Of a stretch of DNA of 64,000 nt, positions 1 through 64,000 are shown in pieces. Source of the stretch: Collinsella sp. An307 (GTDB lineage: Bacteria > Actinomycetota > Coriobacteriia > Coriobacteriales > Coriobacteriaceae); the NCBI RefSeq assembly GCF_002161805.1, contig NZ_NFIP01000003.1, forward strand, positions 46,341 to 110,340. The letters are read 5' to 3'. Within the stretch, counting starts at the first letter, position 1. Each line of letters starts with the position of its first letter. Position numbers and translations under genes: made by a program. The notes beneath the pieces are model-generated. The model ran no database searches. It saw only the letters and a list, made by a program, of their open reading frames with translations, and was not told the origin of the DNA.

Positions 1-49
1 GCCCAAAAGTAGGCCGTGCGTCCCCTTGAGAAAGCCCAGAGCACTCATG
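1..49 (-). CDS. Unknown protein, N-terminal fragment (runs off left edge)
   Basis: Reading leftward from an ATG at 49 the frame is open to the window edge and starts MSALGFLKGTHGLLLG. A good ribosome binding site (GGAGAGGAG) lies just upstream. Only 16 residues are visible, with a hydrophobic, glycine-rich start suggesting a membrane-inserted N-terminus. It follows the HMA-domain and DUF6796-like genes on the same strand and may belong to the same metal-related operon. The family cannot be named from this fragment. Confidence 0.5.
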
Positions 50-312
50 CGAAACTCCTCTCCGCGCACAACAGTACGCCTTGGTAAACAATTACAAGTT
101 AACTGTAGCTCACTCTGAGGAGGGGAGTGGCGTGATTTGCGAATTGGGAAGAACTTGCCGCCAAGAATTCGAAAGAATGCGACGGCTGGTCGCATCCATG
201 GCGGAGCGCTTTCCCGGCGGGCGGCTGGCGTTCGATGTGGCGAGGGAGAACCGCCGACAAGCGATCCGCAGACGATCGTGACGGTCTGCATATAGTATAG
301 GTCCGGTGGTGA

Positions 313-945
313 TTAGGCGAGCAGGCAGATGAGCATCGCGGTGAACATGATCGTGAACACGAGGTTGCTCCACCCGCCGAAGAGAATGCATCGCGCTGGT
401 TGTGGCACGCGCATCTATACGAGACCTAAAAAGCTCGTCACGATGGGCGTGAAGACGACAAACCAGGCCGGGAAGACGGTCTGCCCGAGCACGATGGCGA
501 TGGCGAACAGGATGAACCCGGCGTACATGGGGGTCGTTGCCAGGCGCATGAGAAGCATGATGTTGGCGGAGACTTCCTCGTAGAGATCCTCGTGCCCCGC
601 CTTGGCGATGATGGAGAGGTAGGCGTACTGCGCGTGGTAGGCGCCGCCGCAGATGAGCGCGAAGGCAAGGATGGCTGCCGCAAGCCAGACGAGCCAGGCG
701 AGGTCGCCGCGCGCCATAAGGGGAAGTGCCAGAAAACCGAGCACGTAGAGGAAGGCTGCGACGGGTCCCAGCGCCCCTCCCACGCGCACGCGCGCAGCGG
801 GAATATCGCGCATGATGTGCAGGTACGGCTTGAGCGTACCGTCCATGTCGTAGACACCGGGGGTGAAGTAGAGCAGCATGTCTCCGGCGAACATGAGCAG
901 CGATCCGAGAAGGCCGAGGGCGATGAATGTGAGGACGAGTGGCAT
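313..945 (-). pseudogene. DUF6796-like multi-pass membrane protein interrupted by an in-frame amber codon
   Basis: The frame starts at an ATG (945, RBS AGGAGAACC) and encodes a hydrophobic protein of about five membrane segments, beginning MPLVLTFIALGLLGSLLMFA. It stops at a TAG (417-415) after 176 codons, just after PIVTSFLGLV. The same frame then continues without another stop for 33 codons, CILFGGWSNLVFTIMFTAML, to a TAA at 315-313. The tail has the Gly-Gly-Trp-x-Asn plus hydrophobic helix look of a genuine C-terminus, so the TAG looks like a point nonsense mutation rather than the natural end. Family assignment is from general resemblance (about 210 residues, membrane, GGWxN tail) and is tentative. 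The short form 415-945 could still be made. Confidence 0.6.
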
Positions 946-957
946 GGTTCTCCTATC

Positions 958-1332
958 CTACAGGTCGCGCACGGAATAGCCGGCGTCTCGGACTGCCTGT
1001 GCGCAGGCTTCGCGGTCAATGGGCGTCTTCGACAGAATGTGCGCTGTATTGCGGCCAAGATCGACGCGCGCCCAGGTGCCCTCGAGCGCGTTGAGCGCGT
1101 TCTCGACGTTGCGCGCGCACCCCTCGCAGCTCATGCCCCCAATAATGAGCTCCGCGGCATACGGATAGTGCGCCTCGTCGGTATCCGCGACTTCGACCCG
1201 CTTTGGTTTGGGTGCGCGCTCGCTGTCGCTGCAGCCGCAGGCGCAACCGCCGGAGCCAACTCGACGCACATAGCGCACGGCGATTACGGCGACCAGGACG
1301 ATGGCGGCTGCGACGATGATGAAATCTGCCAT
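958..1332 (-). CDS. Membrane-anchored heavy-metal-associated (HMA) domain protein
   Basis: 124 residues. An N-terminal membrane helix (residues about 3-20) is followed by a Cys-rich stretch CACGC and a basic linker. A ferredoxin-like HMA domain (about residues 58-124) carries the metal-binding motif GMSCEGC. Such proteins bind soft metal ions and hand them to P-type ATPases or store them. Here the domain sits on a membrane anchor rather than in a free chaperone. RBS GGAAGGAGC precedes the ATG. It lies 12 bp upstream of the DUF6796-like gene on the same strand, so the two are probably co-transcribed. No copper or zinc ATPase is visible; one may lie beyond the left edge. Metal specificity cannot be read from the sequence. 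Confidence 0.85.
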   Translation of the reverse strand: MADFIIVAAAIVLVAVIAVRYVRRVGSGGCACGCSDSERAPKPKRVEVADTDEAHYPYAAELIIGGMSCEGCARNVENALNALEGTWARVDLGRNTAHILSKTPIDREACAQAVRDAGYSVRDL

Positions 1333-1588
1333 GATGCGCTCCTTCCATTCGAACGAGATGGCTCGCTCTTGTATAAAATGTTAGCCTTAGTATACTCTCG
1401 GAGAGCTTGGAACCGCACGTTCGAAAGAAGTATTTCGAGCAGGAGGGTGTAGCGCGCGCAAGGTTCGGTCGGCTTCGCAAACAACGGCCGCACAGGCGAA
1501 GGCGCTGCCCGTGCGAGAGCCAGGCCGCTTTAGGCGACGTTCGCGAACGTTGCGCGGGTAAAGTGCGAGCCCGCCGGTTTTGCCGAGA

Positions 1589-2380
1589 TTACGCGTGTGC
1601 AGCGCTTCTAGTTTGAAAACGGTATTTCAGCGGCGTCATGCCGAACTTCCGTCTGAATGCCTCGCAGAACTTGCCCACGTTCGCGTAACCCACGGCGTGC
1701 GCAATGTCAGCCACCGGCGAATCACCGTGTTTGAGCAGCTTCTCTGCCCGGCTCATGCGGACGTCCAAGAGGTAGTCCGATATGCACACCCCATGCACTC
1801 CCTTGAAATACCCTTTCAGCGTGGTTGGTCTCACGCCGAGGAGGGCCGCCACCTCGGCGATGCTCCTACGCCGGCTGATGTCATCCGTCAATAAAGCCTC
1901 CGCGCGCTTCGCGATGTCGACCTGACGCCTCGAGTAGATGGCAGACTCGCTCTCCCGGCGCGGCGCCCCAGAGCCTGCGATGCGGAGCAGAAGCAAGGGT
2001 ATCGTGAGGCGGAGTCGCGCATGCTCGAAATCTCCCGCGCTTGGTATAAGCTCACGAAACAGCCGGGATTCCTCCGGCGCTGCTGCCCTCGTCCAGTTCC
2101 TTATGCGTCCAGCCCTCAGATGTGCGGCGATTTCGTTCAAGTTGACGCCGCACGCGGCGAAGAACTCGGGCGGGCGGGCAAGGCTGCTCCGATGAAGGAA
2201 CAGCTCGACGCCTTCGTAGAAGGCGCAGGGGAACGAGAAGTCCCATACCGTCGTGCGCCTCCCGGTCAGGGAGATCGCCCGTCGCGAGGGGTGCTCCGAG
2301 CGCGCCGTGAAGTACAGCCTTGCGCGCGCACGGAGGCGGATGAGGGCCTTGTTGACCGACGGGGATTGAAGGTCGCTCAA
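1589..2380 (-). CDS. AraC-family regulator, N-terminally truncated
   Basis: 263 residues. The C-terminal ~100 residues form the AraC/XylS double helix-turn-helix (SIAEVAALLGVRPTTLKGYF... then DSPVADIAHAVGYANVGKFC with the conserved P-Y/F end). The middle aligns by eye with the neighbouring 343-residue regulator (WDFSFPCAFYEGVELFL here, FRYPSGRYRGVEVFV there), but the first ~75 residues of the sensory domain are missing. The only start is a TTG at 2380 with no convincing ribosome binding site, and it falls inside a 15-bp perfect inverted repeat; the frame is closed by a stop at 2425. The gene may be a 5'-deleted remnant of a tandem duplication, or a short regulator expressed from a weak start. 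Confidence 0.6.
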   Translation of the reverse strand: MSDLQSPSVNKALIRLRARARLYFTARSEHPSRRAISLTGRRTTVWDFSFPCAFYEGVELFLHRSSLARPPEFFAACGVNLNEIAAHLRAGRIRNWTRAAAPEESRLFRELIPSAGDFEHARLRLTIPLLLLRIAGSGAPRRESESAIYSRRQVDIAKRAEALLTDDISRRRSIAEVAALLGVRPTTLKGYFKGVHGVCISDYLLDVRMSRAEKLLKHGDSPVADIAHAVGYANVGKFCEAFRRKFGMTPLKYRFQTRSAAHA

Positions 2381-2412
2381 GCCCGTTCGGCCCCTGCCCG
2401 AACGGGCTTGAG
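2376..2412. repeat. 15-bp perfect inverted repeat at a regulator 5' end
   Basis: Arms CTCAAGCCCGTTCGG (2376-2390) and CCGAACGGGCTTGAG (2398-2412) with a 7-nt spacer. It sits between two same-strand AraC-type genes, downstream of the intact one and over the start of the truncated one. No U-tract follows on either strand, so it is not a textbook terminator; an operator or a rearrangement scar are alternatives. Confidence 0.8.
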
Positions 2413-2480
2413 TATCTCGGGGTCAAAAATGATTCGGCTCGGTGACCATGCCGCCGGCAAGCCGCCGCGCGTTAGCGTTC

Positions 2481-3512
2481 CTAGAACTCCCCCTTGACTT
2501 CGTGAACGCCCTCCCTCTCGCCGAATCGACGCCGCCTCCACTCGCTCGGTGCGGTTCCGTATTCCCTCTTGAACGCGGAGGAGAACTTGCTCGGGTTCGC
2601 GTAGCCGACGCGCACGGCGGCTTCGGCGACGCGCATTCCCCTGGCAAGCAGGGCGGCGGCGACCTCCATGCGCCGCTTGCGGAGGTACCCCGCGACAGTG
2701 CTCCCGTATGCCCGCGAGAAGTACTGGTTGAGTGTCGCCGCGCTCACACCGAACTCCGACGCTAGCACGCGGGCGTCGTGGGCACAGTCGAGAGAGCCCT
2801 CGAGCTCGTCGTGCACGGCGGCAACGATGCGCATCTGGGTGCGTGTGAGGATGAAGCGGGGTCTGGCGCAGGAGAGGTCGCGACGTTGGAGGCCAAGCAG
2901 CAAGCCGAGAACCTCGTAGGTGGCCAGAGCCCTGTCGGGTGCTTCGACGAGGGCGGCGATGCGTCTCATATGCTCGTTGAGCTCGCCGTCGCCGCTGAGC
3001 ACGGCGGCGCTGCCCGCCTGTCGCGCGATGGCCTCGACGGCATCCTCGTCATCGAGCAGCGAGAAAAGTGGCGATCGAGCGATACGCGTGTTCACGAACA
3101 CCTCGACGCCCCGGTAGCGTCCCGAGGGGTACCGGAACTCGGCGGGGCGCTCCTGCGAGCAGCTGATGCACACCTCGCCGGCCGAGACCGTCGCCAGACC
3201 CCCGCTCGGGACGTCGACCTCGCAGCGGCCCTCGTGGCACAGGTTTATCGTCAGCCATTTGCCCCGCGAGAACGCGGGGAGGGGGACGGACGGGGCCTCT
3301 GGGACGTTGGGGCACCGCTCGCACGCGAAGTCGACGTTGGCGACGAACAGGTCGCGCGACAGGGGTCGGCCTCGCATGCACCCGCTCCCGACCGGGTGCG
3401 ACAGCACCAGCTCGTAGACGCCGTCGGCGTCTTGGACGAGCTCGACGCCGGAGGCGACGCGCAGGCGCGTCCCCCGGTTGCTCTCCGTATCGGTGAAGGG
3501 TGCGTTCCCCAT
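2481..3512 (-). CDS. AraC-family transcriptional regulator
   Basis: 343 residues from an ATG at 3512. An N-terminal sensory region of about 230 residues with several cysteines is followed by a C-terminal AraC double HTH (ARVLASEFGVSAATLNQYF... and MRVAEAAVRVGYANPSKFSS..FKREYG). It is transcribed away from feoAB across a 169-bp gap, so it may govern feoAB or a neighbouring transport system; that link is inference from position only. A shorter paralogue lies immediately downstream. The cysteine-containing sensory half would suit redox or metal sensing, but the ligand is unknown. Confidence 0.85.
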   Translation of the reverse strand: MGNAPFTDTESNRGTRLRVASGVELVQDADGVYELVLSHPVGSGCMRGRPLSRDLFVANVDFACERCPNVPEAPSVPLPAFSRGKWLTINLCHEGRCEVDVPSGGLATVSAGEVCISCSQERPAEFRYPSGRYRGVEVFVNTRIARSPLFSLLDDEDAVEAIARQAGSAAVLSGDGELNEHMRRIAALVEAPDRALATYEVLGLLLGLQRRDLSCARPRFILTRTQMRIVAAVHDELEGSLDCAHDARVLASEFGVSAATLNQYFSRAYGSTVAGYLRKRRMEVAAALLARGMRVAEAAVRVGYANPSKFSSAFKREYGTAPSEWRRRRFGEREGVHEVKGEF

Positions 3513-3681
3513 AGGCTATCTCCCGTTCGCGCAGTCCAGCCCCATTCGTCTCAAAAGTTTATTTTATCTAACTTGATGAGATTTGGAGCTGAACCTACAT
3601 CGCGGAGTTGAGGGGGCATACGTTCCAGGCTTACTTTGGTGGCCGCGGGCGTCATGCCCGTTCAAGGAAAGGAGCGATTCC

Positions 3682-3906
3682 ATGAGACTATGCGATGTGG
3701 CGACGGGGCTTTCTGCCCGTATCGCATCCGTATCCGGCGACGACCGGTTCGTCTCGCGCGTCACGGCCATCGGGCTGACGGAGGGATGCGCCGTCGAGGT
3801 CCTGCAAAACGTCAAGAACCGGCCCGTGCTTGTGCACGTGCGCGACAGCGACGTGGCGCTCGATCGCGGCGACTGCGTGCGCATCGAGGTGGAGGTGGTC
3901 GCATGA
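3682..3906 (+). CDS. feoA: Ferrous iron transport protein A
   Basis: 74 residues, an SH3-like FeoA domain (MRLCDVATGLSARIASVSGDD...RVTAIGLTEGCAVEVLQN). FeoA is a small cytoplasmic protein that supports the FeoB ferrous iron channel. The ATG at 3682 is chosen because of the RBS AAGGAAAGGAG; an upstream in-frame extension to 3583 has no FeoA homology. Its TGA overlaps the feoB ATG by 4 bp (ATGA), indicating translational coupling. The promoter must lie in the 169-bp gap shared with the divergent AraC gene. Confidence 0.93.
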   Translation: MRLCDVATGLSARIASVSGDDRFVSRVTAIGLTEGCAVEVLQNVKNRPVLVHVRDSDVALDRGDCVRIEVEVVA

Positions 3907-5840
3907 GCTGCGAGAGATGTGCGGCTTCCTGCCCCGCGGCGGGAGGCGCGAAGGCGCCCGCCGCCCGCAAGGCGGCGGGCGGCGTCACGGTCGCGCTGCT
4001 CGGCCAGCCCAACTCGGGCAAGTCGACGCTCTTCAACGGGCTCACGGGGGCGCGCCAGCACGTGGGCAACTGGCCCGGCAAGACCGTGGAGCGGAAGGAG
4101 GGGACGTTCGAGCGCGGCGGCACGGCGTTCCAGGTCGTCGACCTCCCCGGCTCGTACGGGCTCGCGGCCAACTCGCCCGAAGAGGAGGTGACGCGCGACT
4201 ACCTCGCATCGGGCGCTGCCGACATCGTGCTCGTGATGGCCGACGCGTCGCAGCTCGAGCGCAGCCTCTACATGCTCGCCGACTTCGTTGCGGCGTGCCC
4301 GGAGCAGCCGTGCCTGCTCGCCCTCAACCTCATGGACGTCGCCGAGAACCAGGGCAAGCGGATCGACGCCGTCCTTATCGCGCGGCGGCTGGGCGTTCCT
4401 GTGGTGCCGCTCGTCGCCTCGCGCCCCGAGGGATACGGCGCGCTGCTTGACGCGCTTGCACGCACGGTGCGCGAGCGTTCCGTCGTGGATGGCGCGCACC
4501 TGCGCGAGGGGATCGCTGCCGCCCCCGACACGATCCAGGGCACGGCCGCAGCGAAGTTCGCCTGGATCGAGGGGCTGCTCGACGGAGCGGTGGAGGCGCC
4601 CGCGCGCCCGCACGCGCTTTCGCGCTTCGATCGCGTGGTCACGGGCTCGCGCTGGTCGAAGCCCATCACCATCGGCATGATCTTGCTCGGGTTCATCCTG
4701 GCGTTCGTGCCGGCTATTCCCATCATGATGCTCGGCGGCGCCATCTCGTCGCTCGGGCAGGTCGTGGCGGGCGCGCTCGCGCAGGCGGGCGCCCCCGATG
4801 TTCTGGGCAGCTTCCTCGCGGGCGTGGTGTTCAACAGTTTGTGCTTCGGCACCATGATGGTGGGCTACGTCTTCGGCATCAACCTCGTGTTCGGCCTCTA
4901 CGAGGAGGCGGGCTACATGGCGCGCATCTCCTACGTGTTCGACCACACCATGGCGCGCTTCGGGTTGCAGGGCAAGTCGCTCATGCCCTTCCTCATGTGC
5001 CTCGGCTGCACGATGGGCGGCGTGTCGGGTTCGCGCGTCATCGACTCGTGGGGCCAGCGCATGCTCACGGTGATGATGGCCTGGGCCATCCCGTGCGGCT
5101 CGACCTGGGGCGTGGTTCCGGTGCTCGCCGTGGCGTTCTTCGGCGTGGCCGGCGCGCCGCTCGTGATCGTGGGCATCTTCGCCGTGACGATTCTCATCAT
5201 GTGGCTCGTGGGCAGGGTGTTCGGGCCGCGCCTGGTGGCCAAGGGGGAGCGCGCCGGCATGGTCATGGAGCTTCCTCCGTACCATCGGCCGCATCTGGGC
5301 AACGTCGCGCGCGGCGCCCTGCTCAAGAGCCGACAGATGTTCGTGCGAGCCATCCGGGTCGTCGCCCTCTTCGCCTTCGCGATTTGGGCGCTTACCTACA
5401 CCGCGACCGGCAGCGTCGAGGGGTCGGTGCTCTACGCGCTCGGTACCGCCATCGAGCCGGTCACGCGCTTCTTCGGCATGGGTTGGCAGACATTCACCGC
5501 GTGGTTGTGCGCCCTCGTGCTCAAGGAGTCCGCGCTCGGGGTGCTCTCGGGGCTCTTCACGGGTGCCGCGACGCCCAACGCCGTGCTCGTGGGCGTCATG
5601 ACCGGCGCCGCCGCGGCGGCGTCGAACATCGGCGAGGTCATGGCGCAGGCCATCTCGGCTCCCGAGGCGCTCGCGTTCATCTTCGCGTTCACGTTCAACA
5701 TGCCGTGCGCGGCGAGCGTGTCGGCGACCTGGGGTGAGGTGCACTCGACCAAGTGGACTGTCATCACGGCGCTCTTCTACATCTGCTGCTCTCTGCTGTT
5801 GGGGTGCGTCGTCTACCACGTGAGCGCACTGTTCTTGTAG
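3903..5840 (+). CDS. feoB: Ferrous iron transporter B
   Basis: 645 residues. The N-terminal GTPase domain shows G1 GQPNSGKS (residues 34-41), G3 DLPGSYG and G4 NLMD, followed by the polytopic membrane domain with Gate/core motifs (CLGCTMGGVSGSR, WAIPCGSTWGVVPV and FTFNMPCAASVSATWGE). It imports Fe2+ across the cytoplasmic membrane using GTP. An unusual N-terminal extension MSCERCAASCP carries three cysteines before the GTPase. Length is on the short side for FeoB (E. coli 773). No feoC follows. Downstream on the plus strand lies only degraded sequence. Confidence 0.95.
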   Translation: MSCERCAASCPAAGGAKAPAARKAAGGVTVALLGQPNSGKSTLFNGLTGARQHVGNWPGKTVERKEGTFERGGTAFQVVDLPGSYGLAANSPEEEVTRDYLASGAADIVLVMADASQLERSLYMLADFVAACPEQPCLLALNLMDVAENQGKRIDAVLIARRLGVPVVPLVASRPEGYGALLDALARTVRERSVVDGAHLREGIAAAPDTIQGTAAAKFAWIEGLLDGAVEAPARPHALSRFDRVVTGSRWSKPITIGMILLGFILAFVPAIPIMMLGGAISSLGQVVAGALAQAGAPDVLGSFLAGVVFNSLCFGTMMVGYVFGINLVFGLYEEAGYMARISYVFDHTMARFGLQGKSLMPFLMCLGCTMGGVSGSRVIDSWGQRMLTVMMAWAIPCGSTWGVVPVLAVAFFGVAGAPLVIVGIFAVTILIMWLVGRVFGPRLVAKGERAGMVMELPPYHRPHLGNVARGALLKSRQMFVRAIRVVALFAFAIWALTYTATGSVEGSVLYALGTAIEPVTRFFGMGWQTFTAWLCALVLKESALGVLSGLFTGAATPNAVLVGVMTGAAAAASNIGEVMAQAISAPEALAFIFAFTFNMPCAASVSATWGEVHSTKWTVITALFYICCSLLLGCVVYHVSALFL

Positions 5841-5931
5841 CGGGTTGGGCCTGAGGGGAAGGGCTGGTGCGATAGGGCGAGCAAAGTGTGGCGCGCCGCG
5901 GCATCCGAGGGGTTCCGATTACCGGATGTGC

Positions 5932-6155
5932 CTGCGGTCGCCTGCTTGAAGAAGCTTTTGAACCTGGTAAGTCCCATGCCGGCGACCGATGCCGCCTCCT
6001 CCTGCCTCGCGCCATCGCGCCAACGTGAGTTCGCGAGCTCCATGGCGGCGAGGATCCCGACCCGCGCCCGGCGGTCCTCGGGCAGGGCCGCGACCGCGGT
6101 GCCGACGAGGGAGCCGAGCAGCATCCTCGCCGCCCCCTCGTAGACGAGCCCCGCC
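5932..6155 (-). pseudogene. Remnant of an AraC-type regulator
   Basis: On the minus strand this stretch encodes LVYEGAARMLLGSLVG... followed by ELANSRWRDGARQEEAASV and AGMGLTRFKSFFKQAT, which resembles the linker and first helix-turn-helix of an AraC/XylS DNA-binding domain. The match breaks off after FKQAT: the second HTH is absent and the reading frame runs on into the 3' end of feoB. Upstream it runs into the antisense of the ABC-exporter fragment. It is therefore read as a decayed fragment. A functional small protein using the open frame 5813-6439 is possible but unlikely. Confidence 0.5.
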
Positions 6156-6193
6156 CCCGGGGCCGCAGGGTTCGTGCGCGCGATCTCGTTAAG

Positions 6194-6343
6194 CGCCCCG
6201 TCGTGGTGTTCGACGACGGCCGCGTGGCCGAGCGGGGCGCGCACGCCGCGCTCATGGCAGCGGGCGGCCTCTACGCCCGCCTCGTCCGCATCCAGGCCGA
6301 GAGCCTCGGCTGGAGCATCTCCCAGCGCGCAGCGGGTGCATAG
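6194..6343 (+). pseudogene. C-terminal remnant of an ABC exporter ATPase
   Basis: The plus strand encodes VVVFDDGRVAERGAHAALMA then AGGLYARLVRIQAESLGWSI and a TAG at 6341-6343. This is the characteristic H-loop-distal C-terminus of a fused permease/ATPase ABC exporter (the D-G-x-x-x-E-x-G-x-H-x-x-L motif followed by YxxLxxxQ). Nothing upstream in this frame belongs to the family and there is no start codon, so only about 50 residues of a roughly 580-residue protein survive. AraC regulators beside paired ABC exporters are common in related bacteria, so this and the AraC remnant probably derive from one deleted cassette. Confidence 0.7.
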
Positions 6344-6524
6344 CACACGGTCTTCGTGGGGAGGCGCGGGCCGGGGCGCACCGCCCCGGCCCACATAGCC
6401 CTTGGCCAGCGCCCCGGCTAGGGGTGGTATCGCCGACATGCTCCCGAGGCGTTTTCCACGCGTTCCGGCTCTGCCCGGTTAGGCCAATTCACTCAAAAAG
6501 CGGTGCCGGCAGGCTTCCCCTGAG

Positions 6525-6565
6525 CGGCCCTTTTTGTCCGTAAAGGCAAGAGGGGCCGTCTTTTT
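6525..6565 (+). terminator. Possible rho-independent terminator
   Basis: CGGCCC (6525-6530) can pair with GGGGCCG (6552-6558) with adjacent partial pairing, followed by a TCTTTTT tract. The stem is imperfect and the loop is about 20 nt. It would end transcripts entering the ATPase locus from the left. Confidence 0.4.
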
Positions 6566-6628
6566 GTGTCCCGTGCCTCTCTTCAAAGAACTTGCTGGTC
6601 TCTTTTGGGCTCCCATTGCCTAACTGTT

Positions 6629-6678
6629 CAAGTTAGGGGGTATTTATTGAAATTATGTGCTAAATACCCTCTAACTTG
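6629..6678. promoter_or_regulatory. 18-bp inverted repeat before ATPase gene
   Basis: Left arm CAAGTTAGGGGGTATTTA (6629-6646) and right arm TAAATACCCTCTAACTTG (6661-6678) are reverse complements with one mismatch, separated by an AT-rich 14-nt spacer. The element ends 38 bp before the GTG start of the ATPase at 6717. Its position and A/T-rich centre suggest an operator overlapping the promoter. The regulator is unknown; the ATPase could bind its own promoter. Confidence 0.7.
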
Positions 6679-6716
6679 GGTACGAACGAAGCAAAGCACG
6701 ACGATGGAGGTGGGAA

Positions 6717-7991
6717 GTGGAGCTATTCAGACGTGAGAACTATCTCAGGAAGATTAGGGGCTTCTATCATGATGACGAGATCATAAAGGTCATCACCGGC
6801 GTGCGGCGCTGCGGAAAGTCCTGTCTTATGCAAACCGTTGCCCAAGAGCTCGTCGAGAGTGGCATCAGCTCGGCTTCCATCGTCTACCTCGATCTCGACA
6901 GTCGCAAGCTGCGGAAGGTCAAGACTGCCGACGAGCTCGAGGCAGCGATCGATAGTGCTTCCGCCGGCGCACCTGACGGATTGAAATACCTGTTCATTGA
7001 CGAGGTTCAGAACGTGAGGGGCTACGAGGAGGTTGTGAACGCCTTTCGCACCGATGGGGGTTGGTCCATCTTCATCACCGGCTCTAACAGCTACCTGCTT
7101 TCGGGCGAGCTCATGACCAAGCTGACCGGTCGCTACATCGAGTTCGAGATGCAGACGCTCACCTTCAAGGAATACGAGGACATGAAGGTATTTCTCGGCA
7201 AGTCGGTCAACCCCAATCCCGTGGTAGAGCTCGATGCTTACATCTTGGAGGGCGGCTTTCCCAAGGCGCTCGGATACGAGGCACTCGTCGATAAGCGAGC
7301 TTACGTCAAGTCCGTTGTCGAGGAGATTCTGGAGAAGGACGTCCGTCGCAGGGTTCAAGTTCGTAACATGCCCGTGTTCGAAACGGTCAGAAAGTACATC
7401 ACGAACAATTTTGGGGCAACGACAAGCCTGACTAATATCCTTGACGACCTTGCGAAGCAGGGTGTCCATATTAAGCGCGAGACGCTGGACCGCTACCTTC
7501 GGATACTCGAGGACGCCAAGATCATACGACGTTGCGAGCGCTTTGATATGAAGTCGCGCAGGTCGCTTCGAGGTGAGCAGAAGTACTATCTTGCCGACCT
7601 GAGCTTCTACTTCGCGCTCAACACGGACAACCGCATCAACTACGGGCCCGTGCTGGAGAACATCGTGTACAGCTACGCGCGGAGTTTGGGCTACGAGGTG
7701 AGCGTGGGGCGTATCGGCAAGCTCGAGTGCGACTTCGTCATGAGGTCGCCTGCGATGGAGTACGCCTACGTGCAGGTGGCGATGACCATCATGAATAGCC
7801 TCTCGACCGAGGATCGCGAGTACCGCCCGCTCGAGCAGATACGGGACAACTGGCCCAAGTTCGTCATCACGCGCAACGACCCCATCCAGCACCGCAGCGG
7901 CATCGTGCACGAGAACGTGACAGAGCTGATCGGGGAGGGACGGACGTTCGGGCTGGCGCAGCGGAACGCCTCTCCTGAGACGGACTGCTAA
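6717..7991 (+). CDS. AAA+ ATPase with DUF4143 (COG1373-type)
   Basis: 424 residues from a GTG at 6717 (RBS GGAGGTGGG). Walker A is GVRRCGKS (about residues 28-35), Walker B YLFIDEVQ, sensor-type TGSN follows. The C-terminal half is a DUF4143 region with a winged-helix-like part and a distal YEVSVGRIGKLECDFV...YVQVAM segment that resembles a degenerate PD-(D/E)xK nuclease fold. Such ATPases are widespread accessory genes of unknown role, often linked to mobile or defence regions. Base composition is lower in GC than the flanks, which suggests acquisition. A paralogue with different flanking repeats lies at 47413. Confidence 0.88.
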   Translation: MELFRRENYLRKIRGFYHDDEIIKVITGVRRCGKSCLMQTVAQELVESGISSASIVYLDLDSRKLRKVKTADELEAAIDSASAGAPDGLKYLFIDEVQNVRGYEEVVNAFRTDGGWSIFITGSNSYLLSGELMTKLTGRYIEFEMQTLTFKEYEDMKVFLGKSVNPNPVVELDAYILEGGFPKALGYEALVDKRAYVKSVVEEILEKDVRRRVQVRNMPVFETVRKYITNNFGATTSLTNILDDLAKQGVHIKRETLDRYLRILEDAKIIRRCERFDMKSRRSLRGEQKYYLADLSFYFALNTDNRINYGPVLENIVYSYARSLGYEVSVGRIGKLECDFVMRSPAMEYAYVQVAMTIMNSLSTEDREYRPLEQIRDNWPKFVITRNDPIQHRSGIVHENVTELIGEGRTFGLAQRNASPETDC

Positions 7992-8401
7992 GAAGTTGCT
8001 CTTGCCTACTTGGACCTGTTCTTGCCCGCTCGTCCTGAAGGGCTGAGTGGGTAAAAGCTTCCGGATGTTGAAGAATGATACAGCGGCTGTGGAGGAGTAT
8101 GCTGACAAATCATCATTCATGTTGAGAGGAATTGCCCCATGCGGCAAAATCGCTCAATAGGGATCACTGTGGAGCCCTTGTGTCCTGCACGGAAGCAGGG
8201 GGTTGGCCTTGCATTGTTGTTGCCGCTCGTCGTACGTGCCGGAGAGGTGTCTTTTGAGCCCTTTGTCGTGAGGTTGCCTGCGCGGTCTGTACGGTCGTTT
8301 CCGCACGCAAATCACCCTATAGCGTTTTGGACGGATGCTAAACTTATCCAATATGTTTGCCGCCAACGAACGTAGCCATCTCATAGTTGAAGGAAGTGCG
8401 T
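7992..8401. other. Intergenic region, no supported gene
   Basis: About 410 bp between the ATPase and a small membrane-protein gene. A 78-codon open frame (8139-8375, RBS-like GAGAGGAA) has AT-rich codons unlike its neighbours and no recognisable features. A possible promoter, TTGGAC (8327-8332) with AATATG (8350-8355), precedes the next gene. No strong palindrome was seen. Confidence 0.5.
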
Positions 8402-8890
8402 ATGGACAATGATTTCTACGAACGGGCAGCGGATGCCCCGCTGCGTGCACCCGACGGCTTTTCAGAGATAGCGACGGCTGCGGGAGTTGCCGCCTCGGTT
8501 GCGGAGCGGAACGAGATGCTGGCTTACGCGCTTCGGACTTTCAGCCGGGGTCACGAGCAGCTGCTCGAGCGCATTGTCTCTGGTTATGAAAAGGCAAAGA
8601 GGCTGCAGATTCGTGGAATGGCCGCTTATGCGGCGATCGCGGTGCTGGCCCTAGTCGTTATCCTAGCGTTTCCGTTTCCCATGGACGCAAGCCTCAAGGT
8701 TACGGTATGGCTCGGATTCGCTGGGGTGTTGTTCGTCCCGTTCATCCCTCTGTGGATACTGCTTTGCAACCATGTTTTTGCTCCTGACTGGAACACCTAT
8801 GCGACGTGGTATCGCTGCCGGGACCGCAAGGGACTTGGCTTTGAGGATCTCTATCGCGCTATGGATATGACGCGTCCGCAAAACCGCTGA
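8402..8890 (+). CDS. Small two-helix membrane protein, unknown function
   Basis: 162 residues from ATG 8402 (RBS AAGGAAG). A hydrophilic N-terminal ~70 residues is followed by two membrane helices (AAYAAIAVLALVVILAFPF and VWLGFAGVLFVPFIPLWILL) and a short charged tail DWNTYATWYRCRDRKGLGFEDLY. No family is recognised. The gene stands alone between the ATPase and the dihydrouridine synthase gene. Confidence 0.7.
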   Translation: MDNDFYERAADAPLRAPDGFSEIATAAGVAASVAERNEMLAYALRTFSRGHEQLLERIVSGYEKAKRLQIRGMAAYAAIAVLALVVILAFPFPMDASLKVTVWLGFAGVLFVPFIPLWILLCNHVFAPDWNTYATWYRCRDRKGLGFEDLYRAMDMTRPQNR

Positions 8891-8944
8891 TAAGAGCCAG
8901 TTTAGATACTCGAACGAAGAGATGAACAGAAGACGGATAAGACG

Positions 8945-9907
8945 ATGATATTGTCGCTTGCTCCTATGGAGGGGCTCACTGGCCATGTGTTTAGGCGGGT
9001 GCATGCGGAGTGTTTTGGTGCGCTCGACCGCTACTACACGCCGTTTCTTGCCCCGCCGCATGTGGGGAGCGCTTTTGGCAAGAAGGCGGCAGCCGAGATC
9101 GATCCCGAGAGCAACCGCGGCCTCAACGTGGTGCCGCAGCTGCTTACCAAGGATGCCGAAGCGTTTGTGTGGGCCGCTCAACTTCTGGCCGAGATGGGCT
9201 ATCGGGAGGTTAACCTCAACCTAGGTTGCCCCTCAGGGACCGTCGTCGCTAAGGGTAAGGGCTCGGGTTTTCTCCGCAGCCTAAAGGAGCTCGATGTGTT
9301 TTTGGACAGAATTTGTGCCGAGTCGCCCCTTCCGGTCTCGGTAAAGACCCGGATTGGTGTTGCGGACGATGCGGAGTACGAGGCCATCCTCGCGATGTAC
9401 CTCAAACATCCCCTCGCGGAGCTTATCGTGCATCCGCGTGTCCAAAAGGACCGCTATCAGGGGGCGCCCAGGCAGGAGGCATACGGCAAGACCTTGGCGG
9501 TGGCGCCGTTTCCCGTGGCATATAACGGGGACATCTTCGACGTTGAGGATTACGAGGCGCTTGTTGCAACCTACCCCGCCACGCGCCACGTGATGCTCGG
9601 TCGTGGCATTCTTGCCAACCCGGCGCTCGGCCGCATGATTCGCGGTGGGGCTGCTGCTACGCGCGAGGAGCTCGAACGCTTCCACAACCTGCTCTTTGAG
9701 GCCTATCGAGAAGAAATAGGCGGCAACGCGGTCTTTCGCATGAAGGAGTGGTGGTTCTACGCCAAGTGCGCCTTCACCGATCCGCTTGCGGTACACCGCG
9801 CCGTGCGGAAGGCGCGCAGAATTGACGAGTATCAAGCTGCGGTGGACCGTGTCTTTGGTACTCAAGAACTTGCGGACGTGGCACGGTTCAATTCTCAGCT
9901 CTCCTGA
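8945..9907 (+). CDS. tRNA-dihydrouridine synthase
   Basis: 320 residues, TIM-barrel Dus family. It begins with the FMN-binding APMEGLT motif and has NLNLGCPSGTVVAKGKGSGF, where the GCP cysteine is the catalytic acid, then the K-T-R-I-G motif, H-P-R, and YNGDIF with MLGRGIL for phosphate/FMN binding. The enzyme reduces uridines in the tRNA D-loop with NADPH. Position specificity cannot be told apart. ATG at 8945 starts directly with the barrel. Confidence 0.93.
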   Translation: MILSLAPMEGLTGHVFRRVHAECFGALDRYYTPFLAPPHVGSAFGKKAAAEIDPESNRGLNVVPQLLTKDAEAFVWAAQLLAEMGYREVNLNLGCPSGTVVAKGKGSGFLRSLKELDVFLDRICAESPLPVSVKTRIGVADDAEYEAILAMYLKHPLAELIVHPRVQKDRYQGAPRQEAYGKTLAVAPFPVAYNGDIFDVEDYEALVATYPATRHVMLGRGILANPALGRMIRGGAAATREELERFHNLLFEAYREEIGGNAVFRMKEWWFYAKCAFTDPLAVHRAVRKARRIDEYQAAVDRVFGTQELADVARFNSQLS

Positions 9908-9942
9908 TGAGCGGGATGCTGCCGCATGACGTTTTCTCGGTC

Positions 9943-10068
9943 ACATTGTGTATGGTGAAACTTCCGCCGATTGTCGGCCAGGCCGGCCGTCTTCAACAAA
10001 ATAGCTGGTAGAGAGGTTGACCGTTTTTCGTTCACGGCTCCCTTCACTAGTTTCACCGTACACAATGT
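9943..10068. repeat. 126-bp element bounded by 20-bp inverted repeats
   Basis: Left end ACATTGTGTATGGTGAAACT (9943-9962) and right end AGTTTCACCGTACACAATGT (10049-10068) are reverse complements with one mismatch. The interior is GC-rich with no coding frame, and contains GGCCAGGCCGGCC. It fills the gap between dus and the arsC-like gene. No clear target-site duplication was found. It could be a small non-autonomous (MITE-like) insertion or a long-range stem in the leader of the arsC-like gene. Confidence 0.7.
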
Positions 10069-10142
10069 TTGACGTACGCTAAATAATGGGTACGGATCTG
10101 TGCGAGAAGTGACGGCAGACAAGTCTTTTGAAAGGTAGCACG

Positions 10143-10484
10143 ATGAACATCCAGATCTTCGGTACCAAGAAGAGCTTTGATACCAAGAAGGCGCAGCGCT
10201 ACTTCAAGGAGCGCCGGATTCCGTTCCAGTTCATCAACCTTGCGGAGAAGCCTATGAGCAAAGGCGAGCTCGAGAGCGTGATGCGCGCGGTGGGCGGTAT
10301 TGATGCGTTGGTGAACCCTAAAGCACGCGACGAAGAGGCGGCGGCGCTCGTGATGCACCTCGCGGAGGTGCAGCGTTTTGACGCCCTGCTCGAAAACCAG
10401 CAGGTGCTCCGCGAGCCCATCGTGCGTAACGGCCGCAAGGCAACCGTGGGTTACGAGCCCGATGTCTGGAAGAGCTGGGAATAG
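10143..10484 (+). CDS. ArsC/Spx-family protein lacking the catalytic cysteine
   Basis: 113 residues. The fold is that of ArsC/YffB/Spx proteins (MNIQIFGTKKSFDTKKAQRY, then KPMSKGELESVMRAVGG, LREPIVRNGRKATVGY with the cis-proline-type E-P). The family's usual N-P-x-C or C-x-x-C site after the first strand is replaced by GTKKSF, so thiol-based arsenate reduction by that residue is not possible. The Spx-type role (binding RNA polymerase alpha subunit) or a glutathione-independent thioredoxin-like adaptor role are alternatives. Start at 10143 is supported by RBS GAAAGG. Confidence 0.8.
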   Translation: MNIQIFGTKKSFDTKKAQRYFKERRIPFQFINLAEKPMSKGELESVMRAVGGIDALVNPKARDEEAAALVMHLAEVQRFDALLENQQVLREPIVRNGRKATVGYEPDVWKSWE

Positions 10485-10507
10485 CTGCTGGGCGAACGAT
10501 CCAGCGG

Positions 10508-11896
10508 TTACATACGCGCAAACAGCAGGGATTCGCCATCGCTCACCGCGCAGGTGAGGAACTGGTAGCCGTTGTAGAGCGTCGATGTGCGCATCGCGTT
10601 GACTTCAAAGGGCGGTTCGTCCTCTGCGTCCTCTGTGACGGGGTTGTCCTTGATGGTGTAGAGGGAGGGCTCGAGGGCGCTGGGAGTAATGCCCATCTGC
10701 GTGAGTCCGGTCTCCGGATCCGTGTTGTCATAGGCAACCTTTACCGAGAACCAGCCCTTACCCCGAATATGCTCGGGTAGCGAAGTGAAGAAGTCCGAGG
10801 ATACGGCAAGCTCGTAGGTCTCAAACGCCTCGGGGTGGTACGAGCGCTGTTTCCGCTCCTCGAGGCTACCGCTTGCCTTGAGTTCATCAAAGGTGAACGG
10901 TGCCTCAACCGAGGTGAGCATGGCGTCGCCTTCACGCAGGCGCACCCCATCTTCATGAGAGGTGATGTAGACACCCTTGCCGAGGGAGATCCATTCGACA
11001 ATGAGCCAGTTACCGGCGGGGCTCTCGTGGTCGTGCGGGCTCAACTCGCCGATCAGGCCGCTCTCGCCGTTTTCCTCGATGGCGCGCCCGCGCCAGCCCG
11101 ATTGAAAGACCTTCACGCTCGTCTCGGGCTCTCCGTCGGTGAGCGGGAGGAGGGACCGGCAGGCCTCGTCGATGGGGTCGACCCAGCCGGGCTCTTCGGG
11201 GGCATCGGTGGGAAAGCCCTCCTCGTATGCGGCATCAACGCCTGCGACCTCAAACTCGACAACGGGGAACCCCAAGCTTACACGAGAGGCCTCTTCTTCG
11301 AAGAACCGCTCGTCACCCGTGTAGCGGGTGTAGAAGAACGACCCAGATTCCTCGCCAGCGTCTTCATTTTTGCACCAGGTTTCTGTTGAGATGCAACCGT
11401 CAAGGAAGCCCGTATCCGAAGGGGAATGGCCGTTGATAAGGACGAGGGAAACGGTATAACCGGCATCTTCGAGCCGCGCCCTCCCTAGGTCGAGGGCTTC
11501 GCGGTACTTCCACTCGTAGGCGGAGACAATCTCGTCTTGCTGATGGTTGTCGCCCACGACGCCTTCCTCAAAATCAACGAGTACCGTGGCGCCATCTGAC
11601 ATAGTGCAAAACGCCTGACCGTGCGAGCGGTAACCGAAGAGCTGGTAGGAGCGGTCTTCCCAAAGGTCGGTAACCGTGGCGTCTGAGTCGTACTTCTGCG
11701 CGTAATACCGCTCCGCCTGCCTGATGACGGCCCCCTTATCGAATTCGCCAAGATTGGTGCAGCCGGTGAGCGCAAGCAGCGAGGCAACGCAAAGGAATGT
11801 ACCGAGGACGAGCGAGAAAAGGGGAGGCAGGGCAGCGGCGACCCGGCGTGACGTGGCGCATGCGTACGTGTGCGCGAGGGCGATGATGCGGAACAT
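10508..11896 (-). CDS. Secreted lipoprotein, unknown function
   Basis: 462 residues. RBS GGGAGGCGCCC precedes ATG 11896. A lipoprotein signal with hydrophobic core (LFSLVLGTFLCVASLLALTGC) ends in a lipobox cysteine at about residue 46, so the protein is exported and anchored to the outer face of the membrane. The mature part is acidic with no recognised domain; it contains several cysteines (CTMSDG, CISTETWC). It converges with the arsC-like gene. The long N-terminal stretch before the hydrophobic core may mean translation really starts further in. Confidence 0.8.
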   Translation of the reverse strand: MFRIIALAHTYACATSRRVAAALPPLFSLVLGTFLCVASLLALTGCTNLGEFDKGAVIRQAERYYAQKYDSDATVTDLWEDRSYQLFGYRSHGQAFCTMSDGATVLVDFEEGVVGDNHQQDEIVSAYEWKYREALDLGRARLEDAGYTVSLVLINGHSPSDTGFLDGCISTETWCKNEDAGEESGSFFYTRYTGDERFFEEEASRVSLGFPVVEFEVAGVDAAYEEGFPTDAPEEPGWVDPIDEACRSLLPLTDGEPETSVKVFQSGWRGRAIEENGESGLIGELSPHDHESPAGNWLIVEWISLGKGVYITSHEDGVRLREGDAMLTSVEAPFTFDELKASGSLEERKQRSYHPEAFETYELAVSSDFFTSLPEHIRGKGWFSVKVAYDNTDPETGLTQMGITPSALEPSLYTIKDNPVTEDAEDEPPFEVNAMRTSTLYNGYQFLTCAVSDGESLLFARM

Positions 11897-12015
11897 GGGC
11901 GCCTCCCTGCCGCCAGTTACCTGCCACGTATTGTCGCTAAATCTGCGGCACCGTTCAACCGGGCCAATCGCTTTTGCGCCTGAAGTCCGATGCGCAAGGG
12001 CGCTGAGTAGGTGGC

Positions 12016-12822
12016 CTATGCGGTGAAGCGGGCGCGCAGCTCAGCCCGCGCCTCGCCGTCCACGCCGAGCGCCTCGGTGAGATAGCCCTCGAGCGATCCG
12101 TAGGCCTCCTCGATTGCATCGAGCGCGGCGCGGAGGTAGCGCATATCGACGCCGCCAACGTCAAACGGGCTTTTGGCATCGCTTCTGGCCTCGAGCAAAG
12201 CATTGGTGGCAAGGTAGTCCCTCTCGACAAGGTGCCAGGGCACGCCGAGCGCCGCCTCCACGAGCACCGATGCCATGCCGCAGCGGTCCTTACCGGCTGA
12301 GCAGTGCCAAAGCGCCGCGCCCTCGTCGAGCGAAAGCAGTGCTTGGAAGAGCCCTCGGTATGCGGCAATACCGTCCGCGCCGAGTACGATATGCGGATAG
12401 AGGCCGAGGAAAAAGGACGAGATATCGCCCGTTCCCGCCAAGAGGTCGCGGGATAGCTCGGCGAGTTTATCGAGGGCCTCCTTATTGTGCGCGTCCGGCA
12501 TCTGAAAAACAGGCAGGCGCACGAGGTTGGCATTCGGTAGCGCCTCGATGGGGTCGGGCCAGCGGTCGGCCTCTACGTCAGTGCGCAGGTCTATTACGAG
12601 TCGTACGTCATAGACCTCTCCCAGGCGGGTGAGGTCCGCATCCGTTGCGGGCGCAAGCATGCCGGAGCGCAGCAGGAGCCGAGGCAGAATATGGTGCTCG
12701 CCGGCAGGAAGACCGCCGAGGTCACGCGTGTTGCGAAGTCCTTCGAAGGCAATCGCCCCGTACGTGTCCCGGTACGGCTCGGTTGCCTCGGTGGGAGAGC
12801 TCATCATCGCCTCGGTGTTCAT
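12016..12822 (-). CDS. Protein-tyrosine phosphatase (Y_phosphatase3 family)
   Basis: 268 residues from ATG 12822 (RBS AAAGGAACG). The family start GLRNTRDLGG (substrate-binding N-R-D-L-G-G) and the catalytic P-loop HCSAGKDRCG with nucleophile Cys174 are intact, as in PtpB/LipA-like phosphatases that remove phosphate from Tyr, Ser/Thr or phosphoinositides. No signal peptide is visible, so it is probably cytoplasmic. It is divergent from tex over about 200 bp. Confidence 0.9.
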   Translation of the reverse strand: MNTEAMMSSPTEATEPYRDTYGAIAFEGLRNTRDLGGLPAGEHHILPRLLLRSGMLAPATDADLTRLGEVYDVRLVIDLRTDVEADRWPDPIEALPNANLVRLPVFQMPDAHNKEALDKLAELSRDLLAGTGDISSFFLGLYPHIVLGADGIAAYRGLFQALLSLDEGAALWHCSAGKDRCGMASVLVEAALGVPWHLVERDYLATNALLEARSDAKSPFDVGGVDMRYLRAALDAIEEAYGSLEGYLTEALGVDGEARAELRARFTA

Positions 12823-13026
12823 CGCAAGCGTTCCTTTCGCCCGTTGCGTACGCAGTGCTGCTTTCTCATATGCCCAGATGCGAGGTTGCGCATACGAATG
12901 TTGTGAGGGGTGCACTATTTGGATGAGTCTTGCTCCTGTCCGCACGGGCGGGTATTCTAGTTCGGCTTTACGAATCAAAGGCCGCGCGGCGCGCCCGCGC
13001 GGTAGCGATATGACGGGAGTCCGTCT

Positions 13027-15183
13027 ATGGATATCATCGCCACACTTGCCGCTGAGCTTTCGCTCAAGCCCGCTGCCGTCGAGGCGGCGGTCGCCCTTAT
13101 CGATGAGGGGGCGACCATCCCCTTTATCGCCCGCTACCGCAAAGAGGCCACGGGCGGCATGGACGACGTTGCGCTCCGCACGCTCGACGATCGGCTCACC
13201 TACCTTCGCAATCTTGAGCAGCGCAAAGACGATGTGATCACGCTCATCGGCGCGCAGGGCAAGCTCACGCCCGAGCTCGAGGCAGAGATTCGCGCCGCCA
13301 CTCAGCTCCAGCGCGTGGAGGACCTCTACAAGCCCTTCCGCAAGAAGCGCCAGACGCGCGCGCAGAAGGCACGCGAGGCGGGGCTCGAGCCGCTTGCCAA
13401 CATGATCATCATGCAGGTGAAGACCAAGGGGACGGCGCTTGACGAGGCATCGCGCTTCATGACGCTTGAAGCGGCTGAGGCCGGGTATGACACGCCCGAT
13501 AAGGTGCTCGCCGGCGCCTCCGACATTGTGGCAGAGACCGTGGCGGAGGATGCCGAGAACGTTGCCGATATGCGCTCCTTTACGGAGAACACGGCGGATA
13601 TCGTGTCCGTTGCGACGGATGCGGACGAGAAGACGCCCTACGAGCCCTACTACGATTACGCCGAGCCGGCGCGCAAGATTCCCAACCACCGCGTGCTTGC
13701 CATCGACCGTGGCGAGCGCGAGGAGAGGCTCCGCGTGCGGGTGCGCGTGGACGGCGAGGCCGCCGTGGCGCGTCTGGGCGCGCGTTGGCCCCGCCGCCAG
13801 GGCGTGTTCGCACCCGTGCTCGACGCCGCCATTGCCGACGGGTACAAGCGGCTTATGGCGCCCTCGCTTGAGCGCGAGCTCCGCGCACGCCTTACGGTGC
13901 GCGCTCAGATGGACGCCATCCACGTGTTCGCGAAGAACCTCGAGAGCCTACTCTCCGCCCGACCCGTGCGCGGTGCGCGCGTGATTGCGCTCGACCCCGG
14001 CTACCGTACGGGCTGCAAGGTTGCCGTGCTTGACGAGACGGGCAAGCTCCTCGACCACGGCGTGGTGTACCCCACGCCGCCGCGCCGCGACGAGGCGGGT
14101 ACCAAGCGTGAACTCGCGCGCCTCACCAAGAAGTATGCGATCAACACCATCGTTATCGGTAACGGCACGGCGAGCCGCGAGACGGAGGCCGTGGTGTCGG
14201 ACTTCATTGCCGGGTCTGCGCCCGAGCTCCGCTATACCATCGTCAACGAGGCTGGGGCCTCGGTCTACTCGGCAAGCGAGCTCGCGAGCGAGGAGTATCC
14301 CGAGCTTGACGTCACCACGCGCGGCGCCATGAGCCTGGGGCGTCGCCTGCAGGACCCGCTCGCGGAACTCGTGAAGATCCCGCCCCAGTCCATCGGCGTG
14401 GGGCAGTACCAGCATGACCTTGACCAGGCAGAACTCTCCCGCGCGCTCGGTAACGTGGTTGAGGACGTCGTGAATCGCGTGGGCGTGGACGTCAACACGG
14501 CGAGCGCAAGCTTGCTCGGCTACGTCTCGGGCATCACGCCGGCTGTTGCCAAAAACATCGTGGCCTACCGTGAGGAGCACGGGCGCTTCCGCAACCGCCG
14601 AGAGTTCCTCAAGGTACCCAAGCTCGGACCCAAGGCCTTTGAGAATGCGGCGGGCTTTTTGCGCATCACGGGCGGCGACAATCCGCTCGACGCCACAAGC
14701 GTCCATCCGGAGAGCTACGAGGTCGCGCGTGCTGTGCTTGAGCGTGCGGGTGTGACGGCCAATGAGCTCGCCCGCGGCGGTGTCGCCGACATCAACCAGC
14801 GTGTGGGCAGCGTCGCCTCGCTCGCTGGCGAGCTCGGCTGCGGCATCCTTACGCTCATCGACATTGTCTCCGAGCTTGAGAAGCCGGGGCGCGACCCACG
14901 CGACGACGCGCCCGAGGTGGTCTTTAGCCGCGCCGCGCTCACCATCGACGACCTCGAGGTGGGTATGGAGCTCACCGGCACGGTGCGCAATGTGGTGGAC
15001 TTTGGCGCCTTTGTGGATGTGGGCGTGCACCAGGACGGACTCGTGCACATCTCCAAGCTGTCGCGCCGCTTTGTCAAGCACCCGAGCGACGTGGTCGCGG
15101 TGGGCGATACCGTCAAGGTCTGGGTCGAAAAGGTCGATCGCGACCGCGGCAAGATCTCGCTCACCATGGTGCCAGGCAAGTAG
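13027..15183 (+). CDS. tex: Tex-family RNA-binding transcription accessory protein
   Basis: 718 residues. It has the Tex layout: N-terminal helical domain (TIPFIARYRKEATGGMDD), a YqgF/RNase H-like domain (VIALDPGYRTGCKVAVLDETG), a helix-hairpin-helix pair (YVSGITPAVAKNIVAYREEH) and a C-terminal S1 domain (GMELTGTVRNVVDFGAFVDV..GLVHISKLS). Tex binds nucleic acids and RNA polymerase and affects transcription and tolerance to toxins. RBS GGGAG precedes ATG 13027. Length is slightly short of the usual 750-780. Confidence 0.95.
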   Translation: MDIIATLAAELSLKPAAVEAAVALIDEGATIPFIARYRKEATGGMDDVALRTLDDRLTYLRNLEQRKDDVITLIGAQGKLTPELEAEIRAATQLQRVEDLYKPFRKKRQTRAQKAREAGLEPLANMIIMQVKTKGTALDEASRFMTLEAAEAGYDTPDKVLAGASDIVAETVAEDAENVADMRSFTENTADIVSVATDADEKTPYEPYYDYAEPARKIPNHRVLAIDRGEREERLRVRVRVDGEAAVARLGARWPRRQGVFAPVLDAAIADGYKRLMAPSLERELRARLTVRAQMDAIHVFAKNLESLLSARPVRGARVIALDPGYRTGCKVAVLDETGKLLDHGVVYPTPPRRDEAGTKRELARLTKKYAINTIVIGNGTASRETEAVVSDFIAGSAPELRYTIVNEAGASVYSASELASEEYPELDVTTRGAMSLGRRLQDPLAELVKIPPQSIGVGQYQHDLDQAELSRALGNVVEDVVNRVGVDVNTASASLLGYVSGITPAVAKNIVAYREEHGRFRNRREFLKVPKLGPKAFENAAGFLRITGGDNPLDATSVHPESYEVARAVLERAGVTANELARGGVADINQRVGSVASLAGELGCGILTLIDIVSELEKPGRDPRDDAPEVVFSRAALTIDDLEVGMELTGTVRNVVDFGAFVDVGVHQDGLVHISKLSRRFVKHPSDVVAVGDTVKVWVEKVDRDRGKISLTMVPGK

Positions 15184-15193
15184 TCCGGGCGGC

Positions 15194-15221
15194 ACCGCCC
15201 CTGCCGTCGGGCGGGGGCGGT
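15194..15221. terminator. Hairpin between convergent tex and GH2 genes
   Basis: ACCGCCCCTGCC (15194-15205), 4-nt loop, GGCGGGGGCGGT (15210-15221), one G-T type mismatch. It occupies nearly the whole gap and touches the stop codon of the GH2 gene. No long U-tract follows on either side. Confidence 0.55.
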
Positions 15222-17224
15222 CAGTCGTCTTCGAGCTTGTTGATACGCCGGTCAAAGGTGAGGATTCCGTTGGATTCGTCCTCTACGTCGCTCACCTGCG
15301 TGTAGACAAAACCTGCGAGGCCCCGCTCCCACAGAGCCTCTGCCTGGTCGAGCGAGCCGTGCACGGCGTCGCGCCAGGCGTCGAGCGAGGGGAAGTCGCC
15401 ATAACCATAGGTTGCCGTCGAGAAACGGTGCTCGGCGATGGGCTGGGCCCAGCCGCCAAATTCGGAGAGCATAAAGGCACGGTAGCCGCGCTCGCACACA
15501 TAGCCTGCCAGGCGCGCCCGGTCGCGGTCCGCCGTGAGCGGGCGGAAGTAGTTGTGATGCGAGAGGAAGTCACCGCAGCGCTGGTCGTACCAGCCGCTCA
15601 CCGCGTCGATGGGGCGTGTGGGGTCGATGGTATGGACGAGCTCCGCTGCGGCGCGCGCGTCGAATTGACCGTACGCCTCGTTAAAGAGCGACCAGGCGAT
15701 GATGGAGGGGTGGCCTTTGAGATGGCGGACCATATCGGCGCAGGTCGCTGTCCACTCCAGTTGGTAGCGCGTGTCGTCTGCGGCGAGCGCGACGCGGTGG
15801 TGGGGGATATCGTCGCGGTAGCGCCCCCACGTCACCTTGAAGACGGTGGGTTTGCGGCTCGTGTGCCAGAGGCTGTAGGCGCCGCCGCCCGAGACGGCAT
15901 CTTGCCAGACGAGCATGCCAAGGCGGTCACAGTGGTAGTACCAGCGCGCGCTCTCGATCTTGAGGTGCTTGCGCATCATGTTGAAGCCTGCGCGCTTCAT
16001 GGCAACGATATCGTTGACGAGCGCCTCGTCAGACGGGGCGGTCATGAGGCCCTCCGCCCAGTAGCCCTGGTCGAGCACACCCCTGAGCAGGATGGGCTTG
16101 CCGTTCAGGTGGACGCGGGGCACACCTGCCTCGTCGCGGGCAACCTCTACGGTGCGAAACGCGGTATAGCTGCGCACGCGGTCGGCGTCGGCGCCAGAGC
16201 CCGGTGCGGTGAGCGCGACGTCGACGCGATAGCGATACGGGTCCTCGGGCGACCATAGGTGCGGCGCGTCGAGGGCTATGGTCGCGCGCAGACGCCGCCG
16301 AGTGCCCGTAGCCTGTGTGACGGTGCCGAACCCCTCCGTCGAGGGGGCGGCCGCCAGCGCCGCGCGCCGCTCGAAGGGAAGGAGCACATGCGCGGCGAGG
16401 GCCCCGTCCTGAGCGATGACCTCGACGTCAAGGTTCAGCGCCACGTCTATAGCGAGCTCGGTGTCGGTGCGCGCCTCCGCATCGATGGTGAGGTTGCCCT
16501 GCGCATCGCCCTCGAGGGCAAGCGCGGTGAGATAGGTCTGAGGCACCACCTCGTACCAGACGCTTTGCCAGATGCCGCTCTGGGCGGTGTACCAAATGCC
16601 CCCGGGGGCGAGGCGCTGCTTGCCTCGTGGCTGCACGCCCGCGTCCGAGGGGTCGTAGACGCAGACCGTGATTGACATATGGCCCCCGGCACCCCAGGCA
16701 AGGTAGGGTGTGATGTCGATGTCGATGGGCAGGTAGCCACCGGCATGCGTGGCGGCAAGATGCCCGTTTACGTGCACCGCGCAGACCCAGTCGACCGCTT
16801 CAAAGTGGAGGATGAGCCGTTCGTGCTCGCCGAGCGCCGGCACGGGTGCGGCCACGCGGTACCAAAGGAGTTCGTCTGGCTGCAGTCGCCGCTCAACACC
16901 GGAGAGAGCCGTCTCGGGGGAGAAGGGTACCCGGATGCGTCCCTGCCAGGTGCGTGGGGGCTCGGCTGTGGCAACCACCTCGAGCGCCTCGTCGATGTCG
17001 AGGGCGCTTGTCCGCGCACGCCCGGTAGGCACGATGGCGTAGTCCCACATGCCGTTTAGCATCGTGTAGCGCTCGCGTATCATCGTCGGCCGCGGGTGCT
17101 CGGGCAGAATCTGGGCGGCGTCCCCCGCGCGCAGGATCGCATCGCCCCAAGGTGTAAAGAGAGAGCGTGTCTCGGTACGCTCGGGCACCTTGGCGCTGTC
17201 GAGCGCGCGCTTGATATCCAGCAT
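15221..17224 (-). CDS. Glycoside hydrolase family 2 enzyme (beta-galactosidase/beta-glucuronidase type)
   Basis: 667 residues. It has an N-terminal jelly-roll sugar-binding domain (LLWYRVAAPVPAL..HFEAVDWVCAVHVNG), an Ig-like domain, and a C-terminal TIM barrel (GVLDQGYWAEG..NMMRKHLKIESARWYYHCD). The likely acid/base is Glu516 in SLFNEAYGQFD and the nucleophile Glu588 in LSEFGGWA. No signal peptide is seen, so it acts inside the cell on imported oligosaccharide or glycoside. The substrate cannot be assigned. It converges with tex and diverges from the bile salt hydrolase gene. Confidence 0.9.
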   Translation of the reverse strand: MLDIKRALDSAKVPERTETRSLFTPWGDAILRAGDAAQILPEHPRPTMIRERYTMLNGMWDYAIVPTGRARTSALDIDEALEVVATAEPPRTWQGRIRVPFSPETALSGVERRLQPDELLWYRVAAPVPALGEHERLILHFEAVDWVCAVHVNGHLAATHAGGYLPIDIDITPYLAWGAGGHMSITVCVYDPSDAGVQPRGKQRLAPGGIWYTAQSGIWQSVWYEVVPQTYLTALALEGDAQGNLTIDAEARTDTELAIDVALNLDVEVIAQDGALAAHVLLPFERRAALAAAPSTEGFGTVTQATGTRRRLRATIALDAPHLWSPEDPYRYRVDVALTAPGSGADADRVRSYTAFRTVEVARDEAGVPRVHLNGKPILLRGVLDQGYWAEGLMTAPSDEALVNDIVAMKRAGFNMMRKHLKIESARWYYHCDRLGMLVWQDAVSGGGAYSLWHTSRKPTVFKVTWGRYRDDIPHHRVALAADDTRYQLEWTATCADMVRHLKGHPSIIAWSLFNEAYGQFDARAAAELVHTIDPTRPIDAVSGWYDQRCGDFLSHHNYFRPLTADRDRARLAGYVCERGYRAFMLSEFGGWAQPIAEHRFSTATYGYGDFPSLDAWRDAVHGSLDQAEALWERGLAGFVYTQVSDVEDESNGILTFDRRINKLEDD

Positions 17225-17460
17225 GGAAACCGACCCCTTTTCCGCAGATAGTGCTTGTTTGGCATCCTACCCAGCACGCCCGGTGCGCTATCAGCACGCA
17301 GCTATCTTGTCGCCCGCATGCCGCGGTGTTTGCTGATTCGCAAGCCTTATGTAAGCTTCGTTTCAGTCTTCTCGCGCAAGGGACGGGTAAGAGGGGAGTA
17401 TCTACTATCCAGGCGCTCGGAGGCCTTTTGGGTGCGACGGGCGAGAAAGGGGCGTGCCCT

Positions 17461-18423
17461 ATGTGCACGGGCATCCGCTTTACCGACGCGGCGGGAAAGA
17501 TGTTCTTTGGCCGCAACCTCGATTGGACCCAGGGCTATGGCGAACGCGTGGTGGTGACGCCCCACGCGGCAAAGGTCCCCGGGGCGTTCAGCCGCTCGAC
17601 AGATCTCGAATGGGGCCACGCTGTCATTGGCATGGGTATTGTGGTGGACGACGTGCCGCTCTATTTTGACTGCGGCAACGACGCGGGCCTTGCCGTCGCG
17701 GGTCTCAACTTCCCGCAGAGCGCCCGCTACGCCAAAGCGCCCGTGGTGGGACGCACCAACGTGGCGGCCTACGAGTTCCCGTTCTGGATCGCCCGCAACT
17801 TTGCGACTATCGACGAGGTTCGCGACGCGCTCGCCGATGTGACCGTGGTGGCAAAGCCCGTGAACGAAGCGCTGCCGGTGGCAAAACTCCACTGGCTTAT
17901 CGCCGATGCAACGGGCAGCCTTGCGGTCGAGTGCCTGGACGACGGGCTGCGCGTGTGGGAAAACGACGTTGACACGCTCACCAACGAGCCCGATTTTGGT
18001 TGGCAGCGCGAGAACCTGCGCAACTACCTCACGCTCAACGTGGACGACCCCAAGGCAGCCGCGTGGGGAGAGGCAACGCTCGCCCCCTTTGGCACGGGCG
18101 TGGGCATGCACGGGATCCCCGGTGACTACAGCGGCCCCTCGCGTTTCATCAAGGCGGCCTTTGTGAACAATCACTATCCGACCGAAACCGGCGAGGCGGC
18201 AAACGTCGTGCGCCTCTTCCGCACGCTTGGTTCGGTCGCAGTGCCCATGGGCGCCGCCCGCACTGCCCAGGGCGCATGGGAAAAGACGCTTTACACGAGC
18301 TGCTTCTCGGCAAACACCCTCACCTATTACCATGCGACGTACGAGAACCCGCGCATCGCTGCCTATCCGCTCTCTTCGTGCAACCTAAACTCCCAGGAGC
18401 TGCAGATTCTCTCTGCGGCGTAG
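17461..18423 (+). CDS. bsh: Bile salt hydrolase (choloylglycine hydrolase)
   Basis: 320 residues of the Ntn-hydrolase choloylglycine family. The start MCTGIRF gives the processed nucleophile Cys2. Arg18 and Asp21 (GRNLDW), Asn83 in AGLNFP (Asn rather than the Tyr typical of penicillin V acylases), the TNEPDF Asn and the GPSRF Arg are all present, so a bile-acid amidase is more likely than a penicillin acylase. It removes glycine or taurine from conjugated bile acids in the cytoplasm. ATG 17461 is fixed by the need for Cys2. An MFS exporter gene follows after 63 bp. Confidence 0.93.
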   Translation: MCTGIRFTDAAGKMFFGRNLDWTQGYGERVVVTPHAAKVPGAFSRSTDLEWGHAVIGMGIVVDDVPLYFDCGNDAGLAVAGLNFPQSARYAKAPVVGRTNVAAYEFPFWIARNFATIDEVRDALADVTVVAKPVNEALPVAKLHWLIADATGSLAVECLDDGLRVWENDVDTLTNEPDFGWQRENLRNYLTLNVDDPKAAAWGEATLAPFGTGVGMHGIPGDYSGPSRFIKAAFVNNHYPTETGEAANVVRLFRTLGSVAVPMGAARTAQGAWEKTLYTSCFSANTLTYYHATYENPRIAAYPLSSCNLNSQELQILSAA

Positions 18424-18430
18424 CGCCATG

Positions 18431-18459
18431 CGGCCGGCGGGTGCGATGCCCGCCGGCCG
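18431..18459 (+). terminator. Hairpin between bile salt hydrolase and MFS genes
   Basis: Perfect 11-bp stem CGGCCGGCGGG / CCCGCCGGCCG around a 7-nt loop. Only a short CCGTTT follows, so it may attenuate rather than fully end transcription into the transporter gene. Confidence 0.55.
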
Positions 18460-18486
18460 ACCGTTTCCCTCAACAAAAGGATCGAT

Positions 18487-20112
18487 ATGTCTTCCACTCC
18501 GGTCACGGCTGCGCCGGATTGCACTTCTGCGCGGCACAAATTCATGGTTCTGCCGGTCATTGTTCTTATCTTGGCGCAGATGGGCACCACGGGCGATAAC
18601 GGAGCGTTGTCTCTCGCTACCTCGGCGCTCACGCGCGAGCTCGGCGCCACGACCTCAGACATTCAGCTCGCCAACATGATTTATCCGCTCGTGGGCGGCG
18701 CCTTTATGATCGCCGGCGGCCTTATGGGCACCATCCTCGGCTGGAAGCGGGCGTTTCGCATCGGCGCCGTGCTTTGCGCGGCGGGCGAGGTGGCGCTCGC
18801 CGTCGCGCCCAACATGTTCGTGTTCATTTGGGTTGGGCGTGTGCTCGTGGGGCTCGGTGCGAGCTTTCTCATTCCGTCGGTGCTCGGCCTCATCCCGGTC
18901 ATGTACACCGGGCGCGACCGCATGGTCGCCTTTGGGTGCATCGGCGCGGCCTCGGGCCTCTCGGCGGTGCTGCCCCTCATGTTGGGCGTGGTCATGGAAG
19001 TCGCGGGCATGCACGTGACCTTCTTCACGCTTGCGGCGTACTTTGTAGCGGTGGCAGCGGCGTCGCTCGCCTTGCCGCCCATCGCCGAGGCGGACGAGAA
19101 GCTGCGCTTCGACGGCATAGGCGTCACGCTCGCCGCACTCGGCCTGTTCCTCTTCCTCATCGGTCTCTCGAGTGTGTCGAGTTGGGGTCTTGTGCGTCCG
19201 CTTGACGGGTGCCCCTTCACGCTCTTTGGCATCTCGCCGGCGCTTCCCATGGCTGCCGCCGGCATTGTGGTGCTTGCGATTCTTATTAAGGTCGAGGGGA
19301 CGGTCGAGAAAAAGAACGGCATCGCGCTGCTCCCGCGGTCGTTTCTCACCACGCCGCAGGTGCTCGCGGGGCTTATCGCCAACGCCATCACCTTTTTCTT
19401 CATGGGTGCGCAGTCCATCCTGATGGCACCCTATCTCCAGCTCGTTGCCGGGTGGACGCCCGTCGACGTGGGGACCATCTCCATCGCAACCGGTGTTCCC
19501 ACCTTTGCGCTCGCCCTCGGCATCCCTAAGCTCATGCCCAACGCCCACCCGCGGCGCGTCATCCAGACGGGGTATCTCGCCATGGCACTCGCCCTCGGCA
19601 TCATGGCGTTGTCGGTCACCGTCGACGGGTGCAGCCGTGTGGGTGTCTACCTGGGTGCTTTTATGGCTGGCGTGGGCGCGGGCACGGTGTCGTCGCACGC
19701 GAGCAACGTGGTCGCTCTGGCGCTGCCCGAGCGCGATGCGGCGCAGTCCGGCGGTATTCAGAGCACGATGCGCAACGTGGGCCAGGCCATCGGCGTGGCA
19801 CTGCTTGGCGCGGTGCTCCTCTTTGGCATCACGAGCTCGGTGCGCGTCCGCGCCGCCGCGGACCCGGCCATCTCTCCTTCTGTTGCGGAGCGTCTCTCTA
19901 CCGTGAACATCAACTTGGGTAGCGACGCGGACTTTGAGCGACAGATAGTAGACATCCCCATGACCGATGCCGAGCGGAGTGATCTGGTGCGCATTCAGGC
20001 ACAGGCTCGCTTCGAGTCGACGCGCATCGCCTATGCGGTCGGTGCCGCCGTGGTGCTGCTCGGTTTGGCGTCGACGCCTGCCATCAAGGTGGCCGAGAAG
20101 CAGAAGGGCTGA
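18487..20112 (+). CDS. MFS transporter, DHA2-like
   Basis: 541 residues with about 14 predicted membrane helices, the size and layout of DHA2 drug/H+ antiporters. The family signature after TM2 is present as GLMGTILGWKRAF, and GRVLVGLGASFLIPSVLGLI matches motif C-like region. A hydrophilic loop (about residues 455-500) precedes the last helix. It lies directly after the bile salt hydrolase gene, separated by a hairpin, so bile-acid efflux or exchange is a reasonable guess, but substrate cannot be read from sequence. Confidence 0.88.
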   Translation: MSSTPVTAAPDCTSARHKFMVLPVIVLILAQMGTTGDNGALSLATSALTRELGATTSDIQLANMIYPLVGGAFMIAGGLMGTILGWKRAFRIGAVLCAAGEVALAVAPNMFVFIWVGRVLVGLGASFLIPSVLGLIPVMYTGRDRMVAFGCIGAASGLSAVLPLMLGVVMEVAGMHVTFFTLAAYFVAVAAASLALPPIAEADEKLRFDGIGVTLAALGLFLFLIGLSSVSSWGLVRPLDGCPFTLFGISPALPMAAAGIVVLAILIKVEGTVEKKNGIALLPRSFLTTPQVLAGLIANAITFFFMGAQSILMAPYLQLVAGWTPVDVGTISIATGVPTFALALGIPKLMPNAHPRRVIQTGYLAMALALGIMALSVTVDGCSRVGVYLGAFMAGVGAGTVSSHASNVVALALPERDAAQSGGIQSTMRNVGQAIGVALLGAVLLFGITSSVRVRAAADPAISPSVAERLSTVNINLGSDADFERQIVDIPMTDAERSDLVRIQAQARFESTRIAYAVGAAVVLLGLASTPAIKVAEKQKG

Positions 20113-20174
20113 GGGACCCGCGCGGATTGCTCGGCATGATACGCCGCTGGCTCCCTCCCGGCACCCCTCACATC

Positions 20175-20206
20175 GATGCCCGTCGCAGGTGCGGCGGGCA
20201 TCTTTT
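20175..20206 (+). terminator. Rho-independent terminator after MFS gene
   Basis: GATGCCCGTCGC (20175-20186), loop AGGT, GCGGCGGGCATC (20191-20202) then TTTT. One mismatch in a 12-bp stem. Confidence 0.75.
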
Positions 20207-20265
20207 GCATCCATGGCTGATATACTGGACCTGTATGTAGAAACCCCCCTTGCCTAGGAGGAGCC

Positions 20266-21249
20266 ATGGACCTCAACAAGCGTCCCGACGACATGGTCCG
20301 CATCACCACCCCCGAGCTCGCACAGGCGTTCATCGCCGAGCAGGTTGAGGCCTGCCGTGCGCAGATTGGCGACAAGAAGGTGCTGCTCGCGCTTTCGGGC
20401 GGCGTCGATTCGAGCGTCGTCGCGGCGCTTCTCATTCGCGCCGTGGGTAAGCAGCTTATCTGCGTGCACGTGAACCACGGCCTCATGCGCAAGGGCGAGT
20501 CCGAGCAGGTCATCGACGTTTTCAAGAACCAGATGGACGCCAACCTCGTCTATGTGGACGCAACCGACCGCTTCCTCAACCTGCTCGAGGGCGTGGCGGA
20601 GCCCGAGCGTAAGCGCAAGATCATCGGCGCCGAGTTCATCCGCGTGTTCGAGGAGGAGGCCCGCAAGGTCGCCGACGACGTCGCGTTCCTCGCGCAGGGC
20701 ACCATCTACCCGGATATCCTCGAGTCCGATGGCGTGAAGGCCCATCACAACGTGGGCGGTCTGCCCGAGGACCTGCAGTTCGAGCTTTGCGAGCCCGTGA
20801 AGCTCCTCTTTAAGGACGAGGTGCGTGTGGTCGGCCGCGAGCTGGGGCTCCCCGAGTCCATGGTCGAGCGCCAGCCGTTCCCTGGCCCGGGCCTGGGCGT
20901 GCGCTGCCTCGGTGCCATTACGCGCGATCGCCTAACGGCGCTGCGCGAGGCCGACGCGATTCTGCGCGAGGAGTTTGCCGAGGCAGGTCTTGCCGGCAAG
21001 GTCTGGCAGTACTTTGTTGTCGTGCCCGACATGCGCGCCACGGGCGTGCGCGACGGCAAGCGCGCCTACGAGTGGCCGGCGATCATTCGCGCCGTCAACA
21101 CGGTCGATGCCATGACCGTCACGGTGCCGGAGCTCGACTGGGCGCTCATGAAGCGCATTGCCGAGCGCATCCTCGCCGAGGTGCCGGGCATCTGCCGCGT
21201 GGCTATGGACCTTACGCCCAAACCCATCGGCACCATCGAGTGGGAGTAG
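20266..21249 (+). CDS. guaA: GMP synthase, ATP-pyrophosphatase subunit only
   Basis: 327 residues. The ATP-PPase P-loop LALSGGVDSSVV, the GTIYPDILES and ERQPFPGPGLGVRCLG motifs, and the C-terminal dimerisation domain ending KPIGTIEWE are complete. The N-terminal class I glutamine amidotransferase domain (about 190 residues with a G-x-C-x-G nucleophile) of standard bacterial GuaA is absent, and RBS AGGAGGAG sits right at ATG 20266, so it is not a missed upstream start. This is the two-subunit arrangement known from archaea. The enzyme aminates XMP to GMP with ATP; ammonia would come from a separate glutaminase not in this window, or from free NH3. Confidence 0.92.
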   Translation: MDLNKRPDDMVRITTPELAQAFIAEQVEACRAQIGDKKVLLALSGGVDSSVVAALLIRAVGKQLICVHVNHGLMRKGESEQVIDVFKNQMDANLVYVDATDRFLNLLEGVAEPERKRKIIGAEFIRVFEEEARKVADDVAFLAQGTIYPDILESDGVKAHHNVGGLPEDLQFELCEPVKLLFKDEVRVVGRELGLPESMVERQPFPGPGLGVRCLGAITRDRLTALREADAILREEFAEAGLAGKVWQYFVVVPDMRATGVRDGKRAYEWPAIIRAVNTVDAMTVTVPELDWALMKRIAERILAEVPGICRVAMDLTPKPIGTIEWE

Positions 21250-21308
21250 CCTGTGTAACGCACATGGTTTTGAAAAATGCTAAAAATGTTGCGGTAAAAG
21301 CCGAATAT

Positions 21309-21345
21309 CGCCTCCTGGCTCTTTATGGGAGCCGGGAGGCGTTTT
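21309..21345 (+). terminator. Rho-independent terminator after guaA
   Basis: CGCCTCCTGGCTC (21309-21321), 7-nt loop, GAGCCGGGAGGCG (21329-21341), then TTTT. One wobble pair. Confidence 0.85.
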
Positions 21346-21371
21346 CTGTGAGACTGAGCCGTCGCAGGTAG

Positions 21372-21530
21372 CATCTCAAGAAGATTCGGCCGTTCGACTG
21401 CAAACGCGACGGCTATCCGCGCTATCTCTTCACGCTCGACCCGCTCCTTTATCAGCACGAGGGCGTGAAGCGCCTCATCCTCATCGATTTCAAAGCCGAG
21501 GGGCAAAACCTGTTCGGTGATAGCGTGTAG
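21372..21530 (+). pseudogene. Possible coding remnant without a start
   Basis: Between a TAG (21369-21371) and a TAG (21528-21530) the plus frame reads about 52 residues of balanced, protein-like composition, e.g. RDGYPRYLFTLDPLLYQHEG then VKRLILIDFKAEGQNLF. There is no ATG, GTG or TTG at its beginning and no ribosome binding site. The family is not recognised. It may be the tail of a deleted gene; chance open sequence is the alternative. Confidence 0.35.
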
Positions 21531-21578
21531 ACTACCGGGTAGTGTTCGAATCACGATGACAATCAGGGTGTGACGCTT

Positions 21579-22205
21579 ATGGATCTTGCCGAGGTGAGTG
21601 CGCGCATGGCCGACGGGAGGCTCTATGCCTCCAATAGCCCCGAGCTATTTGCTGAGCAAGCGCGCTACCGCGACGTGCTGGACGCATATAATCGCCTGCC
21701 GTTTGGTAATGCGGACGAGCGCGAGAGACTCTTGCGCAAGCTCGTCGCCGAGGCGGGAACGGACTGCATGATCGAGCCGCTCTTTCACGCCAACTGGGGC
21801 GGCGCCAACTTGCACCTGGGGGACCGGGTGTATGCGAACATGGGGCTCACGCTCGTGGACGATGCAGACATTTTCATCGAGGATGATGTGATGATCGGCC
21901 CCAACGTCACCCTCTGTACCGGAACGCATCCGGTCGCTCCGCGCCTGCGTGCAAAGGGCGCCCAGTACAACAAACCCGTCCGCATCTGCCGCGGCGCATG
22001 GATCGGTGCTGGCAGCATCGTGCTGCCAGGCGTGACGGTGGGCGAGGGCTCGGTTGTGGGCGCCGGCAGTGTGGTCGTGCACGACATCCCTGCCGGCGTG
22101 ATTGCGGTGGGCAACCCCTGCCGTGTCCTGCGCAAGATCGACGAGGCTGACGAGCGCTTCTTTGACCACGGGAAGCCGGTCGATCCGTTCTGGCTTAACG
22201 ATTAG
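21579..22205 (+). CDS. Sugar O-acetyltransferase (maltose/galactoside type)
   Basis: 208 residues. An N-terminal MAC-type helical segment (MADGRLYASNSPELFAEQARYR) precedes a left-handed parallel beta-helix of hexapeptide repeats (EPLFHANWGGANLHLGDRVY, NMGLTLVDDADIFIEDDVMI, GPNVTLCTGTHPV with the catalytic His). It transfers acetyl from acetyl-CoA to a sugar hydroxyl. ATG 21579 fits the RBS AGGGTG better than the GTG at 21570. Confidence 0.92.
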   Translation: MDLAEVSARMADGRLYASNSPELFAEQARYRDVLDAYNRLPFGNADERERLLRKLVAEAGTDCMIEPLFHANWGGANLHLGDRVYANMGLTLVDDADIFIEDDVMIGPNVTLCTGTHPVAPRLRAKGAQYNKPVRICRGAWIGAGSIVLPGVTVGEGSVVGAGSVVVHDIPAGVIAVGNPCRVLRKIDEADERFFDHGKPVDPFWLND

Positions 22206-22213
22206 GGGAAGCA

Positions 22214-22768
22214 ATGGGCGGATGGGAGCTGGATGCGCTTCATGCCATACAGGGGCTGCATGGTCCCGCGCCCGATGCGCTCATGGTTACGGCGTCGGCG
22301 CTCGGCTCTCATTCACTGATATGGCTCGTTGCAGCAGCGGCTCTTTTGGTGTCTCGACGGACGCGCACCGCGGGCGTGGCAATCCTTGTTGCCGTTGCTG
22401 CCGCCGAATTCGCTGTACCTGCAATCAAGGCCGTTGTTATGCGCCCGCGACCCTATATGGTTGATACCACCGTTGCGCTTATCGCGCCCGCGCCGGGTGG
22501 CTGGTCGTTTCCTTCGGGTCATACTACCTGCGCCTTTGCCTGCGCTGCTGCCATGGCGGTGTCGCTCGGGCGTGCGCGCTGGAAGCTCTGGCTACCTGTT
22601 TGGGCGCTCGCAGCAACCGTTGCCTTCTCGCGGCTCTACTTGTTCGTCCATTGGCCTAGCGATGTTGCCGCGGGCGTGGCCCTTGGCGTAGCGCTCGGCG
22701 CTGCGTCCGCCCTGTTGGTATCATCATGGGTGAAGGTGCGGCAAGGTAGAGGAGGGGAGCGCGCGTGA
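22214..22768 (+). CDS. PAP2-family membrane phosphatase
   Basis: 184 residues with about five membrane helices. All three phosphatase motifs are present: KAVVMRPRP, PSGH in WSFPSGHTT, and SRLYLFVHWPSD. The family acts on lipid phosphates such as undecaprenyl or phosphatidyl-glycerol phosphates at the outer membrane face. The gene starts 8 bp after the acetyltransferase stop and overlaps the next gene by 4 bp (GTGA), so the three form one operon. Confidence 0.9.
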   Translation: MGGWELDALHAIQGLHGPAPDALMVTASALGSHSLIWLVAAAALLVSRRTRTAGVAILVAVAAAEFAVPAIKAVVMRPRPYMVDTTVALIAPAPGGWSFPSGHTTCAFACAAAMAVSLGRARWKLWLPVWALAATVAFSRLYLFVHWPSDVAAGVALGVALGAASALLVSSWVKVRQGRGGERA

Positions 22769-23448
22769 CGGAACAGGGCCTCGTGCTGCCGGAAGGACTC
22801 GAGCTTCAACAAACGCAAGCCGGACTCACGCTCGCCGGCGATGGCATGACGCTCACGCCTGATTTTGCCGATATGCTTCCGCGTGTGCGTGCCGGGGCGC
22901 TTGCGCGCGAGCTCCTCGTGCGGGCGGCAAAGGTCAAGGCTCCCACAGGTACGGTGCCCCTTGCCGTGGATGCGACGGCAGGTCTTGGCGAGGATTCCTT
23001 CCTGTTAGCAGCCGCGGGCTTTGAGGTGCTGCTCTTTGAGCGAGATCCCGTTATCGCCGCCCTTCTTGCCGATGCGCTCGAGCGTGCCCGCCGCGCGTCC
23101 GCGACGGCGGAGATTGCCGCCCGCATGACGCTTACGGGCTCTGACAGTACAGAAGGGCTCCGCCACCTCGACCGCACCCCCGACGTGGTCTACCTCGATC
23201 CGATGTTTCCCGAGCGACGCAAGAGCGCTGCGGTAAAGAAGAAGTTCCAGCTTCTGCACCATCTCGAGCGCCCCTGCGACGACGCGGACGCGCTTATGGA
23301 CGCCGCGCTCGCGGCCCATCCCAAAAAGATCGTGGTGAAGCGCCCTGTTAAGGGACCGCATCTTGCTGGGGTCAAGCCGAGCTACAGCCTTGCGGGCAAG
23401 GCCGTGCGCTACGACGTTATCGTGCCTGCGATTCCAAAGAATCGTTGA
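22765..23448 (+). CDS. rsmJ: RsmJ-like 16S rRNA guanine-N2 methyltransferase
   Basis: 227 residues from a GTG overlapping the previous stop. The SAM-binding motif VDATAGLGEDSFLLAAAGFE with FERDPV, and the catalytic YLDPMFPERRKSA, match RsmJ (methylates G1516 of 16S rRNA). The C-terminal KRPVKGPHL..PSYSLAGKAVRYDVI is also typical. The N-terminus is shorter than in E. coli. Assigned by motif only. Confidence 0.85.
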   Translation: MTEQGLVLPEGLELQQTQAGLTLAGDGMTLTPDFADMLPRVRAGALARELLVRAAKVKAPTGTVPLAVDATAGLGEDSFLLAAAGFEVLLFERDPVIAALLADALERARRASATAEIAARMTLTGSDSTEGLRHLDRTPDVVYLDPMFPERRKSAAVKKKFQLLHHLERPCDDADALMDAALAAHPKKIVVKRPVKGPHLAGVKPSYSLAGKAVRYDVIVPAIPKNR

Positions 23449-23537
23449 TGCCGCGCCGCCCTCCTTTCCGCGGCGGAGCTACGCGGTACCATGGAACATC
23501 CTGTTGTTCTGTTGCATCCCTTTGGTGAGGAGATCTT

Positions 23538-24473
23538 TTGAGGGAGCCCATGCGCAAGCGTAGATTTGCCCTTGTCGTCACGCTGTTGTTGTCTGTCCTT
23601 CTGGGTGCCACCGGCTGCTCAGACACGCAGAGCAAGACCGATCAGACGGCCGCCTCCGTTCAGCAGAGCGCCGGAACCTATGCACAGCAGATTACGGTTG
23701 ACGACGCCTCTTTCACCGACGAGGAGATTGCCTACGCCGAGGACAATCTGGGCTACGAGCGCTACAGCGACCTCGACGTACTCGGTCGATGCGGCGAGGC
23801 CATGGCTTGCCTCGGTCCCGAGACGCTGCCCGCCCGCGGTGAGGAGCGCGAGAGCATCAGCGAGGTTCACCCCACAGGCTGGCACTCTATCCGCTACGAC
23901 TTTGTAGACGGCGGCTCGCTCTACAACCGCAGCCACCTCATCGGCTGGGCCCTCTCGGCAGAGAATGCCAACGAGCGCAACCTCGTGACGGGTACGCGCT
24001 GGATGAACGCCGACGTGATGCGCCCGTTTGAGGAGGATGTGGCAGATTACATCTACAAGACGGATAACCATGTCCTCTACCGCTCGACACCGGTGTTTGA
24101 GGGCGACGAGCTGGTATGTCGCGGTATTCGCGTAGAGGCCCTGTCGCTTGAGGATGGCGGCCGCGAGATCAACTTTGACGTGTGGTGCCCGAACCTCCAG
24201 CCCGGGGTCACCATCGATTATGCGACGGGCGATGCCTGGATCGATGAAGAGACGATCGACGATGTGGTTGAGGACGCTTCTTCGCGGGGTGACGATGCCA
24301 TCGACCGTGATGCAGAGGGTACCTATATCCTCAACACGAGTTCCAAGAAGATTCACGAGCCCGATTGCGAGGGCGTGCAGGATATGTCGCCCCGCAACCG
24401 CGAGGAGTTCACCGGCTCGATTGCCGAGGCCGAGCGTCTGGGTTACAACCTCTGTCCGCAGTGCCTCGGCTAG
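23538..24473 (+). CDS. Exported DNA/RNA non-specific endonuclease lipoprotein
   Basis: 311 residues from TTG 23538 (RBS GAGGAG, 5-nt spacing); ATG 23550 is an alternative. The signal ends in a lipobox LLGATGC, so it is anchored outside the membrane. The nuclease domain holds NRSHLIGWALSAENANERNL with likely catalytic His133 and metal-binding Asn. The last ~45 residues (TYILNTSSKKIHEPDCEGV..NREEFTGSIAEAERLGYNLC..C) form a small Cys/His module like the Ada-type or SH3-linked zinc domains found in DNA-handling proteins. Likely roles are nutrient DNA degradation or DNA handling at the cell surface. Confidence 0.85.
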   Translation: MREPMRKRRFALVVTLLLSVLLGATGCSDTQSKTDQTAASVQQSAGTYAQQITVDDASFTDEEIAYAEDNLGYERYSDLDVLGRCGEAMACLGPETLPARGEERESISEVHPTGWHSIRYDFVDGGSLYNRSHLIGWALSAENANERNLVTGTRWMNADVMRPFEEDVADYIYKTDNHVLYRSTPVFEGDELVCRGIRVEALSLEDGGREINFDVWCPNLQPGVTIDYATGDAWIDEETIDDVVEDASSRGDDAIDRDAEGTYILNTSSKKIHEPDCEGVQDMSPRNREEFTGSIAEAERLGYNLCPQCLG

Positions 24474-24500
24474 CGGGGTCTTCCGCACCGGTGGGCGCCG

Positions 24501-24791
24501 CTACTCCCATGGGTGAGAGGTGAGGTGCCAGCCGCCGCAGTAGCTGCACTTGTAACAGGTAAGGCCGCGCCTGCCGTGCTCGGCGCACGCCTCTATGGCA
24601 AGGAGGGCCTCGCCCTTGGTGGCGTAGCGTTTCTTGGAAGCGCAGGCCTTCTCGTAGCGCGCCTGTTCGCGGCGCTCTGCCAGCGCGTCGTGGCGCTGTT
24701 CCTCGCGCGCAAAGATATCGTCGAAGCCGCCGAGCTCTTCGCGGAACTGCTCGATGCGCTTGGCACGCGCCGATGGTTTTCGACTCGACAT
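24501..24791 (-). CDS. Small basic protein with C-terminal zinc-ribbon-like motif
   Basis: 96 residues from ATG 24791, chosen for the strong RBS GGAGGAGC. The N-terminal part is charged and helical (REELGGFDDIFAREEQRHDA, likely coiled coil); the C-terminus CYKCSYCGGWHLTS has three cysteines and a histidine spaced like a single zinc knuckle. The family of such short CxxCGGWHLTS proteins is uncharacterised. It converges with the nuclease gene. Confidence 0.75.
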   Translation of the reverse strand: MSSRKPSARAKRIEQFREELGGFDDIFAREEQRHDALAERREQARYEKACASKKRYATKGEALLAIEACAEHGRRGLTCYKCSYCGGWHLTSHPWE

Positions 24792-24840
24792 GCTCCTCCG
24801 TCCCTCAGCGTCTAAAACGTACCGCCCGCCGTCCCGCAAT

Positions 24841-24873
24841 GAAAAACGTTTCCAATGGCTGGAAAACGTTTCC
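24841..24873. promoter_or_regulatory. Two LacI-type operators before GH13 gene
   Basis: GAAAAACGTTTCC (24841-24853) and GGAAAACGTTTCC (24861-24873) both contain the AAACGTTT core of LacI/MalR-type operators and are 20 bp apart centre to centre, two helical turns. They lie about 95 bp before the GH13 start, between divergent genes. No lacI-type gene is in the window. Confidence 0.7.
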
Positions 24874-24964
24874 GGCGAATCCGTCCGTCGGCGGCTGTTG
24901 TTCTTGGGTAGTACGATGCCAGAAGGGGCCCTCTTGCGAGGGGTGAAGAGACAAGGAGCACAAC

Positions 24965-26542
24965 ATGAGCACGTGGTTGGACGACGGCATTTTCTACGAG
25001 ATCTATCCGCAGAGCTTCAACGATACCAACGATGATGGCATCGGCGATATCCCCGGCATCATCGAAAAGCTCGATTACATCAAGGAGCTCGGCGCGAACG
25101 CCCTGTGGCTGAACCCCTGCTTTGTCTCGCCCTTTGGAGACGCCGGCTACGACGTTGCCGACTACTGCCAAGTGGCGCCGCGTTACGGCACGAACGACGA
25201 CCTCATCCGCCTGTTTGACGAGTGCCACGCGCGCGGCATGCACGTGCTGCTCGACCTGGTGCCCGGCCACACCTCTATTGAGCATCCGTGGTTCCGCGAA
25301 TCCTGCAAGGCTGCCGAGAACGAGTACACCGGCCGTTACGTGTGGAACGATAGCGTCTGGGCACCTATGGACATCAAGGGCATCAACGGCGTGCTGCGCG
25401 GTATCTCGGAGCGCAACGGCGCCGTGGGCGTGAACTTTTTTGCCTTCCAGCCCGCGCTTAACTACGGCTTTGCCGAACGCGACCAGCCGTGGCAGAGCGC
25501 GGTCGATAGCCCCGAGGCCCTCGCCACGCGCCAGGCCATGAAGGACGTCATGGCGTTTTGGCTCGAGCGCGGCTGCGACGGCTTCCGCGTGGACATGGCG
25601 GGCTCGCTCGTCAAAAACGACCCGGGCCAGGAGGCGACCATCGCGCTTTGGCAGGATATGCGCGCCTATCTCGACGCCAACTATCCCGATGCCGTCCTCA
25701 TCTCCGAGTGGGGCGAGCCGGACAAGACCATTCGCGCCGGCTTCCACATGGACTTCTTGCTGCAGTTTGGCACGTCGCACTACATGGATCTGTTCCGTCG
25801 TCCGGAGCACAGCACCATTACGCCGCATCCGTTCTTCAGCCGCGAGGGCGCCGGCGACGCAAGCGAGTTTGTGGCCACCTACAAGCGCAACCTCGACCTC
25901 ACCGACGGCCGCGGCCTTATGTGCATCCCCTCGGGCAACCATGATATGGAGCGCCTGCGCCGCTACCTCGACCCCGAAGAGATGAAGATGGCCTTTGCCT
26001 TCATCCTCTCTATGCCGGGCTGCCCCTTCATCTACTATGGTGACGAAATCGGTATGCGCCACCTGGACGTCACCTCCGTCGAGGGCGGCTACATGCGTAC
26101 GGGCGCCCGCTCGCCCATGCAGTGGGACGAGGGCAAGAACTTTGGGTTCTCCGGCGCCTCGGCAGAGGACCTCTATATCTCGCAGGATCCCGCGGACGAC
26201 GCGCCGACGGTCGCTGCCGAGATGGCCGATGACTCATCGCTGTGGCATGAGGTGCAAAAGCTCATCGCCCTGCGCAAGGCCACGCCGGCGCTCGGTGTGA
26301 ATGCTGCCATTGAGTTTGCGTACTGCGAGAAGGACGCCTATCCGCTCGTGTACCTGCGTTCCGAGCGCGCCGAGGGCGGCCAGCGCGTGCTGGTTGCGCT
26401 AAACCCTGCCGACCGTCCTGCCACCTGCCCGTGCCCCTACGAGGCAGACGAGGTTATCTACACCTTGGGCGGCACCTCGGAGCTTGCGGACGGAACGCTC
26501 GCCATGCCCGCGGCGAGCGCCACGTTCTTCACGGTCCGCTAA
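24965..26542 (+). CDS. GH13 alpha-glucosidase/trehalose-type enzyme
   Basis: 525 residues. Conserved GH13 regions are seen: DLVPGHTS (region I, His in place), GFRVDMAG with nucleophile Asp210, ISEWGEP with acid/base Glu248, and SGNHDM with stabiliser Asp327. The start FYEIYPQSFNDTNDDGIGDI is typical of the oligo-1,6-glucosidase / trehalose-6-P hydrolase subfamily. No signal peptide, so it acts on imported alpha-glucosides. Two LacI-type operators upstream predict sugar-controlled repression. Exact substrate is not clear. Confidence 0.92.
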   Translation: MSTWLDDGIFYEIYPQSFNDTNDDGIGDIPGIIEKLDYIKELGANALWLNPCFVSPFGDAGYDVADYCQVAPRYGTNDDLIRLFDECHARGMHVLLDLVPGHTSIEHPWFRESCKAAENEYTGRYVWNDSVWAPMDIKGINGVLRGISERNGAVGVNFFAFQPALNYGFAERDQPWQSAVDSPEALATRQAMKDVMAFWLERGCDGFRVDMAGSLVKNDPGQEATIALWQDMRAYLDANYPDAVLISEWGEPDKTIRAGFHMDFLLQFGTSHYMDLFRRPEHSTITPHPFFSREGAGDASEFVATYKRNLDLTDGRGLMCIPSGNHDMERLRRYLDPEEMKMAFAFILSMPGCPFIYYGDEIGMRHLDVTSVEGGYMRTGARSPMQWDEGKNFGFSGASAEDLYISQDPADDAPTVAAEMADDSSLWHEVQKLIALRKATPALGVNAAIEFAYCEKDAYPLVYLRSERAEGGQRVLVALNPADRPATCPCPYEADEVIYTLGGTSELADGTLAMPAASATFFTVR

Positions 26543-26624
26543 CGCTCTCGGCAGAGGCGGGATGGCTGTCGTCTGGTAGCGCCTTCTACAGGTTGGCGCC
26601 CGACCAGTCAGTGTCCTCTACAGG

Positions 26625-26676
26625 AAACCGAGTTTACCAGCTGCTCAAGCTCGTTTTGCGCTGGTAAACTTGGTTT
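26625..26676. repeat. Palindromic element, GTTTACCAG/CTGGTAAAC family, copy 1
   Basis: AAACCGAGTTTACCAGC (26625-26641) and GCTGGTAAACTTGGTTT (26660-26676), one mismatch, 18-nt spacer. It lies between convergent genes. Outer ends are A- and T-rich, as in bidirectional terminators. A second copy with a longer stem is at 62444-62503. Confidence 0.8.
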
Positions 26677-26706
26677 TCATGCATTAAGGGGTCACGGAAA
26701 CCAAGG

Positions 26707-27348
26707 TTACCGTCTAAAAGGATGAAGCCTGCGCGCAAGGCGGCACGCCCCGGGGCGTACGGCCTCGGACGCAAAGGGGGAAGCGGTCCGCACCGAGAGG
26801 ATGAGGCGGTCGATTGCCTCGGAGACGGGGCGGCGGAACATGCCCATGCGCGGGCTGCGGGTAAGTCGCGGGAGTACCTCGGCGCTCGCGACGGCAAGAT
26901 GGCCCGACCAAGCGAGACCATCCCGGCGGCACGCCTGTGCGAGCGCGCCGAAGGCCTCATCGATGTTGCGCTGGTCTGCGCCGTCGCTTGCGGCCACGTC
27001 CGCTAGGGCGCCCACAGCATAAACGCGGGCGCCCGGCACGACCATGTGGCTTAGCTCGGGCACGTGGGGGCACTCCGCGGCGAAGCCGATGACGGCGGCA
27101 TCGAAGCGGCCCGTCTCGCCAAGAGCGCCTTGAGTGCCGGTTGACATGTCTGGTAGAGAGATTCGCTGCAGTGAGGGTATAGCCGCCGCATTGCCGTGCC
27201 CTGCCGCAGAAAGACGGGCATATACGGCAAAGGCCTCGGCAAAATCATCCAGCAATAAACCAGCAGCTTGGTCGAGCTCCCGCAGAGGCTCAGGTGAGTC
27301 CGCCGGAGCCTTGGCATGCACAAGAAGGATACGTTGCGGAGCCCCCAT
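26707..27348 (-). CDS. Hypothetical protein with flavodoxin-like features
   Basis: 213 residues from ATG 27348, eight bases after the PHP gene stop, so translated in the same operon. It opens with a beta strand ILLVHAKAP, has FDAAVIGFAAE, and near the C-terminus GLAWSGHLAVASAEVL, a layout reminiscent of flavodoxin-fold NADPH-FMN reductases (in which a x-G-L-x-W-G-G-G-L segment is common). The phosphate-binding loop is not clear, and no reaction is assigned. Confidence 0.6.
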   Translation of the reverse strand: MGAPQRILLVHAKAPADSPEPLRELDQAAGLLLDDFAEAFAVYARLSAAGHGNAAAIPSLQRISLPDMSTGTQGALGETGRFDAAVIGFAAECPHVPELSHMVVPGARVYAVGALADVAASDGADQRNIDEAFGALAQACRRDGLAWSGHLAVASAEVLPRLTRSPRMGMFRRPVSEAIDRLILSVRTASPFASEAVRPGACRLARRLHPFRR

Positions 27349-27356
27349 GGCAGCCT

Positions 27357-28199
27357 CTACGCGTCGATGGGATGGAAGACGGGCTCCCAACCCTCAAACG
27401 TGCAGTATTCGGTGTAGCCGAGTTCGGCGAGGCGCCGCTTGACGAGGGCAAGATACGCCCCCAGATGCGCCGGCTCGTGCGAGTCGCTGCCGACGGTGAT
27501 GATGCGACCGCCGAGGTCACGGTAGAGGCGAAGGATCTCGGTGCAGGGCTGGAGGTCGGGAAGGCCGTAGCGGAAGCTCGAGGTGTTGACTTCGATACCC
27601 TTGCCGTCGGCGATAGCGCGGGTGAGAATCTCGGCGATTACGTCGCGGCTGTTCTCAAAGGGATAGATGCCCGCGTCGTCGTAGCGTTTGATAAGGTCAA
27701 GATGGCCGAGCACGCTGTAGCCCGTGTAGTTCGTGACGACTTTGAGCATTTCCTCGTAGTACGCGTCGTTGTACTCCTTCTGGGTGCGGCCGCGCTGAAA
27801 ATCGCCGGTCCAGAACTCGGCATCGCCTACCTGATGGATGGAGAGGATGGCAAAGTCCATCTCCCCGCCCCAGCGCGAGAGCAGCTGTTCGTAGCGGTCG
27901 ATGGTGTGCATCTGCACGCCGAGCTCAAGGCCGCGCTTTACGGTGAGGTCGCGCGCATAGCGGTCGCGCACCTCGGCAAGGGTGGGGAAGTAGCGCTCGT
28001 AGTCGACGTTGAGGGCCGGCTCGCCGTCGAATACGGGGGCAAGCTCAGGGTGGTCGATGTCGGGCTTGATACCGTAGTCCACGTGATCGGTAAAGCAGAT
28101 CTCGGAGAGGTTCAGCCGGATGGCGTCGCGGCAGATGTCGTCGACGGCGTAGACGGAGTCGTCGCTGAACTCGGAGTGAACGTGGTAGTCGGCGAGCAT
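27357..28199 (-). CDS. PHP-domain phosphatase (histidinol-phosphatase type)
   Basis: 280 residues from ATG 28199 (RBS GGGAGGG). Metal-binding motifs of the PHP family run in order: DYHVHSEFSDDS, FTDHVDYG, ILSIHQVGD, LGHLDLIKRYD and GSDSHEPAH. Size and motif spacing match HisK-type histidinol-phosphatases and related sugar-phosphate phosphatases. No other his genes are nearby, so a broader phosphatase role is equally possible. Confidence 0.88.
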   Translation of the reverse strand: MLADYHVHSEFSDDSVYAVDDICRDAIRLNLSEICFTDHVDYGIKPDIDHPELAPVFDGEPALNVDYERYFPTLAEVRDRYARDLTVKRGLELGVQMHTIDRYEQLLSRWGGEMDFAILSIHQVGDAEFWTGDFQRGRTQKEYNDAYYEEMLKVVTNYTGYSVLGHLDLIKRYDDAGIYPFENSRDVIAEILTRAIADGKGIEVNTSSFRYGLPDLQPCTEILRLYRDLGGRIITVGSDSHEPAHLGAYLALVKRRLAELGYTEYCTFEGWEPVFHPIDA

Positions 28200-28226
28200 G
28201 GACCCTCCCAAAGCGGTGAACGGCAC

Positions 28227-28526
28227 TTAGTCGAGCTTGATGTGCTCGATATCCTTGCGGCTGCTCGCGCGGTAGAGGGAGAAGCGGCGTCCAATGACCT
28301 GGACGACTTCGGCGCCGAGCGCCTGGGCGAGGTCGTCTGCCGCCTCGCGCGCGGTGAGCATGGAGCTGTCGAGGACCGAGCACTTGATGAGCTCATGTGC
28401 CTCAAGGCTGTCGCTTGCCTGCGCGATGATGCCGTCGCTGATGTCGCCTTTGCCGATCATGACAACGGGGTCGAGGTGATGCGCGAGGCTGCGCAGCTGT
28501 CTGACTTGGCGTCCGGTGAGTGCCAT
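28227..28526 (-). CDS. yhbY: YhbY-family CRM-domain RNA-binding protein
   Basis: 99 residues: the CRM domain begins MALTGRQVRQLRSLAHHLDP, has the GKGDISDGI loop (family G-K-x-G) and ends GRRFSLYR. YhbY binds pre-50S ribosomal particles. It heads the minus-strand operon with the PHP and flavodoxin-like genes. Confidence 0.92.
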   Translation of the reverse strand: MALTGRQVRQLRSLAHHLDPVVMIGKGDISDGIIAQASDSLEAHELIKCSVLDSSMLTAREAADDLAQALGAEVVQVIGRRFSLYRASSRKDIEHIKLD

Positions 28527-28744
28527 TAGCTTCTCTCTTTCTTCGGCGCTGGGCGCCGGTAGGGTTCAAGTTCTCCCACGATACCGCATATACCTCGCGC
28601 AAGACAACGCAAATGCCGATTGTGCAGCAGAAAGGTCAGGCAGCACACGATTTTCTCCGTATGCCGATACGTCCTCACGCGAGCGGGCCGCCTTGGATAC
28701 TATGGTGTGAACAAACGACAGCCGACGGCAGAAAGTAGGCCGCT

Positions 28745-29890
28745 ATGGATACGAACGATAAGGCAAACGAGCCGGTAAACGAGCTCGAGGTGTTTCCGGG
28801 TGCTTTCGCGACGGAGGAACCGCCTACGGCAGGCGAGCCTTCAGTCGCCCCCGAGGCGACCGAGCGCCCTGCGGAGGGCACCGAGTCCGAGTCGCCTGCG
28901 CCTGCAGCCGAGGATGCCGACCCCGCCGCGCAGGTGGCTGACTCCGCCGCGCAGGCAGCTCCCGCCACCCCAGAGGAGCCCGAGGTCAACCCCTGGAACG
29001 GTCCGGTGGATCCCGACTATGGGAAGGAACCCGAGGTCAACCCATGGAACGGACCCATGGACCCCTCATATGGGGAGGGCACTCCGGCTGCCAAGGGTCG
29101 GCGCGGTATCGGCGCGGGTGCTGTAGTGGCCATTGGGGTGATCGCCGTGGTGATTGCCGTTGCGATTGCCTTCGTAGGGCCGCACCTCTTAAAGCCGACG
29201 GAGCCTGCCCGGGAAGATGACCAGGTGTTTGAGGGGCTCGACCCGCTTGATCACGACACGTTTGACGATGGTTTTGCCGACGATATCTTTGGCGAGGATG
29301 CCGAGGACATCGAGAGCTACCTCGACGAGGGCGAGGACTTCGCCTATGGCGGGGCCGTGTCGCCCGAGGGCCTCGACGAGCAGGAGCGCGCCATCTACGA
29401 CGCTGCCGACGAGCGCCTGGCGGCGCTTGCCGCGGCAGATCCAGTGGAGACCTCGCTTATCGCGGCGCTGGTGTCGGAGGGTTTTGCGGACCAGATGGAG
29501 ATCTTCACCCTCTCCGACTGCGGGGTCGACGCGGAGGAGTACGCCCGTGTCATGCTCGAGGATATGAGCTACACCATCAACGACGTCTATGCGAGCTACG
29601 AGGACGATGCCGCGCTCGTGCGCACGACCGTGACCTGCCGCGACGTCTTCTCGGTTATCGACGAGTTCAACACGTTGATGGATGTCTACAAGAACTCGGA
29701 GGAGTACGCGGTCTCGAGCTACGAGGAGGACGTCGAGCGCGTGGGCATCATGTTCATGGAGGCGGCGCGCCGCGCACCCCTAAACGATGGCTATGCGATG
29801 GATCTTGTCCTGCGCAATGTCGATGGCGCGTGGAAGATCGACGAGGAAAGCTGGGAGGCCGACCTCGACTACCTCTTCGATGTCGAGTAA
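28745..29890 (+). CDS. Single-pass membrane protein with acidic Ala/Pro/Glu-rich N-terminus
   Basis: 381 residues from ATG 28745. The first ~120 residues are low complexity (Ala, Pro, Glu) with a tandem repeat PEVNPWNGPVDPDYGKE / PEVNPWNGPMDPSYGEG (about residues 79-115). One membrane helix follows (GAGAVVAIGVIAVVIAVAIA). The outer part is strongly acidic and ends in a globular region resembling bacterial DUF5105-like extracytoplasmic domains (ending WKIDEESWEADLDYLFD). Family is unassigned; the NPWNG repeat is unusual. A terminator follows. Confidence 0.75.
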   Translation: MDTNDKANEPVNELEVFPGAFATEEPPTAGEPSVAPEATERPAEGTESESPAPAAEDADPAAQVADSAAQAAPATPEEPEVNPWNGPVDPDYGKEPEVNPWNGPMDPSYGEGTPAAKGRRGIGAGAVVAIGVIAVVIAVAIAFVGPHLLKPTEPAREDDQVFEGLDPLDHDTFDDGFADDIFGEDAEDIESYLDEGEDFAYGGAVSPEGLDEQERAIYDAADERLAALAAADPVETSLIAALVSEGFADQMEIFTLSDCGVDAEEYARVMLEDMSYTINDVYASYEDDAALVRTTVTCRDVFSVIDEFNTLMDVYKNSEEYAVSSYEEDVERVGIMFMEAARRAPLNDGYAMDLVLRNVDGAWKIDEESWEADLDYLFDVE

Positions 29891-29983
29891 GCGATAGGTT
29901 GCGCTTCCTCAGGGCGGACGCGCAATACAGCGAAGTGCCGCTCCGTGCAAAGCCGGGGTCTCGTCTCGAATACTACATGTTGT

Positions 29984-30023
29984 AGCGCCCGCCGCGCGTA
30001 CAAGCGTGACGGGCGCTGTTTTT
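29984..30023 (+). terminator. Rho-independent terminator
   Basis: AGCGCCCG (29984-29991) pairs with CGGGCGCT (30010-30017), followed by GTTTTT. It ends the membrane-protein transcript before the nrdJ promoter. Confidence 0.75.
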
Positions 30024-30102
30024 CGGTGAGCGGCGAGCGAGATGTTGAAGAGGTCGTTGAGGCGAGGCACAGGGGCGCAGGTCGAGAAAAGATACCTAAG
30101 AG

Positions 30103-30149
30103 AGACTATATATAGGGCGTCCATTCGCCTAATACCCTACATCTTGTAT
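30103..30149. promoter_or_regulatory. Pair of NrdR boxes upstream of nrdJ
   Basis: AGACTATATATAGGGC (30103-30118) and ACCCTACATCTTGTAT (30134-30149) both fit the 16-bp NrdR box (consensus ACACWATATATWGTGT) and are 31 bp apart centre to centre, the usual spacing. A third, weaker match (ATACTACATGTTGTAG) is at 29970-29985. NrdR represses ribonucleotide reductase genes when ATP/dATP is bound. No cobalamin riboswitch is seen here. Confidence 0.75.
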
Positions 30150-30303
30150 GTATATTGGCGCTCAAGTTGATAGACTTTTGTCGGCTGGCTCTATCGTGGA
30201 CGTTCAGCGCGTGTCATTTCTCTGTCCGCACGGGCCGCCATACTGTTCGCAAGCATCCGGAAGCGCGGGGCAGGGCCCCGGGCCGGTGAGAGAGCGAGGG
30301 ATC

Positions 30304-33300
30304 ATGGCTACGACCGTTGACGAGCTTATCGTGAGGCGTTTCACACAAGCGCTGGATGCGCCCGAGAACGCGGGAAAGACGGTGTACGACCTGTTCGAGT
30401 GGTCGGAGCGGTCGGTACACCTCGCCGACTACAAGACGGGCAAGACCCTCTGCGACATGGAGGGGCTCGAGTTCCCGGCAAACTACTCGCAAAACGCCGT
30501 CGACATCATCGCATCTAAGTACTTCCGCCGCGCAGGAGTGCCCGGTGGCGGCAGCGAGACCTCCATGCGCCAGGTGGCACATCGCATGGTCGATTTTTGG
30601 GTGGCGGCATTGGTGGACGAGGGCCTTGTCGACGAGGGCGACGAGGCACAGATTCTCTACGACGAGCTCGTCTATATGATCTTGGACCAGAGGTTCGCCC
30701 CCAACTCGCCGCAGTGGTTCAACACCGGCCTCAAGCGTGCGTATGGCATCGCCGGCGAGCCGCAGGGCATGTACTATGTCGAGCCCACCACCGGTGAGGT
30801 GGTCGAGGCGCTGGATCAGTACACGCGCACACAGGCGTCTGCATGCTTTATCGTGAGCGTTGAGGATAAGCTGCTCGGTGAGCACTCCATCTCCGATGAG
30901 TTTGTGACCGAGACCAAGCTCTTCAAGGGCGGCTCGGGCACGGGCTCCAACTTCAGCGCGTTGCGCGCCGAGGGAGAGCGCCTCTCGGGCGGCGGCGTGT
31001 CGAGCGGTGTCATGAGCTTCCTGCGCGGTCTCGACCGTAACGCGGACGCCATCAAGAGCGGTGGCACCACGCGCCGCGCCGCCAAGATGGTCTGCCTTGA
31101 TATCGATCACCCCGATATCGAGAAGTTCATCACGTGGAAGGCCAAAGAGGAGGACAAAGCCCTCGCCCTCATGAAGATGGGCTATGACGGCGACATCAAC
31201 GGCGAGGCCTACGCCACCGTGTCCGGCCAGAACTCCAACAACTCCCTGCGTATCGATAACGAATTCATGGCAAAGGTCGCTGCGCTCGACGAGGATCCGG
31301 ATGCCACCTACCTGCTGCGCGGCCGCGTGGACCGCGCCCTTGACCGCGAGGTATCGGTCGCGCACATCTGGAATGAGTTCAACGAATGCGCCTGGCGCTG
31401 CGCCGACCCGGCACCGCAGTTCTCGGACACCTTTAACGAGTGGCACACCTGCCCGGGTGGCGAGGACGGTGTTGTGGGAGCGACCTATAACCGGCTGAAC
31501 TCGACAAACCCGTGCGGTGAGTACGCGTTCCTCGACGACTCGAGCTGCAACCTCGCCTCCATTAACGTCTACCGCTTCTTCGACCCTGCGACGGGTGTCT
31601 TTGACGTCGAGGGTTACGAGCATGCCATTGACCTCATCCAGTTGGCGCTCGAGGCATCGATTGCGTGGGGGCAGTTCCCCACAAAGGACATCGCGCGCAA
31701 GACCTATCGGTTCCGCGCGACGGGCCTTGGCATCTCCAACCTTGCGAGTCTGCTTATGGCCAAGGGTATGCCCTACGATTCGCCCGAGGCACGTGCCCTC
31801 GCCTCCGCGCTCGTGGGGACGCTTACCGGCCGCAGCTACGCGGCGTCGGCAATCATGGCGCGCAAGGTGGGGCCGTTTGACTGCTTCGATATCAACAAGC
31901 GCCATATGATGCGCGTCATCCGCAACCACGCCCGCGTGGCGGGCGCCAGAAACGACCCGTTCGAGGAGCTCACCATCGAGCCACCCGTCGTCGACTTCGA
32001 CCTGCTCGTTCAAGCGGGGGAGGGCGAGCTTGCGCAGGCGCTCATCGAGAGCTGGACGTTTGCCGAGGAGCTCGGCGAGCGCTACGGGTATCGCAACGCG
32101 CAGGTGAGCGTGCTTGCGCCCACGGGCACCATCTCGTTTGCCATGGACTGCGGCGCCACCTCCATCGAGCCGTTCTTTAGCCACATGATCTACAAGAAGC
32201 TCTCCGGCGGCGGCTTCATGACGCTCGCAAACCCCGTCATCGGCGATGCTCTGGCGCATCTCGGCTATACCGACGAGGAGGTGTCGGACATTCTCGCCTA
32301 CGTTCAGGCGACCGACGACAACGGCATGATCGTCGACGGCAAGATCGAGGGCGCGCCGCATCTCAAGCCCGAGCACCTGCCCATCTTCGATACCGCAAAC
32401 ACCTGCGGCACCGGCGAGCGCTATATCGACCCCAGGGGCCATGTCCTTATGGTCGCCGCGCTCACGCCGCTTGTCTCGGGCGCCATTTCCAAGACGGTGA
32501 ACCTGCCTCACTCTGCCACCGTCGACGACTTTAAGGACGTCATCATGCTCTCGTGGCAGACGGGGTGCAAGGGCATCACGCTGTATCGCGATGGATCCAA
32601 AAACGCCCAGCCGCTCAACAACTCGCTGGTGGATGACGAGACCGACCGCGACCTCGGCGACCTCTCCTACGCAGACCTCCTCGCCTATGCGCGCTCGGCA
32701 AAAGAGCAGATCATGCGCGATGCTCCGGCGCGTGCTGCGGAGCGTCGCCGCATCATCGGTATCCGCAACGGCCACACCCATCTGGCGCAGATCGACGGCG
32801 TCAAGATCTACACCACGGTCAACCGCAACGAGGACGGCGAGATTGCCGAGCTCTTTGTGACGACCGACCGTGAGGGCACCACCATCATGGGCCTGCTGAA
32901 CTCGCTCTCCAAGACCATCTCGGTCATGCTCCAGTACGGTATTCCCGCCGAGCGCATCTCCAAGATGCTCCGCGGGCAGATGTACGAGCCCTACGGCTTT
33001 GTCCAGAGCCATCCCAACATCAAGTACGTGACGTCCATCTCAGACCTCATCTCCAAGGTGATCGATATCGAGCTTGGTGACTACTCACGCGTGCAGGTAA
33101 AGCCTGAGGGTTGGGGTCAGATCGCCGGAGCCACGCCGGCGCCGGCGACCGCGCCCGTTGCCGTGGAGCCCGCCTTTGACGAGGAGCCCGTTGCGACGGA
33201 AGAGGAGCTGAACCGCCTTACGGCCGTCAAGGAGCAGGAGCTCGAGGAGGAGACCGGTCAGGTCGATACCAAGGACTTCTTCACGGCGGCGTTTGTGAGT

Positions 33301-33441
33301 GAGGCGGTGCACGATACGGCGATTCACGGCGAGCGCCTCTACGACGGTAGCGTCTGCCCTAACTGCGGCAGCTCTCGCATGGTGCAGAACGGGACTTGCA
33401 AGGTTTGCATGGACTGCGGGACCACAACCGGCTGCAGCTGA
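30304..33441 (+). CDS. nrdJ: Class II (adenosylcobalamin-dependent) ribonucleotide reductase
   Basis: 1045 residues from ATG 30304 (RBS GAGCGAGGG). It has the class II layout: PNSPQWFNTG, ACFIVSVEDKL, the glycyl-radical-free catalytic NPCGEYAFLDDSSCNLASIN, APTGTISFAMDC and SGAISKTVNLP. The C-terminus has a zinc-ribbon-like tail CPNCGSSRMVQNGTCKVCMD then CGTTTGCS, used to re-reduce the active site. It makes deoxyribonucleotides for replication, independent of oxygen, with vitamin B12. The gene converges with a membrane protein gene only 5 bp away. Two NrdR boxes predict repression by NrdR. Confidence 0.96.
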   Translation: MATTVDELIVRRFTQALDAPENAGKTVYDLFEWSERSVHLADYKTGKTLCDMEGLEFPANYSQNAVDIIASKYFRRAGVPGGGSETSMRQVAHRMVDFWVAALVDEGLVDEGDEAQILYDELVYMILDQRFAPNSPQWFNTGLKRAYGIAGEPQGMYYVEPTTGEVVEALDQYTRTQASACFIVSVEDKLLGEHSISDEFVTETKLFKGGSGTGSNFSALRAEGERLSGGGVSSGVMSFLRGLDRNADAIKSGGTTRRAAKMVCLDIDHPDIEKFITWKAKEEDKALALMKMGYDGDINGEAYATVSGQNSNNSLRIDNEFMAKVAALDEDPDATYLLRGRVDRALDREVSVAHIWNEFNECAWRCADPAPQFSDTFNEWHTCPGGEDGVVGATYNRLNSTNPCGEYAFLDDSSCNLASINVYRFFDPATGVFDVEGYEHAIDLIQLALEASIAWGQFPTKDIARKTYRFRATGLGISNLASLLMAKGMPYDSPEARALASALVGTLTGRSYAASAIMARKVGPFDCFDINKRHMMRVIRNHARVAGARNDPFEELTIEPPVVDFDLLVQAGEGELAQALIESWTFAEELGERYGYRNAQVSVLAPTGTISFAMDCGATSIEPFFSHMIYKKLSGGGFMTLANPVIGDALAHLGYTDEEVSDILAYVQATDDNGMIVDGKIEGAPHLKPEHLPIFDTANTCGTGERYIDPRGHVLMVAALTPLVSGAISKTVNLPHSATVDDFKDVIMLSWQTGCKGITLYRDGSKNAQPLNNSLVDDETDRDLGDLSYADLLAYARSAKEQIMRDAPARAAERRRIIGIRNGHTHLAQIDGVKIYTTVNRNEDGEIAELFVTTDREGTTIMGLLNSLSKTISVMLQYGIPAERISKMLRGQMYEPYGFVQSHPNIKYVTSISDLISKVIDIELGDYSRVQVKPEGWGQIAGATPAPATAPVAVEPAFDEEPVATEEELNRLTAVKEQELEEETGQVDTKDFFTAAFVSEAVHDTAIHGERLYDGSVCPNCGSSRMVQNGTCKVCMDCGTTTGCS

Positions 33442-33446
33442 TTGCC

Positions 33447-34160
33447 CTAGGCGCCGAGTTCTAGGGTGTAGATGCGCCCGCCCTCCTCAGTGAGGCGAAG
33501 TTCGGAGCCTTGGAGCTCCATCCCGGTGACGGTGCCTTCCTCCTGCGTTGGTTCAGAGGGAAGAGAACCGTCACCGGGGATGAAGCTTTGCAGGTAGAAG
33601 CTGCCATCGAGGTTGGATACGACGTAGATAACGCCGTTATAGGTGGCCATGCCCACCGGTTCTCCGGTCACAAGGAAGACCGTCAGAGGGTCGGCGCTGG
33701 AGCCGATGTTTTGCCGGGCGAGGGCATAGTCGCCCTCGGGCGTCATCTCAAACGAGTAGGTGAAGCCTATAACGTCAAGTGTTCCCGAGGCGTCAGCGGT
33801 GGCAGATGCGGTGGCATCGGCTTGGTCTGTGGCGATGAGCTCATCTGCCACGGGCTCGTCTGCCATAAAGGCGCGCAGGACCGCGCCGCCCACAAACCAG
33901 ATGAGCGCGCAGGCGAGCGCGATGCCTATGACCGCGCCTGCTATCGCGCCGGCATGACCGCTCGACGTTGAGCGCCCTAGCGTTTCGGCCCGCGCACGAC
34001 CGACGCCGGCGGCAGCCTGGCGCTGGCGCGTACGCTCTCTCGTATCGACGGTGCGCGCGGCGCGATGGGCGGCATCGGCGGCATTGATGGGCGCGTGCGC
34101 GCCCCGCGGTGCCGCGGCATGGCGCGGGGCGGTCTTCTTTGCGTGCTTGGCTTCGGTCAC
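33447..34160 (-). CDS. Single-pass membrane protein, unknown function
   Basis: 237 residues from GTG 34160 (RBS GGGAGT). A basic, Ala/Arg-rich cytoplasmic part (about 70 residues) is followed by a membrane helix (GAIAGAVIGIALACALIWFV) and an extracytoplasmic region of beta-rich composition (FSYSFEMTPEG-like, GVIYVVSNLDGSFYLQSF). No family is recognised. It lies downstream of the aldo/keto reductase gene on the same strand. Confidence 0.7.
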   Translation of the reverse strand: MTEAKHAKKTAPRHAAAPRGAHAPINAADAAHRAARTVDTRERTRQRQAAAGVGRARAETLGRSTSSGHAGAIAGAVIGIALACALIWFVGGAVLRAFMADEPVADELIATDQADATASATADASGTLDVIGFTYSFEMTPEGDYALARQNIGSSADPLTVFLVTGEPVGMATYNGVIYVVSNLDGSFYLQSFIPGDGSLPSEPTQEEGTVTGMELQGSELRLTEEGGRIYTLELGA

Positions 34161-34209
34161 GGTGTACTCCCAAACGGTTTCAGGCGCTTTGTCTGTCAGT
34201 CAGGTGCTC

Positions 34210-34263
34210 CTAAGAATCGAAACGCCCCTAAGGGTCGAAACGCTCCTAGGAATCAAAACGCTC
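34210..34263. repeat. 18-bp tandem repeat, three units, over a gene end
   Basis: Three 18-bp units (34210-34227, 34228-34245, 34246-34263) differ at 2-4 positions. Read on the minus strand each encodes six codons ending in TAG: ERFDS-stop, ERFDP-stop and GRFDS-stop, in one frame. The first-read unit is the true C-terminus of the aldo/keto reductase. Confidence 0.85.
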
Positions 34264-35373
34264 CGCCGCCTCTTGCAGAAGCTCGATGATGGGGAGGTGC
34301 TGCGGGCAGACACCCTCGCACTGACCGCAGGCGATGCAGTCGCTCGCGCGTCCGCTCCCTGCGTCGACGATACTCTGGTAGAGGCTCTTGGGGCTGCTGT
34401 CCTTGGGGTAGCGCCGCGCGATGTTAAGGGCGCGGAACACCTCGGGGATGTTGATGTGCTGCGGGCAGCCGTCGGTGCAGTAGCGGCACGCCGTGCAGGC
34501 GACCTGGGGCATATCGAGCATCTTCTTGACGACCTCGGCAAGAACGGTTTGCTCGTCTGCGGAGAGCGCCTCGAAGTGCGAGAAGGTCTCGATGTTCTCT
34601 GCCATCTGCTGGGGCGTGGACATACCCGACAGGATGGTCATGACGTCGTCGAGCGAGCCCACGTAACGTAGCGCCCACGAGGCAGGCGACGCGCCGGGGC
34701 GCGCAGCGTCGAGCATCGAGGCAAGCTCGGGATCGATGTCGGCGAGCTTGCCACCCTTCACGGGCTCCATCACGATGATGGGAATCTGCCGCTCGCGTAG
34801 GATCTCGTACAGACGTCCCGACTGGACGAGCGGGTTCTCCCAGTCGGCGTAGTTGAGCTGAATCTGGACGAACTCCACCTCGGGGTGACGATCGAGCACC
34901 TCCTCGAGAAGCTCAGGCGTGCCGTGGAACGAGAAGCCAAAGTGACGGATGAGGCCGGCGGCCTTCTTTTCGAGCGCCCAGTCAAAGCAGCCGAAGCGCT
35001 CATAGGTGTCATAGTTCTTGCCGTTCTCCACACTATGGAGCAGGTAGAAATCGAAGTACCCGGCACCGGTGCGCTCGAGTTGTTCGTTAAAGATGCGGTC
35101 GCGATCCTCGGTGCTCTCCATCGCCCAGGCGGGGAGCTTGGTTGCAAGCATAAAGGCGTCGCGCGGGTAACGCTCCACAAGTACCTGCTTGACGGCGTTC
35201 TCGGACGTGCCGCTATGGTAGACGTAGGCGGTGTCGAAGTAGTTGAAACCCGCGACAAGGGAGGCATCGACCATCCCTTTGACAGTTTCGATGTCGATGG
35301 CGCCATCCGTCTCTGGTAGACGCATGAGCCCGAATCCCAGCTTGGGCATCTGCGCGATCTCGGTTGCGTTCAT
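34246..35373 (-). CDS. Aldo/keto reductase with C-terminal 2x[4Fe-4S] domain
   Basis: 375 residues from ATG 35373 (RBS AGAGAGGGAAG). The AKR barrel shows the catalytic set NYFDTAYVYHSG (Asp, Tyr), LATKLPAW (Lys) and YLLHSVENG (His). The C-terminal ~80 residues contain two ferredoxin clusters, CTACRYCTDGCPQHINI and CIACGQCEGVCPQHLPI. These ferredoxin-type AKRs are common in anaerobes; the physiological substrate is unknown. The stop codon lies within a tandem 18-bp repeat. Confidence 0.92.
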   Translation of the reverse strand: MNATEIAQMPKLGFGLMRLPETDGAIDIETVKGMVDASLVAGFNYFDTAYVYHSGTSENAVKQVLVERYPRDAFMLATKLPAWAMESTEDRDRIFNEQLERTGAGYFDFYLLHSVENGKNYDTYERFGCFDWALEKKAAGLIRHFGFSFHGTPELLEEVLDRHPEVEFVQIQLNYADWENPLVQSGRLYEILRERQIPIIVMEPVKGGKLADIDPELASMLDAARPGASPASWALRYVGSLDDVMTILSGMSTPQQMAENIETFSHFEALSADEQTVLAEVVKKMLDMPQVACTACRYCTDGCPQHINIPEVFRALNIARRYPKDSSPKSLYQSIVDAGSGRASDCIACGQCEGVCPQHLPIIELLQEAAERFDS

Positions 35374-35435
35374 GGAGACTTCCCTCTCTTGTGCTACGTA
35401 TCCGATGGTACCCCGCAAACGGCGGGAGCATCGCG

Positions 35436-36350
35436 TCATGACGCGGACGTGTTCCAAGCGATAAACGCCCAGCGCATGATGCGCTCATGGTCGAGCATAT
35501 AGCGGCCCTGCGGTTTGCCCTTTTGGCCGGGTTTTCCCGCGTCGGGGTTCTCGACCATGTGCGCGGCGAGGTAATTCCTGAGTTCGTCGACGCGCCCCTC
35601 GTTGCCGCCTTCGAGCATGCGCGAAAAATCTTGCACACCGTCTTCAAGCGAATCGAAGGTGTCACGCCTTGGCGAGGTGATGTAGCGCACCTCGGGATAG
35701 CGGCCGAGGCCTACGAGGATGTTGAAGGCGTAGACGTAGTCGCGGCTCTCGGTCACCGAGGCGCCGATTGCGGCCATGATGGTGGTGTCGACACGTGGGC
35801 TCGCACCGGTCACGAGCGTGATGCAGCAACGGCGTCGCGCGGATCGGTCGAGCTTGGTGAGCGCATCGGCAAGATCGCGCGTGGCGATAGAGCGGCTCGC
35901 AAAGGCCACATCGACCGACTTGGGCGCAATGCCCGCCGCCTGCCAGTCCTCGTCCCAGGCGAGCAGATGCTCCTCCACAAGGTCGCCAACCCCGTAGTAG
36001 GCGCAGCCATCAGCGAGGACGTCGAGCATGGCGCGCGAGAAGTCGCAGGCAACAACGGGATGTCCCGCCTGCGCGAGCGGGATGGCGAGTGTGCCGCCGC
36101 CACACCCCATGTCGAGCACGCGCTCGCCGGGGCGAAGCGCGGCGAGGTCAAGAAAGTCTTGGGCGTAGGGGTGCGTCTCACGCGGGCGGAAGTGCTTTGC
36201 GCGCCCGTCCCACCAGCTCGGATTGTCGGGGGAGCGCCGCATCGTCTGAAGCGCCTTCCACTCCTCATTCCAGTCGGTGGTGATGAGGGTGGCTTCGGGA
36301 TTAGAGGCGCCCGAGACCCCCTGTGTCCCGTTCTGCTTGTGAAGCGGCAT
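35436..36350 (-). CDS. Class I SAM-dependent methyltransferase
   Basis: 304 residues from ATG 36350. Motif I is [20 protein letters not shown] with [21 protein letters not shown] is the post-I/motif II region. The N-terminal [28 protein letters not shown] is typical of a family of bacterial methyltransferases near metal- or cobalamin-related genes, but the substrate is unknown. The starting ATG at 36350 has GGGAGG 11 bp upstream. Confidence 0.85.
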
Positions 36351-36426
36351 GAAACGCACTACCTCCCTGAGGTTGCCACGGTACAATAACCCCGATTATA
36401 AATCGCGAGCGAAAGCGAGCCGCATC

Positions 36427-37791
36427 ATGGCTATCACTCCGCAAGAGATCGCCGAGACCCGTGGCATGGTTGCCGAGCAGAACCTCGACATCCGCACCAT
36501 CACTATGGGCATCTCGCTTATGGGCTGTGCCGACGAGAACCTCGAGCGCATGGCCACCAAGGTCTACGACCACGTGACGTCAACGGCCGAGCACCTGGTC
36601 GAGACGGCAGAGAACCTCCAGCACGAGTACGGTATTCCCATCGTGAACAAGCGCGTGTCGGTCACCCCCGTCGCCCAGATCGCTGCGGCGTGCAAGGACG
36701 AGGACCTGACGCCGCTCGCGCACGCTCTTGACCGCGCGGCCGAAACCCTCGGCATCGACTACCTCGGCGGCTACTCCGCGCTCGTGCACAAGGGCATCGG
36801 CGACGCCGATCGCCGCCTCATGAACTGCATCCCCGAGGCGCTGGCGGCCACGAGCCGCGTGTGCTCGAGCGTGAACGTGGCGAGCCTGCGCGCGGGCATC
36901 AACATGGACGCCGTGCTCAAGGTCGCCGAGATTGTCCGTCGCTCCGCCGAGCTCACTGCCGATGCCGATTCCGTGGGCGCTTCCAAGTTTGTGGTCTTTG
37001 CCAACATGGTGGAGGACTCGCCCTTCATGGCGGGTGCCGTGCACGGCTCCGGCGAGGCAGACGCGGTCATCAACGTGGGCGTTTCCGGCCCCGGCGTCAT
37101 GGCTGCCGCGCTCGAGGAGCTTCCCGAGAGCGCGAGCATGATGGAGGTCGCCGAGAAGATCAAGCAGACCGCCTTCAAGATCACCCGCGCGGGCGAGCTC
37201 ATGAGCCGCGAGGCCGCGCGCCGCCTGGGCGTGGAGAAGGGCATCGTCGACCTGTCGCTCGCGCCTACGCCTGCCATCGGCGACTCGGTTGCGCGCATCC
37301 TGGAGATCATCGGCGTCGGCACCTGCGGTGGCCCGGGCACCACGGCCGCGCTTGCCCTCTTGAACGACTGCGTCAAGAAGGGTGGCGTCATGGCAACGTC
37401 GAGCGTCGGCGGTCTTTCGGGCGCCTTCATCCCCGTGTCTGAGGATGCGGGCATGATCGCCGCCGCCGAGGCCGGCGCGCTCACGCTCGAGAAGCTCGAG
37501 GCCATGACCTGCGTCTGCTCAGTTGGTCTCGACATGATCGCCATCCCCGGCGACACGAGCGTGGAGACCATCGCCGGCATCATCGCCGACGAGATGGCCA
37601 TCGGCGTTATCAACAACAAGACCACCGCGGTGCGCATCATCCCGGCCATCGGCAAGGGCGTGGGCGAGTCCGTTGAGTACGGCGGTCTTTTTGGTCGCGC
37701 ACCCATCATGCCGGTCAACAGTCATGCGGGCACCGTGTTTGCCCACCGTGGCGGCCGCTTCCCGGCACCGCTGAACTCGCTTAAGAACTAG
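36427..37791 (+). CDS. PFL-family (DUF711/UPF0210) protein
   Basis: 454 residues from ATG 36427. It matches the UPF0210 family ([34 protein letters not shown] and the [21 protein letters not shown]-terminus). The fold is distantly related to glycyl radical pyruvate formate-lyase, but the family has no assigned reaction. In many bacteria an ACT-domain gene (UPF0237) lies directly upstream; here it is absent and a methyltransferase gene diverges instead. Confidence 0.9.
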
Positions 37792-37852
37792 GGGGTTCCA
37801 TCTTAGGACGGTGCGCTGCAAGCGCCACCGGGGCCAATCATATTCCGTATCG

Positions 37853-37880
37853 AACGGCCGCCTTGCCAGAGGCGGCCGTT
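37853..37880 (+). terminator. Rho-independent terminator after DUF711 gene
   Basis: Perfect 11-bp stem AACGGCCGCCT / AGGCGGCCGTT with a 6-nt loop, followed by a short T-rich stretch. Confidence 0.7.
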
Positions 37881-38057
37881 TCCGTATACGCGTGAGGTTT
37901 TGCCCATAGCACCCGGTACGGCGCAGCTCCTCGACGTTGGAATTGGGCGATTTGACCATCTTGGCAGAAGCGAATGTGACTAGCTTGGGGTGCTCGCCGA
38001 TGGGATATTATGCGTCAGTTATAATATGAAAATAAATAATGAAAAACATTAAATAGT

Positions 38058-38066
38058 TGCTATAAT
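38058..38066 (+). promoter_or_regulatory. Extended -10 promoter for DUF2975/XRE pair
   Basis: TGCTATAAT is a consensus TATAAT with the extended TGn. It lies in an AT-rich stretch (38008-38090) unlike the GC-rich surroundings and 30 bp before the DUF2975 ATG. No clear -35 is needed for an extended -10. Confidence 0.6.
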
Positions 38067-38095
38067 CAAATTGAACATAGGCGGAAGGAGGAGTC

Positions 38096-38731
38096 ATGAC
38101 GACGAGCAACCTATTCGGGACCATGCATGTTGAGGAAGAGGTGCGCAAGCGCGTGCTCGTGCGCATTCGCCAAGCCTCGCGCATTGCAGCCGTGATATGC
38201 GCAGCAGGGGCAGTCCTTTGTTGTATGAGAGTCCTGCTGCCGGTCGTGAAGATGACGCAGGCGCTGTTGACCTCTTCGGGTGTTTCACTCGATGAGACGG
38301 CGGACGGAAATCGTGTCATCTTTATCGCCTCTCCTGTGATTGAGATATGGGATACGAACGGGCTTCTCGTTGGGGCACTCCATATCCCCGACTCGTTGGA
38401 GGCCTTGCTCGCAACGGCTGGATTGATTGTTGCGGCGCTTCTGTTTGCCGACATTTCTCGCACCGGCAGGCCGTTTGAGAAAAAAGCAGAGCGAAGGCTG
38501 AGACTTATCGGCATCACCTGTCTTCTGGTGGCGATTGTGCCCTCTGTAGTTGGTGGATTGTATATCACGCTTAATTACGGGCAATTCGATTTGGGCCTTT
38601 TGATAGCAGAGGGCGCCATACCGCGGGCTCAGCATTTTGCCATCGGTGTATTGGGCATCTTGATCCTTACCTTTGCACCTATCATTACGTACGGACAGAT
38701 TCTGCAACGGCAGGACGACACCTTACTGTAG
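38096..38731 (+). CDS. DUF2975-family membrane protein
   Basis: 211 residues, four membrane helices. RBS GGAAGGAGGAG precedes ATG 38096. The middle FADISRTGRPFEKKAERRLRL, a short cytoplasmic segment between helices, is the signature of DUF2975 proteins, which travel with a small XRE regulator; here that gene starts 10 bp after the stop. They are thought to sense and relay a signal to the HTH partner, with function unproved. Confidence 0.85.
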   Translation: MTTSNLFGTMHVEEEVRKRVLVRIRQASRIAAVICAAGAVLCCMRVLLPVVKMTQALLTSSGVSLDETADGNRVIFIASPVIEIWDTNGLLVGALHIPDSLEALLATAGLIVAALLFADISRTGRPFEKKAERRLRLIGITCLLVAIVPSVVGGLYITLNYGQFDLGLLIAEGAIPRAQHFAIGVLGILILTFAPIITYGQILQRQDDTLL

Positions 38732-38740
38732 GGGACAGCC

Positions 38741-39109
38741 ATGATTGTTATGAGACTCGATCGCATGCTTGCAGACCGCAAAGTGTCATCTAAAGAGCTT
38801 GCGGAGCGCATTGGGATATCGCCCGTGAACATATCGCGCATCAAGACGGGAAAGATCAACGCAATCCGGTTCTCGACGCTCGAGGCAATATGCGAGGTGC
38901 TTCGCTGCCAACCGGGGGATCTGCTCGAGTTCATCCCCGACGCCGAGGTTGCCAGTGTGCTCGGTATCGCAGCGCCTCACACGGAGGCGGCGCGCGTTCA
39001 AGCAACTGGGCTTGTGGTAGAAGGACCTGAGGCGGAGGGTACCGCCACGGGCGTTGTCCACGGCGATGCGGCAGGACCTTCTGCCGACATCGGTCTTGCG
39101 GGGGCATAA
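38741..39109 (+). CDS. XRE-type helix-turn-helix regulator (YozG-like)
   Basis: 122 residues. The first 65 form a small Cro/C1 HTH (KVSSKELAERIGISPVNISR, KINAIRFSTLEAICEVL, CQPGDLLEF), matching the short regulators paired with DUF2975. The C-terminal ~50 residues are an extra Gly/Ala-rich tail without known function. The start MIVMRL overlaps two possible ATGs (38741, 38750). It is predicted to control its own operon. Confidence 0.88.
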   Translation: MIVMRLDRMLADRKVSSKELAERIGISPVNISRIKTGKINAIRFSTLEAICEVLRCQPGDLLEFIPDAEVASVLGIAAPHTEAARVQATGLVVEGPEAEGTATGVVHGDAAGPSADIGLAGA

Positions 39110-39125
39110 GCGCGAGCGGGGCGCG

Positions 39126-41405
39126 CTAGTCCACGGTGATGAACTGGTCCGCGATGTCGCGGTCCGACTGCTGGTTGTAGCGAGAGCGAACCCACGTGAG
39201 GACGCCCGCCTGCGAGAGGACGCGTTCATTCTCCGGCGTGTCGGCGATGCTTGCTATCGCCTTGTCTGCAAGCGGCAGGAACTCCCAATCGACAAGGGCG
39301 ACGTGGCGCTTGAGGTGCTTGTCGCGAATCGCGCTCTTTACCAGTGATTTGACAGCGCCGCCATCGTTTGCATCACCGCCTTCGCGGAGGTAGCCGCGCC
39401 ACGACGCTGCAAAGTCCTGTGCCAGGTCGCCCCACGGTCGCGTAATGTAGCCCGAGGTTACCATGTATGCGTTCCAGCGGAGATGCTCGAGTTGGCCAAC
39501 GAGGTCCTGCAGGGTTGCACGGTCCTCATCGGTGGGCATGTCGTGCCCGCTGCGCGCGGCAAGGGCCTGCGCCTGCTCGTTCCAGAACAGACGCTCTGCA
39601 CCGATGAAGTCGGCAGTGGCGCGGCTCGATTCGCGGTCGTAGAGGGTGAGTGCGGGGTCATTCCAGGCGTTTTGCGCGCGCGAGAGATAGGGCTCGTTGG
39701 CGGCATCGTCGAACAAATCGGGCTTGGCGGAGCTGTCCGCATAGCGGAGGTTCACCATCATGGCGCGGCGGTCGATAGAGCGGTGGAGCACCAGGCTCGA
39801 TTGCATGCAGTCGGCGGTACTTCCGTAGATGAGAACGCGTTTGAGGTCCTCGGCATGCGCGCGCTCGCGCCCGCCGTAGCTGTTTTCCCATACAAAGCCG
39901 GGGTGCTCCGACTCGTCAAACTGCACATATACCGGTCTTATAGCCGGGCAGCGCCGCTCGAGCGTACGATGCCAGACCTCACGCTGGGAGGGCGCGCGCC
40001 CCTCGTCTGGCTCGGTGTTGATCACCAGCGTGACGCCGCCGGCGTCAAGCGGCGTCTGTTCGATCATGTCGAGCTTGCTGGAGAAGAAGGCAAACGTGGC
40101 GGGCGGCGTGAGACGCGGCTGCTGCTCAGCGGATTCGCTCGAGATGGTGGTCGCATCAAGTCCATCGGGGAAGAGCGCGGGGTACGCGCGCCTGAGGCGG
40201 CGCTCTATGCGGCCAGCCTTGGCGCTCGCGATGGCGATATGGGGCTGCCGCGGCTGCGCGGCAAGGTCGTCGCCTACCAAAAGCGCCTGACCGTTGCGCA
40301 CGAGGTAGACGATGGTGAGCACCATGCGCTCGACGTCGTTGCCCATGACCATAGCCGTGAGAGGGTGGATGCCGATGCCAATATCGGCGCCCTGCGGCGG
40401 CAGGAGCTGGCGGACGAGCTGGCGCACCCTGATTTCCTCGACGCTATAGGAATAGAGGTCAGAGGGGTTATCGATGCCGCGCGGACTGCTGGGCGCATCG
40501 CTCGCGGGCTCCGCGCCGTCAAGGGCGCGCTCCCAGTCCTCGTCGCGCCACGAGGCCGCGCGGTCGGGATGATAGAGCGCAACGGTGACGCGACCGTTGC
40601 GAAAGACGGCGATGTATATCGACCGCTCACGCCCGCGCTTTTGCGTCTTGCCAGATGCTTTGCCAAGGTGACGTGCGATGGAGGCAAGCTCCTGCAGGGC
40701 GCGCTCGCGATCAGTTGCCTCGGTATGGCCGGCGGCGGAGATGCGCCAGGTCGCATGGGAGGGGTCATCCCCGCTCAGGCGGAAGATGATGGCTGGCGGG
40801 GTGGACGTCGCGCTCTCGCTCGCGCCGGTGATGAAGCGCTCGGCGTGTACCGCCATGGGTTCGCTCGCGTGCACGATGAGGACGTCGCCAAAATGCCCCT
40901 GCGTAAGGCTTAGGTGCGTCGAGAATCCGGTGAACAGCGTGAGGGCGAATTCCGCGGTAAGGGCGAGCGACAGGAGATTGCCAAGTTCAAAGAGTGCGTG
41001 CAAGGCGAAATGCCCCGGGTTGGCGGCAATCCAGGCGAGGCCAGCGGCGTCTCCTGCTGCATCGGGGAACAGGGCAAAACCGTTGCCACCCAGAAACGCC
41101 GCCCCTGCCATGCCGAGTGAGGTGAGTGCGGCGGTCGCCGAGGTGGCAAACGAGGAGAGGAGACTGGCGCCGGCAGCATCGGTCTCAAACAGGAGCTGCT
41201 TGGCAAAGCAGATAAGGGCGACGGCGATGAAGGTGGCGACAAACACCCGCGGCCGCCTGCCGTGGTCGAGCCGGTCATGCAAGAGATACACCGCTCCGAC
41301 AACGATCGCAAGCGCCACTGCCGTGCCTAATACGGTCCCGATAATCGGCAGATTGTCCACAGTAAACCCCCACCTTGAGAAATACGCTTGCATCGCACGG
41401 CGCAT
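39126..41405 (-). CDS. Multi-pass membrane protein with C-terminal RyR-like domain
   Basis: 759 residues. Four to five N-terminal hydrophobic helices (e.g. IIGTVLGTAVALAIVVGAVY and FVATFIAVALICFAKQLLF) lead into GDVLIVHASEPMAVHAERFI, which looks like a nucleotide-binding Rossmann start as in TrkA-N. The long soluble part has repeated nucleotide-fold strands. Residues about 600-660 (AERLFWNEQAQALAARSG... LEHLRWNAYMVTSGY) match the bacterial RyR domain pattern (E-x-x-R-W-x-x-x). RyR domains with TrkA-like parts are predicted to take part in nucleotide-derived signalling or ion control. Membrane plus RyR architecture suggests a sensor or effector at the membrane; exact role unknown. Start ATG 41405 has only a weak RBS. 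Confidence 0.7.
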   Translation of the reverse strand: MRRAMQAYFSRWGFTVDNLPIIGTVLGTAVALAIVVGAVYLLHDRLDHGRRPRVFVATFIAVALICFAKQLLFETDAAGASLLSSFATSATAALTSLGMAGAAFLGGNGFALFPDAAGDAAGLAWIAANPGHFALHALFELGNLLSLALTAEFALTLFTGFSTHLSLTQGHFGDVLIVHASEPMAVHAERFITGASESATSTPPAIIFRLSGDDPSHATWRISAAGHTEATDRERALQELASIARHLGKASGKTQKRGRERSIYIAVFRNGRVTVALYHPDRAASWRDEDWERALDGAEPASDAPSSPRGIDNPSDLYSYSVEEIRVRQLVRQLLPPQGADIGIGIHPLTAMVMGNDVERMVLTIVYLVRNGQALLVGDDLAAQPRQPHIAIASAKAGRIERRLRRAYPALFPDGLDATTISSESAEQQPRLTPPATFAFFSSKLDMIEQTPLDAGGVTLVINTEPDEGRAPSQREVWHRTLERRCPAIRPVYVQFDESEHPGFVWENSYGGRERAHAEDLKRVLIYGSTADCMQSSLVLHRSIDRRAMMVNLRYADSSAKPDLFDDAANEPYLSRAQNAWNDPALTLYDRESSRATADFIGAERLFWNEQAQALAARSGHDMPTDEDRATLQDLVGQLEHLRWNAYMVTSGYITRPWGDLAQDFAASWRGYLREGGDANDGGAVKSLVKSAIRDKHLKRHVALVDWEFLPLADKAIASIADTPENERVLSQAGVLTWVRSRYNQQSDRDIADQFITVD

Positions 41406-41482
41406 CGCAGCACACCGTTCCCGTCAGATAGCTCTATCTTACGCGCTTGCCTACTGTCTGTCCGCCATACGACCCATATAGC

Positions 41483-41515
41483 AAAACGCCCGCTCACCGA
41501 GAAGGTGGGCGGGCG
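41483..41515 (-). terminator. Terminator of tRNA-Glu
   Basis: On the minus strand CGCCCGCCCACC pairs with GGTGAGCGGGCG (one wobble) and is followed by TTTT. It lies just after the tRNA gene. Confidence 0.8.
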
Positions 41516-41529
41516 CTGAACGTCGAGGG

Positions 41530-41603
41530 TGCCCCCAGCGGGATTCGAACCCGCGATATCCACCTTGAAAGGGTGGCGTCCTAGGCCGCTAGACGATGGG
41601 GAC
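41530..41603 (-). tRNA. tRNA-Glu(UUC)
   Basis: Cloverleaf on the minus strand: acceptor GTCCCCA/TGGGGGC, D-arm with GCGGCC, anticodon stem CCACC/GGTGG with loop containing TTC, T-arm GCGGGTTCGAATCCCGC. Discriminator is A; no CCA is encoded. Confidence 0.95.
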
Positions 41604-41656
41604 AGGGAATCTGAGTATACCAGAGCGCGCGAGCAGGGCAAGCGCGGCAATTGAAC

Positions 41657-42442
41657 CTACGCGACCGTCTCACCGAGCGCGGCGGCGATGCGGGCGGCAT
41701 GGCGCTCGGCGGGGGAGAGCCGCTGGCGTGCCGAGAGGATGGTGTGCGTGCGGCAGTAATCGGTGCAGAGGTCGCAGCCGGCGCAAGCGTCTGCTTCGAT
41801 GGTGCAGGTAGGCGGTGTGAACGAGAGTGCCGGACATCCGGTTATCTGGTTGCAGCGCTGGCAGCCCATGCAGGCAAAGGTGTTCACCTCGGCGGGCTCA
41901 AAGGCGTCGCGCATGAGCTGGGCGCAGGGCGAGACGAAGATGAGAGCATGCACGCCGGGTGCATCGAGCGCCTCAAACACAGCGCCCGAGCTCGCGAGGG
42001 TGTCAAAGGGGTCGAGCGCGCGCACGTCGGCGCAGCCAAGTGCGCGGGCACGGTCAGCAAGGGTGGCAAGCGCGCCCTCGGCAAGCGAGGCCTTGCTCGA
42101 GGCGAGCACCACGAGCAGTACTGTCTCGCCCTCGCGCGCCAAATGATCGAGCGAGCCGGCGGCGTCGTCTGCCAAAAGGGCCCGATCGGTCACAAAGTGC
42201 GCGCAGACGCGAGCGGGCGTATCCTCGTCGCCGGTGGGAACCTGCTGGCGGTAGCGGGGAAGGAGCGCCGCCTCGCCCCCGGGGCAGGTGGTTGCAGCCG
42301 GGTGCAGAGGGCCCACGGCGGCGCATCCGGCGTCTCCGCAGAACACGCGCCCTCGCCCGCGGCCAACGGCGTCTTTCACCACCACAAAGGCCGCGCGATG
42401 GGGGCATCCTGGGCAGGCAATGCCCGTCTGGGGCTTATGCAT
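41657..42442 (-). CDS. Short IorA-like iron-sulfur protein
   Basis: 261 residues from ATG 42442. The start MHKPQTGIACPGCPHRAAFV matches the GCPHR loop of the thiamine-diphosphate half of indolepyruvate:ferredoxin oxidoreductase alpha subunit, and GDAGCAAVGPL its GD-x-GC-x-x-x-G loop. The usual ~590-residue IorA is much longer, so most TPP and pyrimidine-binding domain is missing. The C-terminal half has CMGCQRCNQITGCPAL and CAGCDLCTDYC, two ferredoxin-type clusters. It may be an electron-carrier or a vestigial subunit. It overlaps the FKBP gene by 8 bp. Confidence 0.75.
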   Translation of the reverse strand: MHKPQTGIACPGCPHRAAFVVVKDAVGRGRGRVFCGDAGCAAVGPLHPAATTCPGGEAALLPRYRQQVPTGDEDTPARVCAHFVTDRALLADDAAGSLDHLAREGETVLLVVLASSKASLAEGALATLADRARALGCADVRALDPFDTLASSGAVFEALDAPGVHALIFVSPCAQLMRDAFEPAEVNTFACMGCQRCNQITGCPALSFTPPTCTIEADACAGCDLCTDYCRTHTILSARQRLSPAERHAARIAAALGETVA

Positions 42443-42896
42443 GGGGATCGTCCTTTCCGTCAACGGGCTCGCGCGAGATGAGCTCGAGGTCAAAGGTGAG
42501 CTTGCAGCCGGCCATGGGGTGGTTGAAGTCAAATACCGTCTCGCCGTCATCCTGAACGCGCACGACGCGTGCGAGCCGCTGCTCGCCCTCGCCGTTCATA
42601 AGGTAGATGAGCTGGCCCACCACAAGGTCGTCGTAGTTGGGAATCTCGACCGTCGGCATGGTGTAGAGGAGCTCCGGGCGGCGCTCGCCGTAGGCTTCAC
42701 GCGGCTCAAGCGTGACGGTCTTCTTCTCGCCGGGTATCATGCCGGCGACGGCGGCCTCAAAGCCGGGAACGACCTCGTGGGCGCCCTCGATATAGGTAAG
42801 CGGCGCGCAGCCCTCGGTGGTGTCAAAAACCCCGCCGTCCTCAAACCGCCCGGTGTAGTGGACGGTCACTTTGTTGGTAAGGGAGAAGTTCGCCAT
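42435..42896 (-). CDS. FKBP-type (SlyD-like) peptidyl-prolyl isomerase
   Basis: 153 residues from ATG 42896 (RBS GAGGAG). FKBP core (VTVHYTGRFEDGGVFDTTEG, EVVPGFEAAVAGMIPGEK) with an inserted IF-type flap (GQLIYLMNGEGEQRLARVV) as in SlyD, ending FDFNHPMAGCKLTFDLEL. It lacks the His-rich metal-binding tail of E. coli SlyD. It folds proteins and, in SlyD-like forms, can pass nickel. Confidence 0.92.
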   Translation of the reverse strand: MANFSLTNKVTVHYTGRFEDGGVFDTTEGCAPLTYIEGAHEVVPGFEAAVAGMIPGEKKTVTLEPREAYGERRPELLYTMPTVEIPNYDDLVVGQLIYLMNGEGEQRLARVVRVQDDGETVFDFNHPMAGCKLTFDLELISREPVDGKDDPHA

Positions 42897-43025
42897 CGTG
42901 CTCCTCGGTTGCAAATCATTGCCGGTAACTTATCCACTATAGCCCAAAGCAGGGCTTCTCCGCGCGAGGACCGAAGCATCGCAACGCAGGGGGTGGGGCC
43001 GCGGCGTGCGGCGGACGAGGTTGCG

Positions 43026-44078
43026 CTAGAAGCCGTTGCGTGCGGCGAAGGACTCCGAGCTGTCAAAGATGCCCTCGACGCCCTCTGCCCACGCGGCAAA
43101 ATCCGGCGTGTCTGCGATGATGCCGTCCGCCTCCCATACGGCTTGGTGAGTGAGGTCCCACGAGGTCGTAGGCGCGGGGCGTACGGGCAGGTACGGGCCG
43201 AGGTAGGTTGGATTGAGCAAAAAGAATGCCCCGCCGTCGCAGCGCGCGGCAAAATCGCGCAGCGCACGTTTGGCGGCGCGCTGTTTATCGAGCTTGTAGA
43301 GCAGGATTGTGCGCGCAAGGAGGTACCAGGGCGAGTCGTCCACCGCAAGGCCGTCGGTCGCCGGCCCCGCTGCCTCGAGCTCGTGCACAAAGGAGAAGAA
43401 GCCCTCTTCGTCCTCAAGACGGGCGAGGGCGAGCAGGATGGTGCCCTCGGCATGGTTGGGATAGCCTGTCGCCACGCGCACCATGCGCGCGTAGGAGAGC
43501 GCCACGCGGTAGCGCGCGCTTGCAAGGCAAAGGCTCGAGAGCGCCTCGAGCGTATGCAGCCAGCCCACAACCTCCGGCTCGCTTGCCGTGCGCTCCGCCG
43601 CACTCATGCCGAGCTCCTCGAGTGAGGCCGTCGACCAGTAGTGCGGCGCCTCGAGGTCAAAGCCCTGGACGTTGGCGGTAAGGTGCGTGCGCACCGTGCC
43701 CTCGAGCTTGAGGAGATCCGCAAGGGCGCTGTCCAGGGGCACGTCGGCGAGCATGATGGTGCAGAGCTGCGCATCGATGCACAGGCGATCGCGCTCGGCA
43801 ATATGGGCAAACGCGATGCGCGACTCGCCAAAGAGCTGGGCGCGCCGGCGCTCAAACTCCTCGTCGGGCAGGTCCTCCATATCTGCCATGTGCTTGCGCA
43901 TGCGCTCGTGCGTCTGCATATAGGCAAGCAGCGCTTGGGCATGGGGCTCGGTTGCGTACTTCTCGGGCCGGGCGGCGATGTCGTCGTGGACAAGCGTACG
44001 TGCCGCGGGCGTGAGGTCGGGATGTGCGACGAGATAGCGGCGCTCGAGGTAGGCGCTCAGATAGGCACGCGGGTCCAT
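43026..44078 (-). CDS. TPR-like helical protein, copy 2 of tandem pair
   Basis: 350 residues. All-helical, Ala/Leu-rich with repeating helix pairs (e.g. LHTLEALSSLCLASARYRVALSYARM, ILLALARLEDEEGFFSF), suggesting tetratricopeptide-like repeats. No signal peptide. The ATG (44078) overlaps the upstream stop (TGATG), so it is translationally coupled to its paralogue. Family not recognised. Confidence 0.7.
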   Translation of the reverse strand: MDPRAYLSAYLERRYLVAHPDLTPAARTLVHDDIAARPEKYATEPHAQALLAYMQTHERMRKHMADMEDLPDEEFERRRAQLFGESRIAFAHIAERDRLCIDAQLCTIMLADVPLDSALADLLKLEGTVRTHLTANVQGFDLEAPHYWSTASLEELGMSAAERTASEPEVVGWLHTLEALSSLCLASARYRVALSYARMVRVATGYPNHAEGTILLALARLEDEEGFFSFVHELEAAGPATDGLAVDDSPWYLLARTILLYKLDKQRAAKRALRDFAARCDGGAFFLLNPTYLGPYLPVRPAPTTSWDLTHQAVWEADGIIADTPDFAAWAEGVEGIFDSSESFAARNGF

Positions 44079-45160
44079 CAGTTATCACCCCCGGGGCGCC
44101 CGCGGCGCACCACCCCCGGCGTTGGCACGTCGAGTGAGGAGAGCTCCTCCTGCACGAGCGGGTGCGTGGCGACCCACGTGGCGAGCGAGGCGTTGTCGGG
44201 CGCGCCGAGCCCCTCCTGCAGAAGCGGCGTGGCCTCCGAGAGCGCCAAGATCAGCTCGTCCTCGCTGCCGGGCAGCACATGCACACGTGCAAAGACGCCC
44301 TCGGGAAACTCCGCCTGGTAGTAAAGGGGCTGAGCGCTGCGCGGATACGTTTTCATAAGCGTGCGCAACGACCTTGTTGCGCCGGCAAAGTCGAGGTCGT
44401 GGTAGGCGCAGGCGAGCTCGGCGATAATCGACCATGCATCGAGGGTGCGCTCGGGCTTTGCCTGACGGCGCCTAAACGGTATGGGCGGCAGGTAGGCGGC
44501 CGCGTGCGTGCGTCTGAATTGGGCGAGCTCCTCACGCGTCGCCTCGAGTTTGGCGAGGGCGAGCTCGGCGGTATGACGCACCTCGCCCGGATCGTCGGGA
44601 GCCGCCTTGAGGCAGTCCTCGGCGCAGGTAAGTGCGAGGCGGTATTTGCCCGCAATGAGCGCGTGGCTGGCGAGTGCCCCGAGCCAGCGCAGGTACGGGC
44701 GTTGCCCGAGGTCGAGGGCAAACTCGCGGTCGTAGGGGTCGGTCGCCTCGGCGCGCATGCGCGCAAGGTCGCGCTCCACCTCGGGGCGGTGCTCGATCAG
44801 GTAGGCGACGTACTCGTCGTTGGACGCCGCGCTAAGGGCGGCGAGCATGCGCTTTGCGTCCCAGTTGCCGGGGTCGAGCTCGCAGGCCTCTTGGAGCTGG
44901 TGCTCGGCCTGCACGGTTACGCGCTCGGCCTCCGCATCGTCGGCAATAAAGGGGGCACGGTAGTCGACGGCCTCCGTCGCCGCGGCAACCAGATGGAACG
45001 AGCGGTCGCGGTCGTGCACGATGAGCTGCGCAGGGTCGCTATGGTAGGCGTCCATGCAGCGCTGGACAACGGCCTCGTTTTCCAGCGGATAGATGTGCTC
45101 ACGGCGAAGCGTCTCGAGGGTGAGGCGCAGGCAATCTTCTTGTATGGGGTCGAACGCCAT
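44078..45160 (-). CDS. TPR-like helical protein, copy 1 of tandem pair
   Basis: 360 residues from ATG 45160 (RBS GAAGGGAGG). Helix-rich with TPR-like units (LQEACELDPGNWDAKRMLAALSA, ALTCAEDCLKAAPDDPGEVR, IAELACAYHDLDFAGATRSL). Shares general layout with the gene downstream, so the two probably arose by duplication. Function unknown; such proteins usually act as scaffolds. Confidence 0.7.
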   Translation of the reverse strand: MAFDPIQEDCLRLTLETLRREHIYPLENEAVVQRCMDAYHSDPAQLIVHDRDRSFHLVAAATEAVDYRAPFIADDAEAERVTVQAEHQLQEACELDPGNWDAKRMLAALSAASNDEYVAYLIEHRPEVERDLARMRAEATDPYDREFALDLGQRPYLRWLGALASHALIAGKYRLALTCAEDCLKAAPDDPGEVRHTAELALAKLEATREELAQFRRTHAAAYLPPIPFRRRQAKPERTLDAWSIIAELACAYHDLDFAGATRSLRTLMKTYPRSAQPLYYQAEFPEGVFARVHVLPGSEDELILALSEATPLLQEGLGAPDNASLATWVATHPLVQEELSSLDVPTPGVVRRGRPGGDN

Positions 45161-45286
45161 GGCGCCTCCCTTCAGATTCGTTTTAGCGGGACGCGCATCA
45201 AAGTGCAGTGCGGCTTGGGTCCCGTGAATCGGATAGCGTACCACACCAGTGTACGCGCTTCATGAAGGTTCACGGGAACGGCGCTG

Positions 45287-45670
45287 CTACATGAGCTGGG
45301 CGGCATCCGCTTCGTCCTCTACGACCTCAACCACCATGCCGTGGGGCAGGCACACGATCTGTTCGCCGGCAGAAGCGATGGGGTCGTGCTCAACGCAGAC
45401 CTGGTTGTCGCAGTCTGCTCGCACAACATCCACCTTGCCTCCCGAGATGGCTACGTCATTGGTGCCCTCAGAGGTTTCTACGGTATAGGTGACCTCAGTG
45501 TTTAAGGGGTCGGCGCGATAGAAGCCCTCGCGTGTCTGACAGACGACCATGAGTGTATCTTGCGCAGGCGCAGGTGCGAGCGTGGTTACGGCAAACCAGA
45601 CGAGGGCACCCGCTGCGGCGAGCGCCGCCACGGCGATGAGCACGCGATCTCCCGGCTTGAGTTTTGCCAC
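45287..45670 (-). CDS. NusG domain II-type membrane protein
   Basis: 127 residues from GTG 45670 (RBS GGGAGGAACC). One N-terminal membrane helix (VLIAVAALAAAGALVWFAVT) and an outer domain with VRADCDNQVCVEHDPIAS and GEQIVCLPHGMVVEV, a pattern of the NusG-domain-II family in which two or three cysteines form a small redox-active or metal site. Members are often near heptaprenyl or quinone-synthesis and FMN-binding genes; none is seen here. Confidence 0.82.
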   Translation of the reverse strand: MAKLKPGDRVLIAVAALAAAGALVWFAVTTLAPAPAQDTLMVVCQTREGFYRADPLNTEVTYTVETSEGTNDVAISGGKVDVVRADCDNQVCVEHDPIASAGEQIVCLPHGMVVEVVEDEADAAQLM

Positions 45671-45888
45671 GGTTCCTCCCCAAAATGCCTTACCGTCATC
45701 TATTTGCTGCCATCCATAGTACCCGTATCAAACCTTAAGCTTCAAAACCGCATAGAGAAGGCGTGCCGACGGTACAATCCCTAACGAAAGCCCTGCGCAG
45801 GTGCGGGGTACGGCGACGACGGCCCTTGGGTGGCCGGCGCGCCACGAGGGATGCCACGGCTCGGCCGGGCATCGGCAAGGAGGTTCCC

Positions 45889-47103
45889 ATGGGACGTTTT
45901 ACCAACCCGCGTGACCTGTATTTTGGCGAGGGCGCTCGTCATGAGGTGAAAAACCTAAAAGGCAAGCGCGCCATGATCGTCACCGGCGGCGGCTCCATGC
46001 GCCGCGGTGGCTTTTTGCAGGACGTTGAGGCAGACCTCAAAGAGGCCGGGTTTGAGGTCGAGATTTTCGAGGGCGTTGAGTCCGACCCGTCGGTCGACAC
46101 GGTGATGCGCGGTGCCAAGGCCATGGAGGCCTTCCAGCCCGATTGGATTATCGGCATCGGCGGCGGCAGCCCCATCGACGCCGCCAAGGCGATGTGGCTC
46201 TTCTACGAGTACCCGAACGAGACCTTTGAGGAGGCCATCGTCCCGTTCAGCTTCCCGGAGCTTCGCACCAAGGCCCGCTTCTGCGCCATCGCCTCCACCT
46301 CCGGCACGGCGACGGAGGTGACGGCGTTCTCCGTCATCACCGATTACGAGAAGGGCATCAAGTACCCGCTCGCCGACTTCAACATCACGCCCGATGTGGC
46401 CATCGTCGACCCCGAGCTCACCTACACCATGCCCAAGAAGCTCTGCGCGCACACCGGCATGGACGCGCTCACCCACGCTATTGAGGCCTACGTCTCCACC
46501 GCGGGCTCCATGTTCACCGACGCTAACGCGCTGCATGCTATCCGCGAGATCGTCGAGTGGCTGCCCAAGTCCTACGAGGGCGATCACGAGGCACGTCAGC
46601 ACATGCACGAGGCGCAGTGCATCGCCGGCATCGCCTTTTCGAGCGGTCTTCTGGGCATCGTGCACTCCATGGCGCACAAGACCGGCGCCGCCTTTACGGG
46701 CGATCACATCATCCACGGTTGCGCCAACGCTATGTACCTCGGCAAGGTCATTCAGTTCAACGCTAAAGACGCGCGTGCCAAGAGCCGCTACGCCTACATC
46801 GCGCGCGAGGTGCTGCACCTCGCCGGCGAGACCGAGGACGAGCTCGTGGCGTCCCTTGTCCAGTGCATCCGCGACCTCAACGACAAGCTCGACATCCCGC
46901 AGGGCATCAAGAACTACGGCCCCGGCGGCGTGAAGGCAGACGAGTCGGTGATTGACTACGCCGAGTTCGAGGAGAAGCGTGCTCGCGTTGCCGTCGACGC
47001 CATCGGCGACGCCTGCACCGGCTCCAACCCGCGTCAGCCCACGCCTGAGGAGATGGAGAAGCTCCTCGAGTGCGTCTACAACGACGTGGACGTGGACTTC
47101 TAA
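45889..47103 (+). CDS. Iron-containing alcohol dehydrogenase
   Basis: 404 residues from ATG 45889 (RBS AAGGAGG). Fe-ADH family: nucleotide site GIGGGSPIDAAKAM, TSGTATEVTAFSVIT, metal-binding His residues in HTGMDALTHAIEAYVS and GIVHSMAHKTGA...HGCANAMYL. Reduces aldehydes to alcohols (ethanol/butanol type) or oxidises them with NAD(P)H; role in fermentation. An intergenic hairpin and an ATPase gene follow. Confidence 0.93.
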   Translation: MGRFTNPRDLYFGEGARHEVKNLKGKRAMIVTGGGSMRRGGFLQDVEADLKEAGFEVEIFEGVESDPSVDTVMRGAKAMEAFQPDWIIGIGGGSPIDAAKAMWLFYEYPNETFEEAIVPFSFPELRTKARFCAIASTSGTATEVTAFSVITDYEKGIKYPLADFNITPDVAIVDPELTYTMPKKLCAHTGMDALTHAIEAYVSTAGSMFTDANALHAIREIVEWLPKSYEGDHEARQHMHEAQCIAGIAFSSGLLGIVHSMAHKTGAAFTGDHIIHGCANAMYLGKVIQFNAKDARAKSRYAYIAREVLHLAGETEDELVASLVQCIRDLNDKLDIPQGIKNYGPGGVKADESVIDYAEFEEKRARVAVDAIGDACTGSNPRQPTPEEMEKLLECVYNDVDVDF

Positions 47104-47123
47104 GCGAGGTTTCGGCTCCCACC

Positions 47124-47209
47124 GAGAGGCCCCGGAGGGTTCCCTTCGAAACGTCCTCGCCGCTTTGCGGCTGCGGAATGTTTCTCAGGGATACCCTCCG
47201 GGGCCTCTC
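47124..47209. repeat. Conserved-core hairpin element, copy 1
   Basis: Perfect 17-bp stem (47124-47140 with 47193-47209; arm GAGAGGCCCCGGAGGGT) around a 37-nt core (47148-47184) that carries its own GCCGC-TTT-GCGGC hairpin and ends GAAAC...GTTTC. The core matches the one at 53489-53525 (reverse strand) at 36 of 37 bases while the outer arms do not match. No U-tract follows. Confidence 0.85.
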
Positions 47210-47279
47210 TGCATTTCACTAGTGCTTGAGAGCAGGGCGCAGTCGATTGCGGCTCCCATTCTTTGTCATCGGAAACCCG

Positions 47280-47388
47280 GAAAAGTTGCAATTTTATCCG
47301 GAACAATGGCCGGAAAAGTTGCATTTCTATCTAGAACAGCTGCCTGAAAAGTTGCAAATCTAGGTAAAATAGGGTTTGAAAAGATGCA
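47280..47388. repeat. Four-copy ~33-bp direct repeat before ATPase gene
   Basis: GAAAAGTTGCA at 47280, 47313 and 47346 and GAAAAGATGCA at 47378 recur at 33, 33 and 32 bp, near three helical turns, in an AT-richer stretch. The first two are preceded by a CCGG. The last unit ends 24 bp before the ATPase ATG. A repeated operator is likely. Confidence 0.85.
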
Positions 47389-47412
47389 ATTCACCAGGTT
47401 GGATGGTGTTCG

Positions 47413-48768
47413 ATGCTGAGAAGAAAAATAACCACGTTCCTTGAGCAGTGGCGCGCAAACAAGCACCAGGAATGCTTACTCATCAAAGGCGCTCGTCAGG
47501 TGGGTAAGTCATATGCGGTGGAGCGCTTTGGCGAGCGCGCGTACCAACACTTCATCAAAATTGACTTCATCCTCGAGCCGGGGCTGCGCGAAGTGTTTGA
47601 AGGCTCTATCGACGCGGATTCCATCTTCCGCCGGATATCTCTGATAAAAGAGGACGCTCGTTTCGTGCCTGGTGAGACATTGCTGTTTTTAGACGAGATT
47701 CAAGAGTGTCCCCTCGCACGAACAGCGTTGAAGTATCTCGCCTTGGATGACCGGATCGATGTCATAGCTTCGGGCTCGCTTTTGGGAATCGAGTTCAAGG
47801 AAGAGCAGACGTCGATTCCCGTGGGCTATGAGCGCCAGGTCGAGATGCATCCGCTCGATTTCGAGGAGTTTCTCTGGGCGCGTGGGTACGATGCCCAAAC
47901 CCTTGATGGCCTGAGGGAATATGCCGTCGATCTTGCACAGGTGCCGAATGTAGTCCACGAGCACATGATGGGGTTGCTGCGCGAGTACCTCGCCGTCGGC
48001 GGAATGCCTGACGTCGTCCAGCAGTTCGTCGACTCGCAGAGCTTCGCCGTCGCTCACGAGGTACAGCGTGCCATCCTCGCTTCTTATGAGGACGACATAG
48101 CGCGTTATGCGACTGCGTCGGAGCGCGTGAAGGCGCGGGCATGCTATCGCTCGCTACCTCGGCAGCTCGCCAAGGAAAACACCAAATTCCAGTATTCGGT
48201 GGTTGAGAAGCGCGCCTCGGCGCGAAAGTTCGAAGGCTCCGTCGATTGGCTTGAGGGGGCGCGCATGGTGCTGCGGTGCCGGGCGCTGAGCACGGCGGCT
48301 TTCCCGCTGAAGAGCTATGAGCAGAACGATAGGTTCCGGTTGTATGCCAACGACACGGGACTGCTCATGGGTATGCATGACTTCACCATGATGGCGCCGG
48401 TGGTCAACAACACACTGAAGGGGCCTATGAAAGGCGGCCTGTACGAGAATCTCGTCGCCTGCATGTTGTCCGCCCGCGATTACCCCCTGCGCTTTTGGCG
48501 AAACGACCGTGGTGACCGTGAGATTGAGTTTCTACTCGATGGTGCGGATACGACGGTGGTACCGATAGAGGTAAAGGCTGGACGGGGGAGCACGGTCTCG
48601 CTGAACGAATTTCTGGACCGCGACGACGTACACGTGGGTTACAAGTTTCTGGACGGTAACGTGGGGCGCGTGGGCAAGAAGGTCTCGCTTCCGCTGTATC
48701 TGCTGCCATTCGTGAACCTTTGCACACTGCCGCCCGCCATGACCGCTGAGGAGCGCCGCGCGGATTAG
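47413..48768 (+). CDS. AAA+ ATPase with DUF4143, second copy
   Basis: 451 residues. Walker A GARQVGKS, Walker B LLFLDEIQECP, then the sensor ASGSLLG. The DUF4143 C-terminal half has GGLYENLVACML..RFWRNDRGDREIEFLL..VVPIEVKAG, the E-x-x-x-D/V-x-I-E-V-K pattern of PD-(D/E)xK nucleases. About 25% similar by eye to the ATPase at 6717, with a different subfamily look. Preceded by a direct-repeat array. Such genes are typical accessory genes of unknown function. Confidence 0.88.
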   Translation: MLRRKITTFLEQWRANKHQECLLIKGARQVGKSYAVERFGERAYQHFIKIDFILEPGLREVFEGSIDADSIFRRISLIKEDARFVPGETLLFLDEIQECPLARTALKYLALDDRIDVIASGSLLGIEFKEEQTSIPVGYERQVEMHPLDFEEFLWARGYDAQTLDGLREYAVDLAQVPNVVHEHMMGLLREYLAVGGMPDVVQQFVDSQSFAVAHEVQRAILASYEDDIARYATASERVKARACYRSLPRQLAKENTKFQYSVVEKRASARKFEGSVDWLEGARMVLRCRALSTAAFPLKSYEQNDRFRLYANDTGLLMGMHDFTMMAPVVNNTLKGPMKGGLYENLVACMLSARDYPLRFWRNDRGDREIEFLLDGADTTVVPIEVKAGRGSTVSLNEFLDRDDVHVGYKFLDGNVGRVGKKVSLPLYLLPFVNLCTLPPAMTAEERRAD

Positions 48769-49001
48769 GCGGTCCCGAGCACTCCGTCTGATGTGCGGCG
48801 CGCACCATTTGTGGTGCCTCTCCTTGTTCGTTCTCGCGCCGATGGGTATTGCTGCGGCCGGCATCGCTGCAATAGCGGCATCTCGCAAGAGGTAGCTTCG
48901 CCCACATGGTCTTTCAGGAGGGTCGGGACATCGTGCCCGGCCCTTCTTGTTTGTGCTCGCCCTGTACGGGGGCAAAGCGAAGTGCTACGATGACGCTGCT
49001 G

Positions 49002-49230
49002 TTTCAGGGCGGGGTGGAATTCCCCACTGGCGGTGAATCGGTCAGACGGCCGGGCGCGGCGGCGCGTGTGCGCTGTGGCGTGCGGGGCAAGATGCCTTCC
49101 GTCTGGGTGTGCGGCAAAGGTGTCACATGCAATGCCGATGAGCCCGCGAACCCGTCAGGCATTGGGTTGCCTGCGGGCCGATCCGGTGAGATCCCGGGGC
49201 CAACGGTTAGAGTCCGGATGGAAGAGGCAG
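49002..49230 (+). ncRNA. FMN riboswitch (RFN element)
   Basis: Contains the RFN landmarks in order: CAGGGCGGGGTGGAATTCCC, CACTGGCGGTGAA, then a variable GC-rich arm, AGCCCGCGA, and the end GGGCCAACGGTTAGAGTCCG. Directly upstream of the RibU gene. The final GAGGCAGGTG near the start codon could be hidden when FMN binds, blocking translation. Confidence 0.95.
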
Positions 49231-49239
49231 GTGACTCAT

Positions 49240-49809
49240 ATGGCTGAACAGTCTTCGCACATCCATTTTGAGAATACGAATCGGTGGAGCACCAAGCAGT
49301 TGGTGACCATGGCGCTCATGTGCGCGGTGGCCGCCATCCTCATGTTCGTGCAGATACCGCTCATCCCGGCGGCGCCGTTTCTGACTTACGACCCCTCGCT
49401 CGTACCGGCGATGATCTCGGGCTTTATCTACGGTCCGGGCTCGGGCGTGGCGGTGGGTGTGGCCGCGGTTGCCATCCACGCGCTCACCACGGGCGACTGG
49501 GTCGGCGCACTCATGAACGTCGTGGCAACGATCTTCTTTGTCTTGCCAGCGGCGCTTGTGGCCGGCCGTGTCCAGTCGCTTCCCGGTCGCGTGGCGGGCC
49601 TGGTCCTCGGCGTTATCTTGGCAACAGCTGCCTCGATTGTGTCCAACCTCACTATCGGCGTGTGGTTCTGGTACGGATCGGCCGATGCTATCCTTCCGCT
49701 TATGGTTCCTGCGGTGATTCCGTTTAACCTTGCAAAGACCACGCTCAACGCGGTGCTCTCGCTTGCGGTTTTCTCCGCCGTGTCGGCAATCACGGGCGAG
49801 CGTCGCTAG
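49240..49809 (+). CDS. ribU: ECF transporter S component, riboflavin (RibU-like)
   Basis: 189 residues, six membrane helices. The N-terminal MALMCAVAAILMFVQIPLIPAAPFLTYDPS is the hallmark of RibU (flavin-binding loop plus the AxxxA contact helix for EcfT). An FMN riboswitch upstream fixes the substrate as riboflavin/FMN. It is followed by fused EcfA and EcfT genes with 5 bp between. Confidence 0.93.
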   Translation: MAEQSSHIHFENTNRWSTKQLVTMALMCAVAAILMFVQIPLIPAAPFLTYDPSLVPAMISGFIYGPGSGVAVGVAAVAIHALTTGDWVGALMNVVATIFFVLPAALVAGRVQSLPGRVAGLVLGVILATAASIVSNLTIGVWFWYGSADAILPLMVPAVIPFNLAKTTLNAVLSLAVFSAVSAITGERR

Positions 49810-49814
49810 CAGCT

Positions 49815-51653
49815 ATGATTCGCTGCGAGAACATCGTCTACTCCTATGATGGGAAGACGCGGGCGCTCGACGGGGTCAATCTTACGATTGCAGATGGCGA
49901 GTTTCTTTGCGTGCTCGGCGGCAACGGCTCGGGTAAGTCCACGCTCGCAAAGCACCTGAACGCGCTTATCGTTCCCGACGAGGGGCGCGTGACCGTTGAG
50001 GGATTCGACACGGCAGACCCCGAGTACGTCTACGACATTCGCTCCCGTGTAGGACTTGTGTTCCAAAATCCCGATGACCAGCTCGTTGCCACGCTGGTCG
50101 CAGACGACGTTGCCTTCGGTCCGGAGAATCTGGGTGTAGCGCCGCAGGATATCGAGGCGGGTGTTGCCCGTGCGCTCGACGCGGTGGGCCTGGGCGGCTT
50201 CGAGCGGCGCGAGACCCATGCGCTCTCCGGCGGGCAGAAGCAGCGTGTCGCTATCGCGGGCGTCCTTGCTATGAAACCGCATGTCATCGTGCTCGATGAG
50301 GCAACCGCTATGCTCGACCCCCGTGGCCGGCGCGGCCTCATGCGCGCAGCGCGCGCCTTGCATGAGCAGGGCATGACCGTTGTCATGATTACGCACTTTA
50401 TGGAAGAGGCGGCCGACGCCGATCGTGTGGTGGTCCTTGACCAGGGCAAGATCGCGCTTGAGGGAACGCCTGCCGAGGTGCTGACGCACGCAGATGAACT
50501 CTCCCGCTTGGAGCTCGATGTGCCCCCTTCTTGCGCACTCGCGGTGGCGCTTGCGCGCGGCGGGATTGCGGTCGAGCCTCGGGTTGACGAGGATGCCATG
50601 GTCGTCGAGATTGCGCGTGCCTTTACCGGTGCCGCCGCCCAAGCAGAGGCGCCCGCGCGTTCCGTTGCGGGGGATCCGGCTGGCCCTGCTGCGGCGGACT
50701 CGGCAGGTCCTGCTGCGGCGGCGTCCGCGGGCGAGGTATGCCTTGCGCTCAAGGGTGTGAGCTACAGCTACGAGACGTCCTCGCGCGAGCGCGCTCGCCG
50801 GTCGCGCCGACGCGCGAACGCGCGGCGTGCGGCGTGGGGGAGCGACCCCAATGAGGTCTGGGCCTTGCGCGATGTTGACCTCGCGGTGCACCAGGGCGAG
50901 TTCCTCGGCATCGCGGGTCACACCGGTTCGGGCAAGTCGACTCTCATCCAGCATCTGAACGGACTCATCCATCCCACGGAAGGCACGGTCGAGCTCTTTG
51001 GTGCGGACCTTGCCGGCCGCCGCGCCGCAGCCGTAGCAAAAGGGCGCGCGGGAATCGTCTTTCAGTACCCTGAGCAGCAGCTCTTTGCGCGTACGGTTTT
51101 TGAGGACGTTGCCTTTGGTCCGCGTAACCTCGGCATGTCCGAGGCTGAGGTTGCCGAGCGTGTGCGCGAGGCGCTCGATTCGGTAGGCCTTGCGTTTGAC
51201 GAGGTGGCAGAAAAGAGCCCCTTCGCCCTCTCCGGCGGGCAACAGCGCCGCTGCGCGTTTGCCGGCGTCATCGCCATGCGCCCCGACGTTCTTGTGCTCG
51301 ACGAGCCTGCCGCCGGACTCGATCCTGCTGCTCGGCGCGAGTTCCTCGGCCTCATCGCCCGCCTAAATGAGCAGGGCCTCACCGTGGTCATGGTCTCCCA
51401 CGGCATGGACGACCTCGCTTCGCTGGCAGATCGCATCGTCGTCTTGAACGAGGGCCGGGTGGCGCTCGAGGGGGTGCCGCGCACGGTCTTTGCGCGCGCG
51501 GAGGAGCTCGAGCGCATCGGGCTCGGCCTCCCCGCCGCAGAGCGCATGGCGCGGCGTCTGCGCGAGGCGGGTGTGCCGGTAGGCGAGGACGTCTTTCTCA
51601 CGGTGGACGAGCTCGCCGGCGCTCTCAGCGCCCTCAAGGGGATGAGGTCGTAA
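49815..51653 (+). CDS. ecfA: Fused EcfA1-EcfA2 energy-coupling factor ATPase
   Basis: 612 residues: two complete ABC ATPases in one chain. Half 1 has GGNGSGKS, the QNPDDQLVA Q-loop, LSGGQKQR and VLDEATAMLD; half 2 GHTGSGKS, QYPEQQLFA, LSGGQQRR and LVLDEPAAGLD. An Ala/Gly-rich linker (about 273-305, GPAAADSAGPAAAASAG) joins them. The halves resemble EcfA1 and EcfA2 respectively. They power uptake by EcfT with RibU and other S components. The stop overlaps the EcfT start (TAATG). Confidence 0.94.
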   Translation: MIRCENIVYSYDGKTRALDGVNLTIADGEFLCVLGGNGSGKSTLAKHLNALIVPDEGRVTVEGFDTADPEYVYDIRSRVGLVFQNPDDQLVATLVADDVAFGPENLGVAPQDIEAGVARALDAVGLGGFERRETHALSGGQKQRVAIAGVLAMKPHVIVLDEATAMLDPRGRRGLMRAARALHEQGMTVVMITHFMEEAADADRVVVLDQGKIALEGTPAEVLTHADELSRLELDVPPSCALAVALARGGIAVEPRVDEDAMVVEIARAFTGAAAQAEAPARSVAGDPAGPAAADSAGPAAAASAGEVCLALKGVSYSYETSSRERARRSRRRANARRAAWGSDPNEVWALRDVDLAVHQGEFLGIAGHTGSGKSTLIQHLNGLIHPTEGTVELFGADLAGRRAAAVAKGRAGIVFQYPEQQLFARTVFEDVAFGPRNLGMSEAEVAERVREALDSVGLAFDEVAEKSPFALSGGQQRRCAFAGVIAMRPDVLVLDEPAAGLDPAARREFLGLIARLNEQGLTVVMVSHGMDDLASLADRIVVLNEGRVALEGVPRTVFARAEELERIGLGLPAAERMARRLREAGVPVGEDVFLTVDELAGALSALKGMRS

Positions 51654-52456
51654 TGGGTGCCTTCTCCTTTGGCAGCTACTATCCTGGCGACGGGGTGCTC
51701 TACCGGCTCGATCCTCGCGTGAAGCTGCTGGGCGGCATCGCGTTTCTCATCATTACGCTTCTGGCGCGCACCTTTGCGGCGCTCGTGCCTCCGGCGCTGT
51801 TTGTCGTGGCACTCTATCTGCTTGCCCGCGTACCCGCCGGCCGCGCCGTTCGCTCGGTGGCGCCGCTCCTCGGCATCGTTGTGGTCGTGGGCATCCTCAA
51901 CCTGTTCACCGACCACAGCGGTGCCATCCTCGTCCAGCTCGGACCCCTTGCCGTCAGCGAGGGGAGCCTCTCTTCCTTTGCCTTCATCTCAGTACGCATG
52001 GTCATCATGATGTGCGCGATGAGCCTTGTGACCATGACCACGCAAACGCTCGACCTTACCCATGCGGTGGAGCGCCTGCTTGCGCCGCTTGCGCGCTTTG
52101 GCGTGCCGGCGCACGAGATTGGCATGATGCTAGGGCTAGCCCTGCGCTTCATGCCGCAGTTTGCATCGGAGTTCACGCAAACCTACCGTGCGCAGGTAAG
52201 CCGCGGTGCGCGCCTTGCGGGCGGGCCTTTGGGAGGCGTGCGCATGCTCTCCTCGGTCTCCATACCGCTGTTTGCCAGCATCTTCCGTCACGCGGAGACG
52301 CTCTCCGCTGCCATGGATGCACGCTGCTACCACGGCGAGCAGGGCCGCACGCGCATGCATCCCCTGCGTTTTGCCGCGTGTGACGCCGGCGCCGCGGCGT
52401 GTCTGGTCGCGCTTGCCGTCGCGGTGATGGCGGTGAGTGCGCTCACATCCCTGTAG
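51653..52456 (+). CDS. ecfT: EcfT transmembrane energy-coupling component
   Basis: 267 residues. Starts FGSYYPGDGVLYRLDPRVKL, has about five membrane helices and the coupling-helix region with SRGARLAGG and FRHAETLSAAMDARCY, the A-x-R-G-type signatures that contact the ATPases. Starts within the previous stop (TAATG). Confidence 0.92.
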   Translation: MGAFSFGSYYPGDGVLYRLDPRVKLLGGIAFLIITLLARTFAALVPPALFVVALYLLARVPAGRAVRSVAPLLGIVVVVGILNLFTDHSGAILVQLGPLAVSEGSLSSFAFISVRMVIMMCAMSLVTMTTQTLDLTHAVERLLAPLARFGVPAHEIGMMLGLALRFMPQFASEFTQTYRAQVSRGARLAGGPLGGVRMLSSVSIPLFASIFRHAETLSAAMDARCYHGEQGRTRMHPLRFAACDAGAAACLVALAVAVMAVSALTSL

Positions 52457-52498
52457 GTGCGAATTTGGGCCGGTATGCTCGAAATGAAAGGAAGTTCC

Positions 52499-52978
52499 AT
52501 GCTTGAGAACAAGTCGAACAACTCCGGTATCGACGGCGCCTGTGCGCCCGATGCCCCCTCGACCTCTCCCCAAGGGCTCGAGCTTGTGCTCACCTACCTC
52601 ACCTCCATTCCGGCTTGGTACCTTGCGACGAGCGTCGACAACCAGCCTCATGTGCGCCCGTTCTCGTTCGCGGCGCTCGAGGACGGCAAGCTCTGGTTTT
52701 GCACCGCCACCACCAAAGACGTGTGGGAGGAGCTCTGCCAGAACCCGCTTCTTGAGGCGACGGCGTGGTGGCCTGGCCACGGCTGGCTTATCCTCCGCGG
52801 TCGCGCTGGCCTTGCAGGCCAGCCAAGCACGACGGTGCGCGAGGCTGGTTGGCGCCACCTTGAGGGTCTGGGCGAGCATTACGACGGTGCGGACGATCCT
52901 GTGCTCGCGTTCTTTAGTGCAGAAGAGCCCGAGGCGTGGATTTGCAACCACGACGCGTGGCAGCCGGTTGAACTGTAA
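52499..52978 (+). CDS. Pyridoxamine 5'-phosphate oxidase-like flavoprotein, copy 1
   Basis: 159 residues from ATG 52499 (RBS AAAGGAAG). The split-barrel PNPOx-like fold is shown by YLTSIPAWYLATSVDNQPHVRPF and KLWFCTATTKDVWEEL. An N-terminal 30-residue extension is not in the next gene. FMN-dependent reduction of an unknown compound is likely. Confidence 0.85.
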   Translation: MLENKSNNSGIDGACAPDAPSTSPQGLELVLTYLTSIPAWYLATSVDNQPHVRPFSFAALEDGKLWFCTATTKDVWEELCQNPLLEATAWWPGHGWLILRGRAGLAGQPSTTVREAGWRHLEGLGEHYDGADDPVLAFFSAEEPEAWICNHDAWQPVEL

Positions 52979-52994
52979 GGGGCAGGAGGCACCT

Positions 52995-53414
52995 ATGGAC
53001 GAGATCGAACGCTATTTGACCTCTATTCCCGCTTGGTATCTGGCAACCATTGACGAGGCGGACCCCACGCAACCGCGCGTGCGACCGTTCTCGTTTGCCA
53101 TGGTCGACGACGGGAAACTCTGGTTTTGCACCTCGCGCGACAAGGACGTGTGGCGCGAGCTCGAGGCGCATCCCAAGTTTGAGCTTTCCGGCTGGAAGCC
53201 GGGAGCGTACTGGATTGTGGTCACGGGCGAGGCCGATCTGGCGGACGATGCGAACGTGAGCGAGCGCGTGCGCGAGGAGGGCTTCCGCCATATGCTCGGC
53301 ATCGGTGAACATCACGATTCGGCGCGCGACGGGCGCCTAGCGTTCTTTAGCGTGCGCCACGGCCATGCCCGCTTCTGCGACATCGACGGCAGCGAACGCG
53401 TCGTAGAGCTGTAG
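52995..53414 (+). CDS. Pyridoxamine 5'-phosphate oxidase-like flavoprotein, copy 2
   Basis: 139 residues from ATG 52995 (RBS GGCAGGAGG). Close paralogue of the gene 16 bp upstream (YLTSIPAWYLATIDEADPTQ, VRPFSFAMVDDGKLWFCTSR). The pair arose by tandem duplication. Function as for copy 1. Confidence 0.87.
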   Translation: MDEIERYLTSIPAWYLATIDEADPTQPRVRPFSFAMVDDGKLWFCTSRDKDVWRELEAHPKFELSGWKPGAYWIVVTGEADLADDANVSERVREEGFRHMLGIGEHHDSARDGRLAFFSVRHGHARFCDIDGSERVVEL

Positions 53415-53467
53415 CCAGGGGCACTTATCTGATACTTAGGGTGCTGCCGATTCTGTTAGCCTTCGCA

Positions 53468-53546
53468 GGGCCTCGGGGGTTGCCCCGTGAAACATTTCGC
53501 AGCCGCAAAGCGGCGAGGACGTTTCACGGGGCAACCCCCGAGGCCC
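53468..53546. repeat. Conserved-core hairpin element, copy 2
   Basis: Perfect 26-bp stem (53468-53493 with 53521-53546) over a loop holding GCCGCAAAGCGGC. The inner 37 nt (53489-53525) match the core of the copy at 47148-47184 in reverse orientation, 36/37. Outer arms are unrelated between copies. It lies between convergent genes. Confidence 0.85.
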
Positions 53547-53555
53547 CTGTTGCCG

Positions 53556-54629
53556 CTACAAAACCCGGATGTCCTTCGGATAGCTGTTCAGCACCTCGCA
53601 GCCGTCCTCGGTCACAATGACGAGGTCCTCGATGCGCACGCCAATGTCGCCCGGCAGGTAGATGCCCGGTTCGATGGAAAAACACATGCCCGGCTGCACG
53701 GGCTCGTCGTGCGTGGCGGATACATCGCCCGGCTCGTGGTCCTGCAGGCCGATCTGGTGCCCCAGGCGGTGGTTGAAGGCAGGGCCCCAGCCGGCGTCCT
53801 CAATGATGCGGCGTGCGGTGAGATCGATCTCTGCAAACGTGACGCCTGGGCGCACGATGGCCTCGGCCGCCTCATTAGCGCGGCGCACCGCATCGTAGAC
53901 GGCGCGCTGGTGGGCGGTCGGCTCGGCGGTAAAGAACGTGCGGGTCATGTCCGAGCAGTACCAGTCCTGCTTGCAGCCCACGTCAAAGAGCACCATGTCG
54001 CCCGCGGCAAGGACGGTCTCATCCGGCTCGTGGTGCGGATCGGCGGCGTTGGCGCCAAAGCTCACGATGGGGGAGAAGGAGTGGTCGCTCGCGCCCAGCC
54101 GGCGGTACTCGCCAAGGAGGCCTTCCGCGATGGATTGCTCGGTCACACCGGGTCGCACCTGCTCGACAAGCCATGCCATGGCTTTGTCGTTCGTTGCGGA
54201 GGCAGCTCGCATGAGCTCGCGCTCGCGCGCATCCTTAATCGAGCGCGCATCGTCCACAGCGTCGGAGGCAACTACAAAGCCGCTCGTCGCGCCCGCCTGT
54301 ATAAGCGGCACGAGCCAGCGCGCCGCAAGCTCCTTGTCCACGCCGAGGGGCTGGTCGCTCGCACACACGCTGGCGACGAGCGGCACGGGGTTATCGGTGT
54401 CCGAGAAGCTCACCACCTGCGCCCCGGTTGCGCTCGCGTCGGGGAAGAGGCGATTCACAAAGATGGTGGGCGTGCCCTCAAGCGGCACGTACAGCGCAAA
54501 GAAACGCTCGTAGGGCTCGGTGTAGTACCCGCAAAGCCACCAGATGGAGAGCGGGTCGGTCAGAAGAAGCTGACCAAGTCCGCGCGTCCTCAGGTTCTTC
54601 CGTACGCGGGCAAGTCTATCTTCGTTCAT
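53556..54629 (-). CDS. M24 metallopeptidase, Xaa-Pro dipeptidase type
   Basis: 357 residues from ATG 54629. Pita-bread fold with the five metal ligands in order: FDVGCK (Asp), SDMTRTFF (Asp), HRLGHQIG (His), IEPGIYLP (Glu), RIEDLV (Glu). N-terminal creatinase domain (LTDPLSIWWLCGYYTEPYER). Cleaves Xaa-Pro dipeptides; substrate range unknown. It faces the PNPOx-like genes. Confidence 0.93.
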   Translation of the reverse strand: MNEDRLARVRKNLRTRGLGQLLLTDPLSIWWLCGYYTEPYERFFALYVPLEGTPTIFVNRLFPDASATGAQVVSFSDTDNPVPLVASVCASDQPLGVDKELAARWLVPLIQAGATSGFVVASDAVDDARSIKDARERELMRAASATNDKAMAWLVEQVRPGVTEQSIAEGLLGEYRRLGASDHSFSPIVSFGANAADPHHEPDETVLAAGDMVLFDVGCKQDWYCSDMTRTFFTAEPTAHQRAVYDAVRRANEAAEAIVRPGVTFAEIDLTARRIIEDAGWGPAFNHRLGHQIGLQDHEPGDVSATHDEPVQPGMCFSIEPGIYLPGDIGVRIEDLVIVTEDGCEVLNSYPKDIRVL

Positions 54630-54850
54630 GGGCGTCTCCTATCTGTGGTGGCGTGCTCGTGTTGGCTGCACAGTGTAGCACCCGCATCCCGCTGTAATGT
54701 GGCGTCCGTACCTATCTGGAAATGTGCCTGACACACAGGATATGGAGCTTGCACAGAGTGTTTAAGAGGCAGTTTTTGCCTACTGTTTTCTTACATGGGG
54801 CTATTACAATATCGAGCTGTCTGGCAGTTGGGAAACCAGGGGAGGATTCG

Positions 54851-55693
54851 ATGCTCGACGAGCATGGCGCGGTAACCTTTTTCGACGTTGACGGGACGCT
54901 TGTTTGGAGCGATGACGACCCTACGGCGTATGAGGATGAGGCGGCCGCGTTTGCGGATTACTTTGCAAACGAGCGTCCGAGCGAGGGCGTGGCGGATGCC
55001 TTTGCACGCATGAGCGAGCGAGGCCACGCCACCTTCATTTGCACCGGTAGACCCTACTACATGATCACGCCGGGTCTGCGCGCGCTCAACCCCACGGGCG
55101 TCATCTGCGGCGCGGGTTCGTACGTGCGTGTGGGAGACACCGTCGTGCACGAGGAGCATATTCCCGCCGATGCGGTCATGGAGACGGCGCGCCTGTTCTT
55201 TGAGGCGGGCATCGACGTCGATGTCGAGAGCAACGAGCGGCTCGTCGGCCTGTATCCCACGGGCGGTGTCTGCCCGTACCCGGGCAGCCTGACTGTGCGC
55301 AGCCTCGATGAGTTTGCCGCTGAGGCGCCTAAGCTCAACGTCAACAAGTTCAGCACGCGCAGCGTTCCCGCCGAGCGCATCGCGCGCATCATGCCCTACC
55401 TCACCGAGCACTTCACCGTGAGCGACATGCAGTTTGGCGTGTACGAGGTCGCTCTCAAGGGTCTGGATAAAGGTGCTGCCATCGGGATCGTGCTCGACTA
55501 TCTGGGGCACGACCGCGCGCAGACCTTCGCCTTCGGTGACTCCGAGAACGACCTGCCCATGGCGGGCGCGGTGGAGACCTTTGTGGCGATGGGCAACGCC
55601 CTGCCGCGCGTGAAGGACACTGCCGATTACGTGACCGATCATGTGCGCGACGACGGCATTGTGTCCGCGCTTGTGCACTTTGGGCTTATTTAG
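54851..55693 (+). CDS. HAD phosphatase (Cof type), copy 1
   Basis: 280 residues from ATG 54851 (RBS GGGGAGGATT). DxD FFDVDGTLVW, motif II FICTGRP (Thr), a C2 cap with CPYPGSLTVRS, conserved Lys KGLDKGAAI, motif IV FGDSENDLPMAG. Acts on sugar phosphates or similar. First of three tandem paralogues. Confidence 0.93.
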   Translation: MLDEHGAVTFFDVDGTLVWSDDDPTAYEDEAAAFADYFANERPSEGVADAFARMSERGHATFICTGRPYYMITPGLRALNPTGVICGAGSYVRVGDTVVHEEHIPADAVMETARLFFEAGIDVDVESNERLVGLYPTGGVCPYPGSLTVRSLDEFAAEAPKLNVNKFSTRSVPAERIARIMPYLTEHFTVSDMQFGVYEVALKGLDKGAAIGIVLDYLGHDRAQTFAFGDSENDLPMAGAVETFVAMGNALPRVKDTADYVTDHVRDDGIVSALVHFGLI

Positions 55694-55701
55694 GGGGCAG
55701 C

Positions 55702-56571
55702 GTGGACGAGAACGTGGTCCAGGGCACGACAACCCCGGCGCGTGCCGTGACGTTTTTTGATGTGGACGGCACGCTTATGTGGCGCGATGAGGCGCCCGGC
55801 GATATCGCCTCGATGACCGAGGCAGAAGTCCACGAAAAGATGGGCACCGAGCGTCCCACGCAAGCGGTCTACCGCGCCATCGCGCGGCTGCGCTCGCAGG
55901 GGCACGCGGTCTTTATCTGCACGGGCCGCCCCTACTTCCTCATCAACGAGCCTTTGCACGAGCTTGCCCCCGACGGCTTCATCTGCCAGGCGGGAGCGTA
56001 TGCCTGTGTGGGCGATACCGTCATCCGCGACCTGCGCATCCCACGTGATACCGCGCTCGAGGCGGCGGCGTATCTCTGGCGGGAGGGGATCGATGTGACG
56101 CTCGAGAGCAACGAGGGCGATGTGGCGCTCTACGCGAGCGACGGCGCTTGCTTCTTCCCCGGCGCGATCACGGTCCGCACCCCTGACGAGCTCGTGCGCG
56201 CATCGGAGGGCTACCGCTTTTCAAAGATCGCCACAAGTGAGCTTTCGCCCGAGCTGCTCGCCCGCATCCGCCCGTTTTTTGAGGGGCGCTTCAGAATCGA
56301 CGACATGCAGTTCGATACGTACGAGTTCTCGCCCATCGATATCGACAAGGGCCGTGCCATCACCGACGTGCTCAATCACCTCGGCCACGGCCGCGCGCGC
56401 ACCTTTGCTTTCGGCGACTCGGAAAACGATCTTTCCATGGCGCGCGCGGTGGAGACCTTCGTCGCTATGGGCAACGCCCTGCCGGGCGTGAAGGCGGCGG
56501 CTGATTACGTGACCGACGACGTGCGCGACGACGGTGTTGTATCGGCGCTTGCGCACTTCGGACTGATTTAG
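55702..56571 (+). CDS. HAD phosphatase (Cof type), copy 2
   Basis: 289 residues from GTG 55702 (RBS GGGGGCAG). Same motif set: FFDVDGTLMW, CTGRPYF, DIDKGRAI, FGDSENDLSMARA. It starts 8 bp after copy 1. The cap carries a different central sequence, so substrate may differ. Confidence 0.93.
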   Translation: MDENVVQGTTTPARAVTFFDVDGTLMWRDEAPGDIASMTEAEVHEKMGTERPTQAVYRAIARLRSQGHAVFICTGRPYFLINEPLHELAPDGFICQAGAYACVGDTVIRDLRIPRDTALEAAAYLWREGIDVTLESNEGDVALYASDGACFFPGAITVRTPDELVRASEGYRFSKIATSELSPELLARIRPFFEGRFRIDDMQFDTYEFSPIDIDKGRAITDVLNHLGHGRARTFAFGDSENDLSMARAVETFVAMGNALPGVKAAADYVTDDVRDDGVVSALAHFGLI

Positions 56572-56580
56572 GGAGACCAG

Positions 56581-57462
56581 ATGACCGCTCAGGCGACTCA
56601 GACCGCGCAGACATCCGACTTTGGTGCGGCGGCGTTTTTTGACGTGGACGGCACGCTCGTATGGCGCGACTTCCAACGGATGAAGAAACGCACCGGCGAG
56701 TCGGTCAACGCCGCAACTGAGATCAAGCCCTCTGCGGGCGTTGCCGATGCGTTTCGCCGCATGCGTGAGCGCAGCAACGCCACCTTCATCTGCACGGGCC
56801 GTCCCATGCCCTTTGTGATGCCCTCGCTTCTGGCGCTCGAGCCCACGGGCATCGTGGCCGCTGCCGGCGCATTTGTGAGCGTGGGCGATACCGTGGTGCG
56901 CAACGTCTATCTGCCGCGCGACCTGGTGGAGGAGACCGCCGCCCGTTTTGCGGAGGCGCGCCTCGACGCCACCTTTGAGAGCGACACACGCTCCGTCGAG
57001 CTTCACCCAACAGGTGCGCCGGTGCGCTTTGCTGGGTCACTCGCCGCGCGCGATGCGCAAGAGCTGGGAGCCTACCTCGACGGCAGCACCGCCATGCCTG
57101 CCGTGCGCATCCAAAAGATCTGCACCAACGGTGTTGCCTTCGAGGCGCTCGAGCCGGTCTTGCCGTTCATGCGGGAGCACTATACCGTCTGCGACCTGCA
57201 GGGCGGCTGCTTTGAGTTTTCCCTCAAGGGCGTCGACAAGGGTTCGGGCATCGCGGCGGCGCTCGACTTCATCGGGCACGGCCGCGCGCAGACCTTTGCC
57301 TTCGGCGACTCGGAGAACGACCTCTCCATGGCGGGCGCGGTGGAGACCTTCGTTGCCATGGGCAACGCTTTGCCGAGTGTGAAGGCCGCGGCGGACTACG
57401 TGACCCTTTCCGCGGCAGACGACGGCGTGCCCGCGGGGCTCGCCCACTTTGGCCTCATCTAG
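56581..57462 (+). CDS. HAD phosphatase (Cof type), copy 3
   Basis: 293 residues from ATG 56581 (RBS GGGAGA). FFDVDGTLVW, CTGRPMPFVMPSLLALEPTG, GVDKGSGI, FGDSENDLSMAGA. It starts 9 bp after copy 2, in one operon. Confidence 0.93.
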   Translation: MTAQATQTAQTSDFGAAAFFDVDGTLVWRDFQRMKKRTGESVNAATEIKPSAGVADAFRRMRERSNATFICTGRPMPFVMPSLLALEPTGIVAAAGAFVSVGDTVVRNVYLPRDLVEETAARFAEARLDATFESDTRSVELHPTGAPVRFAGSLAARDAQELGAYLDGSTAMPAVRIQKICTNGVAFEALEPVLPFMREHYTVCDLQGGCFEFSLKGVDKGSGIAAALDFIGHGRAQTFAFGDSENDLSMAGAVETFVAMGNALPSVKAAADYVTLSAADDGVPAGLAHFGLI

Positions 57463-57621
57463 CACGCGTCTCTTGCGCTTGTGGGGCCCGGCGTGGCGCG
57501 GCGTCGCTCGGTTTGCCGTGACCGTGTCGGACTTGTTGCGAAACGGTGACACACATCTGCGGTCTGTCAATCCGTATGGCATCGTGCTATTCTTTCACTC
57601 AACTCAATAGTTGGCCTATTG

Positions 57622-57642
57622 TTATGCAAAATAACGCATGAA
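57622..57642. promoter_or_regulatory. ARG-box-like operator before argC
   Basis: TTATGCAAAATAACGCATGAA has the ATGCA...TGCAT-type dyad of ArgR sites (T-A-T-G-C and G-C-A-T-G ends, AT-rich centre). It lies 33 bp before the argC ATG. An extra dyad CAATAG-TTGGC-CTATTG is just upstream (57605-57621). Confidence 0.65.
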
Positions 57643-57675
57643 TTGACCAATAAAATGCAAAAGGAGATGAGTGAG

Positions 57676-58746
57676 ATGACGTATCGCGTGGGAGTCGTCG
57701 GAGCTGCGGGCTATGCGGGGATCGAGCTCATCCGACTGCTTATCGCTCATCCCGAGTTCGAGCTTGCCGTCATCACCTCCAACGCCGATGCGGGCACGCC
57801 GCTCGCCGCGGCTTACCCCGCCTTCACCGGCGTGAGCGACCTGGCGTTCACCACGCATGACGATCCGGCACTTGCAACCTGCGATGTCGTCTTTCTGGCC
57901 GTCCCGCACACGGCGGCCTTGGCGCAGGCCCCCGGCCTTTTGGCGCAGGGCGTGACGGTTATCGACCTTTCGGCCGATTACCGCCTCGACGATCCGGCGG
58001 TCTTTGAGCAGTGGTACGCCGCCGCCCACACCTCGCCGGAGCTTCTCGTCACGCGCGCCTTTGGCCTGCCGGAGCTGTTTGCCGAGAGGCTCGCGCGCGC
58101 GGCGGAGGGCCACGCCAAGGGCGAGGCCCAGCTCGTGGCCTGCGCGGGGTGCTACCCCACGGCAACCTCCCTTGCCGCCGCCCCGGCGCTGAGGATGGGG
58201 CTCGTCGACGCTGTCGCGCCGATTGTGGTCGATGCTATCTCGGGCGTGACCGGGGCCGGCAAAACGCCCGGCGCGCGCACGCACTTTTGCCATGCGGACG
58301 AGAACCTCGAGGCCTACAACGTCTGCCGTCACCGCCATACGCCCGAGATCGAGCAGATTCTCGCTGCTCCGGGGCGCGTTGTCTTCACGCCCCATCTGGC
58401 GCCGTTGCGCCGCGGCCTACTCTCCACGGTGACGATGGTTCTTGCCAAGGACGTTGCGGCAGATCTTACCGCGGCGAACATCGTCGAGCGCTACCGCGCG
58501 TTTTACGCGGGACGACCGTTTGTGCAGGTGCTCGACGCGGGCGCCTGCCCGCAGACCGCTTCGGTTGTGGGGTCCAACGTGTGCCAGATCGGCCTTGCGC
58601 TCGATGCGCGCACGGGCGTGCTCGTTGCCATGGGCGCGATAGATAATCTCTGCAAGGGCGCCGCCGGCCAGGCCGTGCAGTGTGCCAACATCGTATGTGG
58701 CCTTGCCGAGAGCGCGGGCCTGCCCACGAGCGCCCTGCCGGTGTAG
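57676..58746 (+). CDS. argC: N-acetyl-gamma-glutamyl-phosphate reductase
   Basis: 356 residues from ATG 57676 (RBS AAAAGGAG). Rossmann start VGVVGAAGYAGIELIRLL, catalytic Cys159 in ACAGCYPTAT, and HRHTPEIEQ and VFTPHLAPLRRGLL motifs. Reduces N-acetylglutamyl phosphate in arginine synthesis. First gene of argCJBD. Confidence 0.95.
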   Translation: MTYRVGVVGAAGYAGIELIRLLIAHPEFELAVITSNADAGTPLAAAYPAFTGVSDLAFTTHDDPALATCDVVFLAVPHTAALAQAPGLLAQGVTVIDLSADYRLDDPAVFEQWYAAAHTSPELLVTRAFGLPELFAERLARAAEGHAKGEAQLVACAGCYPTATSLAAAPALRMGLVDAVAPIVVDAISGVTGAGKTPGARTHFCHADENLEAYNVCRHRHTPEIEQILAAPGRVVFTPHLAPLRRGLLSTVTMVLAKDVAADLTAANIVERYRAFYAGRPFVQVLDAGACPQTASVVGSNVCQIGLALDARTGVLVAMGAIDNLCKGAAGQAVQCANIVCGLAESAGLPTSALPV

Positions 58747-58763
58747 GGCAAAGGAGGGACCAG

Positions 58764-60032
58764 ATGGATCTCGAGGCTTTCGACCTGCGCTTGCGCGGTA
58801 TTCCCAACGGTGGCGTTACGAGTGCGCGCGGCTTTTCCGCCGCCGGCGTCCATGCGGGCTTTCGCAAGAACCCCGAGCGGCTCGATTTTGCCCTCGTTGC
58901 AGCCGATGAGCCGGTTGCAGCCGCAGGCGTCTTCACGCAGAACCGCTTCTGCGCGGCCCCGGTTACGGTGAGCCGCGCGAACCTCGGCGGTGTGGGGTAC
59001 GGCTACGCGCGCGCTCTCGCGGTGAACTCCGGCAACGCCAACGCGGCGACCGGACCCGAGGGGCTCAAGACCGCGCGCGCGACCTGCGAGATCGTTTCTC
59101 AGGTGCTCGCCTGCGAGCCCGAGGAGGTGCTCGTGGCCTCCACGGGCGTCATCGGGCAGCTCCTTTCGCTCGACCCCTTTGAGCGGGGCGTTCCCGCCGC
59201 GGCGGATGCGCTCGCGGCCGCGGGCGGGGCGGATGCCGCGCGCGCCATCATGACGACCGACACGCACCCCAAGGAGTACGCTGTCACCTTTGTCTCTGCC
59301 GATCCCGCATGGGAGGGCGTCACCTTTACGGTGGGCGGTATGTGCAAGGGCTCGGGCATGATCATGCCCAACATGGCGACCATGATTGCCTGCATCACCA
59401 CCGATGCGCCCGTGGCGCCAAAGCACTTGCATGAGCTCCTGTCCGACGCGGTGAACAAGAGCTTCAACCGCGTCACGGTCGACTCCGACACTTCTACCAA
59501 CGATACCTGCGTCGCCTTTGCCTCGGGTGCCGCCGCCCCGGAGGGTGCGGACGTGATCGATCCGGCGTCCCTTGCTGCCGAGGAACTCGGCCGCGCGCTT
59601 CAGGTGGTCTGCGAGACGCTCGCGCGCGCCATTGCCGCCGATGGCGAGGGGGCTTCGCGTCTTGTGACGGTAAACGTGACGGGTGCGGCGGATGACGCCG
59701 AGGCCGACCTCGCCGCCCGCACCGTGGCAAACTCGCCGCTCGTCAAGTGCGCCATCGCCGGGCGCGACTGCAACTGGGGGCGCGTTGCCGCGGCGCTCGG
59801 TAAAAGCGGCGCTCACTTCTCGCAAGAAAAAGTCGCCATCGACATCATGGGCATCCCCGTCTGCCGGGAGGGCCTCACCGTCCCGTTTGATGAGGACGAG
59901 GCGCTCCGCCGCTTCGAGGCGCCCGAGATCGTCATCACGGCGGACCTCGGCGCCGGCGCGGGCTCGGCGACGGTTTGGACCTGCGACCTCACCCACGATT
60001 ACGTGACCATTAACGGCGACTACCGCACATAG
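58764..60032 (+). CDS. argJ: Glutamate N-acetyltransferase/ornithine acetyltransferase
   Basis: 422 residues from ATG 58764 (RBS AAAGGAGGG). Self-cleaving Ntn-type: NMATMIACITTDA with Thr206 as the likely nucleophile (family consensus A-T-M). NSGNANAATG and KCAIAGRDCNWGR are conserved. Recycles acetyl from N-acetylornithine. Makes the pathway cyclic, so no argE is needed. Confidence 0.95.
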   Translation: MDLEAFDLRLRGIPNGGVTSARGFSAAGVHAGFRKNPERLDFALVAADEPVAAAGVFTQNRFCAAPVTVSRANLGGVGYGYARALAVNSGNANAATGPEGLKTARATCEIVSQVLACEPEEVLVASTGVIGQLLSLDPFERGVPAAADALAAAGGADAARAIMTTDTHPKEYAVTFVSADPAWEGVTFTVGGMCKGSGMIMPNMATMIACITTDAPVAPKHLHELLSDAVNKSFNRVTVDSDTSTNDTCVAFASGAAAPEGADVIDPASLAAEELGRALQVVCETLARAIAADGEGASRLVTVNVTGAADDAEADLAARTVANSPLVKCAIAGRDCNWGRVAAALGKSGAHFSQEKVAIDIMGIPVCREGLTVPFDEDEALRRFEAPEIVITADLGAGAGSATVWTCDLTHDYVTINGDYRT

Positions 60033-60047
60033 GCGCAAGGAGGCTCC

Positions 60048-61082
60048 ATGGACAGCACAACCGCTCTGCCAGGCCATCCCTTCCAACCGACGGGAGAGTT
60101 CTATATGAAGTACGCGCGCGATCGCCGCTCATCCATCTCAAACGAACAGACCGCTAAGCTCCTCTTTGAGGCGCTTCCCTGGATCAAGAACCTCACCGGC
60201 AAGACCATCGTCATCAAATACGGCGGTGCCGCCATGGTTGACGAGCAGCTGCGTGCCGACGTTATGGGCGACATCCTGCTCCTTAAGATCATCGGCGCCA
60301 ACATCGTGATCGTGCACGGCGGCGGGGCGGATATCAACGAGGCCCTCAGCCACTACGACCTGCCCGTCGAGTTTAAGGGCGGGCAGCGCGTGACCACGCC
60401 CGAGGTGATGGAGATCGTGCGCGAGGTACTCGTGGGCAAGGTGAACCAAGAGCTCGTTGCCGCGCTCAACCGCCACGGCAGCGTTGCCGTGGGCGTAGCG
60501 GGCACCGATGCGGGCACCATCATCGCCGAGACGCTCGACCCCGACCTCGGCCGTGTGGGCAAAATTGTGCGCGTCAATGCAGACTACCTCACAAGCGTTA
60601 TGGCGAGCGAGTACATCCCCGTGGTCGCAACGGTCGCGCAGGGGGAGGACGGCGGCTTCTACAACATCAATGCCGACGTGGCGGCGGGTGCCATCGCCGC
60701 CGCGGTCCATGCGCACAAGGCGATCTTTTTGACCGACGTGGACGGTCTGTACGAGGACTTCTCCGACAAGGACTCCCTCATCTCCAACCTCACGCTCGAG
60801 GAGTGCGAGGCCATGCTTGCGGGCGGCACCCTTGCCAAAGGCATGATCCCCAAGCTGCAGTCATGCGTTGAGGCGCTCAAGGGCGGCGTCTTCCGCGCGC
60901 ATATCATCAACGGCACGACGCCGCACGCGCTTCTGCTGGAGCTCCTTACCGACGCGGGCGTGGGTACGGTGATTCACTCGACGCAGGAGGCGTACGAGTT
61001 CGACCAGCATCCGCACCCCCTCGGCACGTTTGCGTCGCGCCTGGCAGAAAACATCGACGCGTCCGCCGGCGGCGTTCAGTAA
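60048..61082 (+). CDS. argB: N-acetylglutamate kinase
   Basis: 344 residues from ATG 60048; ATG 60105 is an alternative start. TIVIKYGGAAMVDE, IVHGGGADINEAL, INADVAAGAIAAAV and FLTDVDGLY are the amino-acid kinase signature. Longer C-terminus than E. coli. The likely feedback point for arginine control. Confidence 0.95.
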   Translation: MDSTTALPGHPFQPTGEFYMKYARDRRSSISNEQTAKLLFEALPWIKNLTGKTIVIKYGGAAMVDEQLRADVMGDILLLKIIGANIVIVHGGGADINEALSHYDLPVEFKGGQRVTTPEVMEIVREVLVGKVNQELVAALNRHGSVAVGVAGTDAGTIIAETLDPDLGRVGKIVRVNADYLTSVMASEYIPVVATVAQGEDGGFYNINADVAAGAIAAAVHAHKAIFLTDVDGLYEDFSDKDSLISNLTLEECEAMLAGGTLAKGMIPKLQSCVEALKGGVFRAHIINGTTPHALLLELLTDAGVGTVIHSTQEAYEFDQHPHPLGTFASRLAENIDASAGGVQ

Positions 61083-61110
61083 CGGTTCTCATCCCACAAG
61101 GAGCCCAACC

Positions 61111-62394
61111 ATGGCATTCGAGCAGCAAAAAGCACTTGACGACACGTATATCATGCACACCTACGGGCGCCTGCCGGTGGAGTTTGTGGCGGGGTCGGGC
61201 ATGACGCTTACCGATGACGTGGGCAAGACCTACCTCGACTTTCTCGCTGGCATTGGCGTGTGCTCGCTCGGTCACGCCCATCCGGCGGTCACGCGCGCCA
61301 TCGCGAGTCAGGCGGAGAAGCTGACGTCGATCTCCAACTACTTCTATACCGAACACCGCGGCGAAGTCGCAGCGTTGCTCTCCAAGCTCGCTAACAACGA
61401 CATCGAAGGCGCTCGCGCGCTTGTTGAGGCGCTCGACGCGGGGGACGCCGCGCACTTCACCGCGGCAGCCACGCCGGCGCCGGGCGAGCAGGTGTGGAAA
61501 ACGTTTTTTGCCAATTCCGGCGCGGAGGCCAACGAGGGCTCCATGAAGCTCGCACGTCTTTACGCGCGGCGCCAGGGCAACGGCGGCAACACCATCGTTT
61601 GCCTCAAGGGCGGGTTCCACGGACGCACGCTCGAGACCATCGCAGCCACGATGCAGGACTGGCTCCAGGAGAGTTTCACGCCGCTGCCGGGCGGCTTTGT
61701 GGCCTGCGCGCCCAACGACATCGACGAGCTCACCGCCATCTTTGAGAAGTACGGCAAAGAGATTTGCGCGTTTATGTTCGAGCCCATTCAGGGCGAGAGC
61801 GGCGTGCATCCGCTGACCGCGGAGTTTGCCCGCAAGGCCGAGGAGCTGGTGCACCAGGTGGGCGGCCTTACCATCTCCGACGAGGTCCAGGCGGGCGTCT
61901 TCCGTTGCGGCGTGCCGTTTGCCGCCCAGTTGCTTGGCATCACGCCGGACATCATGAGCCTCGCTAAGGGCATCGCCGGCGGCATGACCATGGGTGCCGT
62001 CGTGGCGCGCGCCGAGGTGGCCGGCGTGCTACATCCGGGCGACCACGGCTCGACATTCGGCGGAAGCGCGCTTGCCGTCGCTGCTGCCGAGGCAACGCTC
62101 GCCGAGCTCGTGCGGGGCGATTTTGCTGCGCATGTTGTTGAAGTTGGTGCCTACCTGGCCGATCGCTTGGCAGAGCTCCCGCAGGTGGTAGACGTGCGTG
62201 GTGCGGGTCTCATGCGCGGATGCGACCTCGTGGAGGAGGCGGGGGACGCCCATGACGTGGTCGCGCGCCTCCTCGAGGAGGGCGTTGTTGCAAACGCCAC
62301 CGGCGCGCACACGCTGAGGTTCCTGCCGCCGCTCATCTGCGAGAAGGAGCACGTGGACGCCCTCATCGAGGCGCTCGCGCGCGTGCTGGGGTAG
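61111..62394 (+). CDS. argD: N-acetylornithine aminotransferase
   Basis: 427 residues from ATG 61111. PLP-binding Lys286 in SLAKGIAGG, FFANSGAEANEGSMKLAR, SDEVQAGVFRCGV and HGSTFGG. An insertion of ~25 residues near residue 100 (IEGARALVEALDAGDAAHF) precedes the NSGAEAN motif. Last gene in the run; argF/argG/argH are not in the window. Confidence 0.95.
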   Translation: MAFEQQKALDDTYIMHTYGRLPVEFVAGSGMTLTDDVGKTYLDFLAGIGVCSLGHAHPAVTRAIASQAEKLTSISNYFYTEHRGEVAALLSKLANNDIEGARALVEALDAGDAAHFTAAATPAPGEQVWKTFFANSGAEANEGSMKLARLYARRQGNGGNTIVCLKGGFHGRTLETIAATMQDWLQESFTPLPGGFVACAPNDIDELTAIFEKYGKEICAFMFEPIQGESGVHPLTAEFARKAEELVHQVGGLTISDEVQAGVFRCGVPFAAQLLGITPDIMSLAKGIAGGMTMGAVVARAEVAGVLHPGDHGSTFGGSALAVAAAEATLAELVRGDFAAHVVEVGAYLADRLAELPQVVDVRGAGLMRGCDLVEEAGDAHDVVARLLEEGVVANATGAHTLRFLPPLICEKEHVDALIEALARVLG

Positions 62395-62443
62395 GGTAGC
62401 GCGCCATTTCCCCTTTGGCGCACTCGCTGAGACCGCTCCAGAC

Positions 62444-62503
62444 GCCAAAACCGTGTTTACCAGCTCTCCCGGACTGTGGGCAGCTGGTAAACACGGTTTT
62501 GGC
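62444..62503. repeat. Palindromic element, GTTTACCAG/CTGGTAAAC family, copy 2
   Basis: Perfect 22-bp stem (62444-62465 with 62482-62503), 16-nt loop that itself has CCC..GGG pairing. A degenerate half copy (AAAACCAAGTTTGTCAGC) follows at 62519-62536. It sits between convergent argD and tRNA-Thr. Confidence 0.85.
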
Positions 62504-62642
62504 AAAATGGCCTCCTTGCAAAACCAAGTTTGTCAGCGCAAAGAGCTGCGTTCGCAGCGCTCGCTGCTGTGGATGCAGTTGCGACGTCGCCACTATTGGA
62601 TCAGAGCCGGTTGCGGACGGAGAAAGACGGAGCCAGCGGGCT

Positions 62643-62684
62643 CCTCGAGGGAGGGCAGAACGACCTCGAGGGAGGGCAGAACGA
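62643..62684. repeat. 21-bp tandem duplication
   Basis: Two identical 21-bp units (62643-62663 and 62664-62684; core CTCGAGGGAGGGCAGAACGA) directly next to the tRNA-Thr terminator. Between 62540 and 62640 nothing else is recognised. Confidence 0.85.
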
Positions 62685-62716
62685 AAAAGGGCGCCGAGGT
62701 GATCCCCGGCGCCCTT
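62684..62716 (-). terminator. Terminator of tRNA-Thr
   Basis: On the minus strand AAGGGCGCCG pairs with CGGCGCCCTT and is followed by TTT. It lies 14 bp after the tRNA gene. Confidence 0.88.
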
Positions 62717-62729
62717 GACACATCACTGG

Positions 62730-62802
62730 AGCCAGCAATCGGACTCGAACCGATGACCCCCGCTTTACGAGAGCGGTGCTCTACCAACTGAGCTATGCTG
62801 GC
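62730..62802 (-). tRNA. tRNA-Thr(CGU)
   Basis: Cloverleaf on the minus strand: acceptor GCCAGCA/TGCTGGC, D-arm GCTCAGTTGGTAGAGC, anticodon stem CCGCT/AGCGG with CTCGTAA loop (CGT), T-arm ATCGGTTCGAGTCCGAT. Discriminator is T; no encoded CCA. Confidence 0.95.
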
Positions 62803-63351
62803 ACCTGTTAGAGCATATGCGCTCCAACGGATGACTATATTACGTGGAAACGTTCTTGCACGCAAGATGCAATGAGCAAAAACCGAGTTATGGGCGTTTT
62901 GTCCCTGCGTAGGTAAACGCTTCTAAACCATGTTGCCCTCTGTTTTTAGCAAAGCGCTTGGGAACGATGCTTGTTCGGACAGCTTTACGCACCCAGAAAT
63001 ACAAGCGAGCGGGCGAGCGGGCGACCCTGCTGACGGGAAGAATGTTCCAGCTCGCACCGCAAAACCATGCTGACGAAGCGTCAGCGAAGGCAATACCAGT
63101 GGTCTAACAGTTGGGGTTGTTACAACCAGTTGAACAGCGGATAAACAGTTTGTCCTTAAGTGGTATCTTTTTGAAGTACCAAATTACCTGCGGAAACGCA
63201 ATTTACCGTTCACGGGTAAAACCATACCGCTCGTCTGTCTCTTCACATTTCTTCGACATTTGTACCGAAAGCGTGTATGATGGCTATCAACGGGTCGGGC
63301 CGTATGCTCTCTCGTTGAGCCGCTCGACCGAAGCCGCAGGCAAGGAGGACC
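62803..63351. other. Intergenic region with dyads upstream of beta-galactosidase
   Basis: No gene is supported. It contains a 7-bp hairpin GCTGACG-AAG-CGTCAGC (63069-63085), a dyad GGTTGT-T-ACAACC (63115-63127), three degenerate LacI-like cores (AAACGTT near 62849, AAACGCTT near 62916, AAGCGCTT near 62953) and a likely promoter: TTCGAC (63252-63257), 18-bp spacer, TATGAT (63276-63281). Confidence 0.5.
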
Positions 63352-64000
63352 ATGCACACGTTTGAGATCCGTGAACGCTTTTTGCTCGATGGAAAGCCGT
63401 TCACGATTCTGTCCGGTGCGATCCACTACTTCCGCGTCCATCCATCTGATTGGCACCATTCCCTTTACAACCTGAAGGCCATGGGTTTCAACACGGTTGA
63501 GACCTATGTCCCTTGGAACCTCCATGAGGCAAAGCCCGGCGAGTTCGACTTCACCGGCGCCCTTGACCTTGCGCGCTTCCTCGACGAGGCTGCCGAGCTG
63601 GGTCTTTGGGCCATCGTGCGCCCGTCGCCGTTCATCTGCGCCGAGTGGGAGTGGGGCGGCCTGCCTGCCTGGCTTCTCGCCGACCGCGACATGCGTCCGC
63701 GTTCGCGCGACCCTCGTTTCCTCGAGCGCGTCGCCGCGTACTACGACGAGCTCATGCCCCATCTCGTTGACCGCCAGATCACGCACGGCGGCAACATCAT
63801 CATGATGCAGGTCGAGAACGAGTATGGTTCCTATGGCGAGGACAAGGAGTACCTCCGCGCCATTCGCGACCTCATGCTCGACCGCGGCGTGGATGTGCCG
63901 CTTTGCACCTCCGACGGCCCGTGGCGCGGCTGCCTGCGCGCCGGCACGCTCATCGACGATGATGTCTTTGTGACCGGTAACTTTGGTTCCCGCGCGGGCG
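63352..64000 (+). CDS. GH35 beta-galactosidase, N-terminal part (runs off right edge)
   Basis: 216 residues seen from ATG 63352 (RBS AAGGAGG). TIM-barrel start FEIRERFLLDGKPFTILSGA, NTVETYVPWNLHEAKPG, RPSPFICAEWEWGGLPAWLL, with acid/base Glu157 in MMQVENEYGSYG; the nucleophile lies beyond the window. Cytoplasmic form without signal peptide. Releases beta-linked galactose. Confidence 0.93.
   Translation, partial: MHTFEIRERFLLDGKPFTILSGAIHYFRVHPSDWHHSLYNLKAMGFNTVETYVPWNLHEAKPGEFDFTGALDLARFLDEAAELGLWAIVRPSPFICAEWEWGGLPAWLLADRDMRPRSRDPRFLERVAAYYDELMPHLVDRQITHGGNIIMMQVENEYGSYGEDKEYLRAIRDLMLDRGVDVPLCTSDGPWRGCLRAGTLIDDDVFVTGNFGSRAG

Follow-up and report, generated by a model that had tools for sequence, protein, structure and literature searches.

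A three-turn motif array that accompanies PDC-S01 ATPase-nuclease genes across phyla, a candidate private operator

Introduction

Two papers describe PDC-S01 as a fusion of ATPase and PD-(D/E)XK domain, a phage-defence candidate without experimental validation; it is reported to be the fourth commonest defence type across prokaryotes and, in rumen genomes, the single locus met most often (PMC12988326, PMC13356809). An upstream repeat array is mentioned neither in their passages on PDC-S01 nor in the other papers returned from open-licence PubMed Central, preprints being outside this scope.

The nearest described case is that of RptR, which represses an island with restriction-modification and DarTG2 genes: three direct repeats overlap the promoter of the defence genes, and two repeats are needed for full repression (PMC12255303). 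In toxin-antitoxin operons and with controller (C) proteins, a self-encoded DNA binder controls its own dangerous product (PMC12255303). The locus described here resembles these latter systems by the separate operators of paralogues and differs from them in that a single ATPase-nuclease would act both as effector and, presumably, as regulator. At plasmid origins, iterons are helix-phased direct repeats with a pitch of about 22 bp, to which a winged-helix initiator binds. The ATPase family and autoregulation are known as kinds; we found in the papers returned no family-wide, sequence-diverse array of constant pitch on PDC-S01.

Results and Discussion

Four motif copies in front of a DUF4143 ATPase gene

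The window, that is, the whole 64-kb stretch of Collinsella sp. An307 DNA that was analysed, carries an array of direct repeats (47280-47388) just upstream of an ATPase gene:

47280-47290, plus strand: repeat 1, GAAAAGTTGCA, exact copy
47313-47323, plus strand: repeat 2, GAAAAGTTGCA, exact copy
47346-47356, plus strand: repeat 3, GAAAAGTTGCA, exact copy; the best match to a -35 is its 5′ part, CTGAAA (47344-47349)
47365-47370, plus strand: weak putative -10, TAAAAT, with a 15-nt spacer, flanked by repeats 3 and 4
47378-47388, plus strand: repeat 4, GAAAAGATGCA, just 3′ of the putative -10 and with its end 24 bp from the start codon
47413-48768, plus strand: AAA_14-DUF4143 ATPase (Pfam), 451 aa; PADLOC candidate PDC-S01

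The preliminary description had spoken of four 33-bp repeats before the DUF4143 ATPase. There are indeed four copies, but 33 bp is their pitch: orthologue comparison revealed a conserved unit of about 12 bp, tGAAAAGtTGCA, with the 20 bp between copies nearly free of information. The near-exact three-turn spacing was borne out by measurement, the pitch being 33, 33 and 32 bp, as was the end of the array 24 bp from the start codon (ATG at 47413). Allowing up to one mismatch, we found no GAAAAGTTGCA-type site in the 64-kb window beyond the four, and only six sites for the 13-mer GGAAAAGTTGCAW in the 2.2-Mb genome, three at the window array, two in a second array on another contig (C14:115438-115515) and one elsewhere. 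The G+C content is 40% in the array stretch, 58% in the ATPase gene and 63% in the window. The array and the ATPase lie between a gene of the iron-containing alcohol dehydrogenase type and genes for an ECF transporter, and no small regulator gene is evident between the adjoining genes.

The array differs from CRISPR arrays, iterons and the RptR repeats. A CRISPR array was taken to consist of near-identical repeats of about 23-50 bp between unique spacers, whereas here about 12 bp are conserved, in four copies, with promoter-like elements inside. As in iterons, there are several direct repeats in helical phase; unlike iterons, they have a pitch of 33 rather than about 22 bp, contain promoter-like elements and precede a chromosomal ATPase gene (on a 248-kb contig), with no Rep gene in the ORF list of 44000-52000. 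Finally, RptR is a small homodimer that represses as a protein apart, encoded by its own rptR gene, and its 9-bp repeats contain a TAGCTA palindrome, while the window array has an asymmetric, clade-variable motif at a 33-bp pitch and no separate regulator is evident.

At 47124-47209 and 53469-53548 we noted a 90-bp interspersed palindromic element, REP- or terminator-like, with the core TCGAAACGTCCTCGCCGCTTTGCGGCTGCGGAATGTTTC; genomes across the genus each have many copies of it, on either strand. An FMN riboswitch (RF00050, 76.5 bits; 48996-49233) precedes an ECF transporter S-component gene.

A predicted STAND-like ATPase with a nuclease-fold domain

The PADLOC PDC-S01 model matches the window ATPase along its full length (E 2.2e-139, residues 1-434 of 451), and PDC-S01 models also match the other array-bearing relatives along their whole length. 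Three parts of the protein matter for what follows:

47488-47511, plus strand: Walker A, GARQVGKS, residues 26-33; Walker B is D94-E95
48109-48348, plus strand: candidate DNA reader, a predicted winged-helix region that follows the STAND-like ATPase, residues ~233-312
48424-48714, plus strand: PD-(D/E)XK nuclease-fold domain, residues ~338-434; conserved E345, D/E372, E386 and K388

Walker A and B are intact, G26, R28, G31, K32, D94 and E95 being invariant among 63 homologues, and the catalytic residues of the nuclease domain are kept in homologues (E345, D/E372, E386, which is D in two, and K388). In the AlphaFold2 model (pLDDT 94.6), residues 1-323 match the STAND ATPases PAB2304 (2qen, Z 16.4) and SSO1545 (2fna, Z 15.3), followed by CED-4 (Z 13.8) and then, at lower Z, by plant NLRs and Avs5, all of which have the same ATPase, helical and winged-helix arrangement. 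Foldseek places ORC/Cdc6 next after the STAND ATPases, and the fold neighbours include the defence STAND proteins Avs3 and Avs5. These STAND matches stop at residue ~323-390, and the C-terminal domain is matched by nucleases instead. Modelled alone (pLDDT 91.9), it has mostly PD-(D/E)XK nucleases among the fold neighbours listed, with McrC first (Z 8.1), then Can2 (Z 7.7), EndoMS (Z 7.3) and VRR_NUC (Z 7.0); Foldseek alone gives weak matches (best E 0.009). As modelled, the window protein is a STAND-like ATPase with a winged helix and a PD-(D/E)XK nuclease fold. In STAND ATPases the winged helix often does not read DNA, and in CED-4 and NLRs its role is in ATPase control, not in sequence reading; ORC/Cdc6 proteins bind origin DNA.

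The array is conserved across the ATPase family

A protein search of genome contigs retrieved relatives from Actinomycetota, Bacteroidota, Spirochaetota and Bacillota. All 39 non-redundant close relatives (phmmer E < 1e-115, about 45% identity or more) carry two to four motif copies just 5′ of the start codon; in four of them (L020, L021, L029 and L031) two copies are direct and one is inverted. We then scored 151 DUF4143 homologues, with proteins 30-100% identical, by the best three-copy chain of 12-mers in the 200 bp upstream (maximum 36, cut-off at least 30). The cut-off was reached by 71/151 homologues and by 4/220 controls, taken upstream of unrelated genes in these loci, two of these four (L093 and L094) coming from loci fetched by motif search. 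With the pitch left free between 18 and 60 bp, 142/144 spacings were 32, 33 or 34 bp; redundancy is considerable, 39 arrays being left at 85% protein identity, all of them at 32-34 bp. Homologues on viral contigs also have arrays (12/27 score at least 30), with other motifs and a pitch of 32-33 bp.

Stacking 35 copies from ten orthologues gave about 1.4-1.8 bits at most tGAAAAGtTGCA positions and mostly 0-0.4 bits at spacer positions. Among orthologues at 60-69% protein identity, the 12 motif positions are conserved and the spacers randomised. This argues against a recent tandem duplication and for selection on the motif rather than on the whole unit. That the array is an unselected duplication or a relic is also hard to reconcile with the same pitch for unrelated motif sequences; arrays without a gene, and one beside an eroded ATPase (L100), would fit such a history, which we nevertheless consider extremely unlikely for the array.

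The motif follows the ATPase clade

In close relatives, the common form of the motif is an A-tract followed by two or three bases and TGCA, with a variable core. In Coriobacteriia the core is GTTGCA or GTGGCA in one group and CGATGCA in another; TCTGCA and TATGCA are found in Bacteroidales and Treponema, the TATGCA type being common to Bacteroidota and Spirochaetota, and TTTATGCA in one Christensenellaceae member. Across the 151 homologues the motifs are very diverse, as illustrated by AAAAAGTGGCAT, AACTCGCTCATGAA, TCTGCATTTCATC, TGCCAATTTTTGTA and CACATTTTCCGATG, and further by ATACGTCCTTAAAA, TCGGTATTTTTGTA, ATGCCGATTTCGGT, AAGTTCTGGATATC and TGCGTATTATTG.

The check that had been proposed for this locus was whether arrays co-vary with the ATPase subfamily. 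On a tree of 41 ATPases, six motif types require 6 changes, for a minimum of 5 and a shuffled mean of 22.6, and none of 200 shuffles was as low as 6. Motif and protein similarity are correlated as well (rho 0.54, Mantel p 0.001). At one locus (L039), tandem ATPase genes (1477-2841 and 2995-4314) each have a separate array in front. Altogether, the array travels with the ATPase gene and not with the host. The proposal that each ATPase has its own cognate site is thus well supported, by arrays in 39/39 close relatives whose sequence tracks the clade across phyla and by the separate arrays of the tandem genes. Within the protein, a search for one region that predicts the motif type gave a weak signal, in close pairs only: residues 217-290 showed a partial correlation with the motif of 0.2-0.34 in such pairs, and the recognition-helix segment gave no signal over all pairs.

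These results bear on the identity of the binder. A host-encoded regulator, rather than the ATPase, could bind the array as an operator, in keeping with the frequent failure of STAND winged helices to read DNA and with the persistence of orphan arrays in genomes without a matching ATPase (see below). Such a regulator would have to account for a motif type that tracks the ATPase clade and not the host, and for several arrays of different sequence in one genome or locus (L039); moreover, a factor with matching specificity would be needed in four phyla. We therefore regard a host regulator as unlikely. Binding by the ATPase itself is probable, on the combined evidence that no separate regulator is evident, that a winged helix is predicted and that the motif moves with the gene.

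Inverted-repeat versions

An inverted repeat had been described just upstream of the other DUF4143 ATPase of the window, which starts at 6717 and likewise matches PDC-S01. This element is real:

6629-6678, no strand assigned: inverted repeat before the second ATPase, with 18-bp arms at 6629-6646 and 6661-6678

Its arms are 32 bp apart from centre to centre, and the second ATPase belongs to a wider inverted-repeat type. Among homologues without a direct array, 43/75 show a near-perfect inverted repeat, its arms matching at 11 or 12 of 12 positions; examples are TACGGCCTTATTTTCGCCA..TGCGAAAATAAGGCCGTA from Coriobacteriia and TTCCGAAAAATCA..TGATTTTTCGGAA from Bacteroidales. By the tests used, about 32/151 homologues have neither an array nor a strong inverted repeat.

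Elsewhere in the same genome (contig C2; L003, reverse complement), a DUF4143-domain gene has three CGGAAAA copies upstream at a pitch of about 23 bp, possibly a two-turn version of the array.

The array overlaps promoter-like elements in orthologues

In the window, the best sigma-70-like pair is CTGAAA-15-TAAAAT, which is weak, and a strict promoter scan at the array reported none. The orthologues are more telling. In 8/10 orthologues of the same motif group, the (C/T/G)(T/G)GAAA of the repeat is the best -35 at a constant offset, as judged by consensus match only, and where another copy follows, the -10 sits 14-15 nt before it. Strong matches include the near-consensus TTGAAA-16-TATAAT of L011 and GTGAAA-17-TATAAT of L014. 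Occupied repeats would hide the -35 and the start site, which is the layout of a repressed promoter. The array is very probably an operator, and we judge repression fairly likely, rather than activation or sensing.

The same geometry weighs on two other readings. First, the array might be a loading or sensing platform on which the ATPase-nuclease oligomerises, to be activated or released upon phage interference, or a site that marks self DNA. A simple repressor would need less regularity in copy number and three-turn pitch, the fold neighbours include the origin binders ORC/Cdc6 and the defence STAND proteins Avs3 and Avs5, and the palindromic versions hold a similar position, all of which would suit a platform. 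Its place over promoter elements is, however, what plain autoregulation would lead one to expect, and a search of phage contigs turned up no such array outside coding repeats or a replication-type gene; a platform is thus distinctly unlikely. Second, the array might work as RNA, as a structured leader or a CRISPR-like transcript, since the strand folds somewhat better than shuffles. We rejected the leader, the fold z-score being only -2.64 and the spacers free. Promoter-like elements inside the array would leave most copies untranscribed, the spacers are not conserved, no Rfam family lies at the array and the array of L103 is inverted relative to its gene, so that a function as RNA is as improbable as an origin by unselected duplication.

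Orphan arrays and gain or loss of the cassette

The array was also searched from the DNA side, with two three-copy patterns with free bases over 396 Coriobacteriia genomes; the reversed control gave two hits for the first pattern, in one genome, and none for the second. Arrays adjoin ATPases in eight genomes (G000, G015, G231, G207, G384, G372, G096 and G260), with the motif inverted relative to the gene in G260. Arrays without an ATPase were found in G054, G011, G228 and G200 and as the second array of the Collinsella sp. An307 genome, and G311 has a two-copy orphan array before a rubrerythrin-like gene. Orphan loci of the same sequence are L090, L095, L096, L097, L100 and L109.

Two of the orphan loci, L100 and L097, can be recognised as what deletion has left of ATPase loci: G054 has the window locus with the ATPase internally deleted to a 45-residue remnant, and the G011 array is that of G015, spacers included, with the ATPase gene gone. 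No ATPase more than 39% identical to that of the window is present in G228, G311, G200 and G011, where the orphan arrays would thus be without a matching reader, and the genomes of L090, L095, L096 and L097 have no ATPase of the matching clade. Deletion products and missing ATPases of the matching clade together suggest that relics explain most orphan arrays. Arrays of the same sequence beside unrelated genes, or their absence from orthologous loci, had been named as evidence that would speak against a cognate site. Same-sequence arrays do occur without an ATPase, which goes part of this way; against this, two are demonstrable relics.

As for the second array of the genome (C14:115438, L109), we discarded its origin as a copy of the window array, the spacers being unrelated; no ATPase remains were found near it. 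We likewise discarded bare arrays in viral contigs as a phage decoy or target: each hit is either a coding repeat or part of a replication-type gene, and none is beside an ATPase.

Some arrays without an ATPase have neighbours of other kinds. In G228, an orphan GAAAAGTTGCA-type array (L096, 1501-1577) is followed, 80-90 bp further on, by a hipBA-like pair with a palindromic promoter element of its own. In G311 (L090, ~1330-1540), a second array of three GGTTAGCAAATTGAC-like copies lies next to the orphan GAAAAGTTGCA pair, before the rubrerythrin-like gene. In G212 (L093, 1502-1577, reverse complement), an array of another motif, three AAAACCTTGCA-like copies at a 33-bp pitch, precedes a gene for 317 aa. 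The product is no ATPase and gives a weak REase_MTES_1575 hit, so that the same array layout occurs with another nuclease-like gene.

Presence of the cassette is patchy. A sister genome (G053) lacks the following stretch:

47229-48981, no strand assigned: array, ATPase and some flank, replaced by ~104 bp in G053

Both flanks in G053 are 94-96% identical to the window. Four other genomes (G052, G050, G051 and G048) have a different sequence after the same upstream gene and no cassette, and at least one homologue is present in 48/65 genomes of the family, with up to six per genome. This patchiness, the empty site of G053, the horizontal spread over phyla and the solo arrays could suggest that the array serves a mobile cassette as its end or attachment site during insertion or excision. 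It is nonetheless found 5′ only, with no second array and no target duplication seen, the empty-site junction of G053 lies off the array edge, and arrays overlap promoter-like elements in fixed phase. A cassette end is accordingly very unlikely.

A probable private operator for a solitary ATPase-nuclease gene

The explanation that we favour, modestly probable when taken as a whole, is that the array is a private autoregulatory operator for a solitary ATPase-nuclease gene, travelling with the gene and with the ATPase itself as its probable binder. The 12-bp copies at three-turn pitch would line one face of the DNA over the promoter, the [CT]TGAAA of the motif serving as the -35, with the -10 some 15-17 nt further on and the next copy over the transcription start. 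Several ATPase subunits may bind side by side and cooperatively via the winged-helix region, and protein bound at the array would block RNA polymerase. The gene would in this way hold its own dangerous nuclease low; withdrawal of the protein or a change in its state, for instance upon infection, would end this, and the presumed role would be antiviral. Motifs that diverged per lineage would let several systems share a genome and not regulate one another, while array and gene would move jointly between hosts.

A bolder version, which we hold doubtful, is that the PDC-S01 family forms a one-gene circuit in which the nuclease reads its private array and assembles there, occupancy of the array acting as switch or sensor for immunity, and motif and reader co-diverge so that many copies can coexist per cell.

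For the PDC-S01 family, a cis-element that follows the gene across phyla offers a handle on its probable DNA target, its control and the insulation of paralogues. Solo arrays show where ATPase genes were lost. Moreover, the arrays predict some twenty protein-DNA specificity pairs, which can be compared side by side.
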